Assembly (NCBI GenBank): GCA_011033025.1
Contig: WFMF01000081.1
Location: 1-64,000, forward strand
Reading direction: 5' to 3'
Origin: Beroe forskalii
Lineage: Eukaryota; Ctenophora; Nuda; Beroida; Beroidae
Length of the DNA: 64,000 nt
The notes under the pieces: model-generated
Seen by the model: only the letters and a program-made list of their open reading frames with translations
Databases searched by the model: none
What the model was told of the DNA's origin: nothing
In this document: positions 1 through 64,000 of the stretch, piece by piece
Layout: every line of letters begins with the position of its first letter
Numbering within the stretch: the first letter of the stretch is position 1
Position numbers and translations under genes: made by a program

Positions 1-584
1 ATGTACATGGTGCTGTTGGGAGCACTAAATTTAGACACATTGTGTAACTTGCGGCTCCTCTCTCAATCAACAACATGTACCTGGCATAATACTATCCAGG
101 TACTTTATAATTGCTGGGCGTGTTTCTAAAGGAGCACTTTGTACCACACATCCACGCTGTGTCTGATAGTCACTACAGCCTGGACTATTGTGTGATGATC
201 TGGCTGTATTACAATAGAAGAACAATTGGTAATGCAAATTGTACAGTACATTGGTACTATTATAGTATAATGGACTCGTACCAAACCTTCAATTCAGAAT
301 AAGTTTTTAGTGTAAGAATGCTGCAACCTCACACCCTTACCACTTTCTCGTGACCCAAACTGCGCGTTGAAAAACGAGTGGTTTTTGCATGAAAAATAAT
401 TCAATCCTTTCTTCCCTAAATAATTACATCTTACTATATATAATGCGTGTTGTTAATATATATATATATATATATGTGCTGGCAGGCGTTAGAAAATTCA
501 AGCAGGCAACGAAATTATTCTTTAGTCGTGTTGCAAAAACTTTATAATAAATCAGAAAAATAATGAGAAATTTTTTCGTACATT
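1..584. other. Unassigned AT-rich sequence
   Basis: I see no exon or known element here. Short open frames are present but have no family resemblance. A short (TA)n run lies near 458-474. Confidence 0.5.
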
Positions 585-1175
585 CTGAGGGGGGCAGTGG
601 GAGGCCACGCCCTTTTTTTTCGCAAAAATTAAACTTTCGAATTTTTTCAAAATTCCTTCTCGCCATCGAGTTGCTTATGATGAATAAAAATTTTGAGAAT
701 TTTGTCCGAATTATTGGGTCACCCTGAGGGGCGTGGGAGACCACGCCCTTTTTTCCGCAAAAATTGAACTTTCGAATTTTTTTCAAAATTCCCTCGCCAT
801 TGAGTTGCTCATGATGAATAAAAATTTTGAGAATTTTGTCCGAGTTATTGGGTCACCCTGAGGGGCGTGGTAGGCCACGCCCTTTTTTTCGCAAAAATTA
901 AACTTTCGAATTTTTTCAAAATTCCTTCGCCATCGAGTTCTTTATGATGAATACTAATTTTGAGAATTTTGTCCGAATTAGGTCACCCTGAGGGGCGTGG
1001 AGGCCACGCCCTTTTTTTTCTAAAAATCAAAGTTTCGAATTTTTCAAAATTCCTTCGCTATGGAGTTGCTGCTTATGATGACTAAAGGTTTTGAGAATAT
1101 TGTCGGCAATAAATATTGGATTACCGTTGGGGCGTGGGAAGCTTTTTTTCACAGAAATTAAAGTTTCGAATTTCC
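585..1175. repeat. Tandem repeat, about 135-bp unit, five decaying copies
   Basis: Units begin near 585, 720, 855, 987 and 1122. Each carries a short GC hairpin (GGGGCGTGG then CCACGCCC), a T-run, and an AT-rich block with AAACTTTCGAATTTTTTCAA. Copies 1-4 are close to one another and the fifth is degraded. The minus-strand open frame over this block is a by-product of the repeat. Confidence 0.85.
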
Positions 1176-1645
1176 CCTCAAAACTCGCACGGTCAAATCA
1201 CTCTAAGGGACATGTGGCCGTTAGCTCATGCGGCTGCCATCATTCGCCGTCCGTAGGACGGGAACCGACTAGTAACTTTAATAGCAGTTGCGATAATATC
1301 AAGTAAAACAGTTCGTAATAAAGGCTCGCCCCTTCGGAACTCGACTTTGTTACTCACTAGGTTAGGTCAAATCAGCTTCAAACTGGCGCGAGAACCGGAA
1401 TTAATGGTGCCAAACCAGAGAGGCCATTCATCCTATTGAACATTAGGACATTAGGTCTTAGGATACTTTGGATCCAACTTTCAGTCCAGAGATTTTCAGC
1501 ATCCATTGCTACTTATCAGTTTTCTCATTGCTACTTATCAGTTTTCTTGTGCGTGTTGAATTAGCAGCTCTCTTATCAGCAATTTGCAACTCGCACTCAG
1601 CAGCTACTCTTTGTGCTTTTCTGTGTACTACACAGTGTACACAGA
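1176..1645. other. Unassigned; possible 5' flank of the LINE remnant
   Basis: No exon or repeat recognised. It directly precedes the ORF1-like frame and could include the 5' untranslated part of that element, but nothing marks a boundary. Confidence 0.35.
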
Positions 1646-2620
1646 ATGGCATTATCAGTTGGAAAGGTCTATGAGTTGGAGAAGGAATTTGACTCAGTTT
1701 TCAGCGGACATTTTGGTGCTAACTGGAAGGAGGTCAACAAAGCAGCTGTAATGAAGTGCGACAAGGCAACTCTGACAAATCTCGTACTGTCAGCTGTCCG
1801 TGTAATGGGAAAGAGCAAGGAGACACTGCAATCAGCAGCAATGTCTTACGAGGCATTTTCGGAAGAGGTGATGTTACACCAGAACTCAGTGATGCAACTC
1901 CAAGATGAACTCCTAAAGAGCAAGTCCGAGCAAATGGAAGCGGTCCAGACGACAGTGAAGAGTGAAATCAGAAGCTTCAGTGACGTAGTGAAGAAAGGTT
2001 GTGGAGACAGGATTACAGCGACACAAGTGAAGGCAGCAGTGAAGTCGGCAGTGAAGGATGATGACCGAAGAAGATCGGTTATGGTGTTTGGACTTGAGGA
2101 GTCAGCCGGTGAAGTTCTGCAGGAGAAAGTGAGATGTGCTCGAGTCAGCTGTTCTACGGCACGGCTCTTGGTCAAAAAGACTGTCACCGTATTGGTGCTG
2201 TCAGGACAGGCTATGTACGCCCTAGCAAAGGCCACGTTCCACAGCAATGAAACAGCGGCATTGGCTCTGAAATGTGGAAAGAATCTGCGGGAACGCGCTG
2301 GCAGGTGTACATATCTCCAGACAGAACACAAGAAGAAAGAGAGGAAAGGACTTGTTTCACAGTTACGGGAAAAGATACAGAGCGATCCTGGACAATACCA
2401 CTACATCAGCAATGGTACAGTTTGCAGCAGGGAGAGGCGGCCGACACCTTCATCCCGGACACCACAATCGACATCCGAGAACCCTTCGTCATCTCCGATC
2501 CCCCAGTCTACTCCTCGGTCTGCCCTGAACTCAGCCAATGCTTCGAACCCTCGCCCTGCCTCGCGCCGAATGGGACTTGCTGAACAACCTCGGGCACCAA
2601 GTCCCCACCCAACTCCTTGA
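1646..2620 (+). pseudogene. Non-LTR retrotransposon (LINE) ORF1-like protein, frameshifted
   Basis: The open frame starts best at ATG 1646 (MALSVGKVYELEKE); an upstream in-frame ATG at 1613 adds only an unconvincing leader. Visible order: a charged helical, probably coiled-coil region (about residues 75-125), a basic patch with RRRSVMVFGLEE resembling the first strand of an RRM-like ORF1 fold, then a C-terminal domain ending in DPGQYHYISNGTV, typical of LINE ORF1 proteins, and a Pro/Ser-rich tail. Near 2300-2345 the similarity jumps frames: YISPDRTQEEREE is read in a second plus frame while ERKGLVSQLREKIQSDPG is in the main frame, which points to at least one compensated indel. ORF1 proteins bind element RNA. 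No endonuclease/reverse-transcriptase ORF2 follows. The family (CR1/L2-like) is inferred, not proven. Confidence 0.65.
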
Positions 2621-3990
2621 GTGTGCGTTGTTTTTCTGATTTTGAGCGCAAATTTTCAGTGTGCGTTGGCGAGACAGTGGCAATCAGGTCACAATGTGCG
2701 GCGAACAGATGCCTGTACGGCATCTTAATGTGCTTGTGGTCTTATTTATATTTGTTATTGTATTAATTTTATTTACTTATTTCGGCACATGCCAGCCCCA
2801 CCGTGGGATTTCAAACAAAAAACATTGCAATTTGCAACAACAAATAACACTAAATTGGACTCATCATCATCTCCTAAACTGGCAGTCAATCTCCGGTCAA
2901 ATGACATTCTAATTGACAGAATCTGTGGAGACAGTTTGACGATGTGCAGTGAGCTGCTGTACAAAGATGAAACTGTACAGCATTTCTCAGATATATTACT
3001 ATATTACAACCTGTAATATCGTATCATATGCAGTGATAATACTTTGTGCTAAGTGATCAGAGTGATATATTAACAAGCATTTAACTCATCAGCAGATTAT
3101 TTATTGCATATCTTGACATGACCAAGCCTTCTCCACATGCCGTGAAATGGTGGTATTATCACATTATGCGCGGCATACTTTGAGTCAATTTAATTTGAAG
3201 TATGGCAAGTTTTCAATTATACAAATTCTCATGGACTTGATACCGACAAGAACGTTGAAATATTGAGAAATAAGTGAATAGGAAATGTTTTGTAAATCGG
3301 TGTTTGTATCGTGTTGTTAAGTAGTATTCGCAAAGTTCAAACAATTAGCAGTTAGTACGTATAGTGGAAATTGAAGTTGAACACAATTCAGTTATGTGTA
3401 GTAACCATGACAGCAACCCGTGGTAAAGAATGCCAAAGTATTGACCCTTGTTAAGGACGAGTGTACTTAAAAATTAACCTATCCTCATATTCAAATCATA
3501 TGTCAAGTACGTGTTACAAAGCATTTCTGTGAAATCGGTAATCAAATTCCCTTCCTATCGCGTGTGAGAGCTAAATAAATAAATTACGCTGTGACGTCAG
3601 TTCTTCCTTGTGCGCTCTCGTATATACTGCGTGAGAGCTTACTAACACTAGTTCTATATCATAATGAAAGCGTTTTGCTGATTAATCTCTAAAATTTTTT
3701 AGAGAGAAATTTTAGATCACACCTGTGAGTGGTAGTTGTGGTAATACAATGTAAAATCATGTGCATAAATGAAAAGAAGATTCAATGATCCAATCAAGAG
3801 TCAAGTATATATTCCGATATGATTATGAATAGACGTGATATCATATCTGTACGTTTCACATTTCAATAATACCGTAAACCACTACAACAACAATGAGTAC
3901 AATACGCTTCCTCCAGTTTTGTTATCATTTTGTGTCGATTTTTCTTGTTTTCCAGTTACATTAAAAGAGAAGAAGTGGAAAAATTTAATA
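2621..3990. other. LINE tail-like sequence, then unassigned AT-rich DNA
   Basis: After the ORF1 stop, a T-rich run (TTATTTATATTTGTTATTG, near 2743-2780) and a block near 2788-2815 look like a LINE 3' tail, suggesting an internally deleted element. From about 3000 to 3990 I recognise nothing. Confidence 0.35.
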
Positions 3991-4660
3991 GACTCATGAG
4001 TAAAAGGGTCACAAGAGTTGTGAATTTTGTCCAATCGATACATTGGATCCATCATGTCCAATGGACATCCATTGGATCACATCCATTGGACATACAATGG
4101 ACATCCATTGAACATGATGTGCATCGGTAAAATTGCCCAATGGTGTTCAATGGATACAATGGTTCCATTTGTGATGTTCAATGGACATGTTCAATAGATC
4201 CAATAGATGTTCAATGGATCCATCTGCATCTGTGTGGATCCAACGGACGAAATCACCAAACATTGTTCAATGGTCAAAATGTATCCATTGGATCCAATGT
4301 CGCAATGGATTCAATAGACATGTCGAATGGTGTTCAATGGACACAATGGACCCATTGGACCAATGGACATAATATACCAGACTGATATCCATCTACCATG
4401 TTTGGTGATTGTATCCATTGGATTCACTCAGATGGACCCATTAAACATCCATTTAATCCATGAATAAACATGTCCGTTGAACATCAAAAATGGATCCATT
4501 TAAAACCATGGGAAATTTTATCGATGGATATCATGCTCAATGGATATTCATTGGATCTCCAATGGACGTCCATTGAAGATGTCCATTTGACATGATGGAT
4601 CCAATGGATCCATTGGACGAAATTAACAACTCTTGTGACCCTTTTACCGACTCTTGAGAC
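3991..4660. mobile_element. Foldback element built of BamHI-like (GGATCC) repeats
   Basis: The left end (about 3991-4080) and the reverse complement of the right end (about 4575-4660) match for roughly 85 bp, including AAAAGGGTCACAAGAGTTGT. The interior consists of variants of CCATTGGATCCAATGGACA, itself nearly self-complementary, so the element can fold at several scales. The same peptide motif (RVTRVVNFVQ) therefore appears on both strands. No transposase is encoded. It is non-autonomous. Confidence 0.85.
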
Positions 4661-5351
4661 ACACAGCAATCAGAATACAGGACATATTCTTAATTTTAGA
4701 GGTTTGGGAATAGGTAAAAGGTACAGGCTTCCATCCTGTGTTGAGCACGTAATCAGAGAATTATACCCTATTCCTAGTGGACAATACACAGGTTTTCATG
4801 GATTAGACGAAGTAAATTCACTGAAAGAATTCTAAGTATCCGACAGTACTTGTGGCGATTACAACATAAAGTTAACGATTTAGTTTAAAACAATACACTG
4901 TTGTCTAAGGCATATCATACGTAGGTACGTCTTGTTCTTGTTCTACTTTGTATGGTTAAGGATAATATCTAGATTTTGTCATTATTGATTGATAATCAAT
5001 ATGTAGGGCGTTTTTAAACAACAGAAGATTTATTGTAATAAACCAGATTGAACAACTGAAGTTTTTTTAATCTGCAGTGAAACAAAACAATAATAGATCA
5101 ATCAGGTATAGCAACAGAATTAGTGTTTACATAGCGATTTTACATACATGGCGGCTGTGGGCAGTGATAGCAAGGAAGAACTGACGTCACACCATAAGGT
5201 ATCATGTTTCTAATTTACGCCCATATCTTGCGTTACACACGGAATAGAGAGGCGGGACTTTCGAGATTCGATTACTAAGATCATAACTATGATATACTGA
5301 ATTTTTCGTTAAATTTAGAAGAAGTCAATTTTTAAGTACACCCGTCCTTTA
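4661..5351. other. Unassigned
   Basis: No exon, RNA gene or repeat recognised between the two foldback elements. Confidence 0.45.
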
Positions 5352-6396
5352 AGGGGGGGGGTTCAAGCCAAATTTTTGGGAAAACACGTTTCTGAGATAA
5401 CGGTTGACCCAAAAAAGTGCCAAGTTATGGTGGGCCCTTTTGGCCAGGTTTGGTACTCCCAGACCCACTGGCGCCGCCGTGGCGCCATGCCCAAATAGAC
5501 TTAAAATGGGCATATTTTTCAAAAGCAACTTGGGCGGGATCTGAGATTGTGCAATCGATAGATAATGGTCCCCTGAGTTACCATAAAAAATTTGAAGTCG
5601 ATATCTCAAAAATGGCTGAGTTATGGCCGAAAACGTATGCCCTTATAATATGGGCATACGCGTGTCGCATAAACCAAAGACCCATAACATGGGCAAATAT
5701 CAATATTTTGAATGAAACCAACTTTTAAGTCGTTGAATATGTATTAGCGTAAATTGCTGCTAAAAAGATTTATGTCAAAAACCTCTAAAAAAACCTAAAA
5801 TCGCCATTTTCTCAGTTCGCGTTTTTTCCAAAAGTGCACTTTAGTCAAAAACCGGCTACGATTAAATTCTGAGAAAAATGGCTTTTTTTGAAACTCTAAA
5901 TTCCGCGTTTTTTAGAGCCGGATTTTGATTTAGGCCCTAAAAATTTTGGCGCCATTTTAGCAAAATTTGAATGCACTTTGGCAAAAGTTTTGGAGAGAAT
6001 CAATAATTCAACGCTACTTATCGAATAAAGTTGGTTTCATTTAAAATATTGATATTTGCCCGAGTTTTGATTTGGGCCAAATTGACTTGGAAAGCGTGTA
6101 TGCCCATATATGGGCATACGTTTTCGACCATTACTCATTTTTAAGATATCGACTTCAAATTTTTATGGTAACTCAGGGGACCATTATCTATCGATTGCAC
6201 CCAGATCTGGGCCAAAGTTGCTTTGGAAAAAATATGCCCATTTTGTGCCCATATATTTGGGCATGGCGCCACGGTGGGCGCCAGTGGCAACCAGTCCCAA
6301 ACCTGGCCAAAAAAGTTGGCCCATTTGGGGTATACTTTTGGGTCAACCAAGTCTCAGAAACGTAAACCTTTCTCAAAATTTTGGCTTGAACCCCTC
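5352..6396. mobile_element. Foldback element, 1.05 kb
   Basis: The arms, about 5352-5745 and 6008-6396, are inverted copies. The outer ends GGGGTTCAAGCCAAA and TTTGGCTTGAACCCC pair, and inner landmarks such as TATGGGCATACG recur in opposite orientation. The arms differ by scattered substitutions, so the element is not recent. The 260-bp centre carries weaker symmetry. No coding capacity beyond shadow frames. Confidence 0.85.
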
Positions 6397-7479
6397 AATA
6401 ACAGTGAGCAGGGGTAAAAACAATAAAAGTTTGGTGAGTTGCTAAGAGAGTTAATTAGTTAATTAGTTAACTTGTCATAAGCTGACAGTTAAAAAGAATA
6501 AGTACTATAGGCCTGTTTTTCACTGGTCCAAACGACACTCAGTAAGCCTGGGTGAGCTCATTTATTTCATACACTAGCACAGTCTTGATTTTTTTTTCAA
6601 ACGAGCCGAAAACTTCAGTATCCCCAGGGTTTCCACTCTGTTCTCTGCCTTAGATAATTTTAAATTCGTAAATATACTGGCCAGTGCTGAGTCAAAGTAT
6701 CTTCATAATTAAGTTTTTCAATAATAGTCAGTTAAATTTCTTCACAGTTCACGCATATGATTTACTGATTTATTCTGGCTGCAGGTGCCGCTGTCACAAA
6801 AATGGAGCGCAACAGCTGCTTTTAACTTTGTAAATGCGTGACACTGTCTAGGGTATTGTAGACCTTATGTAAAACCTAATGTTAAACCTAAATCTTTTAC
6901 TAACATTAACTTCTGTACGTGAACACCATCCAAGGCAAAAGATGTGGCACTTGAAAACGATGCCTACAATAGGTGTGCTATTAATGTGACACCGATAATG
7001 TGAAGTAAATTCTACATCAAACCCCGATCTCATGACGGAATAGGTGGTACAACGTCGCCAACATACCACGCTGGGCTATGACAATGACGTCATCCCAACC
7101 CCCCAGTAAACCCCATATCCAAAAAATAAAAAATTTCCCCCGAACCAGAAATTTTTGCCCATTTTGCAGCCCGCTCGCTTCGCTCGAGAAATTGACTATA
7201 TTTTGTGAGCAAAGCAAGCAGTTTGCAAAATTTGCTTCTTTTTTAATATTTCATAGGCTAAAGTAATTATTCTAATATATTAGAAGTTAATAAGGCTCTC
7301 ATTGTGAAGCTAATCTAGAACAGGGAATTATTCATTGCTTTATAGTTATTGACATGGATCCAGCATGGATCCAGCCCAGAATTTTGGGGACGTAAAATTT
7401 TAGCCCTTGCGGTGCTTCATTTGCAATTTAAATGACGTTTTCTAAATGTAAAAATAATTCAAGTATGTATTAACGCTAG
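6397..7479. other. Unassigned, with one dispersed short repeat
   Basis: Nothing gene-like seen. Near 7043-7095 lies one copy of the roughly 50-bp dispersed sequence ending in AATGACGTCATC that recurs near 15097, 17465 and 22258 and, inverted, near 22700. Confidence 0.4.
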
Positions 7480-7935
7480 CAGGGGTCTGGGGCGGCAGCC
7501 CCCATAATAGAGGTCTGGGTGTAAAGAAATGTCACCTCAATAAGATCTTTGTACTGTTTTTATCACAAAAGCTCCATCTTTTTTGCCGTGCATAATTTCA
7601 CTAAATATATTAAAATCAAAAGAAAGAACAGCGAGGGGTCTGGGGCGGCAGCCCCAGAAGCCAGAGGTGTGGAGTGTCAGAATTGTCACCTCAATAGGGT
7701 TTTTGCATTGTTTTCATCTCAACAGCTCCACCCCTTTTGTTGTACACAATTTCACTAAATATATTTAAAATGAAGAGAAAGAAAAGTAGGGTCTGGGGGC
7801 GGCAGCCCCAGAAGCCAAGGTGTGGGGCGTCAAGAAATGTCACCTCAATAGAATTTTGCACTGTTGACTGTTTTCATGTCAGCATCTACATCATTGTTGT
7901 CGTAAACAATTTTGCCTCCTATATACCCATGAGGA
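7480..7935. repeat. Tandem repeat, about 154-bp unit, three copies
   Basis: Units start near 7480, 7634 and 7789 with GGGTCTGGGGCGGCAGCCCC (a short GC hairpin). This is followed by AATGTCACCTCAATAG and TTTCACTAAATATAT in the same order; the third copy loses its end. The GC hairpin motif recurs alone near 28395 and 56400. Confidence 0.85.
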
Positions 7936-8075
7936 ATGCTATTGATAATTGATGCTATCGATACTTGACAAATAAGACTATTCATGCTTTCTTGGAATTG
8001 ATTTCATGGATCGGTTCGTTGAATAAGAGTCGCATGATTGCAATTGATGAGTAATTGATTTATTCTCTTTTGACT

Positions 8076-8258
8076 CAATGGTACAGGTACAAAACTAAAC
8101 GATGTGGTTCTTGGCGACAATCAATTTCGTCGTTCTACGACATTTTTAAGGTCTCAAATTTGATTTATACAATCAAATTTTAGACCTGAATGTCGTAGAA
8201 CGACGAAATTGATTGTCATTAATGAACCACATCGTTTAGTTTTGTACCTGTACCATTC
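8076..8258. mobile_element. Small hairpin element, near-perfect arms
   Basis: The arm 8076-8152 pairs with 8177-8258 almost base for base; the ends are AATGGTACAGGTACAAAAC and its complement. The loop is about 24 bp. The high arm identity suggests a recent origin or gene conversion. Sequence from 7936 to 8075 and 8259 to 8538 is unassigned. Confidence 0.9.
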
Positions 8259-8839
8259 ATAAACTTGTTTTCAAATAATATCATTGATTTTCATAATATA
8301 TAACTTTTCTAGTCCATTTTCGGACTTTATTTTCAATTCTAATGCTGATTTTTATTTCAATTTTTTTGAATTGTACGCCCAGAGCACGCCTCCAAATTTT
8401 CGTTTGGGGGCATGCGCATGCCCCCAGCACGCCCCCTTGGATCCATGCCTGCTACATCCTATCACTGAAAACTGTTGGTTAGTACAGGTACGATTTGAAT
8501 TTTCATATTAAAAATTCATTTCAATATAATTCGGGTGATAGTAAGGGCTATATTTGATATATCTGAACATGGGTGTGAAATAAATCTTAATCTAGGTTTG
8601 AGGGTTTAATTCGATAGCATATAGGTCAAATATATACCAGAAAAAAAGTCTCAAAAATGTTCGATGCGGAAACCCATTTTTTGGCCACGCCCTTTTTGGG
8701 CAGTGCCCAAAAAATGAATGAACGATATCTCAGCTTAACTTTTTGAGGAAAATTTATAAATGACCACTCTAACTGACGTAGAATTGTCGGTTTTGGTAGG
8801 GTAGAACATGGTTTTAAGTTTCTATCTCAACCCATTCCT

Positions 8840-9475
8840 GAGATAATCCCAAATTTGGCCATTTTGGCTGTCCATGAGGCCCAATATGGGCATTTGGGCA
8901 GCTTATGAGAGGGAAAACATCACAACCATGTAACTTGACTGGAAATGATCGGTTTATGAGGGCAGAGCTTGGTTTCAAAGCTCTATCTTAACCCGTTTCC
9001 GAGATAATCCCCATTTTGGTCATTTTGGCTGTCCATGAGGCCCAATTTGGGCATTTGGACAGCTTATGAGATGGATAACATCAGAACCATGTAACTCAAC
9101 CGGAAATGATCGGTTTATGAGGGTAGAGCATGGTTTCAAAGCTCTATCTCTACCTATTCCCGAGATAATCCCCAATTTGGCCATATTGGCTGACCATGAG
9201 GCCCAATTTGGGCATTTGGACAACTTATGAGATGAAGACCATCAGAACCATCTGACTCGACTGGAAATGGTCGGTTTGTGAGGGTAAAGCATGGTTGTAA
9301 GGCTCTATCTCAGCCCGTTCCCGAGATAATCCCCAATTTGGCCATATTGGCTGTCCATGAGACCCAATTTGGGCATTTGGACAGCTAATGAGATGGATAC
9401 CATGTAACCATGTAACTTGACTGGAAATGGTTGGTTTAAGGGGGTAGAGCATGGTTTTAGGCTCTATTTTCACTC
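8840..9475. repeat. Left-arm tandem array, about 161-bp unit
   Basis: The landmark CCATGAGGCCCAAT or a variant recurs at about 8872, 9033, 9194 and 9355, a spacing of 161-162 bp. Each unit also holds ATGATCGGTTTATGAGGG, and a block with GAGATAATCCCCAATTTGG. Confidence 0.9.
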
Positions 9476-9562
9476 TTTCTCGAAATGGCCATTCGATTAC
9501 AACTTCTATTACAACTCATTTCTATTTATGTCTCGAGCAAAATCAATAACCTCAAACGTGAG

Positions 9563-9995
9563 TACCTTATTGGCCTTTATTTAACCGGCCCTTAAGGACA
9601 AAAACGACTTTGAAATTTTTTTCCAAAGGGCCGGTTAAAAAAAGGCCGGTTAAAGTGGGGCCGGTCAAATTAAAGGCCAGGTAATTTAGGTCAAATTAAA
9701 CTTTTATGAATTGGCTTATATAGTGTAAAATTCACTGGAACGTCATTACATAACACGATAACGACCTAAATCATAATATCAGACCGGGATTTGGGTATTT
9801 TGATGCAATTTATCAAGTAAAAAGGGTTTTAGTGGTCATTTCAGAGCAAAAAATCCTTGATCTGGCAACCTCCATAAAAATTTTCGTCCAAGGGGCCGGT
9901 TAAAACGGTTCAAAAATGATTCATTTTTTGTCCATAGGGCCGGTTAAAAAAAGGCTGGTTAAAAAAAGGCCGGCTAAATAAAGGCCAATAAGGTA
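9563..9995. mobile_element. MITE nested in the foldback, TA-flanked
   Basis: Terminal inverted repeats begin TACCTTATTGGCCTTTATTT and end with the complement GGCCAATAAGGTA. TA borders suggest a Tc1/mariner-type duplication. Subterminal GGCCGGTTAAAA motifs repeat in both halves. A second copy lies at 41494-42002. About 430 bp, non-coding. Confidence 0.88.
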
Positions 9996-10849
9996 TACTG
10001 ACCTAAAACGGCACTTATTATGATTCCTCTTATCTTTTTACAAAGTTGGTTAAAGTCAAGGTCGCCAATCACATCTAGCGTGCATCCTCGATCCTTAAAC
10101 CCTGCAATAAACTCTACAATAAAATCTTGTTTTCTTTTTATGGCCTTTATCTATTTCCGGATAAAATAAATATTTTATCATGTGGCTCAGAAAGTAAATG
10201 TGATGATCAATTCCCACAATTATATTCTTATAGAACCCTCTGACGTTTTCATGCGGGTCTATAATACATAGACAGTAGACACTCGCCTGATCGGGTCCTT
10301 ATTGGTTTAGACCCTCACCCTATGGGCTCGGGCCATAACAGGATAAATCCCTTGGGCTTACGCGGTATGCCCTCGGGAAGTATCCCAAAGGCCCAAAATG
10401 GAACCGATGGGCAATTGGGCACGTTTCTATGAAGAATATAGCTATATAGGTATTGTTTTTAATATAAATTAAAGATGAAACTGCACAAAACAAACCATGT
10501 AACCCTTGGATGTTAAGAAAGTAAGAAGGTGAAAGCAAGCTTAAACAAGTCGATCTTTCTATCTCTGGCCAACAATAAACCTCATTGTACGAATCTATGA
10601 CCGATGGCGCCGAAAATGTTGAGATGATCTGAAATTGATTACACGTGTTAAAACGTCGACGTTCATAGGGTCATGAGTTTTGGAGCTACCATTAACTACA
10701 GTGCAGGAGAGACTTCCCCAATATCATCCAAGAAGGCAATAGCTTGAATTATCCCTGAAGAACTTGGGATATGAAATCTTCAACACCACAAACCAATTAT
10801 TTCTTGATGACAAAGCTAGTCATCACATTGAGTACCTCAGCTGGGTGCC

Positions 10850-11600
10850 CCAATTGAGCCATAAGGGCGCCAATATGTCAAATTTAGGCATTATCTCGGG
10901 AAAGGGTTGAGATAAAGCGTTGAAACAATGCTCTGCCCTCTTAAACCGACCATTTCCGGTCGAATTACATGGTTCCGATGTTCTCCATCTCATAAGCTGT
11001 CCAAATGCCCAAATTGGGCTTCATGGACAGCCAAAATGGCCAAATTGGGGATTATCTCGGGAATAGGTTGAGATAGAGCTTTGAAACCATGCTCTACCCT
11101 CATAAACCGATCATTTCCGGTTGAGTTACACGGTTCCGATGTTCTCCATCTCATAAGCTGTCCAAATGCCAAAATTGGGCCTCATGGACAGCCAAAATGG
11201 CCAAATTGGGGATTATCTCGGGAATAGGTTGAGATAGAGCTTTGAAACCATGCTCTACCCTCATATACCGATCATTTCCGGTTGAGTTACATGGTTCCGA
11301 TGTTCTCCATCTCATAAGCCGTCCAAATGCCCAAATTGGGCCTCATGGACAGCCAAAATGGCCAAAATTGGGATTATCTCGGAAACGGGTTAAGATAGAG
11401 CTTTGAAACCAAGCTCTGCCCTCATAAACCGATCATTTCCAGTCGAGTTACATGGTTGTGATGTTCTCCCTCTCATAAGCTGCCCAAATGCCCATATTGG
11501 GCCTCATGGACAGCCAAAATGGCCAAATTTGGGATTATCTCAGAAATGGGTTGAGATAGAAACTTACAACCATGTTCTACCCTACCAAAACCGACAATTC
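10850..11600. repeat. Right-arm tandem array, about 161-bp unit, inverted
   Basis: The complement of the left-arm unit recurs with landmarks near 11017, 11177, 11338 and 11499, plus a decayed copy near 10852. Four to five units. Confidence 0.88.
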
Positions 11601-11830
11601 TACGTCAGTTAGAGTGGTCATTTATAACTTTTCCTCAAAAAGAAGCTGAGATATCGTTCATTCATTTTTTGGGCACTGCCCAAAAAGGGCGTGGCCAAAA
11701 AATGGGTTTCCGCATCGAAAATTTTTGAGACTTTTTTTCTGGTATATATTTGACCTATATGCTATCGAATTAAACCCTCAAACCTAGATTAAGATTTATT
11801 TCACACCCATGTTTGGTATAGCCCTTACTA

Positions 11831-14800
11831 TGATTTTTGGTGTTAAATCAAATTTTCTGTACTTGGCTTCCACCAAAAATTTCCTCCAATTTCCCCAAAA
11901 TTTCCCCCGGCTCAAAATTTCCCCCGAACCAGGTTTGCAGGTTCGCGGCTTTTTGGATATGGGCAGTAAACACCCGATCCCTACCACATGTCACAAGTAC
12001 ATGACATGTTATAGTATTACACTAATGACAGGTGTCACGCCGTGTCGCAAGTGTTGGAATACCAGGGCATATCACCAGGGAACTACCCGTGAAATGGGGT
12101 GGTATCCCGGCTGGAAATACCGCTGCTCGTGCCTGGAAATACTCCAAACATAGTGGTTATAGTGGCAGGAATACGGCATATATAGAGGATGGTGTGTTCA
12201 ATATACGTGACATTGACTAAGGACAAGTATTCAGCCATTGATATGTGGAGAGGGTGAATTAATGGAAACTTTACAAATTGTGAAATATTTTATTGAAGTC
12301 CAAGAAAAGAATAGAGGTACTCAGATCAGAGACTGAGAAGAGTAAGAACTTTCTATCACTTATGTGAGTTGTGACGCAATGTGACGTTCTATGCAGGTTG
12401 TTGTTGTACCTGACCCCAACCTAAAAATGCCAAAGAATGATCTGCAGTCCAGAAGATTTCAATCGAATTAATGAAAATTATGGAACAAACAAAATAATAT
12501 AATATCTGAATATTCAATAACAATTCAAACCATTGGGCCAATAAGATAGGGACAGTCAGTTTTAATGTTTTGAATTCACCATCTTGGCACCGAAGTGACA
12601 GAAATGAAAAAGTTCTGTCTGTTGATAAATCACTTTTTGCAAAATTGTATTTTTACAGTGATCAATAATATGGCAGGAATTCAGCAAGATTAAATCTTAA
12701 TCTGTGCTCTTCCCGTTCCGCAGAAATATGAACCACGGTCACAGAAATCGAGGACTTTAGTGCAGATTGGAGCATGGCTGGTTAGAAAATTATAGTACTG
12801 AAGGTATGAGCAGGAATTCAATTGGCCATCTTATCTTGTGTACAGGCTAATAAGTGGGCTGATACCTGATTGATGAGAATACAACAGAAGTATAAAAACT
12901 TTTCAGTTCCCTTCAAAGAGACAATCACTTCTGCTACCATTAAAAGACATTCTGGCAAAATCCCAACATAGTCCCGACATAATAGATGTCCAGTGACCAC
13001 ACCCATCATGAAAATAGTTGAACTCCCCTCCACATAACAAGAGAAACACCGTAATAACAGGATATCATAATACAGGTGATATAGTAATAAGGCATTGTTA
13101 CCGGTGATAGGCAGAGCCTAGCACTTCACATGATTCACGCAGAGTCAGCAGGATTTCCATTATATTGATTATTTGGCTGTATTATCATTACACATAACAC
13201 CTTCATATTATCATCCCTGAGATTAACAATGGAGCTAAACACAGTGTAGAGAATAGAAGGTGGTTTAGATAATACAGTGATGTCATTGTCATTGTTAGGA
13301 ATGGAAAAGAGCTGCCCATGACGAAATATTATGCAAGTAATGATACACAGTTTTTAACGGTCACGTATGGCAAATGTATTGATTACATATTCAGATTCAT
13401 TTTATGTTAATTTGAACGTATACCTACTACATAACTAGCCTTGTAGCCTTGTAATTACGGTGAATCATGCATATTGAGAACATGACCTAGCTGTTCAGAA
13501 GAGAGGATGATCTTACACCATGGCCATTGACCAGCACTTATACATTGTATTGTGCCACAGATGTACAGTTTTCACTGTTCAATGTACTTTTATACACTTT
13601 AAAATGTACTGATGTATTCTCGCACAGGTGTGTATTGTGTAATGTGTATAACACTGGTGTATAACACAGGTGTGTATAACAATGTACTGCTGTACACACG
13701 AGCAGAAGGTGGTAGTGATGACATCATAATGCCCGTCACCAGCTGGCTCTACTACGCAGTGTATTAACGATGACGTCATTGTTACACTGTTACAGCACGG
13801 TAATCCACGTAATACACCTCTCTATGTGTTTTTAACGAAATATTTCTATTATATTGTGTAATATCTGTTCTCTCTTGAAAGTGCTGATTATTTCTACTAA
13901 GTTATTTCTACTAAGTTATATGCTGAATATGTCACATGTTCCAATCTCTTCATTAATATACCATACACGCGTCAAACGTCATTACACACCGAGTTTGACG
14001 ACAATACGGACTTTAAAGTTCGCACTTGAAGGGTCTAGTTGCATCATGAGCTCACTACTTAGAGAGTTATTAATCACTTACGTCATTGGAATATGCCATG
14101 ATATGCTGTTTTCTTTGAGCCTTACTAATAAGCCCGAACATCAATAGTATCTGTTGGATTACGTTATATGATTTGTACGGTATCGCAAACGATTACTCAT
14201 GGTAGAGAAGTAGAAGGAGACGTTTGAGACTACAGAGGCGAAATAAGGAACACGCTGAATTTGAGCACAGCCGTGAGTATATAATACAATCTCACTGTTC
14301 AGAAAATGGAGTGAAACATTCACTGCCATATTTCATGACAATATCAGACGGTGAAGCGTGACCCATTGTCGCAGTGCAACACAATGGTAAAACTAGAGAT
14401 CATTTGGTAGTTGCTGTTTACTTGTTTGGTCAAGTAAAACATATGGCTTGTCTCTTGACGGATATAATATGCTTCATTAGCATAATATGAGCATATGGTG
14501 TGAATGTATATCCCTCAGTGGGCGTGACTGTGTATTGTGTATACACAATGTAAGAATACAGGGTATACTGGTTGTCACCTGATACATTCTAAGGGTTTAT
14601 TAACACTTATTATCAGCAATGACATCACTTATCAATGCAACACAGCAATTACCATTGTAAAGTGGTAATTGTTAAATTGGTCTGTCAATTTTCTGAGCTA
14701 ATTGTCTATCTATTATTGATTACAGCGCATGACGCACAGTTTACGCACTCTAACACACTCCAACACACACACACACACCACACCTATCAGTCTTCATGTA

Positions 14801-17800
14801 TACAGTATACAATATCTATACACATAATACACACCGAACGGTAACACACCGACGTCCGACACGTGTGTGTCTGTGTAAGACACATACACGCACACACACG
14901 TACACCGACAGCCATTGGTAGGTTTCAGAACTCCGCGTGGACTCTTTACACACCACATACTGAGTGAGTGTGACTCAGCACTCCTTTGTAACACTCTGCT
15001 GAGTGTTTGAGGGTAACCAGGGTGTGGCACTGTGTTGTGTTTTAAACACGACAAAGTGCAACCCCCTCTGTTTGCTATTATCCCAGGGTGAAAAGTAGGT
15101 GGTTAAACGTCATCAACTTTCTTCTTTGCGTTATGATTGTGACATCATCAAAATCGCGTATTTTCATTGCGCGCGCATACATCACCGAGTTATCTGGTAA
15201 GATAACACTTGACACATGTAACATTTGACACGTAGGTTGACTTGTATGTTTACTAGATCTGAAGATAACATTCAACACCACTTATCATTGACATTTCACC
15301 ACACATGCAACCCAAGTTGATAACGCCGTTATCATATCTTCATAACCTCGGACTAACCATATGATTTAAACACAGAGCTACATGGACCCTGCAGACACAC
15401 TACACAGGATAAGGGTACTCACCATGCCACTCACTCAAATCCTCCAAACGGGAAAGCAGCTGTAAATTCACACCCCTACACATGCTTAGGTAGAATACCA
15501 GTGCAAGGTAGCAGTCCTCTGACCGCCCCTCGGCATTACACATTTTACACAGACTCAAACATGAAACCCGTATGATATGGGTTTGGGTATGAGTATTAAG
15601 TTAGCACACGACACACGGTTCCCTGTCAATTATCCCCAAACAAAGGTTTTTATTTAGTAATAATCCGAATCCTGCCGCTGGCGGAGTGAGTTAACCCCCA
15701 CCCACATATAACAACAACAACACCAGATCTAAACACAGAGGCAACTCACTCCAAGAACAGTGTCCCTTCAGAGATTGTTTCACTCCACAACAACCAAACT
15801 ACATGAGTACATGGTGCTGTTGGTGCATCATATGACACACATAACACACGTTACACTCCACACACACCCACTACTCCACTACACGCATACCAGTAATCAG
15901 TATGCCGCACTTGGTTAACTCTAGTCACACCACAAACTCCATTGCGGCATTCCCTATAACACACTGCACTTTTGCAATACCCAAAAGTAACGTAACACTC
16001 TAGATACGCATACCGTGGCACCGTGCACACTGCACAGATGTAGGCAACACAGATGGCTCACTCCCCTTATTCGTTTTAACGAAAAACAATTTTATTTCCA
16101 AAATGTGTGTAGTGTACGATATTTCATTAAATTATATTGCATTAAATTTCATTGAGAATTTGAGATCATAAAAATTGAGAAAATTTAATATTCTCAAATC
16201 TGAGACATCGCTGTGATAATCATACCGTAAAATTAGATCAAGGTCCCGTGAAAGCTGATAATGGATAATGCAACATTATTAACCTGAATATAAACATAAA
16301 TTTCATCATGCAATACATAATCTGATATCAGTTAATTGTTGGCAGCGATACAAGGTTTTAGGGTAGCTAGGGGGCACCTCTATATAAACCTCGAAAATGA
16401 AACCCCCTATTGGTGAATTTTCATATTCACCAAAACAAAAAACTCCTAAGTCGAGGATTGCCCCCCCTTTTTCTTGCTAAATCCATGGCATATAATACTC
16501 CTACTGTATACACCAATCAAAGAATGTAAAGCTCGGTACCAAGAACCAATGAATGAAGGATTCTTATCACGGAAGTGATCATTTACCACTGGCGCCTGGT
16601 ATTTCCATGCCTGGTAAGCTGCTAGGAAATTCATCACTCACCAGATTGAAATCGTTATTAAGATCAAACGATCAAATAGAACAATCGAATATTATTTTCA
16701 AAGATTTTTCGAAATTGATTACGCCGAATGCAAAATATGAAATTTGATGATCATGAATTAACTAGGTATCTATTTACTGGATTATGTGCGACAGCAACGT
16801 GCAAGAAAACGCAAGTTTTTATTTCTTAGGATTGATGATGGCATTATTAAACTCATTAACAATGAGTGGCAGTGATTAACATTCAGACCAAAGCACATCG
16901 ATGCCAATTGCCATTAAATGATAATCAATCCAACTTGGCAATGGACTACCTAGATTAGATACATGTACTACTTTACCCAGTGAATTTGTTTTGTTTGAAT
17001 ATGCTTACTTCTCGACTGTGTAATGTGCCCTGTTTGTTAAATTGTTTGGTACCCCAGAACCCTGTTCCGTATTATGATAATTAGCTCAATTAACCTAATT
17101 GCGATTTGACTGCCCCAATTAGCTTTCCCTGGCACGCAGCCAATGGGAGCTTTCTGTTGCCATTTTGATGTAAATTGTGGAGGTGACAGTAGGGACATCA
17201 GACACGTGTAGTAAAGAAGAGCATAAAAATAACTCTGGAGTATAACATCAAACAGTAGCAGGGTGGTAACTTCCACTCATCTGGCAATGAGTCAATCAAC
17301 CCAGACACTCGGATAGGAAGATTTCAATTTGAAGTGAGGGCTTGAAACACATCTGATACCAGAAAATGAGAAATTTGCAACATTATATATCGATTAAGGA
17401 AGTACACTTGAGAGTTGAGGACCAATTTCAGTGAGGAACATGGTAAACGCCGCGCGCGCGCGAAAAAAAGCGCTTCAACGTCATCAACTCACCACATTGC
17501 GCAATGATAATGACGACATCTTGAAAGTCAACTTCTCGAGTGGGCATATTATGAGAACCATGAGTGTAACCAGTAAGTAGTAACTACATAAAATCGGCAT
17601 ACTTTGCATATAGCTATACTGTATAGCAAAGTTCAGCTCTAAAATACTCCAACTCCTACTTCTAACTTAGATAGCAGCATCTATTATAACTGCATAAGTA
17701 TACCGTAAAGTGTATAATAGGTACATGCTGTGAGAGTTGTGAGTGTGTGAGTTTCATGCCAATTAACTAGATAATGAACTGTCTGCACACACGGTGTACA

Positions 17801-20579
17801 CATCCAATTAACGTGCCTAGAGGTACTACAATGAGTTCGTTAGCTATTCTTATTAGTACCTACCTCCTCTCTCTTGTTGTTGTCATGGTGACACGTAACA
17901 CACTACACCAGGAAGCAACTTTGCGAGTGTTGTCTAGAGTGTGGTTGTCATAGCAACCATGTACTGTGTATAGCAACCACATGTCACGAGGTTAATTAAT
18001 TTGACTGTGACATCTTGACAAAACATTGGTTGTTGTCATGAGATTGTGGTGAAGACACGTTAGTTTGTACAGCATCCAGAGTCTGGACACATTTCTTACA
18101 CCGTGATAAGATTGGCAAGTCTTTCAGAAGACTCAAAGATCTGAATATCTATCGTCATACAACTCAGGCAGACTATTGGTCGACGGCATTTCACAGACTT
18201 AAAAAGTCTTCACATAATGTAGGTTATCGGAAGTTTCTATACGATGTTAGGATCTGGGAGGTAGATCTTGGAATGTGGGACTAGATAAGATCTGAATAAT
18301 GCCAGGGCGAGGAACTTGTCCGTGACCATAAGACAATAGAAAGCACATCATCTAGGTAAGTATCAACGATTATCTCAACGATGATCCTGGAGAAAATTTA
18401 ATTCCGTGTTCTAGAGTTTCTGGCTAAAACAATGAACCTAGGAACCATGGATTCGAGAACAATCGGTATTTTGACATCTCATCACTCTAACTATGCGATA
18501 CTTAGTGCAAAGAAGTGAATGTCTTTGTCAATTTAATCCTTAAGAACAGACATGTTCGTATATGAATTTCTCAGAAAATGATAAGAATTTCAGGGGTACC
18601 ACAAGAGACCCATGATAAAATCAGGACCTCACATGTTGGACAGCTCTCGTTCCAGTGTCCAGTGTGAACCATGAACTTTGATACAATGTGATATGATATG
18701 TCCAAATTCAGGGTAATTTCCTTATCAGAAAATTAGTCGGGGATGTGACAGTGTGACACTTGACGTGGGACTTTGTTTTCCTCCTTCAATGTGAATTTAC
18801 ACGACAGCATGGAATGCTGAAACAGATGCCCTGCACATGTTTTGATGAAATGAGACGAAGAATTTCATGAATCAATGATACTTGGGAAGTCGTTTTAGTT
18901 ATCAAAACATAAGCATTTGAAGTCATCCCAATTTAATGCGCGTGTAGCCTTGTGTTTCGCTGCAGCATGAAAACAATAAACACACACACCACGTATAAGA
19001 ATGAGGTTCGTATGAAGTTTGTATCAAGTTTCAGTGTACCAACACAGGGGAGAACTAATGGTATTAGAGTGCTCAGAGCATTAGCCGAATGTATCATCGT
19101 GTGTGTGTTTGTGTGCAAACATTGGACACATCGCACGACCTAGTCTTGAGTTGAAGGCACAGCTGATCATTTCAAATCATCACGCTGAGACAGTGAAAAA
19201 TGAAATCCATCGAACAGCGATTATCTATTTTTGATTATCAGGATGGAGGTATCTCGGAAATTTTCAATTTAGTCAAAAAATTTTACAGCTTTCAAAAGTA
19301 TGAATTATCGAATAATAATCTATCATTTAAAACATAGATCTCATGATAACATGATTATTAAGGATGAGATAGGATATTAACTGTGAGTTAAGCTACCCCA
19401 TTAGCACTCTCCAGTGTTCCCTCACTTCCACCCAGTGCAGCGTCACGCCTTTGAACTCCTCATTATCACACGCCAGGACTGAGGACTTGACACACGAAGT
19501 CACCAGCCTCTAGACAAGTCATCTATAACACCTGGCTTGTGATATGTGGGTATACGGAGAGCTGTATACACAGAGTGAGATAGTAATTGTCAATTATAAA
19601 TCACTTTCCCAGGGCTCTAGTACCGGAACAGCAAACAGCGCAGGAGAGAGAACAGAGACCTGTCATATTTGTCATGTTCGTCTGGGAATGATAACAGATG
19701 TATCATATTATGAGCATATTATCTTTAAGTCTTTAGGGCAGTGTTGTGATGAATGTTATTAGTGTACATTAGCTGAGCCGCAGTCGAGTCTTATGGAATA
19801 CAGAACACTACTTCCTGAACATAAAATCCTTTGCATAACCTCAAGGCTGGTATACAAAGTGCTCGAGTAAAAGCAGGCTGGTAAGAGCTGTCAGTTGTCG
19901 TTACAACTTTGAACTTTTGAACTTACCCACGTTAACATGATTCCAACATGATATCAGACCGCCTAGCATATAACAGGAAATTAGTCATCCGTCTACAAGT
20001 AACTTCTTTAATAGTAACATTTTAAAGCTGCTACTTAATTTCCAATTCCGTGAAACAGCTGCTGCACTCCTTTCCGCTACTTTTAATACACAATACTGTA
20101 GTACTAGCTTACTAGGAAATGTACACTAAAATTATTTCTATTTTGAATGGTGTTACTTTCCGTACAAAGTATTAAAGTAACATTGGAGTATTGAGTAGGG
20201 CACTATTAAAGTGTAATTTATATCAACACTCCTGTTTCAAATTGTGCACTATTTAAATTATAATACTACTTAAATTTGCCCTTTGAAGGGTAAGGTAGTC
20301 AATGGAGCAATGACACAAGCTATCACACCATGTGAGACATTGCAGCACAATATTGGGCGCAGTAGTGATGGTTTTACATAAAATAGAGCCATGTATTCGA
20401 GTAAAATATGCGACAATAAACACTCGGAAAATATTATTAATAACACGGTTTAGGGTAAAAAGTCAAACCACAGCAACCCAAAAACAAACCAGTAGACATA
20501 CAACAAACAGATAAGCAACAGACAGACAGGGTCAGACAGTCAGCAAGCAGACATTAGACAGACAACAGACAGCACTCAC
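11831..20579. other. Long stretch with no recognised gene
   Basis: I looked on the minus strand for the missing kinase C-lobe (the DVWSLG-like exon and beyond) and found none. Visible items are short: CA-rich runs near 14764 and 14880, a CG run near 17450, and dispersed copies of a roughly 50-bp sequence near 15097-15160 and 17462-17530. The short open frames show no family resemblance. Confidence 0.5.
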
Positions 20580-20683
20580 TCTTTTCCCTGAATCATCTCG
20601 GGGGAAGCGTAGAGAGGAGACCCACAGAAGGTGTTAAGGAGGGTGTCGTGGCTGTACTGGTTACTCAGACCAAAGTCAATTAT
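20580..20683 (-). CDS. NUAK-like kinase exon 6 (DFG to SPE)
   Basis: 104 bp between acceptor CCGTAG and donor AAAGA/GTGAGT. Encodes [13 protein letters not shown], the LKB1-type T-loop LLNTFCGSP and [11 protein letters not shown]. The next exon must supply one base to finish a GA- codon; I could not find it. Confidence 0.93.
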
Positions 20684-23600
20684 CTACGGAAACGGGTGGA
20701 TAAAAGAAGGAAATTCAAAATAATCAAATCATGCCAACGTTTTTGGGGATTTTTTCACTCTCCCCATGACAAAGGTCCAAGGTTAGAAAGCTGTTTTAGA
20801 AAAGCTTTTGATTTCTGGGTTTACATAAATCACTCAATGAGAATTTGACACAATTTACCTTGATGTTCATGTCCTTGTCCAAGAGGAGGTTCTCCAGCTT
20901 CAGATCTCGGTGAACTATCAGATTCTGAAAACATTTGGCAGGTGATTTCCTCTCATCATAGAGTTTTATGACGTGCCTCAATTTAAATGATCCGATCTTA
21001 GCACGGACTGTTTGCAAAAACAGTCACAGTTAATGAGTTAATGGAACCGTTTAAGCTATTTATGCATTTTAGTTTGACTAGGTATTTAGTCCGTCAAAAT
21101 ATAACCATTATTATATACGGCCTATTTAACTATTTACTCATTTATTGGAACACGCAAACAATCGATTCCTTTGAGTTTGACACATTGTAAAGTCCTAATA
21201 TTGTTATGTTGTCAGGGAGTCACGAACTAACTCTATAAATATCATGATATAGTCATCATGATATAACAAAACAGTAAATTCTTTCTTTCCATTGAGGGTT
21301 GACATTGAATATTGGCTGACGGCTGAGGCAGAAGAATGTAATATCAAGGATGTTTATTTTGCCCTCGTCATAAATTTTTAGACAAATCGTTACAACATTC
21401 ATAGCATTCCGTATAGCCCATACGCCGACAATGGCAGAATGTCCAAAACTATATGCCAACATTTTTTATTCATTTGATAACTTTAGGTCATATAAACTTA
21501 CTCATCGGTTTGGCATGGCAATTATCTCATACTCAATACCCGGCGCATTACTTCAAGCTTTATTTCTAGTCCCGCCGGAAATAAACGAACTTGAACCCTG
21601 ACACACACGTGACAAGTGAGCCGATAGCACGTGCGTGTGACGCACACCACGTGTTGCCATGGCAGTGTACCACGCATAAGATAAGCATCGCGTTGTGCAA
21701 CCCTCCAATCACGCGTGACTCATCACGTGCCTGGTCACGTGACTGAAACCTGGTGACAGGATCCAGGGTATTGTACGGATTGGGTACGGAGTAAGCAAAA
21801 CTACCCGTCCCACAGAAGGTAAGTTACGTGACCTAACATTACTGCTCTTACTATACTGAGAATGAAGGAGTGTGTTTATGTTAATGTGTTTTTAGAGGTT
21901 TCACCAAAACGTGGTATGATGTCAGAGATCTCTCAGATTAAAGTGCACTTGTCAGGCTTCTTTCCTAATTCAGAGCATTTCAATTGGTAGCCCAACTAGC
22001 AGATAAAAAACAAAGTTGACAGTCAAGACGCAGGGTACCCTTTGTTCCAGGGTGAAAGGCAATGAGATCATGGCCTGTTTTGACAGTATTCATCACATAC
22101 AAATGTGACATGATTTAATGAAATTATTAAGTACTTAATATGCTAAGTAGGAGCGTTCAAAATTGCATTTAACGAGCTAAAGACTAGCGGGTTTCACCAA
22201 ACATTTTATTACATCCTCCCAGCTAGAGACTTGTCTTAGACCTCACGCACGAAAACAGATGGTTGAACGTCACAAACCCACCATTCTGCACCCTGACAAT
22301 GACGTCACTTTCAAAGTACGATCTTGAGCTCTTAGGAAGAGTCAGGTTGAGTTGGGCACGGGGCACTCTATTTGCACACACGTTCTCTGGCTCGCTGGCT
22401 TATATTATTATGCGATTCTCTTATGATTAGCGACAAGGGGTACTGTATAATTACTGTATAATTAATTAATTAAGAGGAAGATCCAACGCCCACAATCCGT
22501 GCGTCAAACGACAGCTCCCCAGATTTACATACATATGCCACGTCAATAATAATATAACAAGTTTAATAACAATCTGAATATGCATGTGTTTGTCAGAAAT
22601 ATTTCCAGACTGCTGAATAACTCGGAGATTATTAAACTGTCATGGACAGCTCACATACAGTCAAACTGTAAAACACATGAAGTTAAGGAGGAGTATGAAC
22701 ATCAGGCGGCTCAAGCTGACGTCATTATCATGGTTAAAGGTGGTGAGCTGATGGCTTATTTCAGGAGGACGGTGTTAGGAAGTTAGGAAAACTCTCGCAA
22801 GCCACAAATTAGGAAATAGTAAATGAAGGATTTTAGCTTGTTCGGAGGGTGAATCAGGCTGTCTTAATTCGATAATTATAACTTTTTACGAGTCTTACTA
22901 GAGTAGCCCAGACTAAGTCAGTATGCAACATTCGAGTGGACAAAGTTGCTCAACGGTTTTTGGTAGTTCTAACTGTCCTTTATCAGAAAAATTAACTGCC
23001 CTTCCGTGAATCGACGTCATGGGGATGCTAGGGCCACGCTCATTTTTTCGCATGGTTAAACGGCTGTAACTCCGGTTCCTTTTGGAGTTGGGAGCAAACC
23101 AACCACCTTAAAATGACCGCAATGGACACATTATGTCAGGCGGATGATGGTTCTGAAGCCCCTCAGACCTTTCGTTTTCAAGTAACAGCCAAAAACTGAT
23201 TTTTTCGTCACCCATGAACCCAGCGCAAGGTAAAAATCAACTTTCATTCCTTTTGGAGTAGGGCATGAACCAACCAGGTTAAAATAACCGCTATCACCCT
23301 AATTATTTGGGATAGATGATGGTTTGAAGCCCTTTACGACCTTCTATTTGTAGAAAATGCACAAAAAGATTTAAGCAGCTACATAGCCATCGAACCTTAT
23401 CAAAACTAATATATATTTTTCTTCTCCACCAACTCAGGACGTAAAGGTCCATCCGTTAGCAACGGTTACTAGCCCTTCAGATCGTGTAGAATCGATGTAG
23501 CTTTAGCATGACATCTGATCTCTATGGTGACAAGTCGATATTGACCGCCCTTTTTAAGGTCACGCGCACGCTTGATATTTCATAACTTGGCTCAGGAAGG

Positions 23601-26600
23601 TCATAGGACGTAGATCCTTTCTTTTGAGCACCAACGAAACTCAAAGGCCATGTTTGTATACAACTTTTACCTTAGCATATGCTTTAAAATGCTCAGAAAG
23701 AGTTATGGGCGAAAGAAAAGCTGATTTTGGGGCACCAGCTGGATAGCAGAGTCGATTTTTGTATCTTGGCCCAGTAAAGACGTAGAGAAGTCGTTTTGGG
23801 CGCAAATGAACTGTAATAGCCATGTTTATACAGTACAACTTGTTTTAATAAAAATATACCCTAAAATGTTCAGCAAAAGAGTAATGGGCAAAAAACTGAT
23901 TTTTTGGGTATCCTTCACTTTGGGCGCAAACAGAGTGCAATTGTCATACTGTTTTATGTACAACTTTTTAGTAAGCATATGCCCTTCAATGATCAGGAAG
24001 GGAGTTGTGGGCGAAAAACTGTTTTTTTGGGCACATGTGGTGCATAATACCTACCTATAGTGGCCATTGTCCGATCCCAGCTGAGGACCCAATTTGACAA
24101 CCCTGCTGCTTAGGCAGCTCCGTGGTCCAATCTAGTATTGAGTTTGAGTTCGATGTAGTGTAACCTAGGAACTGGAGGTAGATCAGGTTTGCTTCTCAAG
24201 AGGCTGGATTGAGGATGAATAAAGGCAAGAGGTGGGATCCGTCAGTCTTGGTTTGAATGTCTCGAAGGATGGAGGACTGAATTGTCTTTTGGAACAACAT
24301 TCCACAACCTCAGACCGAGCTTTGACAAATGGTGATCCATACGTAATTTCATCGAGGGCTCCTGCCTTTTATTCATTGGGTGTACTTTAACAGATGCTAC
24401 ATTATATGCATTGTGCATTATCTCATAACGCTCTCTACGCCTCTGGAGGGGCCTCGGGAAAAACCTCTTCCCTTTTTCGAAGGGAACCAATGGATTTACC
24501 TTTAAAAAATATTTGGGTGGTTCCGTTTCTTTATTTTAATTTCACTTCCAAGGGGGGTTTAATGATGCAACCTTAAAACTTTTTTTGGTGACTAAAAAAA
24601 ACATTAATGGTTTTTTTAGGGGAATTTTCAGGGGGTTCGTAAAAAAAGTATCTTCGGTTTTTCAAAATTTAAAGGGGGAATACAAAAGGGTCTGAAGGCC
24701 CCCCTCCAAAAACCCGGGTGGATTATTGATTAGGTTTGAAAATTTTGGGCAAAAACAAAAAGTCCTCCACCTTCAGGGGATTCCCAAAACAACTGACATC
24801 CCCCCATTTTTGGGCATCCCCAACGTCCTCTTGGGAAACATTCATACCGCTGCCAATTTCCCCATGAACTCAATTTTAGATTGGACCCCCGGGGCCCCCT
24901 TTTCTTGGCCCAAAGGGCAAACCCGGGCAATTTATTGGACAAACCAAATGGGGGCCCCAAAAAACAATTTTCGCCCACAACTCCTTTTCATTGAAGGGCA
25001 ATATTTACTAAAAAGTTTCATAAAACAATTAAATTCCTCTGTTTCTTAAAATGAAGGATCCCAAAAAACAATTTTTACCTTTTACTCTTTTTGTTTTTAG
25101 GTTTTAAATTTTTTTTAAAAAAAAGTTGGACTTTTTAAACATTAATTTTTTCGTTTCATTTGCACCCAAAAAAAACTTCTCCCTCTTTACTGGGAAAAAT
25201 TTCCCAAAAAAAAACTCTGCTTCAGCTGGTGCCCAAAATGCTTTTCCCAAACTCTCTTTTGGGCATTTAAAACAACTAAAAAATTAAAAATTTATAAAAC
25301 AATTTCCCCGGTTTTTGTTTGGTTTCTCAAAAGAAAAGGGTCTACGTCTATGACCCTTCCCGAGCCAAATTTGAAATATCAAGGCTTCGTGACCAAAAAG
25401 GGGCAATTCAGGCTTTCACCCTAGAGATCGGGGTTCATGCTAAAACTACATCCGATTCTACACGATCTGAAGGGCTAGTAACCGTTGCTAACGGATGGAC
25501 CTTACGTCCTGGGTTAGTGGAGAAGAAAAAATATATTAAGTTTTGATAAAGGTTCGATGGCTATGTAGCTGCTTAAATCTCTTTTTGCATTTCTACAAAT
25601 AGAAGGTCGTATGGCTTCAAAACCATCTATCCCAAATAATTAGGTGATAGCGGTTATTTTAACCTGGTTGGTTCATGCCCTACTCCAAAAGGAATGAAAG
25701 TTACGATTTTTTACCTTGCGTTGGCTCGCGGGTGACGAAAAATCAGTTTTTTGGCTGTAACTTGAAAACGAAAGGTCTGAGGGCTTCAGAACCATCATCC
25801 GCCTGACATAATGTGTCCATTGCGGTCATTTTAAGGTGGTTGGTTTGCTCCCAACTCCAAAAGGAACCGGAGTTACAGCCGTTTAACCATGCGAAAAATG
25901 GGCGTGGCTCTAGCACCCCCCATGACGTCGATTCACGGAAGGGCAGTTAATTTTTCTGATAAAGGACAGTTAGAACTACCAAAAACCGTTGAGCAACTTT
26001 GTCCACTCGAATGTTGCATACTGACTTAGTCTGGGCTACTGGAGTATCTAAGATGATTGTGACATTTTGTGCGACTTTTCCACTCCTCAAAAAATTTAGC
26101 CCGTTCATTGTCATGACTAAATATTATTTTCTCTCAGATTTTCTTCATTGGCGATATAGAAGATTGAAGCAAAATACTGAATGACTGAACAATGAAGTTC
26201 AAAAGTTGAAAATGAATGGAAAAAAGTTATTAACATGCCACAGAACTAATCAAGTTGTAAAATCCATTCAATGACTTGTTAGACTGTGCATCTCACTTTG
26301 ACATGACTTGTGGCCACTGACAGAGTATTACTCAAATCCAATGAATGGAGCAGTGGCGCGCAGGATCATGCACTAAAGCTGATCACATGCTGTTCATGAC
26401 GTATGTACAGTGTAAACTTTGTAAGTCTGACGTTGCTTGTACAGCAACACTAAAATAAAGAAAGAGGATTATTCTACTATAGACAAAAAGAATTGAATGT
26501 CATTGTGACGTCATTCTCTATCAGCTTACTTTAACATCGTCATCTCATTGTATCAAGAAAACTTGAAACCTTGCCACTATGTTCAAGAATGCTAATTGCT

Positions 26601-29600
26601 AACGTATAGATTACAGAGTCAAATATTTGTTCAATGTTCAAACTCCAAGAGTTTAAAGGATTATCTGGACCAGCAAATTAGTCACTGTAAATAGGTAAGA
26701 ATTTAGCACCATGTCTAAAAGCGACTAGAAACTACCGCTCTAATGAGAGGTATCTGTCAGTGACAGGGCACTTTAGCAATACCTCCAATGCTCTGTAACC
26801 TAACAACCATTTTACTTCTCACTGGCTTACTACCTAACTAGACCTTGTCTAGTAGAAATGAAAAATGTACTGAAATTCCCCGATTTTCTATTGTAACTAT
26901 CGGTAGTCTTGGACTAGACATTGCTGTTGGACTGAGAAGACTCACATACATAGTGGCATAGAGGAGGTTCATGTCATAAAACAATAAGGTTGTCAACCCA
27001 ACAAGAACAACACTACACCAGCCAGCAGATTTGGAGAGTAAGTTTTTAACACAACAACATGTCAGAGCAGACTTTTAAACAACCCCTCTAATACCTACAC
27101 AACTCTGTACACACAGTACACACACAACATAACATGTTGGTAGTAGTGAGGGTTAGGGCTGACAGGTTACAATGTGTCAGGGGTAGTAGCCGCAGTGCTT
27201 ACTATTGCTACAAGGGTGTTATTATGTGAAGTAATACATGATACATAATTAGAGTTTAGATGTAAACGGAGTTCAAAGTCACCCTCCTACTCTTATTTGT
27301 TTATTAAGGTTGGCTGGACTGGGTGACTTCTGGTATTTGGAAACTGGAAATTGGAAATTCACAAACATTTTCCTTCTCTCACCTGCTAAAGATCTCGTAG
27401 ATTGAACTGCAACTGTGAAATGAAATAACCTACCAAAGTTGCTGTGGCCTGTGACACAAAATAGATTGACTGTGGACAGTGGACACATCTACAGATGACT
27501 GTATACAACTTATGTGTAGTGATTAATATACATGTCACAACATCACATCCCCTGCGTGGAATCACTGCATAGCATGATTAACACAGACCAGCAGATCTTG
27601 TGGAACTCAGTACAACTCTGCTAATGAATCCCCTGTGTTAACCGCAACATACACAATACATCGGGTGTACATATCACCATGTACTCAGATTGTACATAAT
27701 GTTACACTCTCCAGACTTACGGATCCTAATATTCTCAATTCTAGAACTTTCATATGATCTAAGTAAGTTTAGGCACAGTACACTCAGTTTTTTTTTATAA
27801 GAAACTTATTGGAATCCTAGGCTACAAGTTTCTTATTTTTTGACGATTTTGAGCCTAAAAGTTTCTTAATCGGTTTCTTAATTCAGCATAGCATACTATA
27901 CAGCATGAATTTACTTGTGAAACTTCCTATACAGAAACCTTCTCTGTAGACTGTAGTTGATGCTTAAAATCAAAATTTTAGATATTTTCAGCTAGTTTAT
28001 AAATAATCTTCATGGCTCGTCTAAAAAGTTCTTCCGAAAAGGTTCACGAATTTCCAAATTTAGATTTGGAAGTATTTAGCCGAGTTCAATGCTTGAAAAT
28101 GAAGTTATCGTCTAAATGTCTAAAGAACAGAGGTTCTAGCTAGCGGCTTTCTGGACCTATGAAAATAAATATGGAGGTATAGTCTGTCAGACTCAACAGC
28201 AATTTCTGCTTGTGCTTCGGTATCTAACATGCTACTTTTAACAGAAAAATCATAGAAGAGCCATTTTCTAACTTTCTTTACATATAAATTATCACTATTA
28301 CACATGTATTACACATGTCCAGTGTAATACTGTAATAGAATTCCAATAGGAGTACTTCAAATGAGTATCAAAATGTTCACAATCTAAAGTGAAGGGGTCT
28401 GGGAACAGCCCCATAATAGACGTTTCATGTTAAAGAATTTCATTTTCAATAGGATTTTATACACAAATTTCAAAATTCTAGGCTAGAAGTTTCTTAATTT
28501 CTTAATTTCAAATCAGTGAAGTTTCTTAATTTTTCCGAAATTCTAGGCTAAGTTTCTTAAATTTTTGAGAATCCTAGGCTAAGTTTCTTATAGACAGTTT
28601 CTTATAAAAGAAACTGAGTGTACTACAGTAGTGTATTAAGTTAAATTTAGATATACACGCATAAGTGCACATGCAGCGTGTAATTCACCTACAATGCGAC
28701 TTGTAGGAGAGCACAAAATTCTAAAATAATTGCCACAAAATAGTTGGATTGAATAGGTGAAACTAATTACTTATTTAGCACAATGAATTCAGTTCACAAT
28801 CGTGAAATGAGTTCTAGCTAACATTAAGGCTTTAGTCGTAAAACTTAGTTAGCGGTGTTAGTGTGACTCTGTTTGCACAATGTGCCCATCATTAACCTAG
28901 GAATTCTCGGAATTTAGCTAGATTCTCGAAGTGTGTAATACACTCAACATAGAGTTTAACGTGTGGGTTTAACTTCTATCCCTCGAGTGAGTTAAGAGTT
29001 TGGCCGCACGCCAGACGGGGGTAAAAATTTAAATTTAAGTTCATAAAATATGCCTAAACTAGTAGGTATTTGAGAGATTTGAAGCGTCAAAGTTGCGCGT
29101 ATATCATTCATCAGGCAGAGGCCTAACCGATCAAAAAAGCAGAAGATTTGAGACTACAATAACAACAAAATAAAGCTGTACTGTGACACTAGCACAGGAC
29201 TTACAACACCCACCTTGTGACAGTAGTCGACAGCACAGTACTTGCAACACCCACCTTGTGACAGTAGTCGACAGCACAGTACTTGGAACACCCACCTTGT
29301 GACAGTAGTCGACAGCACAGTACTTACAACACCCACCTTGTGACAGTAGTCGACAGCACAGTACTTACAACACCCACCTTGTGACAGTAGTCGACAGCAC
29401 AGTACTTGGAACACCCACCTTGTGACAGTAGTCGACAGCACAGTACTTAAAACACCCACCTTGTGACAGTAGTCGACAGCACAGTACTTACAACACCCAC
29501 CTTGTGACAGTAGTCGACGGCACAGTACTTGCAACACCCACCTTGTGACAGTAGTCGACAGCACAGTACTTGGAACACCCACCTTGTGACAGTAGTCGAC

Positions 29601-31356
29601 GGCACAGTACTTGCAACACCCACCTTGTGACAGTAGTCGACAGCACAGTACTTGCAACACCCACCTTGTGACAGTAGTCGACAGCACAGTACTACAACAC
29701 CCACCTTGTGACAGTAGTCGACAGCACAGTACTTGGAACACCCACGGTAGTCGACAGCACAGTACTTAAAACACCCACCTTGTGACAGTAGTCGACGGCA
29801 CAGTAACAACACCACCTTGTGACAGTAGTCGACAGCACAGTACTTGGAACACCCACCTTGTGACAGTAGTCGACGGCACAGTGCAACACCCACCTTGTGA
29901 CAGTAGTCGACAGCACAGTACTTGGAACACCCACCTTGTGACAATAGTAGTCGACAGTAGTCGACAGCACAGTACTTGGAACACCCACCTTGTGACAGTA
30001 GTCGACGGCACAGTACTTGCAACACCACCTTGTGACAGTAGTCGACAGCACAGTACTTGCAACACCCCACCTTGTGACAGTCGACGGCACAGTACTTGGA
30101 ACACCACCTTGTGACAGTAGTCGACAGCACAGTACTTAAAACACCCACCTTGTGACAGTAGTCGACAGCACAGTACTTGGAACACCCACCTTGTGACAGT
30201 AGTCGACAGCACAGTACTTGGAACACCCACCTTGTGACAGTAGTCGACGGCACAGTACTTGCAACACCCACCTTGTGACAGTAGTCGACGGCACTGACGA
30301 TCTGTCGGAAGTACTTCCTACTCTCTGCCTCGTCCAGGTACCTTCTGTCGTTGATGTAGTCGAACAGTTCCCCGTTTACAGCGTACTCCATTACAATGAT
30401 GATGTTAGTTCGTGTCTCAACCACTGGCGAGGGAGGGCTGGGTTAGCTAGTGGTTTACATTATAGCAGTAGTAGTTCAGTATGAGCACTGAGCAGATGTC
30501 AAATTATTATTAGCAAAATAGAGAGGGCTTGGGAGTCTGGAGGTCATATGCCGATATATTATGATGCATTGGAATTAAACCAAAAAGTAGTTTATCAACT
30601 CGACTCGGAGCATCGTTGAATCAATCATCAGATAGCCAGATGGATGTTAAGTTTCGAATGAGCAACAAATGAACATTGAAGTTATGAAGCCCAAAATACA
30701 TACCATCAATGACTTTGATGATGTGAGGATGTCTGAGAACAGATAGGATGTCAATCTCTCGTCTAACTCTCTCCATGTCCTTCTTAGTCTTGACATTCTC
30801 CTTCCGGATTATCTTGATAGCAACCTGCACCATTGACAGTCTGATTAGTGATTATTGATGTGATTTGCTATGAGCTAATCGGTAATCCGGACTCTTCTGA
30901 GTCCGGATTAGCTTGTACCAAATCGCCACAGATCGCAACTTGGAGTGGCGAATCTTCGGAGTTAATGCGTGAAAAGTATGTGAACTGAGAAATTTTGTGA
31001 TTTGTGCCCGATGTTGCGAAGTGTTTTACTGTAGCGTTTCATTGAAATAATGAACTTAGGAGTGTATATCATGCTTTTGTATGGCCAGTGTACCAACCAA
31101 GCTTATCAGTTATCAGTGATATGTGATACTGCGAGTCTTTCTGTACATTCCACCTTGTATACTACTATCTCCAATGTAGGTATTGTATTGAATATTTTAA
31201 TATAAAGAAGGGGAGGGCTGTTACACACTCCTGTAGCATTGTACACAGAGTTAATTGCAGAGTGTCAAGACTTCAAGAGTCGAGTACATTAGCGTTATCA
31301 GCTCCTGGTCTCATGACAGGTTTTAAAAATGCCATTATTACACTAGGTACCCACAC

Positions 31357-31397
<41 letters not shown>

Positions 31398-34300
31398 CGT
31401 GTGTCTTAAATACACCACTGCCACCTCACTGAGGGCAATAAGGTCACTGCCTTAGGAGCACTGGGTTATGTTAAGTGTCTTGTTAAAAGGTTCAAGGTGA
31501 TTAACTGGTTGCGAAATGTAGAATTGAAGGGGGTTGCGTACACAGTGAACACACGTACCTGATACTGGTCATGTGCGATTTGTTAATAAGGCATCTCCAT
31601 ATTTAGTGTAAAACATAAATATCAGAATATTCAATTAAATTTGCATATAACCATGACAGTCCACTAGTTAATAAGGACCTAATACCTCAAATCTAGGTAA
31701 TTAATAAACAAGATCCACTTTATTGTGCCTAGAACAGTAGAACGTGTCTGATGCTCTGACTGATGAGTCACTTGGGTCTTTGTAAAGAAGTTTTAATACA
31801 TGCTATTAAGTAGACACACAGCACATTCCGCTAAGGTATTTTTATAGCACCTAGTTTAAACAGCAGTTCAAGTTGTGATTCTTAGACATGGGCAAACTAA
31901 TATCAGTAATGGAATAATATGCTGAATATTTTTACAGGACGGAAAATGTGTAAGGATTAAAAGGTGTTCAAGTTTTCATTAAACTAGTACAGCTATTTCA
32001 AGATTTTTATGCCTCTAGGGCTTATTAGATATACGTGTGGATTTTGCTTATTGACTATGGAGTACTCTCAATGAATTTATCCGACTATTATAGCAAAACT
32101 TGGTATTTGTCTAATGTGAAGCATGGAATTCTAACCTGCCTTCTCTTGTGTTCTCTCAGCTTAACAAGACACAATGGATATTGGATACACTATACAGTGT
32201 GTAAATGGTATCGTTAACAAACCATAATATCAAACATTCTAACCACAAATTGTAAACTACCTTAGTACACCTAAGAACGGCATCACGTAATTGGCGCGCA
32301 CTTTAAGATCGGCGCACTTTATTAGTGCGGTTTTTATGACTTGAGATCGAAAACGATAATCGATATGGAATTGAGAACCGAAATATGTATAAAAACGAAT
32401 TCGAAAAACGAAAAATTCACGAAATTGTTCACTTAATTTCATGTGCACTTAATTACTGAACACTTAATTAGTGCGGTTTTTCCCAAACCGCACTAATTAA
32501 GTGACGCCGTTCTTAAGTGTACTAAGGTATCGGAGTTTTGGATGTGACGAGATATATCTCAATTAATACCGATGAATACAGAATTCATCTTCTCCGTCTT
32601 TTTGTGCTATAATTTCCTTTATTGAAGCGTGATAGCACAGGATAACGATTAGACATAAGTACCAAGTTACAGCTTTACAAGTAACCAGACACAGAGGACG
32701 TGTGTCTGAGAAGTGTTCACTATGTTGATTACTGAGATACTTCAAAAGTCTAACTTAGCTTGTACGACTTGTCATGTCTGTTATTAGGTTATTCGGGCCT
32801 CTAAATTCTGGACCAGGTCATACACAGTTTTAGAGGTTTAGAATCAAGATCAAATTGCACCAGTGAATCTTATTAACTGTGGCCAACCAAAAGTTATTAA
32901 AAACAATTTTTTAGTTCTTTTAGTTTGGTAATAAATTGTAGATTTACAGGGTAAAATGAAATGTTCTAATGCATTACCTCAGCACATCTACAAACATACA
33001 TACACAAAGACACACATACACGGAAGGCTACAGCCTGCTACAGTGGAATGCAGTTGTAATGTCAACACATGTTCAGGAATGCGGTGTACTACAACAGTCT
33101 TAGATCAGACACTGAAACCTCAAACTCTTGAATAACATACACATACCGTACACTGTGTCCTCATACATCAAATTAGCATGGTAATGTGTCCGGTAAACTA
33201 TATTTAGTATTCCTGTAAATTATCCACTAAAGCTTACTGCTCAGTTTATTGACTGCTTCTACATCAGGGCCAGTCAGATGGGCATTGGACAATGGACATT
33301 GTGTGATGGAAACCGTTTCTCTTGTTTTTTTTTTCTAAATAAGTAAATAGTGATTTAACGGTTGAATGCAGACTGCAGCGCAATGACCTTGATATTATTA
33401 TTGCCAAGATAATAAATAAATAAAATAAATAAATGTTAACCATTTGTTAAACCCCTTATAGCTTAAATAGGATTCAAAATTTTTAAATATTAACCCAAAA
33501 ATCTAATCCTGCTCTCTAAAGCGTCTCATAAAATTTACTTTCAATCAATGTCATGTGAATATGCACATAAAAATCTCCTGGCTAGAATAAAACATTATAA
33601 GATTATAAATCTGTATGCCAAGTGTTGCATTCTGTTATGCAAGTGACCACTTGTTATTCGGTAATATTTATCTTTGATATCAGTGTTTAACTTTAAGGTG
33701 TTGAAATGCCTAAATCCTATGAATTAACTCCTGTTAAATAATATAATACAGTGTTAAATGTATTTTAGCAGTTTCATTGTAATATCTTTATTCTTTATAC
33801 TATAGAAAAGAAAAGTACTAGAAAAAGTATAGTTGAACTAGTTCAGAATATTTTTCCCTGAGATTTTATGGTGAGCCACAGCAACCAGCAATAAAACAAA
33901 GATGAATTAATGAGTTAACCTTTTCACGAGTGTAGTTGTCATAAGCAAGTTTAACTTTTCCATAAGTTCCTTCTCCCAGAGTCCTTTCAATCCTATACCG
34001 CTTGCCACCAGGATTAGTGCCAGTAGATCCTGAATAGAATGGAACTACAGCAAAGCACTTATACCATGACTGATGGCTTCTATGGAAAATCATAAGTCAT
34101 GTGCAAAAATGATTATTCATCTGTCAAAATATAGATTCTGTCATCTGGGGACTAACACACCTACTCCTAGTTTTCTAGATAAGTAGATAGCCCTTTCTAA
34201 TCATACCGTTTCATTAACATAATATGATAATAAATTATTACATTTAGCTGAGTTTTCTGTCATTAATCAATTGATAAATCTAATATGCTCCAGTAAATGT

Positions 34301-34411
34301 AATTCAATTGAGTTGAGCAAAAAGAACAAATTGCTTCACAGATTTAAATGGTTAGTTGATTAGCTCACCTGATTGAGACATCGATGCAGGTCGCATCAGG
34401 TAGGCAGCCAT
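20580..34411 (-). CDS. NUAK-like Ser/Thr kinase (AMPK-related), six exons, C-lobe missing
   Basis: The exons join without phase conflict into 198 residues. Glycine loop LGEGTYGKV (32-40), catalytic Lys in VAIK (55), helix-C Glu in RREID (74), HRD (147-149) with DLKLEN, DFG (167-169), activation loop [13 protein letters not shown] with Thr182 as the expected LKB1 site, then SPE (191-193). Helix-C through catalytic loop, with [13 protein letters not shown] and HRDLKLEN, is closest to NUAK1/2; SIK, MARK and AMPK-alpha are second choices. The start ATG 34411-34409 is the first Met after an in-frame TGA a few codons upstream. These kinases act in the cytosol under LKB1 in adhesion and polarity control (family knowledge). 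The window holds no exon after SPE. Introns 1-5 are about 339, 3095, 280, 9347 and 175 bp; intron 4 carries the junction-derived minisatellite. Confidence 0.85.
20859..20924 (-). CDS. NUAK-like kinase exon 5 (catalytic loop)
   Basis: 66 bp between acceptor TTTTCAG and donor AAG/GTAAAT. Encodes [20 protein letters not shown] then IK, including HRD and the LEN that binds metal. Phase 0 at both ends. Confidence 0.95.
21606..21818. promoter_or_regulatory. CACGTG E-box cluster followed by a consensus splice donor
   Basis: CACGTG occurs at 21606, 21628, 21648, 21724 and 21736, five in 136 bp, the last as TCACGTGA. A plus-strand consensus 5' splice site (CAGAAG/GTAAGT) ends a possible exon at 21818. 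This looks like a bHLH-bound promoter inside kinase intron 4, perhaps for a plus-strand transcript. No coding exon was identified. Confidence 0.45.
24066..24490 (-). pseudogene. 3' end of a LINE reverse-transcriptase ORF, remnant
   Basis: The minus-strand frame reads [16 protein letters not shown], then [15 protein letters not shown], a pattern typical of the C-terminal region of non-LTR reverse-transcriptase proteins (RRERY, then a W-N-x-x-P element). It is interrupted by a stop near 24242 and the reading continues with similar composition to about 24110. No RT catalytic domain is present. Element family not determined. Confidence 0.55.
24490..25450. other. Probable low-quality base calls within the palindrome
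   Basis: Homopolymers are stretched (AAAAAAA, GGGGGG, CCCGGG, GGGGCCCC runs). Where the sequence can be paired with the left arm it is a blurred copy with indels in runs, for example 25150-25350 against 23580-23800. The outer part of the same arm pairs cleanly. Confidence 0.6.
27779..28622. mobile_element. TA-flanked inverted-repeat element (0.84 kb)
   Basis: Ends TACACTCAGTTT and AAACTGAGTGTA. Subterminal AAGTTTCTTA motifs and ATCCTAGGCTA blocks recur in both halves. One GGGTCTGGGAACAGCCCC hairpin lies near 28395. Non-coding. Confidence 0.8.
29205..30271. repeat. 41-bp minisatellite copying the exon 4/intron 4 junction
   Basis: About 26 units follow the true exon end. On the minus strand each is 27 bases that read YCAVDYCHK, then a donor-containing 14-base segment GTGGGTGTTNNAAG. 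A variable dinucleotide gives GC, CC, GT or TT types. Most units are exactly 41 bp; a few have indels (near 29690, 29745, 29805, 29880, 29945, 30080). No unit has a stop in any of the three minus frames, so long open frames run through; these are not genes. Confidence 0.97.
30272..30423 (-). CDS. NUAK-like kinase exon 4 (hinge, up to catalytic loop)
   Basis: 152 bp from acceptor CGCCAG to the first donor AAG/GTGGGT. Encodes [17 protein letters not shown] (hinge) through [13 protein letters not shown]. The last roughly 22 bases and the donor are copied about 26 times in the minisatellite that follows, so this donor has many rivals downstream. Choice of the first donor is supported because YCHK joins directly to NLIVHRD of exon 5 in phase 0, as in related kinases. 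Confidence 0.93.
30704..30824 (-). CDS. NUAK-like kinase exon 3 (VAIK lysine and helix C)
   Basis: 121 bp between acceptor GTGCAG and donor GATG/GTATGT. Encodes VAIKIIRKE, the helix-C RREIDIL and [10 protein letters not shown]. Ends one base into a Val codon finished by exon 4. Confidence 0.95.
31360..31393. repeat. (CA)n microsatellite in kinase intron 2
   Basis: Uninterrupted CA dinucleotides, about 17 repeats. Apart from this and the MITE at 32258-32529, intron 2 (30825-33919) holds nothing I recognise except short TAAA-rich runs near 33410. Confidence 0.95.
32258..32529. mobile_element. TA-flanked MITE in kinase intron 2
   Basis: Terminal repeats TACCTTAGTACACCTAAGAA and its near-complement at the right end, with TA borders. 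About 270 bp and non-coding. Inner motif CACTTWATTAGTGCGGTTTT is repeated. The ends resemble the TACCTTA start of the MITE at 9563. Confidence 0.88.
33920..34029 (-). CDS. NUAK-like kinase exon 2 (glycine-rich loop)
   Basis: 110 bp between acceptor TTCTATTCAG and donor AAAAG/GTTAAC. Encodes a short Gly/Asn linker, then [20 protein letters not shown], the nucleotide-binding loop. Ends in phase 0. Confidence 0.93.
34369..34411 (-). CDS. NUAK-like kinase exon 1 (start codon)
   Basis: 43 bp: ATG plus 13 codons ([14 protein letters not shown]) and one base, then donor CAG/GTGAGC. The split Gly codon is completed by exon 2, which fixes both splice sites. Confidence 0.8.
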
Positions 34412-34904
34412 AGTGCCATTTCACTTACATCCTGATCTGCATAGGATTCAAGTTGGTTAATGGAAATAGAAAAAGAAACAGAAAAAAAAACAAAAACAAA
34501 AACAACAAAAACAAATAACTGGCCAGTCAGTTACCCATGCATTCCATTCAAGATGAAGAAAAGAAGGCTTGCCCCCTGGAAAAGCATGCTTGTAAATAAT
34601 TGGAAGACAAAAGAGTCTTCACTGTCATTTGTGAAAATGGTTGATTTAGGTACTTAAGCCTTTAAGCACAAACCAACAAACCCATTACATTCAATCATAA
34701 CTGAGGTGTCACCAGGAGCAATTTGTATGTGCATCATATTGATTTAACAGTATATCCACATACATACATAGTGCCACAGGATCTGAAATATCAGAATGAT
34801 TCTCATTTCTTGAGATCGATGCCTGCATAACAATAAAATTTGAATATGATTGGTAAAAACTTACATTAGTCGTTATGAGAAGAGTTTGCATTTTGGGGGA
34901 GGGT
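34412..34904. other. 5' flank of the NUAK-like gene
   Basis: Upstream of the start codon on the minus strand. An A-rich run (A with single C/G interruptions) lies at 34460-34518. I cannot place a TATA box or transcription start with confidence. Confidence 0.4.
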
Positions 34905-35354
34905 AACTGTCCCAGTTGTCCCTGTCCCAATCTACTTTTTTGACTTTGATTCAAAAAGTTGAAAAATCAGTCATTTATCATTTTTACATTGATCCAACAA
35001 TTTTCATACTACTATACTAAGTACATATTTTGGTTGTGTTTGTTTGCAGTGGTTAAGTGTTCCTACTTCCCAATCCCAAAACCTATGATAGGAAAAAGAT
35101 ATTGTTGTCGTACAATGTATGACCCACTGACGCCAGCGGCAATTCTCATGAGGGTCTGTTAATAGCGGACAATGGCAACTTTGCAACACAGCAGGTGCTG
35201 CTATGTAACAGGCTGTGAGACAAAAACACTACACTGCCCTAGTTGTCTCTGTCACTTTTGTTGCAATTTCCTTAAGTGTCCCGTTTTTCTCAATTGTCCC
35301 ATTTGTCATTGTCCCAATCCACTTTTTCTTGAGTTTGGGATAATTGGGACAGTG
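34905..35354. mobile_element. Inverted-repeat element, possible MITE
   Basis: Left end AACTGTCCCAGTTGTCCC pairs with right end GGGATAATTGGGACAGT. Internal TTGTCCC motifs repeat near 35280-35320. Borders are approximate. Confidence 0.6.
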
Positions 35355-35416
35355 ACACACCCCCCCCCCTATTTGATTGCTCATGATTTGCTCAAAGTAA
35401 TAAAGGGATTCCATAA

Positions 35417-35706
35417 GTAATTTCTTTGATGAACTTGGAGCTTTAGAAACTAACACACTAAATCTTGTGGCTAGGGGAGCATTGGGCACCCATCAAATGC
35501 ATTAAAACTGTGTGACAGTATTAGCTTCCATAACATCAAATAATTTGTGGTGTCTCATGATGCTTAATTTCGATTTGCCTAGCTCTCTGATGACAGTATT
35601 TTCATGGATCCAATCAAAGACTATGGTTGGAGCTGATGGAGAGTCCTGTGGCTTAACGTTTACAAAGATGACTGTATTTGTTCTACAAAGAAGGCTATGA
35701 AAAGAT
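35417..35706. repeat. Dispersed repeat, copy 1 of 3
   Basis: Inverted relative to copies at 40404-40712 and 40889-41022. All share the block that includes GAACAAATACAGTCATCTTTG (in complement here). The shared segment is open in one frame (FVLQRR motif) but I recognise no protein family. Confidence 0.8.
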
Positions 35707-35810
35707 ATTTCCATAATTTAGAAACTTTCAGTTATGGTACATATTTTCCTAAAAACAAAATGGATTTGGTTGTGTTGACACGGCATTTTTTGCTGAAAAA
35801 TCAATGATAT

Positions 35811-35930
35811 GAGAAAAGTGTGACAGTTCAAACAGCTGCAATGTCACTTCAAGTGCCCAGTTTTGTTTCAAAGCAACAAAAAGTACATCGAAGTCACATT
35901 GCGGCTGTTTATACTGTCACACTTTTCCAT
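35811..35930. repeat. Small hairpin
   Basis: GAAAAGTGTGACAGT at the left pairs with ACTGTCACACTTTTCC at the right; arms about 45 bp with a few mismatches. Confidence 0.8.
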
Positions 35931-36005
35931 TTGTGTATTCAAAAAAAATATTTACTGACAGGATTTATTGATAATTATTTATTTGAGTTGATATGACTGT
36001 AATTT

Positions 36006-36066
36006 CCCCTAACCAGGGGCGTTGCACTGCACATTCCATGCGTGTAACCAGGGTCCTGGTTAGGGC
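36006..36066. repeat. Short inverted repeat CCCTAACCAGG
   Basis: CCCCTAACCAGGGGCGT pairs with CCAGGGTCCTGGTTAGGG. The same termini recur at 39703-39797, suggesting a tiny element family. Confidence 0.65.
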
Positions 36067-36788
36067 AGGATTTTAATAAAAGAAAAACATTGTCAGCTTG
36101 GATTCTACTGCTCTCCACATTGCATTACCTGAAGGGATCATGTTGGTGTTCAAGTATGGAGTTGGAGAAAAGTCTTGCAGATTGATGTCATGAAGAAAAA
36201 TTTCTTTTTAATTCATATATTGTCAGCTATAATCTTACTACTTATAATTCTTCCTCATATATAAATATATAAATAAATAAATAAATATATATCTGTCTGT
36301 CCGGTTTATAATATCTGCCTGTGGCTTATATATAGCCCCAGATTTTTCTGACACCATTCAGTACCCAATCAAGCATGCCGATGATAGGAATGTTCATACG
36401 AAAGTACCAGTGACGTTTGACACCACCTGACATATAGACATCACTAAGAGGAGTAGGCACACCCGATTAAAATATGACCTCATTACTGATAAGAACTACA
36501 GTACTACAGTGTACTGTACGAATTGCTGAAGCGAATGGTGAACGGTGGCCGGAGGCCACGGGCCCTGCTAGTTATTCTAATCTTTGTTTGACTTATTTTC
36601 ATTTGACTTTGAAATACAAACTCTCTTGCCTATGGTGTTCTAATAGGGCCAAAATGAAAATAGTGATATGGTATATTCACAGATTAAGAACCTATTTGAT
36701 ACCTATTTTTCATTTGGCCCTTTTGAAACAGTGCAGATGTTCCAAAAGGGCCAAATTGGCCCCTATAGAACACCCACCCTGGTGTTCT

Positions 36789-38676
36789 TAGACTCCAACT
36801 AGTCAGTACATACCATGGTACATATTGCAGTATGTACTGCGGAACATATCCTAACTAGTTGGCACATACTGCGGTACGTACCGTGGTATGTGCCGATTAG
36901 TTAGAACATGTTCCCTGGTACATACCCCAGAATATAACCTAACTAGTTGGTACATACCGCAGTACCTATTCCCAAATTTCTTGTGATAAAGAGGTGAAGC
37001 TTGCAACAAACAAATATCAATGATCAAGGCAATTCAAACAAATCACTATGCATTTTACAGCATCAAGAGTCATAGCCACCAGAGTTGAACTTTATCAATT
37101 TTGTATCGTCTCACAGCATGGCATGAATCTACTTAGCGAGTTTGTTTCGTTCATTGATTTGTTTAAGGTGATTAGTGATTGCACATCACTGTGCGCTGGG
37201 TAAGAAGTACATGCCCCAAAATAAAAGACCGAGGTATTTGTGATGACTGCCTTGCTGACCAAAGATCAGCCAAGTATATTACACTCAGATACAGCACTTA
37301 CAAAAATAAAATATTATTAAAAATGCACTTATAAAAATTTTCCTTGTGTTTGAATAATGAGCGTAATTAAGCAAAGAATACTAAACTTATGACACCAAAA
37401 TACCATCAAAATGTCATAGTGCATCGCAACGAAAAGTTTTGCAGCTATCAGATAATGTCCTCACACTCAGATCAGTGTTTTACCACTTTCAGAGTGGAGA
37501 CGTGATTTCAGATCACGTCTGCACGCTCAGATCAGCATTTTGCCATGCTCAGCACGGAGACGTGATTTTCAAATCACGTCTCCGCTCTGAAAGTGGTGAA
37601 GCGCTGATCTGATTATGAAGACATTATCTGATAGCTGCAAAACTTTTCGTTGTGATGGACTTTGACATTTTAACGGTATTTTGATGTCATTAGTTCACAA
37701 TTCTTTGCTTAATTACGCATATTATTCAAACACAAGGAAAATGCTGAGAGTGGTAAAACGCTGTTCTGAGAATGCAGACGTGATCTGAAATCATGTCTTC
37801 ACTCTCAACGATTTAAGTCATTGCGGGAGCTATAATAACGACTTTTTCTGACCAATATCGATTCCAAAGCCATGCCTACGTTAAGCTATGATATTATGAT
37901 AACGTGCCGTTCGAAATGGTGTATTTATGCAACGACGAAACTTGGTGAAATTGCCAATGTCATGAATGTTGAATCGCCCTTTTGCGTCCAAAGTGATCAT
38001 AGTGATTATGATCATTGTTCATTTTTCGCCAAAATCACGTCTTGAAAAGGCTGACTTGTCGCCACGCTGAGCGTGGCAGATCAGCAGTGTTCTGTCACTG
38101 GGAGATTGTGACTGTCTGGTAGGACCAATTGGGTGTCTGGTTCATTCTATGCATGCCAGACCTATAGGTCACGTGACCAGGACCAAGCAGGGGTCAACAG
38201 CCATTCTATCTGTAGACATCATTTCCTTGATGCTGCTATGCTATCAGTTGTTTGCTCTGACTCTCTTTGCCTTAACACTGGTTAAGTTGCCTTGACTCAA
38301 CTTGCTTTACACTGGAGAATCTTGTTGACTCAGTTTAACTTTTAATTCTGGAAGATCGAAGTTTAACTCTTGTGGCTTTGACTCTTGATGTTGTAAAATG
38401 CATAGTGATTTGTTTGAATTGCCTTGATCATTGACCTTTGTTGCAAGCTTCACCTCCTTTAATCACAAGAAATTTGGGAATAAATGCACACGCAGAGGCG
38501 GTATGTACCGACTAGTCACTAGTTAGGATATGTTCTGAGGTATATACCGCGGAACATGTCCTAACTAGTCAGCACATACCGCAGTACGTACCACAGTATG
38601 TGCCTACTAGTTAGGACATGTTCCACGGTACGTACCATGATACATACCACGGTATGTGCCGACTAGTTGGGGTCTA
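36789..38676. mobile_element. Foldback element (1.9 kb), TA-flanked
   Basis: Ends TAGACTCCAACTAGTC and GACTAGTTGGGGTCTA. Arms of about 300 bp (36789-37090 and 38365-38676) are full of short palindromes of the type GGTACGTACC and ACTAGT. A second palindrome is nested inside (37336-37742). No coding capacity. Confidence 0.87.
37336..37742. repeat. Nested palindrome
   Basis: TTTTCCTTGTGTTTGAATAA pairs with its complement at the right end; the centre near 37540 has GAGACGTGATTT and AAATCACGTCTC. Partial copies of the centre follow near 37743-37800. Confidence 0.85.
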
Positions 38677-39824
38677 AAATATAACATATAATGTAATCAA
38701 TTTTTGGCCATTTTCAACCCCCTCCCTCCCCCTCGCAATCAAATGTAATCAAAGCCCAACCCCCCCTCTCTTGAGGAGAATATTACGTTATCATGGCTTA
38801 ACCCCCACCTTTTTGAGTAGAAAATGAATAAAATGGACATTGTAAATACTTTAAAGTTGATTATGTTTCAACTTTGGAAAAACTTATGAAAATATTGAGG
38901 TAAGTTTTAAAAAATGGTGCTGAAAAATGGTGCTTTTGAGTCGGTTTTCTGAAAATTTTGCTAAGAATACCGAGAATTTGTGGCAAAAATTGTAAATTTT
39001 GATCACGTAATAAACCACCAAACCCCCTCCCCTCCCTGGAATAAAACATAATCATTTGAAAACTCCCCCTCCCCCTAAGTGATTATATAATATGTGAACA
39101 ATCCCTAAAGTTTTAAAGAAGGAGAGTGAATATAAGAATATAGGTAAGGAACATATTATGCAGTATGAAAATAACACATCTGAATTATGAATAAGAAATA
39201 GAAATAGAATAAATTATGGTATTAAACCATCACGCTTCCTTTCATTATATCAAAACATTAGCTTCCACTAAAAACACACCTTTTAACCCAGGTGTCCATT
39301 TATTCAATTTTCAAGAACATTTAAAAATCAAATAACAGAATTAATCTAGAACTGTTGATAGTTTTATGAGATAGTGAATTAAAAAAAACTTCATGCAGAC
39401 CCTGTGATAACCATGAAAATAAATATCTGAGTTAAAAAAAGGATTCAATGATTGAATAAAACACTTCCGATCCTGCCAGAATCCATTATGATAAAGTAGC
39501 ACTTTTGTAATAGCTTCATGTTCAATAAGGATTAAGGGCCAAATGTACTAAAACATGCCAAAATGCTGTGTTTTGCATCTTGTTATGTTCCTCAAAGATT
39601 CTCATGCAATTCAAATGTTTACCAAGCCACCGCTAAACAAGTTTTTAGGGATTGGAATGTGACAACTTGGCAACTTTACCTTAATTTCCTTTTATTTGCC
39701 CTAACCATGAACCAGGGCCCTGGTTACGCGCACGGAGTGCGCGGCGTGGCAAGCGCTAAACCGGGGGCGTCGCGTCGTATCGACACCCCTGGTTAGGGGA
39801 ATTCTTTTATCAGGGCGGCTGAGC
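38677..39824. other. Unassigned; C-rich tracts and CCCTAACCAGG repeat
   Basis: C-rich runs near 38725-38815 and 39020-39075. At 39703-39797 the CCCTAACCA...TGGTTAGGGG ends pair. No exon seen. Confidence 0.4.
39703..39797. repeat. Short inverted repeat, second CCCTAACCAGG copy
   Basis: CCCTAACCATGAACCAGG at the left, and CCCCTGGTTAGGGG at the right. The GC-rich interior is CpG-dense. Confidence 0.6.
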
Positions 39825-40322
39825 TTGTCTGACGTCGTCAGACCAATTATTTGAAATTTTAGATTTATTTAAATTGCGACTCTGCGAGTCGTGGCGCGCG
39901 CGCGAGGGGGTCAGGCAACGCCTGACAAGGCTGAGCTGCGTCAGTGCGGCAAGTCGCTCGGAAGGGTCTATCATCGATAAACAATTTTTTATATGCTATT
40001 GCCTAACTAAAATCTTGAAAACTTATAAAAATTTTTGTCTGACGTTGACAAACCCTTTTGAGAATCAGTGCAGCGACGCTTGTCAGTCGTAGGATGTTAC
40101 CCTACCCTCGCGCGCGGCGCAACGTTCCACATTTGGACGTCACTTTGCAACCTCGCCCGGTAGCCATCCAGTCAGAAAAAATAAACGGGGCAATGACGGC
40201 AACGTCCGTCGACTTGTCAGGCGTTGCCTGACCTCCTCGCGCCCGCGAAGCGCGCGCGCCACGACTCGCAGTTTAAATAAGTTTAAAATTTCAAATAATG
40301 GGTCTGACGACGTCAGACAATA
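39825..40322. mobile_element. GC-rich foldback element (0.5 kb)
   Basis: The ends are the palindrome TTGTCTGACGTCGTCAGAC and its counterpart. The arms (about 110 bp) continue through AATTATTTGAAATTTTA, GCGAGTCGTGGCGCGCGCGC and GTCAGGCAACGCCTGAC, itself a palindrome. Much richer in CpG than its surroundings. Confidence 0.87.
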
Positions 40323-40403
40323 TTTGCATAGGTCATGATTTAATTCATGGTTTAATTCATGATTTAATTCATGATTTTTGCCATTCCTAATAATAATAAT
40401 TTA

Positions 40404-40712
40404 ATCTTCTTTGTAGAACAAATACAGTCATCTTTGTAGTCAAGCCACAGAACTCTCCAACAACTCCAACCATAGTCTTTGACGGGATCCATGAAAGAAA
40501 TGCCTTCATCAGAGAGCTAGGCAGATCCAAATAAAGCATGAGACACCAAAAATGATATGGTGTAATGAAAGCTAACACTGTGGCACACGGACTTGCGACC
40601 GTGTTGTGGGGTTAATGCATTTGACGGGCGCCCAACGCTCCCCCAACCACAAGATGTAGTGTGTTAGTTTCAGAAGCTCCAAGTTCATCAAGGAAATTAA
40701 GTTCATCAATAT
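40404..40712. repeat. Dispersed repeat, copy 2 of 3
   Basis: Near-identical over its first 115 bp to 40889-41022 in the same orientation; the remainder matches 35417-35590 inverted. The near-identity to copy 3 suggests a recent local duplication. Confidence 0.82.
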
Positions 40713-40888
40713 CTTTATCCAGTGTTGGGAAGATAAAGTTCCATCTGGTCCAGACAAGATCAGAAGATCAAGTCAACTGTGTTTACTTGTAAACATAAAT
40801 AAGGCTGCGACTCTGAAGAGACGAGAATGAACCAGAGAAACAATGGGACTCCATTCTGGGCAACTTTGCCCTTGCTTGCAAGGTTAAA

Positions 40889-41022
40889 ATATCTTCTTTG
40901 TAGAACAAATACAGTCATCTTTGTAGTCAAGCCACAGAACTCTCCAACAACTCCAACCATAGTCTTTGACGGGATCCATGAAAGAAATGCCTTCATCAGA
41001 GAGCTAGGCAGATCCAAATAAA
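40889..41022. repeat. Dispersed repeat, copy 3 of 3 (partial)
   Basis: Direct partial copy of 40404-40530. It runs straight into the 10-bp array that follows; the array motif AAATCCAAAT appears to have been seeded from the repeat's end (CAGATCCAAATAAA). Confidence 0.82.
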
Positions 41023-41112
41023 TCCAAATAAATCCAAATAAATCCAAAATAAATCCAAATAAATCCAAATAAATCCAAATAAATCCAAATAAATCCAAAT
41101 AAATCCAAATAA
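41021..41112. repeat. 10-bp array AAATCCAAAT
   Basis: About nine units, one with an extra A. The stop-free minus frame over it (repeating DLFGFIWIY) is a by-product. Confidence 0.95.
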
Positions 41113-41493
41113 TATTAATGTAGAATTGTAGAACTTTACTGGCTATGTCATATGTTTTAATTTATTCCTTGTGTATATATGGACCTTATTTTGCATTTTC
41201 ATAATTTTACTGTAATTTATTCTAATTAACTTTAAATCATTTTTATTGAATTTAAATGGCAGTGTTTTTAAGCCTTACTGTGAGTACCTTGTAGGGGTAC
41301 ATAACTGACTGATATAGTGTGTTGAGGAGTTGGAATTTGAGCTGTGTTGCTGCAAGGCAAAAATTTTTATCTTTATCTTTATTTTTGAAATTTCTGAATT
41401 CAGATATAATTGTCATCAAATTGTAATTCAGATGGTTCTTAAATATTGCATAATATATTTCTTCCCTATTTTATCATCACTTTCATTTACTGA

Positions 41494-42002
41494 TACCTTA
41501 TTGGCCTTTATTTAACTGGCCCTTCAGGACAAAAACGACTTTGAGATTTTTGTCCAAAGGGCCAGTTAAAAAATGGCCGGTTAAAATGGGGCCGATTATT
41601 ATTATTATTATTATTAAATCAGAATAGTACAAGTACTATCGAACCTCTACACGTAGGCATAACATTCACTTGATTAAATTAAAGGCCAATTAATTTAGGC
41701 CAAATGAAACTTTTATTACTTGGCTTATGTACTGTTAAATTCATTTTACCGTCATTATATACCACAGATAGTGACCTAAATCATGATAATAGACCAAGAT
41801 TTAGGTTTTTGATGCAATTTGCTCAGTATAAATTGGTTTCCGTGGCTCTTTTTGAGCGAAAATTTCTTGGTTTGGCAACTGCTTGAAAAATTTTTGTCCA
41901 AGGGGCCGGTTAAAATGGCTCAAAAATGGTTCTATTTTTGTCCATAGGGCCGGTTAAAAAAAGGGCCGGTTAAAAAAAAGGCCGGCTAAATAAAGGCCAA
42001 TA
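41494..42002. mobile_element. MITE, second copy of the 9563 family, with insertion
   Basis: Left end TACCTTATTGGCCTTTATTT; right end GGCCGGCTAAATAAAGGCC then AATA, so the last bases are lost. Collinear with 9563-9995 but with an insertion near 41596-41675 that begins with (ATT)n. Roughly 100 bp on each side (41390-41490 and 42050-42150) are similar to each other, so the element may sit at a duplication joint. Confidence 0.87.
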
Positions 42003-43019
42003 TTTGCTTCTTATATAGTGGGCTGTAGACACAGCTAAATTATTCACTGAAAAATTCTGAATTCAGATATAAATTTCAATTAGATGGGTTTTAAATATTA
42101 CGTAATGAATTTCTTCCCTATTTCACAATAACTCTCATTTACTCATACTGAAGTTTAACATAGTTATTTATATCAAATTATATTGATGCTGTTTTGTTAA
42201 ATTGTGATACAATAATGGTGATGCCATGAGTGGAAAAAAGTTTATTCTTTAGTTCCCGAGATTTTTTCTTCAGTTTGCTCAACAGAGCTCACTCTGCAGC
42301 GCTTTGCACCACCTTGCTTGCATTTTCAATCTACTAAACTTCCTACCAACAATTTCGTTACACCTTTAAAACAACCCTCCGAAGGCGAGAAATTATAGAT
42401 TTCATTAACATTTTACATCTGAAGCCCACTCCAAAACCAATTGTCTGGCACTTCAATTTCAACCACAAAAGCCCGCTGCAGGAGAAAATTTTGAAGGTTT
42501 TAAATTTGGGGCTGGTTCCGAGGCCAATTTTCTGACACACTTCAAGGACAACAGCCCGCCGCATGCAAAAATTTTTAATCGAGGCTGAAAATCTGTACCT
42601 ACTTAAACTGGTAAACTGATTTAGTCTGTTTTTAATTTATCAAACTGAATTGATGAAATCAATATTGCAATAATAAATTGGTAAGCTCTGACAGCTGAAT
42701 GTGTTATATTGTTTTACCCCATTAATGGTACCATTGCCAGAGTTTGTTTAGTTTCAGATTTTCTCAAAAATTTCAGTTCGGTTTTTCATTTTTCAGTTCC
42801 TGTCGGGAACCTAAGGAGACTTTAGTGCTTTCTCAAGCTATAATGATAATATTTCATTCTCTTCAGAGATTTTTCACACTATACTAGTTATTCATATCAA
42901 ATTATATTAATTCTATTTTGTGAAATTGTCATATGCTAAAGGTGATGCACCTTTAGTGCCTTATCAAACCATAATCATAAAATTTCATTCTCTTTGGAGA
43001 TTTTCCACATTTGCACTTG
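42003..43019. repeat. Diverged direct duplications, no gene
   Basis: Blocks with TATCAAATTATATT and AATTTCATTCTCTT recur two to three times (near 42170, 42895, 42850 and 42980). A degenerate duplication with GCCCGC motifs lies at about 42420-42560. Confidence 0.5.
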
Positions 43020-44409
43020 AGTTTTTAGGCACTTTGACTCGATTGTAGATCTCAGTGAGCTGATCACGAGGATATCAAGTTTTTTGAAATTGGACAATGT
43101 CTTCCTTTGCCTCTGGGCGTTTTTCTGTTTCAGACGTCACATCACGTGACCTGTCACGTGATCCGCCTGCTAGTACTTTGTGCGCGCTCAGGATTCCGCG
43201 CGCAATTGTAATTCTATATGCGTTCGCGGATCTGAGTTGTCCGTGTCAATTCTGTGCTATCTATGGCATTGGCAAGACTTATCTTTATTGAATAATGGAA
43301 TTTTCTGAACCAATCTATGATAGACGCAGATAGCAAATAATTTAAGAATCAGCAAGTTTTGCCATTGCCATTTTCAAGCTGATAATTGCGATTACTTGGA
43401 AAATGGAAGCTTAAGTTTATACATTGAGAGCTGGAGTACATTAGTACTATACAGGGTTAAAATTGTACATCCCAATCAGGAGTCAGGGTGCATGTGACTG
43501 CTGAGTGTCCCCAGTCAGATCACATGACAAAGCAGAGGACACTCTCCCTCAACCAATGACCGAGCAGAACAAGGTTCTCGTGACTGATAGAGGAGGAAGC
43601 AAGCAGTATCTCTTTGACCATGAAGAAATCCAGTCAACAGTGACCTAGTTTGTTATATTTTAACGAGTAGGCCCTCTACCTAATTCTATTTCATCGTTCG
43701 GCAGTCTTGAAGCTTATTCCGATCCCGAGATCTGTGAAATGTGAAACACTAAAAATCCGTTTTATTGTTTTGTTCTTTTTTATCATGAGTATGGAAGTAT
43801 CAGTCATGAACTTGAAGGGATTATGTCTGGCGTTGCCAGACTCCCTGGGTCTGATATAGTCGGACAGAGCGGATTCAAAACGACGGAATGTTGCTCAGAA
43901 TCATGGGGATCGAGGTCTAATCCCAAAGTCAGGGATTAGACCTGTACTTCTGTTGTCCGAGATTGCGAATTCGTACTCTTCTGATTTAGATGATTGGGAA
44001 ACGGCCAAGATAACGGTATGAAAGTTCCTCAGGATTGTGAACCGTCGCTCAAATCTGGGCACCATGAAACTTTCTGATACCAATCCACTAATCTACGATA
44101 GACGCAGATAACACTAACAGATGATTTTAGAATCAGCAAGTCCTGCCAGTGCCACTTTCAAGCTGACAATTGCGATTACTTGGAAAATGGAAGCTTAAGT
44201 TTATACATTGAGAGCCAAGAAATACATTAGTACTATACAAGGTTTAAATTGTACATCCCAATCAGGAGTCGAGTGTCCCCAGTCAGATCACATGACAAAG
44301 CAAGGGACACCCTCCCCCAACCAATGATCGAGCAGAACAAGGTTCACGTGACTGATAGAGAAGGAGGAGGAAGCAAGCAGTATCTCTTTGACCATGAAAA
44401 GATCACGGA

Positions 44410-45195
44410 ACCGACATTTCATCTCGCGACACTTCATCTCACGACATTTCATCTCCGACACTTCTTCTCAAAGTACGAAATTTCATCTCGTACTGTTTAT
44501 CGATTGTATCTTAAAGTACGACGTTTGATCTCCAGGGTGCGACGTTTCATCTCAAAGGGTACGACAATTCATCTCTTACTGGAACTTGATTGTACTGTAA
44601 AGTACGACATTTGATCTCGAGATTGCGGGTTTCATCTCCAAGGCTACGACACATCATCTCTGGGGATGACACCTTTTATCAGGGTAGGAAACATGATCTC
44701 AGGGTACGACAATTCATGTCAGGGTACGACACTTCGTCTCAGACTTCGACATTTCATCTCTGAATAAGACACTTCATCTCAGGATACGACGCTTCATCTC
44801 AGGGTACGACACTTCAACTCAGGGTACGACACTTCAAGTCAGGGTACGACACTTCATCTCATGGAAGTGGAACGACACTTCATCTAAGACTGCGACATTT
44901 CATCTCTCGGTACGACACTTCTTCTCTCGTCATGATTCTTCATCTCAGACTGCGACACTTCATCTCTGGGTACGACAACTCATCTCTGGGTACGACACTT
45001 CATCTCAGACGACGACATTTCATCTCAAGGTACAACACTTCATCTCTGACTGCGATCCACTTCATCTCTGGTACCTTCATCTCTGGGTCGACAATTCATT
45101 TCAGATTCGGCACTTCATATCAGACTGCGACACACTCTCTCTGCGGGTACGATATTTCATTTTGACTGCGACACTTCATCTCAGGGTACGACACT
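44410..45195. repeat. About 20-bp minisatellite, left arm
   Basis: Variants of GGGTACGACACTTCATCTCA in direct tandem, about 20-21 bp, interspersed with GACTGCGACATTTCATCTC types. Confidence 0.9.
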
Positions 45196-45680
45196 TCCCA
45201 GAGATGAAGTGTTGCAGTCTGAGATGAAGTGTCGTACCTAGAGATGAAACGTCCAGTCTGAGAGATGAAATGTCGCAGTCTGAGATGAAGTGTCGTTCCC
45301 CAGAGATGAAGTGTCGTTGATGAAAATTCTGAGATGAAGTGTTGTACCAGAGATGAAATGTCGCAGTCTGAGTGAGAAGATGAAGTGTTGTACCCAGCGA
45401 TGAAATGTCGCAGTCTGAGATGAAGGGTCGTACACTGAGATGAAGTGTCATCCCCAGAGATGAAGTGTCGTACCCTTGAGATGAAGTGTCGCACTCTGAG
45501 ACAATCAAGCACAGTAAGAGATGAATTGTCGTACCCTTTGAGATGAAACGTCACACCCTGGAGATCAAACGTCGTACTTTAAGATAATCGATAAACAGTA
45601 CGAGATGAAATTTCGTACTCTTGAGAAGAAGTGTCGGAGATGAAATGTCGAGATGAAGTGTCGCGAGATGAAATGTCGGT
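45195..45680. repeat. About 20-bp minisatellite, inverted, inner block
   Basis: Complementary units (GAGATGAAGTGTCGTACC) start abruptly at about 45195, where the left array ends. This makes a hairpin centre with almost no loop. Confidence 0.9.
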
Positions 45681-46019
45681 TCCGTGATCTTTTCATGGTC
45701 AAAGAGATACTGCTTGCTTCCTCCTCCTTCTCTATCAGTCACGTGAACCTCGTTCTGCTCGATTATTGGTTGAGGGAGAGTGTCCCTTGCTTTGTCATGT
45801 GATCTGACTGGGGACACTCGAATCCTGATTGGGATGTACAATTTTGACCTTGTATAGTACTAATGTATTTCTTGGCTCTCAATGTATAAACTTTAGCTTC
45901 CATTTTCCAAGTAATCGCAATTATCAGCTTGAAAATGGAACTGGCAAGACTTGCTGATTCTAAAATCATCTGTTATCTGCGTCTATCGTAGATTAGTAGA
46001 TTGGTATCAGAAAATTTCA

Positions 46020-47050
46020 TGGTGCCCAAAAGCAAATGAAGTGTCGTACCCTAAAATGAAGTGTCATACCATAAAATGAAGTGTCGTACCCTGAGATGAA
46101 GTGTCGTACCCAGAGACGAAACGTCGCAGTCTGAGATGAAGGGTCGTACACTGAGATGGAGTGTCGTACGTTGAGATGAAGTGTCGTACCCTGAGATCAA
46201 GTTTCCTACCCTGATAAGAGGTGTCATCCCCAGAGATGAAGTGTCGTAGCCTGGGAGATGAAGTGTCGTACTCTGAGATAAAGTGTTGTACCCAGAGATG
46301 AAATGTCGCAGTCTGAGATGAAGTGTCGTACCTAGAGATGAAATAACGTACCCGCCAAATATGTAGTGTCGAAGTCTGAGATGAAGTGTCGTACCCTGAG
46401 ATGAATTGTCGTACCGAGAGATGAAATGTCGCAGTCTGAGGTGGAGTGTCGTACCCTAAGATGAAGTGCCGTTCCTTGAGATGAAGTGTCTTACCGAGAG
46501 ATGAAATGTCGCAGTCTGAGGTGAAGTGTCGTATCCAGAGACGAAATGTTGTACCCTGAGATGAAGTGTCGTACCCTAAGATGAAGTTTCGTACCCTGAG
46601 ATGAAGTGTTGTACCCAGAGATGAAATGTCGCAGTCTGAGATGAAGGGTCGTACACTGAGATGAAGTGTCGTACGTTGAGATGAAGTGTCGTACCCTGAG
46701 ATCAAGTTTCGTACCCTGAGATGAAGTGTTGTACCCAGCGATGAAATGTCGCAGTCTGAGATGAAGGGTCGTACACTGAGATGAAGTGTCATCCCCAGAG
46801 ATGAAGTGTCGTACCCTTTGAGATGAAATGTCGCACTCTGGAGATCAAATGTCGCACTTTAGAGTTCAATCAAGTTACAGTAAGAGATGAATTGTCGTAC
46901 CCTTTGAGATGAAACGTCGCACCCTGGAGATCAAACGTCGTACTTTAAGATACAATCGATAAACAGTACGAGATGAAATTTCGTACTTTGAGAAGTAGTG
47001 TCGGAGATGAAATGTCGTGAGATGAAGTGTCGCGAGATGAAATGTGGGTT
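46020..47050. repeat. About 20-bp minisatellite, inverted, outer block
   Basis: Same unit family as the inner block. A higher-order period of several units is visible: the block containing GAAGGGTCGTACACTGAG recurs near 46137, 46643 and 46761. Confidence 0.88.
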
Positions 47051-48459
47051 CCGTGATCTTTTCATGGTCAAAGAGATACTGCTTGCTCCCTTCTCTATCA
47101 GTCACGTGAACCTTGTTCTGCTCGATCATTGGTTGAGGGAGAGTGTCCCTTGCTTTGTCATGTGATCTGACTGGGGACACTCGACTCCTGATTGGGATGT
47201 ACAATTTTAACCTTGTATAGTACTAATGTATTTCTTGGCTCTCAATGTATAAACTTTAGCTTCCATTTTCCAAGTAATCGCAATAACCAGCTTGAAAATG
47301 GCACTGGCAAAACTTGCTGATTCTTAAAATGGCAATGGCAAAACTTGCTGATTCTAAAATCATCTGTTATCTGCGTCTATCGTAGATTAGTAGATTGGTA
47401 TCAGAAAATTTCATGGTGCCCAGATTTGAGCGACGGTTCACAATCCTGAGGAACTTGTATACCGTTATCTTGGCCGTTTCCCAATCATCTAAATCAGAAG
47501 AGTACGAAACCGCAATCTCGGACAACAGAAGTACGGCTGTCTAATCCCTGAATATGGGACTAAACCTCGATTCCCATGATTCCGAGCGACATTCCGTCGT
47601 TTTGAATCCGCTTTGTCCGACTTTATCAGACCCAGGGAGTCTGGCAACGCCAGACATAATCCCTTCAAGTTCATGACTGATACTTCCATACTCATGATTA
47701 AAAAAGAACAAAACAATAAAGTGGATTTTTTAGACTGCCGAACGATGAAATAGAATTAGGTAGAGGGCCTACTCGTTAAAATATAACAAACTAGGTCACT
47801 GTTGACTGGATTTTTTCATGGTCAAAGAGATACTGCTTGCTTCCTCCTCTATCAGTCACGAGAACCTCGTTCTGCTCAGTCATTGGTTGAGGGAGAGTGT
47901 CCTCTGCTTTGTCATGTGATCTGACTGGGGACACTCAGCAGTCACATGCACCCTGACTCCTGATTGGGATGTACAATTTTAACCCTGTATAGTACTAATG
48001 TACTTCCCAGCTCTCAATTCTCAATGTATAAACTTAAGCTTCCATTTTCCAAGTAATCGCAATTATCAGCTTGAAAATTGCAATGTCAAAACTTGCTGAT
48101 TCTTAAATTATTTGCGTTCTGCGTCTATCATAGATTGGTTCACAAAATTCGATTATTCAATAAAGATAAGTCTTGCCAATGCCATAGATAGCACAGAATT
48201 GACACGGACAATACAACTCAGATCCGCGAACGCGCATAGAATTACAATTGCGCGCGCGGAATCCTGAGCGCGCACAAAGTACTAGCAGGCGGATCACGTG
48301 ACAGGTCACGTGATGTGACGTCACGAAACAGAAAAACGCCCAGAGGCAAAGGAAGACATTGTCCAATTTCAAAAAACTTGATATCCTCGTGATCAGCTCA
48401 CTGAGATCTATAATCGAGTCAAAGTGCCTAAAAAACTTTGAAAAAAGGGCGCACCCTAC

Positions 48460-49085
48460 TGTGTCGTAAGGGTGTTACTGTGTCGTGATGGTGTTACTGC
48501 GTGTTGTAACAGTGTTACTGTGTCGTAAGAATGAAACTGTGTTGTAACGGTATTAGTGTTACTGTGTCATAACGATGTGACTGTGTCGTAGTTGCTTTAC
48601 TGTGTCGTAACGGTGTTATTGTGTTGTAACGACGTTATTGTGCTGTAAAGTTGTAACTGTGTCGTAACGGTGTTACAATGTCGTTACAGTGTTACTGTGT
48701 CGTAACGGTGTTACTATATTGAAACGGTTCTACTGTGTCGTAACGGTGTTATTGTGAGACGTCGTCTGAACATTATTTCAGACGGCGTGCCCCCGTCGGA
48801 GGCAAGAGGGGGTCAGACAATGTTTCTAACGGTGTTACACTTACTGTGTTGTAACGGTGTTACTGCGGTTACTGTGTCGTAACGGTGTTACTGTGTAGTA
48901 ACGATGTTACTGTGTCGTTATAACGGTGTTACTGTGTCGTACTGTCGTAACGGTGTGACTTAATCGTAACGGTTCTACTGTGTCGTAACGGTGTAACTGT
49001 GTCGTGGAAATGAAACTGTGTTGTACTTGTAACGGTTCTACTGTCACGTCAATGCATAACTGTATCGTAAAACTGGTTCATGTTG
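48460..49085. repeat. About 20-bp minisatellite GTGTTACTGTGTCGTAACG
   Basis: Irregular direct units with many variants, starting 20 bp after the giant palindrome ends. Interrupted near 48760-48830 by a GC-rich insert with GTCTGA/TCAGAC. Confidence 0.9.
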
Positions 49086-49227
49086 TTGTTGATGTGATTG
49101 TTGATGTTAATTTTACAGCCCTGTGCGAGAAATTGCCGTAAAATGTCACCTGCACGGCCAGCAGGAATTATATTTTTGAGGCTAACACGCCCAAATGTCC
49201 ATATCAGTTCAAATTTAACAAGTTGGC

Positions 49228-49635
49228 GATCAGCGCTGATCGGCGCTGATCGGTGCTGATCAGCGCTGATCAGCGCCGATGAGGAAAAATGGCGTTTACA
49301 AAGGCTCTTATGCAGGTGTTTTGGTCGGCGCTGATCAGCGCTGATCAGCGCTGATTTTAGGCCATCAGCGCTGATCGACGCTGATCAGCGCTGATTGATC
49401 GCCGATCAGCGCTGATCAGCGCTGATCGGCGCTGATCAGCGCCGATCAGCGCCGACGACCGCCGATGAGAATTTTGAAATTTCTGATCGGCGCTGATCAG
49501 CGCTGATCGGCGGTGTCGCTGATCAGCGCTGATCGGGCCCGATCAGCGCTGATCAGCGCTGATCAGCGCCGATCAGCGCTGATCAGCGCCGATCGGCGGT
49601 GGATCGGCGCTGATCAGCGCTGATCGGCGCCGATT
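49228..49635. repeat. 10-bp palindromic array GATCAGCGCT
   Basis: Runs of GATCAGCGCT and GATCGGCGCT, broken by two short unique inserts (near 49285-49325 and 49355-49375). Each decamer junction is self-complementary (TCAGCGCTGA and GCTGATCAGC), so the array can form hairpins in many registers. Confidence 0.95.
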
Positions 49636-51865
49636 GCAAAGTCAACATCTGCCGGAGTTGCTAAGTGGTGAAAGCTCGATACAAAGCCTCATTACCAGAC
49701 AAACTTATAGGGTGCTGGGGGACATTTCCTGATAGTGGTAGAAGAATATCTCCCACTACCTCGAGATACTATAGGTCTCTTCCTGGTGAATCTGCATGTC
49801 CTGCGTTGCATCTAGATGTCTGAAGTCTGTGCCAACAGCAATCAGGACCCTGCGGCTGCTCCATGTAGCTGATAGCACACTAATTTGCATCATCAACCGC
49901 CTGATAGAGTGATAAATGCTTTTCCCATGTGGGACTTCCTGCGTAACGTTAAATTTTCCTGGATATTCGGGCTGGCTCATGGCTCATTGCCAATAGCAGT
50001 GGATCCTTCGCAGGAAAGCTAGCCTTTCTTTGAGAAAGAAGCTGGTCCAAGAGTATCTTGGTCTGCATCCTGTTGAGGTAAGACTGAGGTAGTCCAAACC
50101 TTTTGGAGCTTCCTTAGCTGTTTCCTATTTCATTACAGTTGCCTGACGATAGAAAGCTATGATAATATCATTCTTAGTGGGGTCTGAGTGATTTGATATG
50201 AACAATAGCAATTAACATTTGCCTGATCATGTAAAATAGATCCTGCATGAAGAAGAGATCGTAAGATTAATCAAAACTTCATGAGCGCTGGAAAAATGGA
50301 AAACTGGATAAAAAGAAAGAATACTCCTCTCAGAAAAGAAAATGGGTGATCCTAGTGTAGAATGATCCACTGATGTCCTCTTCACACTATCACAGGAAAA
50401 TCAAGAGCGGGATCAGATCCAGAGAAGATGGTGATGTCTCACATCAGGAAGGTGACGAGGAGGTTGGGGGTGAAGGAAGCTTTGAATGGAGCTACCGATG
50501 CGGGGTGCAGGATTATGAGTCCTGGTCCTCCTGGAGCAATAGCAGGGAAGAAGTGAAGTGAAGAAGTTCCAGATGGTGGGATAGGGTAGCAACGATAGGA
50601 GAGGCTCTGCAGCGTAAGGATTCGGGGTGTTGCAGAAGCTGGTTGAGATTCAAGATTCACTGCATCTGGTGTGGAGGATTCAAGAGAACTTGATTGGATG
50701 TCTCAGGAAAGTTGTAAAGCCCGAACTGGTTTGACTGGTTATTATTCCTGGTTTTTTGGAGTAGCTATTTGCTAAAGCCACCATGAGCACTTGTTGTAGT
50801 TACAGCCTGGTGCGTATATCTCACTGGCTGCCTGCTGTAGGAACTTTGTCTGGAACTCGCCTTGTCAGTAAATCCTACTTCATTCAGCCTGTATCGTGTC
50901 GCAAGCTGCTAAGTAAGGGGTTACAAGCTGGGTAAAAACTGATGTAAGAAAAACTTGTGCTATAATCTGCCTAAGTTCAGAAATACTGCAATGAGTCAAG
51001 TCTGAAGTTGAATCACGAAGAGTTTAAGTGACCAAACAACAAAATAATACTAGCGGCATACTACACCAGCAAAGCCATAGTAGATGACTATGAAAGTAGC
51101 TCTGTGTCTCCTTTTATTGTCAGCTCTGAGAGTCCTTCCCATTGACTGTTGCAACAATGAGAGCACCTGATAGGGTTATGAGGGGGGATTAGAGCCTGAG
51201 CTCAGCCTGGTAAGTTTTTGTCTGGATTCAGGATCTCCAGTCCATCGTGGATCTGGGTTGAGACTGAGATTCGCCGAGTTCTTTCGAGTCGGGAGCTACT
51301 AGTGCCTGTTAATCCAACAGCCTGTATCCACTACGTCGGCCACTGTCGACCACATCCTCATTGGACCTAAGTAATGTAGGGTTGGGGGGGTTTGAGCTTA
51401 AGCTCAGCCTGGTGTGTTTCTGAGGTTCCATCCCAGTGCAGAAACTGGATGGAGAGGTTGGAGGGTCTTGAGGAGGTGCAGCTACAAGTGGTAGATGATC
51501 CAGTCTCAAGGGAGTCTTGCGCCCGCTTCGTTTAAAACAGAGTTGTTATCACACGTTGAGGTGTGCTCCGCCAGAGGGCTTGAGGAAGATTGCCTGGAGC
51601 TGAGGTTAGCTATCCTGAGTTTCCTGGGTTGGTTGGAGTGGCTAATCTCCCCTGTAGCGAAGGGACTCCGTGCAAAACAAGTCGTCTCTCCGCACCCTCC
51701 GTTGGAGCCACCCGGCCTACACCACGTGGAGGTTCGGAAGGGATTTCGTAGGCCTAGCTAACGCTTATCGGCGCCTATCGCCGCGCGCAAAAGAAGGCTC
51801 TGGTTAGAGTAAGGTGTCATGTCTGCCCTTCGGTGGACCATGGACGCCTGAAATAAAAATGGTTT
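49636..51865. other. No recognised gene; possible old retroelement material
   Basis: Several open frames of 60-90 codons exist (for example minus 49756-49980, plus 51495-51761) but none matches a family I know. A phrase with CTCAGCCTGGT recurs near 51205 and 51400. Composition is less AT-rich than flanks, so decayed coding sequence of a transposon is possible. Confidence 0.35.
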
Positions 51866-53653
51866 GATTCCTAAGCCCGCATAGGTGTGCGTACGCGCGC
51901 TACGCAGACAGGGATATACGTGTTTAGCAAATGGTATGACAACTTTACGTTGCCAGGGCCCTTGCACGCGCCCCGACTCGCTTTTGAAAAAATATGGGGC
52001 ACACCGGGGGATATCAGTGAGTAAGTGCACAGACATATATGGTGAGAAAGTGCATTTAGCCAAATTTCAGAGATACCACCCACCCCATATTGCAGTTACT
52101 CACAATAATCCAATTAATACTAAGTGATTTTGAAAAATTTTTCAGGCACCACCCCAAAATATCGGCTAATTTGACTATTTAGACAGTTATGACAGAATTT
52201 TATTTCAACAAAATGCAACATTCTGATGAATGGTAGATTTTACACGCTAGATCAGATCACTAAATACAAATTTCTGCCTTGATATAATAATAAAAGTATA
52301 ACTTTCTATTGGTTCACTAATAGTTAATACACCCGCTTAAACTATAAAATAGTGATAGGATAGGGATACTTAATATATATTACATGTATTGATAGCAATA
52401 TGATCCCTACCATGTTAGGAATTTTTAATTTATTTTCTTATTTCTATAGTTCATAGAAGAAATTATGAAAAAAATTATTATTACCCTCCCGTGGCTCAAA
52501 CTCCAGTGTGATAATTATCGATATATCACTCCTTTATAGGACTACTGAACGGTGGCGGAATAATAGAGCAGAATATCGTTAAATAAATTGCTGATTTTAT
52601 GAAGGAGCACTCGAAAATCTATAAAAACGTTGAATTCAGACGAGGGTTTAATAATACAATTAACAAACTCATGGATCGTGTGATATCGAAAATTGTCAAA
52701 CTCGGCTGACGTGTGATAATTTTCGATATAAAAAAATCGTACATTATTCACGAGTCACGACAAGCTTTTTATCATAAACTAGAGCGTATTACATACGTTG
52801 AATCTCAACCATAACAATGATTGTATGGATCTGCACACAAGAAGACAATAATAATTGCAAATTATGAATATTTAATAACCTAACCGTTTGATTTTATTAT
52901 GGGAAAAACTGTTGATTGTTGAACATTCAACGAAAAAGTACACGCACAACTTCGCACGGTGACGAATAGAAAGTCAGACTCAGTAGGTATGGACGTGAAG
53001 ACGACAGAAAGCCGTATCAAAGTATCAATTCTGGGATTGGCTGGGATTTGAAAAACATTCTAATATCATTAAAGTTACTGTTACCGTTCAGTATTTTGTC
53101 TCCAGACCGGCTCAGTACACGATCATTATCCGCGCCAAGTAGACTGTATAGAGAGTATAGAGATAGTAATGCTGGTAATGTAGGTAATATGTATGTATGA
53201 TACGGTGTAATCGTGTAATCAATATCTAAATGAACTGGCTAGATATAGTTCTAGATATAGTTCTATAATAAGTTCTGACTTCAATTTTGAAATACAATCA
53301 TATACCACATCGAAATGCTTTGAAATACCTATATTTTCATCCCGACAAAGCTACATATATTGCGGTTTTGCTGCACTTTCTCACAAATGAGTAAGTGATA
53401 TTCGCCATGACCTGGGGACACCACCCATTTTCCAAGAATTCCCTATGAGTAACTGCAATGTGAGTAACTGCATTTCTGAATTTCGGAGCACGACTACCAC
53501 GTGAGTAAGTGGGCATAAGGTCTGTGCACTTACTCACTGATATCCCCCGGGCACACAATGTATTTGCTAAGCACGTATATCCCTGTCTGCGGCGCGCTTC
53601 CCCGTAGAGAAGCGCCGCGCGCGCGTACACACACCTTTGCAGGCTTAGGGAAC
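51866..53653. mobile_element. Inverted-repeat element (1.8 kb)
   Basis: Left arm about 51866-52100, right arm about 53430-53653: CCTAAGCCCGC pairs with GCAGGCTTAGG, and GCAGACAGGGATATACGTG and GGGGGATATCAGTGAGTAAG are inverted copies. The right arm has an extra GC hairpin (53590-53625). The centre (52100-53430) is AT-rich and without a gene. Confidence 0.78.
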
Positions 53654-54029
53654 AATGTTTGTCGTTTGGCAACCAATACTGTATACGCGGGCTTTGGAAA
53701 CTTGTCTGACGTAGTAGGAATTATCCTATTATGCACAGTGGCCGAAGGCCCTCAGTGTTTAAAATTGCATTAAAAACCGAGACCAAGGCTGAAATTCCAT
53801 TGCAGATGTTTGTACTTTTAACTTTTTACGAGTTATTAAACCGAATTATGCACCGACCTTACTCGCAAAATGGGGATATCTTTTGACAGAAGGAGTTGTC
53901 TGACGTTGGCAGACCCTCTCGAGAATCAGCGCCGCGCGCTAGCGTTAGCGGGTCATACATTGTACGACAACAGAAGGAGATATTCTAAATTATCATATGA
54001 AGCTAAAACTGGTTCTACTGTGTGAAATA
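53654..54029. other. Unassigned, with two GTCTGACGT copies
   Basis: CTTGTCTGACGTAGTAGG near 53700 and GTTGTCTGACGTTGGCAGAC near 53899 resemble the ends of the GC-rich foldback at 39825. No exon. Confidence 0.4.
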
Positions 54030-54350
54030 AATTATTGCACACTGAAATCTGCTTTCCTAATTCCTCCCTGAATGTATAAGGAATTATTGGAATAAATTAC
54101 CAGTTTATGTGAAGAATTCTGAGAATCAGAGAATGCTAATGATTTTAAAACTAACTTGCAAAGTTTCAAGAATGATTGTAAAGAGAGCTCTGACCATAAC
54201 TTTTGGGAGGTTTCAAACTTAATCATTGATAAAATAGAAGGATGTAATTACATGGATAATAAGAAAAAGTTTAATAATTATCGGATCGAAAATCCTTTTG
54301 TAGCTGAGAAAAAAGGTATTAACATCTATAAAACCAAAGTACCAGTTTAG
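54030..54350 (+). pseudogene. LINE reverse-transcriptase C-terminal remnant
   Basis: In one plus frame RNYWNKLPVYVKNSEN, and after a frameshift near 54125 ENANDFKTNLQSFKNDC. The W-N-x-L-P followed by an F-K-x-x-L-x-x-F helix is the usual end of non-LTR element ORF2 proteins. Too short to name the family. Confidence 0.55.
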
Positions 54351-54540
54351 ACTATTACAAAAACTTTCATATATTATTATTAATCTTATTTCAATCAGGA
54401 TACTATCCAGTTCCACCCCAAAGTAAGTAAGTAAGTACTATCCAGTTTTTTTACTCATTCTCTCATTACTGTAATGTTATATATTACTGTTATGTTATTT
54501 ATTACTTTTTGAACTTAACAATACTATCATACTTAATACT

Positions 54541-54970
54541 ATTTACAATCAAATTTGAGGATGATTAACATTCACACGGAGATCCTGAAGATGGAATATT
54601 ATTAAATTCCAGAAACTGTCAGTAGATTTTGCGTGGTTGTGTGAAATTGTTAGATTCATTCCATTCATTATCAACATTGAGTTTCACTCGTATCTCATTC
54701 ACTTGATATCATGAAGGATCACATTAAAGATCATACTTAATGATATCATAATCTCAGAATGTTGTGTCACACTTTGTGGAGTTCCTGAAGAAGAGATATT
54801 TTATCTCGAAACTGACAGTTGAATAGTGGTGCAAAGTGTATGGGTTTGATTTCATATTTGAGAATTTTTGTGTTTCACTGAAATGATCAATCACTTCAAA
54901 CACTACTAATTACAATCAAATTTGAGGATGCTTATGATTACAGCACGGAGATCCTGAAGACGAATTTTGA
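54541..54970. repeat. Direct repeat with GATCCTGAAGA motifs
   Basis: ACAATCAAATTTGAGGATG plus ACGGAGATCCTGAAGA occurs near 54547 and 54912; a related GAGTTCCTGAAGAAGAGAT lies near 54779. The layout resembles LINE 3' tails but the source is unknown. Confidence 0.6.
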
Positions 54971-55457
54971 CTTATGTTTTTTAATATCATTTTCAAAACT
55001 TGGGTGAATCTGTTGTTATAAATCAATTCTCATATTGTTACATTTTCTATTATATGACTTATAATCCACAATTTGGTTGGACCAATGGTGATTCTCAAGT
55101 CTATGACAGGTATTTCCTTCAGCAGCAACCCAACTTAATTTCTGACTGTAACTGAAAATTTCTATGGCAGGAGTTCTATCCTGTTGATTCACCCAGTTTG
55201 CATTATGGGTTATTTATTTATTTACAGTTTATTTTATTGTATTTGTATATATTGAAAATTTTAAATGTGTTGGTTCGGCAGTTCGTTACGCTCCAAAATT
55301 CCAAAGATCATGACACGAAATTCTTCAATCTTCATCTTGTATGTAACATCGGCAGCCTAGTAACATCCAGAACGTCCTATTGGGAAGCCAATAGGACATG
55401 TCAATAGCAGTTAGTAAGATGTGTGTCTTATGGTTGTTGCACCATCTGTTTTTCCAG
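54971..55457. other. Unassigned sequence upstream of the CRIB gene
   Basis: No convincing exon. A polypyrimidine tract and AG directly precede the first identified exon at 55458. Confidence 0.4.
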
Positions 55458-55522
55458 TTTATGGCAGATGTAAGTGCTGTAAACACGTTCTTTGATCCGG
55501 AACATTACTGGACTATGAATGA
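55458..55522 (+). CDS. CRIB gene exon A
   Basis: 65 bp from acceptor TTTTTCCAG to donor GA/GTAAAT. Encodes FMADVSAVNTFFDPEHYWTM then N plus two bases of a Glu codon. The Met two codons in could be the start. The phase fit to exon B is the main support. Confidence 0.6.
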
Positions 55523-58500
55523 GTAAATGACAATATTGCTCCCTAAACTGACAAGTTTAAATGGGTTGGTAAATACTGTGTCATGACCTTGACATGATAA
55601 TGAGGTTCACTGAACCATGAAACAATCTGGTAGTATTTATCTAAACCAATTTGTGAAGCTGGTTTTGGTTCGATGCTTCTAAAGCCCTTACATCAATCCA
55701 GGTTTTATCAACTAGGTGCATTGAAGCACAAACTCAATAAATAACATAATTATGAAATGGTAGGGTGCCCTTCATTCGACAAAAAGATTCAAGAAAGATA
55801 TGAGGTATGGGCAAAAAAATAATTTGCAGAATTCCTGCTCCGTTTCAATACATCTCTTTTTCAGGGATGTTCGACTGGAGGAGCAAGAACTACCGTTGGT
55901 ACTGAGTGGCTACAGACGCCGTGAAAATGTGGCGGTCAAGAGTGTGAGTTTTGATAAACTTTTTGTTATTCATGGGTGTAATTATTATATGTGTGATTTG
56001 CTAGATCCTTCGTTCCAAAATTCTCCCCTGAGACTGAAGAATGGTGCATTTGGTTTTAAATGCATAGGCCTGACAAGTTAGCCCACTGTGAAGTCGTAAA
56101 CATTGACCCAAACAATAATTCAAATTTTAATAATGATATGTTTCACATTCCGCTTGGTACTTCAGAAAGCTGCAGCCTCCAAGTCTTCCAACAGACAGAG
56201 CAGATTGTTCAGCATCAAACAAGCAGCACCCCTCAGAGCCAGGTACACAAATCTACATACCAAATTAATAGCAGACTATATTTTTTATTTCAAAATTCCC
56301 CGGTTGGAATAAAGGTTAGGCTGGTTGCCAATCCTGTGCGAGCGAAGCGAGCACGGTAGCTTTTGGTTGCGAGCGAGGTGCCGCGAAGCGGCGCCGAGCG
56401 AGCTGCAGCAGGGGTCTGGGGGCGCAGCCCCCAGCGGGGTCCAGGGGCAGAGCCCCTGGTGGGGGGTCTAGGGGGGCGAAGCCCCCCGGAAAATTTTTGC
56501 TAAAAATGTATAATTTTGCAGGGTTTTCCTTCATTTGAGCAAGAAAATATCCGAGATTTAAACAGCGTGTTTCATTCAAAAATCTCTAATTTTTTTGATT
56601 CAGAAGCCCCGAGTAGGCTACACATTATGTAATTCATAATTATTTCCACCTGACAGACAAAATTTGAATCACTTACTCACTGCTCACTATTCTTTTACTC
56701 AACCAATTGATGAATTGTAAAAGTAAATGTTCATGTTTCAAAAGATCAATTGTGTGTCAGGCTTATAACTTAATAACTAACAAATATAATCAGCTAAAAG
56801 GCTGTCGTTTGATATATTACTATCCTAAAAAAATGGAAGCACAGATTTTTGTTTGATAAGCGAGTCAAACGTCACCTTTACTCATACACAGGAGTTCGAA
56901 AAACAAATTTCAGGCTGAATATTGATCATGATTTAATTTTGTCTATGTGTCGCTGTATCTTGAATACGAATATTAGATATACTCCTGGTTTTTATTTCTA
57001 ATTGGATTTTTGTTTTTGTTAAAATTAAGTCCACTCCTTAAAAGTTAAAACTCGATCAGATCATGCCGACTGGAAGTGCAACCACCGCTTTAGAGAGCTT
57101 ACAAGTTGCTGCTCTCAGCAGCAGTGTTTTACTACAGCTCACCCTCAATAATCTAATCAGCTGCAACCAGGATCGCAACCAGGATTGTGAGAGAGTTTCC
57201 AGGATTGTAAAGCTTCACAATCCTCCGAAAAAAAAATAAAAGTTGGGTTGCTCTGGTTGCGCTAGCATGGTCCATGGAATTCTGGACATATGCTGGATAT
57301 TATGAGGGAAGTAGATAGACTACGCATATCCTTCTGCAGTAATTATTAAAGCGAGAAGGTGTAATATCATAATATGAATGATACCAACGTAGTATGTACG
57401 TTATTCAGTGTTTCTAATCCTGACTAGTGCTAAGAATAAATGGGAATTTTATGCATTGCATACTGATGGTGATACAGTGAGTAGCAAACTATGATTGCAC
57501 GTTTCACTCTCCATTTTTGAAAACTGACTGATGTAACAGTAAAATTGTAGCTGCACACCTAATTTTAAGTCGTTAAATTCTGAAATTTCATGGTTGCTTT
57601 AACAAATAATGTTGCCCAGCTAGGATTGCCAGGATTGCAGGTTATTCCAACCGGGCAAAATTCAAATTTTACATGAAATATTTTTACAATGTCATTCAGG
57701 TTAAAACATTCTGCCCTTTCTATAATGAACTACCTGCTGCCAGCTGAACTAGATCCCGGTATTGGTCAAAATAAACCTTGAAATTTTTAAACTGAACCCT
57801 GGTAAATCATATTTTTTAAATAAACCCTGGTATTCTCCCTGACTAATCCTTGGTATTTTGCCCACTTCCTCAGGTTGGATAAGTCTGAGATCTCGCAGCC
57901 GAGTCAGTTTAACCACATCTCACACATGGGACCTTACGATGGGAACAGGATACTCCAAGATATTCCTCAGGTAATGACCGTGGTGTCCCGAGCTAGATGA
58001 CACAGCGCAACGTCCAGGGGTTATGCTGAGTATTATCCTTTTCAAAAGTAGCGCATTTTTGATTTTTTTAAAAGGAAGGTTCAAAGGATACCTTATTAAA
58101 AACACCTTCCGTTATTTTTTGTGTAATACTTCTGTAATATTTGTGTATAATATATCCCCATCAGCGTGGTGTTTCGATATCGTTTACGCTGCGCAAGGAC
58201 TTAGTTTATGCCGCGCAGCAACCTGGTGTTATGCAACGTATTATCTTTTCGTGTTCATGCTCACCACGGGACTATCCGCTGGTTGTGCCAGTGGGTTGGT
58301 GTTTTTGCTTTATCTGATTCTGCAAAGAAAGATTCAGAGAAACTATAATTAAAAAACAACTCTTCTTCCCCAGGCCCAGCAAGACCCCTCCCTCCGTCGG
58401 TCCATGACCGCAGGTACTAGTTACAGCAAGCTACCGCTGTCCGCCCGATCCAATGAATCAGGTCGGTGTGGGTTATCTTTCCTTGATTTCTTCAGCTGTG

Positions 58501-59394
58501 ATAAATGAGAACGTAGTTAGTCACTTCAAGTGCTAGTCAATTCGAATGCTACTCACTTCAAGTTTCTGATCAAGTGTTTCGCTGGTGCCAATTATGTGAC
58601 ATGTAATGTTCGTATTTAATAACATTTTGCTGATTGAGGTGACTGATTAGTGTATCGGGTTGTACAGTTCTTGTAGGACGAAAAATCTGCAATCAGTTCC
58701 AAAAAATTTAATGTCCTATTTCATATTTCAAGCATGTTGACAAATTTTTCAGGGTTGGACTCTGTTGGGAAAGTAGAACGAGCCTCCAGCTCCGTCACTG
58801 ATCTCCAAAACTTCCGGTACAAACCGCGTGACTCACCACGCGACTTATCCACGCGTGATCTATCCTCACGCGATATATCCACACGTGATTTATCCACACG
58901 AGACCTATCAGCGCGTGACATGTTGTCACGTGATTCCTCTTTCCGGGAACCGCCTGTTTCTATTGGCGGAGAGTCGCTGCTCACGCGTGAGTTCTCACGT
59001 GACAGTATAGCGTCACGTGACCTGGGCCCGATACCGATCCGAGAACCCTCCGACAAGGAGTTCCTGCAGGACGAATCGGATGGAGCGTAAGTGAATATTT
59101 CAATTACACTTCAGTAAAAGTTGTTCATAAAAATGATTACATGATAAGTAAGGAATAGGGTGACAACAAAAGTATTAATGTAACCTATTTTCCATGGTTT
59201 CCTGTTCCTCTCAAATTCTCCCCTCTTCCACCTAAACTCCCCCTCTCCCCATATAAAACTCACCCCTCAGGAACTCCCAGGAGATGATGCTGACCTCCCC
59301 CACCGTGTCCTCCCTCAAGAACTCTGTTCTGGGTGGGCTAGCTGAGGAACAACTCGCGTTCCTCAAGATAGGCGGCGGCGATGATAAGCAATGA
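55458..59394 (+). CDS. CRIB-domain Cdc42/Rac effector, resembles MRCK C-terminus, seven exons
   Basis: The seven exons join in phase and end at TGA 59392-59394. From the Met in exon A the protein would be 286 residues. The CRIB motif ISQPSQFNHISHMG (about 79-92) is complete, with the conserved I-S-x-P, F, H and H-x-G; the following PYDGNRILQDIP and the Ser-rich RRSMTAG resemble the C-terminal tail of MRCK (CDC42BP) kinases. A basic RRRENVAVKS and KSSNRQSRLFS stretch precedes CRIB. Residues about 158-225 are a Ser/Thr-Arg-Asp repeat, probably disordered. CRIB motifs bind GTP-loaded Cdc42 or Rac and place effectors at the membrane. No kinase, coiled-coil, PH or convincing CNH exon was found upstream, so it is either a stand-alone CRIB protein starting at exon A or the tail of a gene with far-off exons. 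Confidence 0.75.
55865..55943 (+). CDS. CRIB gene exon B
   Basis: 79 bp from acceptor TTTTTCAG to donor AGT/GTGAGT. Encodes DVRLEEQELPLVLSGYRRR and ENVAVKS. Phase 0 at its end. Confidence 0.75.
56166..56242 (+). CDS. CRIB gene exon C
   Basis: 77 bp from acceptor TACTTCAG to donor CCAG/GTACAC. Encodes a basic, Ser-rich segment (KAAASKSSNRQSRLFSIKQ) and ends two bases into an Arg codon. Confidence 0.78.
56310..56490. repeat. GC-rich hairpin cluster in intron of the CRIB gene
   Basis: Successive hairpins: GTGCGAGCGAAGCGAGCAC, GTGCCGCGAAGCGGCGC, GGGGGCGCAGCCCCC, GGGGCAGAGCCCC and GGGGGGCGAAGCCCCCC. Very unlike the AT-rich flanks. The GGGTCTGGGGGC motif links it to 7480-7935 and 28395. Confidence 0.85.
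57874..57970 (+). CDS. CRIB gene exon D (CRIB motif)
   Basis: 97 bp from acceptor TTCCTCAG to donor CCTCAG/GTAATG. Encodes LDKSEISQPSQFNHISHMGP and YDGNRILQDIPQ, the complete GTPase-binding motif. Confidence 0.92.
58374..58461 (+). CDS. CRIB gene exon E
   Basis: 88 bp from acceptor TTCCCCAG to donor TCAG/GTCGGT. Encodes AQQDPSLRRSMTAGTSYSKL and PLSARSNES plus one base of Gly. Confidence 0.83.
58753..59086 (+). CDS. CRIB gene exon F (Ser-Arg-Asp repeats)
   Basis: 334 bp from acceptor TTTTTCAG to donor GAGC/GTAAGT. After a Ser-rich start, about eight to ten copies of S/T-x-R-D-L/I follow with a 15-bp period, then a Pro/Glu-rich end. The unit contains palindromes such as TCACGCGTGA and TCACGTGA. 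The antisense strand is also open, reading related SRVDKSR units; I regard that as a by-product. Confidence 0.87.
59271..59394 (+). CDS. CRIB gene last exon
   Basis: Acceptor ACCCCTCAG, then 124 bp to TGA. Encodes NSQEMMLTSPTVSSLKNSVL and an acidic-basic end GGGDDKQ. The Ser/Thr-Pro site (TSPT) is a possible phosphorylation site. Confidence 0.83.
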
Positions 59395-62300
59395 CCAGCT
59401 CCTTCCCAAGTCCCGGTATCTTATGGATATTCTAGAATTTAACATTGCCTTTCAATGTATCTTGTGATTTGTGGAACCATCAGGATATGGAATTATTTTA
59501 AAGCTTCAGTCCCAGACCCACCACAATGCCTAGATCCCTACACAGATATGTATGCGAAAGTCAAAGAGGATTTGATTGATATATTCATCATCATATTGAC
59601 ATTGAAATAGAAGATGGCTCAGGAAATTGTCATTATTTGGTGCTAGGTTCGGTGATGAATTCCCTCAGCAGAATCCCTTCTGGAGGTTTATGTGCTGTTG
59701 TTTGTGATTATTCTCGGTGATGTATTAGCTTGTCGTTCACAGGTCTGTTTGACATCAACCAATCAGTGTGTGAAGTGATCTTTATCAAATATCACACGCG
59801 CTGATTGGTCAATTTGTCGTCGAGTTCGGGCAAGCCAATACGCTACTGATGCCAACGGGGACACACGCCGGCCGTTCAAGCTTTGTGAAACACGCATTTC
59901 GTTTAGCTATAGGATTGTTATGTTTAATTCATTGAGATTATGACGAAAAATAATTATGCCGCTTTTGAGTTTATACATATAATTATTCGATATCTCGCCC
60001 GTTCTGCTGGACCGCGTGTTGTTTTCGGACTTTCCGTTTTTATAAATAAAAAATCCGTGCTGCTTAACATTGAAATGATTTTCGTAGAACCGTCCAAGTA
60101 GTCGAGCCAGGTTTTGTGACCGAGATCTCGGTAAAGCGTTAAACCTTGGTAAAAACTGAGGCCGAGGATAGGTCGATAATTAGCTACCATCCGCCTGGAT
60201 TTGTCCTTCGCATTCACACATCCAGATATTACATGGAAAATGGCTTAGTTACTTGGACAGTCTTGTGTTCTTATTTCATGGATATATCTGCAAAATCTGA
60301 TCTCCAGTCTATGTTATGTGGCAACCTGTATGTGTGTGTGCTCATCAATCAAAAGCAAGTCGTCAATAGGACAGAAAAAAGGGTCTACTGAGGTCCGAGC
60401 ATTGATAATTTTTACATCTAGAAAAACTTTTTTCTACCTCGGGATGTGGAGACTGCAACAAATCCAGTTGAAAATTTTTGGATCATTATTCAGAGTTTTT
60501 TACAACTTTTTCCTACCTTCGCTTCAAACTGATGAGCACACATAGCAGTAATGTTTTAAGTGACGTGCTGTGTCGTATGGCCTCATTAAAGATTTTAATC
60601 TTATTGAAACGATCCTTTCTGTTTAAGCAGTGATTGCTGTAAAAAATCATTTTCCTCTTTCTGTCAATGTATACATTCTGTCATTCATGTCACCATTTTT
60701 CCGTTACTTTACATTCATTCCCAGCATTTATCATCGTCATTGTTCATTATTTAAAATATTATCAATTTATATCCCTTAAAATTATTGGATGTTCATTGAT
60801 CCCTGCTTTGAAATCACTTTTTGATAAAATAACGACACCATTTCGCTTTATACCCGATTTTTAGCATGCCATTTTGAAGAAATTTGTGATACTGCTTGAA
60901 ATTTTTAGTTGATATATTGAAATGTAATGATCTCTGGCAATAATTTTACGATTTTAAAATATGCAAATTATGATATCTATGATATATTAGGTCCATCTTT
61001 CTAAGTTAGTATGGTTTAGTAAAAGTTACGAGTCTGAAGTTGATCTCGTAAAATAAACGGTTTAAAGCCAATGTTTGTGATGCCTTTTTTAATTTTACCG
61101 TTCTTTGTGCACAGCTTTCAAATTCTAGTAAAATTTGCAAATAAGTTACAAAATGGTACAAAATTTGATTTAGTTTTTCTGTTAATAATATGAAGTAATG
61201 ATTCATGGTGAAATTAATAATTTAAGATTGCATTATTATGGTTTTAGATATATTTTGCTCATTGCACATTTATTGATATATAATCACTTGCCCTATTTTT
61301 TAGCCGGCCTAATTTTTTGAACAACGAGTCTGGTTTGACCACAGCCTGGTTATGGAATACCCTTTTTATAGAAAATGCAATTTTTGCTCGTTACTTTGAA
61401 TCGTGAAAATGGAAATGATATAGTTGATGCAATTTCTAAAACTAGGCATTCGCAATTGGCAGTGGTAATCAGGGTGTTAATCGGCAGTGGTGGTGGCAGT
61501 GATATAATTGATATACCCCACGCAGAGGAATAGACGGTTCAGTGTGTCACCAGATGGCTGTATCTCTAGCTATTTGGTGATAACTCAGGCTGCCTTCTAA
61601 ATTCTCTTGCGTGGGTTTCTCATAGGTGGTGCTAATTTATAAACATTAGACAAGCTATTATATTGTTTATTTTCATATTTTTGTTTATTACCACAATAAT
61701 TAATCCCAAATAATTCTTCTATTATTACATAGCTTGTGTATCATTTGATCTCTCCGGATTCCGTATTGACCTGTCGATTTCTTTTGGTAAAACATAATAA
61801 TATGCACCAAAGTTTACGTATGAACAATCAAAAAGGGGTGGAGTAAATAATTGAAGACTAGCCATTTATTACAAGCCATGGAGCGGTTTTATTTTATAAG
61901 CCGCCCTATTAGCGCTTTGCCAGTCTTCAATTATTCACACACCCTTCTTTTGTTGTTCGCTGCTTTAGTGCGATCTGTACGTAATCAGGCTCCTTTAAAC
62001 AATTGACCGTCTCTCCTTACTCACGATCAGGAACATTCTATAGAAAATAGGATCTTTTCAGACCATTTTCACGGCCGATTTCAGCCGATTGACCATCATT
62101 TAAAGTTTCCATTTTCCTTTGTGTATTATATCTCCATTGACAAATATGTAAACATTGCTACATATTTATTGCGTCAATAGATGTAACATATTATGTTCCC
62201 TTTCTAGGACAGTATGGCAAGGGTGTGCGCCAAGTCATTTGGAGGATGTTTCATTGTGTCCCCTCCCCTCCTCCTCCTCCTCCTTTCCTTGTCACAAAGC

Positions 62301-62439
62301 CACCTGTTCTCCCTGAGTTATTGTGACCCGGTCATCATCATATCCTCACGGTGACGTACATTAGACAGCTCCCTCCTCCTGCTGCTACTCTTCCTGCAAA
62401 CATGTATCCTCCCCGCATATGGGTGTGCAATAAACCTGT
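59395..62439. other. 3' end of the CRIB gene and intergenic region
   Basis: A possible polyadenylation signal AATAAA lies at 60045-60050, about 650 bases after the stop. A hairpin near 59757-59812 pairs CCAATCAGTGTGTGA with TCACACGCGCTGATTGG. A (CTC)n run lies near 62260-62290. No further exon recognised. Confidence 0.45.
61818..61963. mobile_element. Small inverted-repeat element
   Basis: GAACAATCAAAAAGGGGTGG at the left, with AATAATTGAAGACT, pairs with AGTCTTCAATTATT and the complement of GAACAACAAAAGAAGGGTG at the right. Arms about 42 bp. Confidence 0.8.
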
Positions 62440-62530
62440 CACGTGACGGTTTAATCAACGCACGTGACCGAATAATCGGAGCACGTGTTGCCTAGCAGCG
62501 GTCAAGTGGGAGTGCGTTAGAGGTCACGCG
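62440..62530 (+). promoter_or_regulatory. E-box cluster upstream of the secreted-protein gene
   Basis: CACGTG at 62440 (as GTCACGTGAC), 62461 and 62482, plus CACGCGTGA near 62525. GTCACGTGAC matches the CLEAR/MiT-TFE type motif; USF- or Myc-type bHLH factors would fit too. Spacing is about 21 bp, near two helical turns. Confidence 0.6.
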
Positions 62531-62561
62531 TGAGGTGACGCGCACTCTCCACCAGGGTGTT

Positions 62562-62591
62562 TATATAGAATTGGCTTCAGACGGATGATCA
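62562..62591 (+). promoter_or_regulatory. TATA box and initiator
   Basis: TATATAG at 62562-62568 and an initiator-like TCAGTT whose A is 62591, 29 bases downstream, the expected spacing. This predicts a 65-base 5' untranslated leader. Confidence 0.6.
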
Positions 62592-62655
62592 GTTTTGAAA
62601 TTTATTAGTTATCTTACAGACAAACACCAGCTGTCAACGACACAAGTATCCAGCC

Positions 62656-62690
62656 ATGTTCTCCAGAGTAGAAGTCATCTCCATGCTCTT
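62656..62690 (+). CDS. Secreted protein, exon 1 (start of signal peptide)
   Basis: ATG in context CCAGCCATGT, then FSRVEVISML and two bases of a Phe codon, donor TT/GTGAGT. With exon 2 it forms a clear signal peptide: a basic residue near the start, then a hydrophobic core ending in small residues. The start is set by the TATA box spacing and by splicing to exon 2. The protein's identity is unknown because only its leader is in the window. Confidence 0.7.
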
Positions 62691-63115
62691 GTGAGTTTTA
62701 CTTCGGCTGGAATTAAGGAGTAGGAAGGATGATTGAATTTTTAAGCGAACTAATTTCTAGGATGATCGCTTTGAAAGTCGATGGTCTTTCAGTAACGCTT
62801 ATATGTGTGCACATGGATCGATTGAATGAGGGATCGATAAAGAAGCACAATCTACCGCTAGCAGTAAATTGTTCGTCTTTACCCGTATTGATCCCCAATC
62901 AATCGATCCAAGTACAGCCATATGCGGAGAGACCCTTCAAATCATCATGATTTTAACTTTTCGTGTAGTTTTAGAAATGAGCAATATTGCAACAATTGAG
63001 TTGGTTGGTAAATCAAACATTCAAATTAATTTTAAATCTCATTTACATTCATAAATCATTTGTGAGTAATCAGATGATACTTCTTCATAAGATACTTACA
63101 ATTTTCATGTTTCAG

Positions 63116-63165
63116 TGCGTTCCTTGCTTCTCTCTACGTGTCACAAGCAGCTGCTTTATCGGAAG
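63116..63165 (+). CDS. Secreted protein, exon 2 (rest of signal peptide)
   Basis: 50 bp from acceptor TGTTTCAG to donor GAAG/GTGAGT. Reads AFLASLYVSQAAALSE after the shared Phe, with likely signal-peptidase cleavage after the Ala-rich SQAAA. Ends one base into a codon; the next exon is outside the window. Confidence 0.7.
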
Positions 63166-64000
63166 GTGAGTTATCATATCGGGATGTGGGTTGTTTTATC
63201 GAGAAGTGGGTTTATTTTTTGCGATTTTTCCTAAAAATATTTCTCTATGCCGTTGCATAGTTATGACACCATTGGAGCAAAATTTTAAGAATCACACCTG
63301 ACTCTAGGATCAAATATTGAGCTTGCATCAAAGTCAATATTAATTCTGTCTGCCCCCCAATCTACTAAATTGGCAGAAGATCTTTTGGTTCTATTTCTCA
63401 GGCTACGATTGATATTTTGCATGGGATACTACTACTAGACTAAAATACCCATAAACTAAGTATAAGAGCCGGATTTCGATTCGGGCCTCCAAAAAGTTTT
63501 TGGCCCAAAAACCCACAAAAATGGTCTTATCTCAAAACCTTATGTTTCCATATTGCCCTTCACTTTTGGTCGTATTTCTCAGGCAACCTATACGATCAAT
63601 TTATCTCATTTTTTCTCCAAACGCCTACTGTAGTGTTTACTGTCAGGAGGTCGGCTCAATGATGATATTATGACGAGTTTAATTTCGCAAATAGATGACC
63701 TCTTGGGGTCTCAAATTTTATAACATCATGATTAAACTTTGGCGAGGTTTTAATTTTCTCTGTTCGTCTAAGTATGACGACTTTAGGTTAAGTAGTGATT
63801 AAGATGTGCTGTTTGAACTTTGAAGTTGATGCAATCAAATTTGAAGCCTCAAGATGCCATTAACGAAGTGAGCCCTCACTAAAGTCAACTTATTTACTGA
63901 TTGATACACGTCTAATGTCTATCATTGAATATCTAGGTGACCAATCAAATGAACCATGCTACGATATTTTATTAACTAAAACGGGGTGCGGTTGGTTTAC
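63166..64000. other. Intron 2 of the secreted-protein gene (partial)
   Basis: No exon recognised before the window ends. Confidence 0.5.

Follow-up and report, generated by a model that had tools for sequence, protein, structure and literature searches.

A tandem repeat over a splice junction of a NUAK-like kinase gene, and similar arrays at junctions of other genes

In a protein kinase gene on the minus strand of the window (the whole 64,000-nucleotide stretch analysed here, C925:1-64000, starting at the first base of its contig), the end of exon 4 and its 5′ splice site recur in tandem about 27 times. This raises the question of what such a series of near-identical donors means for the gene: does it give rise to kinases of different lengths, or is it a repeat that splicing simply tolerates? 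We examined the array, a second copy of the locus and comparable arrays across the genome assembly (216 Mb, 1134 contigs).

The kinase gene and its junction array

The gene is called NUAK-like here for its resemblance to human NUAK1; the matches listed for the window kinase peptide (60 of 2636) included no solved NUAK structure. Exons 2–6 are open on C925. When exons 3–6 are joined, they align with MARK2 over query residues 1–147 with a single one-residue gap, which lies in exon 3, and the join of exon 4 to exon 5 (at 20924) through the first donor is in frame and gapless. A few kinase motifs of the C-lobe were sought on the minus strand of the window and none was found. The best candidate for this part lies at C270:988775-989647, about 4 kb from a contig end, with matching orientation and phase, and with it added to exons 3–6 the product has a Pfam Pkinase match over residues 1–184. 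As this exon completes the codon that exon 6 leaves two bases in, and as both lie near contig ends in matching orientation, we infer that it is probably exon 7 of the window kinase gene, in which case the next exon of the gene probably also carries a junction array (Table 1).

Table 1. Exons, junction arrays and other repeats; positions are those of the window unless a contig is named
Feature	Location	Strand	Description
Exon 2	33920..34029	-	Glycine-rich loop GEGTYGKV, loop at 33979; putative boundaries at CTATTCAG/GATC and AAAAG/GTTAAC
Exon 3	30704..30824	-	Peptide ends HIIKVID
Exon 4	30272..30423	-	VDYCHK exon; phase 0 end; ends CACAAG/GTGGGT
First 5′ splice site, GTGGGT	30266..30271	-	Join to exon 5 is gapless in the MARK2 alignment
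41-bp minisatellite over exon 4/intron 4 junction	29191..30294	-	Tandem Repeats Finder: 27.1 copies, 89% matches
26 further donor-like sites	29208..30230	-	8 would add 41-257 residues, in frame and stop-free
Exon 5	20859..20924	-	Catalytic loop
Exon 6	20580..20683	-	Ends two bases into a codon
NUAK-like C-lobe exon, 3′ junction	C270		92 bp, 9.1 copies; nine CTCTTACC[C/G]CAG acceptors
MARK-like, 5′ junction			50 bp; 19 sites in the fetched part
Aurora, 5′ junction			About 39-44 bp, 4.5 copies
PLK1-like L059, 5′ junction	C435:11300-11800		3 copies of the donor junction
PLK1-like L060, 5′ junction	C435:70810-71310		2 copies of the same donor junction as L059
Myosin L048, 3′ junction			34 bp, 8.1 copies
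Myosin L052 and L057			Two-copy cases; only ~4 (L052) and 2-3 (L057) exonic bases in the unit
Kinase L062 and L063			Similar loci; second junction copy with 5/32 and 4/31 mismatches
Kinase L066			Second copy, 1/22 mismatches
Kinase L064			Probable; exon end only, 2/18 mismatches, where the fetched sequence stops
Long inverted repeat, intron 4	22896-26046		Serial arms of 129, 118, 79, 60 and 66 nt with 78-100% complementarity; 2893 nt between the outer arms; foldback-type element; middle (~24.4-25.4 kb) looks rich in short homopolymers
Two opposed 161-bp tandem arrays	8566-11813		Arms 8739-9403 and 10978-11642, 94% complementary; further outer arms 99% complementary
Repeated element of ~1 kb	~37089-38102		Inner inverted repeat; at least 37 further places, 84-96% identity
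Mirror-like minisatellite block, 2.6 kb	44411-47045		20-bp unit arrays (TTCATCTCAGGGTACGACAC), then the motif's reverse complement

A 27-copy array at 89% match is not a product of chance, and the NUAK array is real. Its units differ from one another by substitutions and indels, differences that, to judge from the assembled letters, seem unlike assembly stutter. When 296 array bases were searched against the genome, the matches listed comprised only the array itself and one 46-bp single-unit match on contig C419. The first-pass annotation had described about 26 copies of an exon end plus its donor at 29205-30423. The 41-bp array, the VDYCHK exon end and the AAG/GTGGGT donor bear this out, with 27.1 copies, although that interval takes in exon 4 itself (30272-30423), the gene being on the minus strand. 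We likewise agree that the minisatellite grew out of the exon end and its 5′ splice site and that the pre-mRNA would carry a ladder of similar donors, with 27 donor-like sites in all, from 30271 to 29213. The unit, however, consists of about 23 exonic and 18 intronic bases rather than the proposed 27 and 14, its cut being ambiguous by 5 bp, as GTGCT flanks the unit in the single-unit copy on C419.

The donor word is AAG/GTGGGT at 22 of the 27 sites, AAG/GTGGTG at three and AAG/GTGGGG and ACC/GTGGGT at one each, such that AG/GT is present at 26. Spacing between donors is 41 bp in 18 of 26 cases and 33–54 bp in the others. The idea that every third donor would fall in frame, 3 × 41 being a multiple of three, is therefore not borne out: the reading frame of exon 5 is matched by 11 of the 27 donors, and nine of these, the first among them, are free of stops as well. 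Freedom from stops in every frame, also suggested earlier, is true of the consensus, but stop triplets (TAA, TAG or TGA) occur in 7 of the 26 donor-to-donor units. Read on from exon 4, the frame runs for 275 codons before it closes, against a median of 99 when the order of units is shuffled (P = 0.10, 5000 shuffles). Selection for an open frame through the array is thus not supported, and none need be invoked to explain its openness.

A second copy of the locus lies on C419, a contig of 183,860 bp whose end comes about 2.2 kb past exon 4. It carries exons 2–4 and a single 41-bp unit, compared with about 27 on C925, and in it two GTGCT words 41 bp apart flank that unit. Exons 2 and 3 are identical in the two copies and exon 4 has three silent differences. 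C419 is colinear with the window over 27.1-43.0 kb only, with 221 mismatches in 6603 aligned columns (the part compared), and about 0.24 kb of unmatched sequence stands in place of the ~37089-38102 element. No partner for C419:140001-155857 was found in C925:43-80 kb, and a genome search for a second copy of the exon 5–6 region found none. From its sequence, C419 may be the other haplotype (a haplotig) or a segmental duplicate of the C925 locus, and the difference in unit number, 27 versus 1, is to be read with both in mind. A second haplotype or copy of the C270 and MARK arrays was also sought, and none was found.

Junction arrays in other genes

The NUAK exon 4 array is not unique, as tandem splice-junction copies also occur in MARK, Aurora, PLK1-like and myosin genes (a myosin exon of this genome has 53 of 56 residues as in Myosin-9 chain 9ihl_A). 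Both junction types are hit: the 5′ splice site in NUAK-like exon 4, MARK, Aurora and PLK1-like genes, and the 3′ splice site in the NUAK-like C-lobe exon and myosin L048. Among 20 further kinase-exon windows, four have a nearby second copy of the junction or exon end, spotted by eye and then measured, without a shuffle control. Kinase loci outside this set were met along the search chain and serve as illustrations, not as a rate. Three other arrays (L047:1342-1613, L048:337-1196 and L055:3106-3169) merely abut an acceptor and were excluded as junction-spanning cases.

Some of these arrays speak to the function of the extra copies. In the MARK array AG/GT is kept in 9 of 19 copies, with GC in 3 of 19, a decay that argues against a need for additional donors. 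The MARK exon frame runs into SLE-VG-stop directly after the exon. In each of the two PLK1-like loci the frame ends 21 bases beyond the first donor, and in Aurora it ends 54 bases beyond it; such fast closure argues against a general scheme for making length variants.

Several side observations were made along the way. The two similar PLK1-like loci are a second case in which copy number is unequal between close copies. Eight kinase loci with long open frames (L027-L030 and L032-L035), spread over six contigs, form one family with ~86-95% DNA identity. Innexin matches, together with the myosin exon that resembles Myosin-9, mark the genome as an animal's; its 216 Mb fall short of the roughly 500 Mb of Branchiostoma, and it may thus not be a lancelet's.

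Whether arrays prefer junctions is a separate matter. Minisatellites, counted from a period of 10, 3 copies and a score of 100 upwards, make up 8.6% of the window and 7.8% of a myosin sample comprising 12 stretches, 35.8 kb and 53 exon matches with 106 edges, these being profile-match edges and hence approximate. In this sample 3 of 12 arrays span a junction, against the 0.79 that an even spread of array births over collapsed non-coding DNA would give (P = 0.04). Point by point, a nearby second occurrence of a 12-base junction word was seen at 1 of 74 junctions placed automatically, compared with 21 of 350 intronic points (10 rows summed) and 2 of 222 exonic points; inspection added the two two-copy cases, L052 and L057, to the junction count. 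Genome-wide, a triple-donor pattern gave 1543 matches against 2931 for its reversed control, and so showed no enrichment, these counts being matches, many of them overlapping in long arrays, rather than loci. AG before a donor is common in any case, as 18 of the 26 donors located in the myosin sample show. Junction arrays thus recur, but that they favour junctions above other non-exonic sites is weakly indicated and not established. Given the point-wise counts and an array count that reaches only P = 0.04 with approximate edges, we do not claim a junction hot spot.

Probable origin and tolerance of the array

We think it quite likely that the NUAK array is a minisatellite of the type named mirages in lancelets, a kinship drawn from its anatomy. 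Repeats of the same kind on the junctions of other genes, taken together with the lancelet mirages, make it probably a minisatellite that splicing tolerates rather than a device for protein variants. Such an array could have started by slippage or unequal exchange between GTGCT words 41 bp apart, as found in the single-unit copy, and would then have grown and been homogenized as other minisatellites are. Under exon definition, the acceptor of exon 4 would be paired with the first donor, presumably the one in use, and the array would leave with the intron of about 9.3 kb. Splicing between AG/GT units would also restore the same mRNA; because 26 of the 27 sites carry AG/GT, an array in this position would be tolerated where one inside an exon would not. 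In the likeliest account, frequent tandem duplication has produced the array as a passive side effect: the exon-adjacent copy keeps working and the rest becomes intron.

The array donors could instead be put to use, adding 41, 67, 81, 126 or more residues after the alpha-E helix and before the catalytic loop to yield kinase variants. The retention of AAG/GTGGGT in 22 of 27 donors fits this proposal, as do the score of this motif on a donor matrix (9.8 versus 8.65 for exon 5's own donor) and the eight donors past the first that are in frame and open. Yet in-frame donors are irregularly placed and number 11 of 27, openness has P = 0.10 under unit shuffling with stop triplets in 7 of 26 units, one or two units suffice to close the exon frame in the MARK, Aurora and PLK1-like arrays, and the second copy on C419 has no ladder. 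Length variants of the catalytic domain, as the first-pass annotation envisaged, would moreover have their insert between CHK and the HRD loop, and indels break the 3 × 41 register on which they were to depend. A splice ladder in this gene is possible but poorly supported, and we judge it very improbable. The same series of donors might rather do harm, lowering correct splicing such that the C925 copy is weak or null and the one-unit copy does the work. Where identical donors compete at a distance of 41 bp, mis-splicing can arise, and 18 of the 27 would give frameshift or stop products. Exons 2–6 nevertheless remain open on C925, and what the lancelet papers say of mirage transcripts is that the mRNA is normal (PMC3087553, PMC3902484), which leaves a damaging allele improbable.

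An inflation of one or a few units by the assembler would fit the single unit on C419, but against it stand the sequence differences among units (substitutions and indels), the modest length of 1.1 kb for a long-read assembly and the similar arrays in several other genes; we give this explanation hardly any credence. We are just as sceptical that the array serves as a decoy, its dense donors (22 intact motifs in about 1.06 kb) holding U1 snRNP on the 9-kb intron and so guarding against premature polyadenylation. MARK copies carry AG/GT in only 9 of 19 cases and GC in 3 of 19, and triple-donor arrays are not in excess over the reversed pattern genome-wide. Our preferred reading therefore remains that of a tolerated, mirage-type minisatellite.

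If junctions do let minisatellites grow unseen by selection, the arrays at hand, with about 27, 19, 9, 8, 4-5, 3 and 2 copies, would be natural test cases for how the spliceosome chooses among near-identical sites and for how introns are enlarged or born. We put forward only tentatively, as something rather doubtful, the broader proposal that in a non-lancelet animal minisatellites keep arising on the junctions of many genes, with AG/GT letting the spliceosome hide them, so that junctions would act as tolerated nurseries for intron growth and possibly intron birth, and copies of one locus would still vary in unit number. The arrays also carry a warning for gene annotators, as exon ends may be copied many times and frames may stay open by chance.

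Comparison with known systems

Intron gain through tandem duplication of an AGGT-containing segment has reportedly occurred in a potato RdRp gene. The Rogers model, as cited in PMC3087553, proposes this route in general. The NUAK array resembles both in its tandem duplication across AG/GT but differs, as far as the model is set out there, in that an existing intron grows. Tandem arrays of dual-specific splice sites are described in human UBC and VCX3A, where expansion may be hidden by splicing (PMC10809524). NUAK units likewise carry AGGT, a potential donor or acceptor; unlike them, the UBC units are, in that account, coding and a multiple of three in length, whereas the NUAK unit is 41 bp in 18 of 26 spacings. 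In earthworm metallothionein genes the minisatellites reported lie inside an intron, off the junction (PMC12783039). In the open-licence literature we found no junction-spanning minisatellites in non-lancelet animals.

The closest parallel is provided by the lancelet mirages, and the earlier statement that no system of this kind had been described does not stand, as these share the anatomy of the array (PMC3087553, PMC3902484). Mirages are described as tandem units over 5′ or 3′ splice junctions with AG/GT in many units, unit lengths ranging from 10-72 bp (Adh3) to 150-160 bp (BflGb6), and with 6 and 3 copies in two copies of the BflGb6 locus (PMC3087553). RT-PCR suggested undisturbed splicing to its authors (PMC3087553), and PGBD5 and troponin C have been added as cases (PMC3902484); normal mRNA splicing despite the array and somatic instability are counted among the features of the class. 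Here, too, the 41-bp unit spans an exon–intron boundary (exon 4/intron 4), both 5′ and 3′ junctions are affected in the genome and AG/GT is found in many units (26/27 in the NUAK-like gene, 9/19 in MARK). Set against the lancelet cases as those papers present them, the arrays reported here differ in reaching about 27 copies and in residing in kinase and myosin genes. The class itself is in print; any novelty may lie in how many genes are affected and in the lineage in which they occur.
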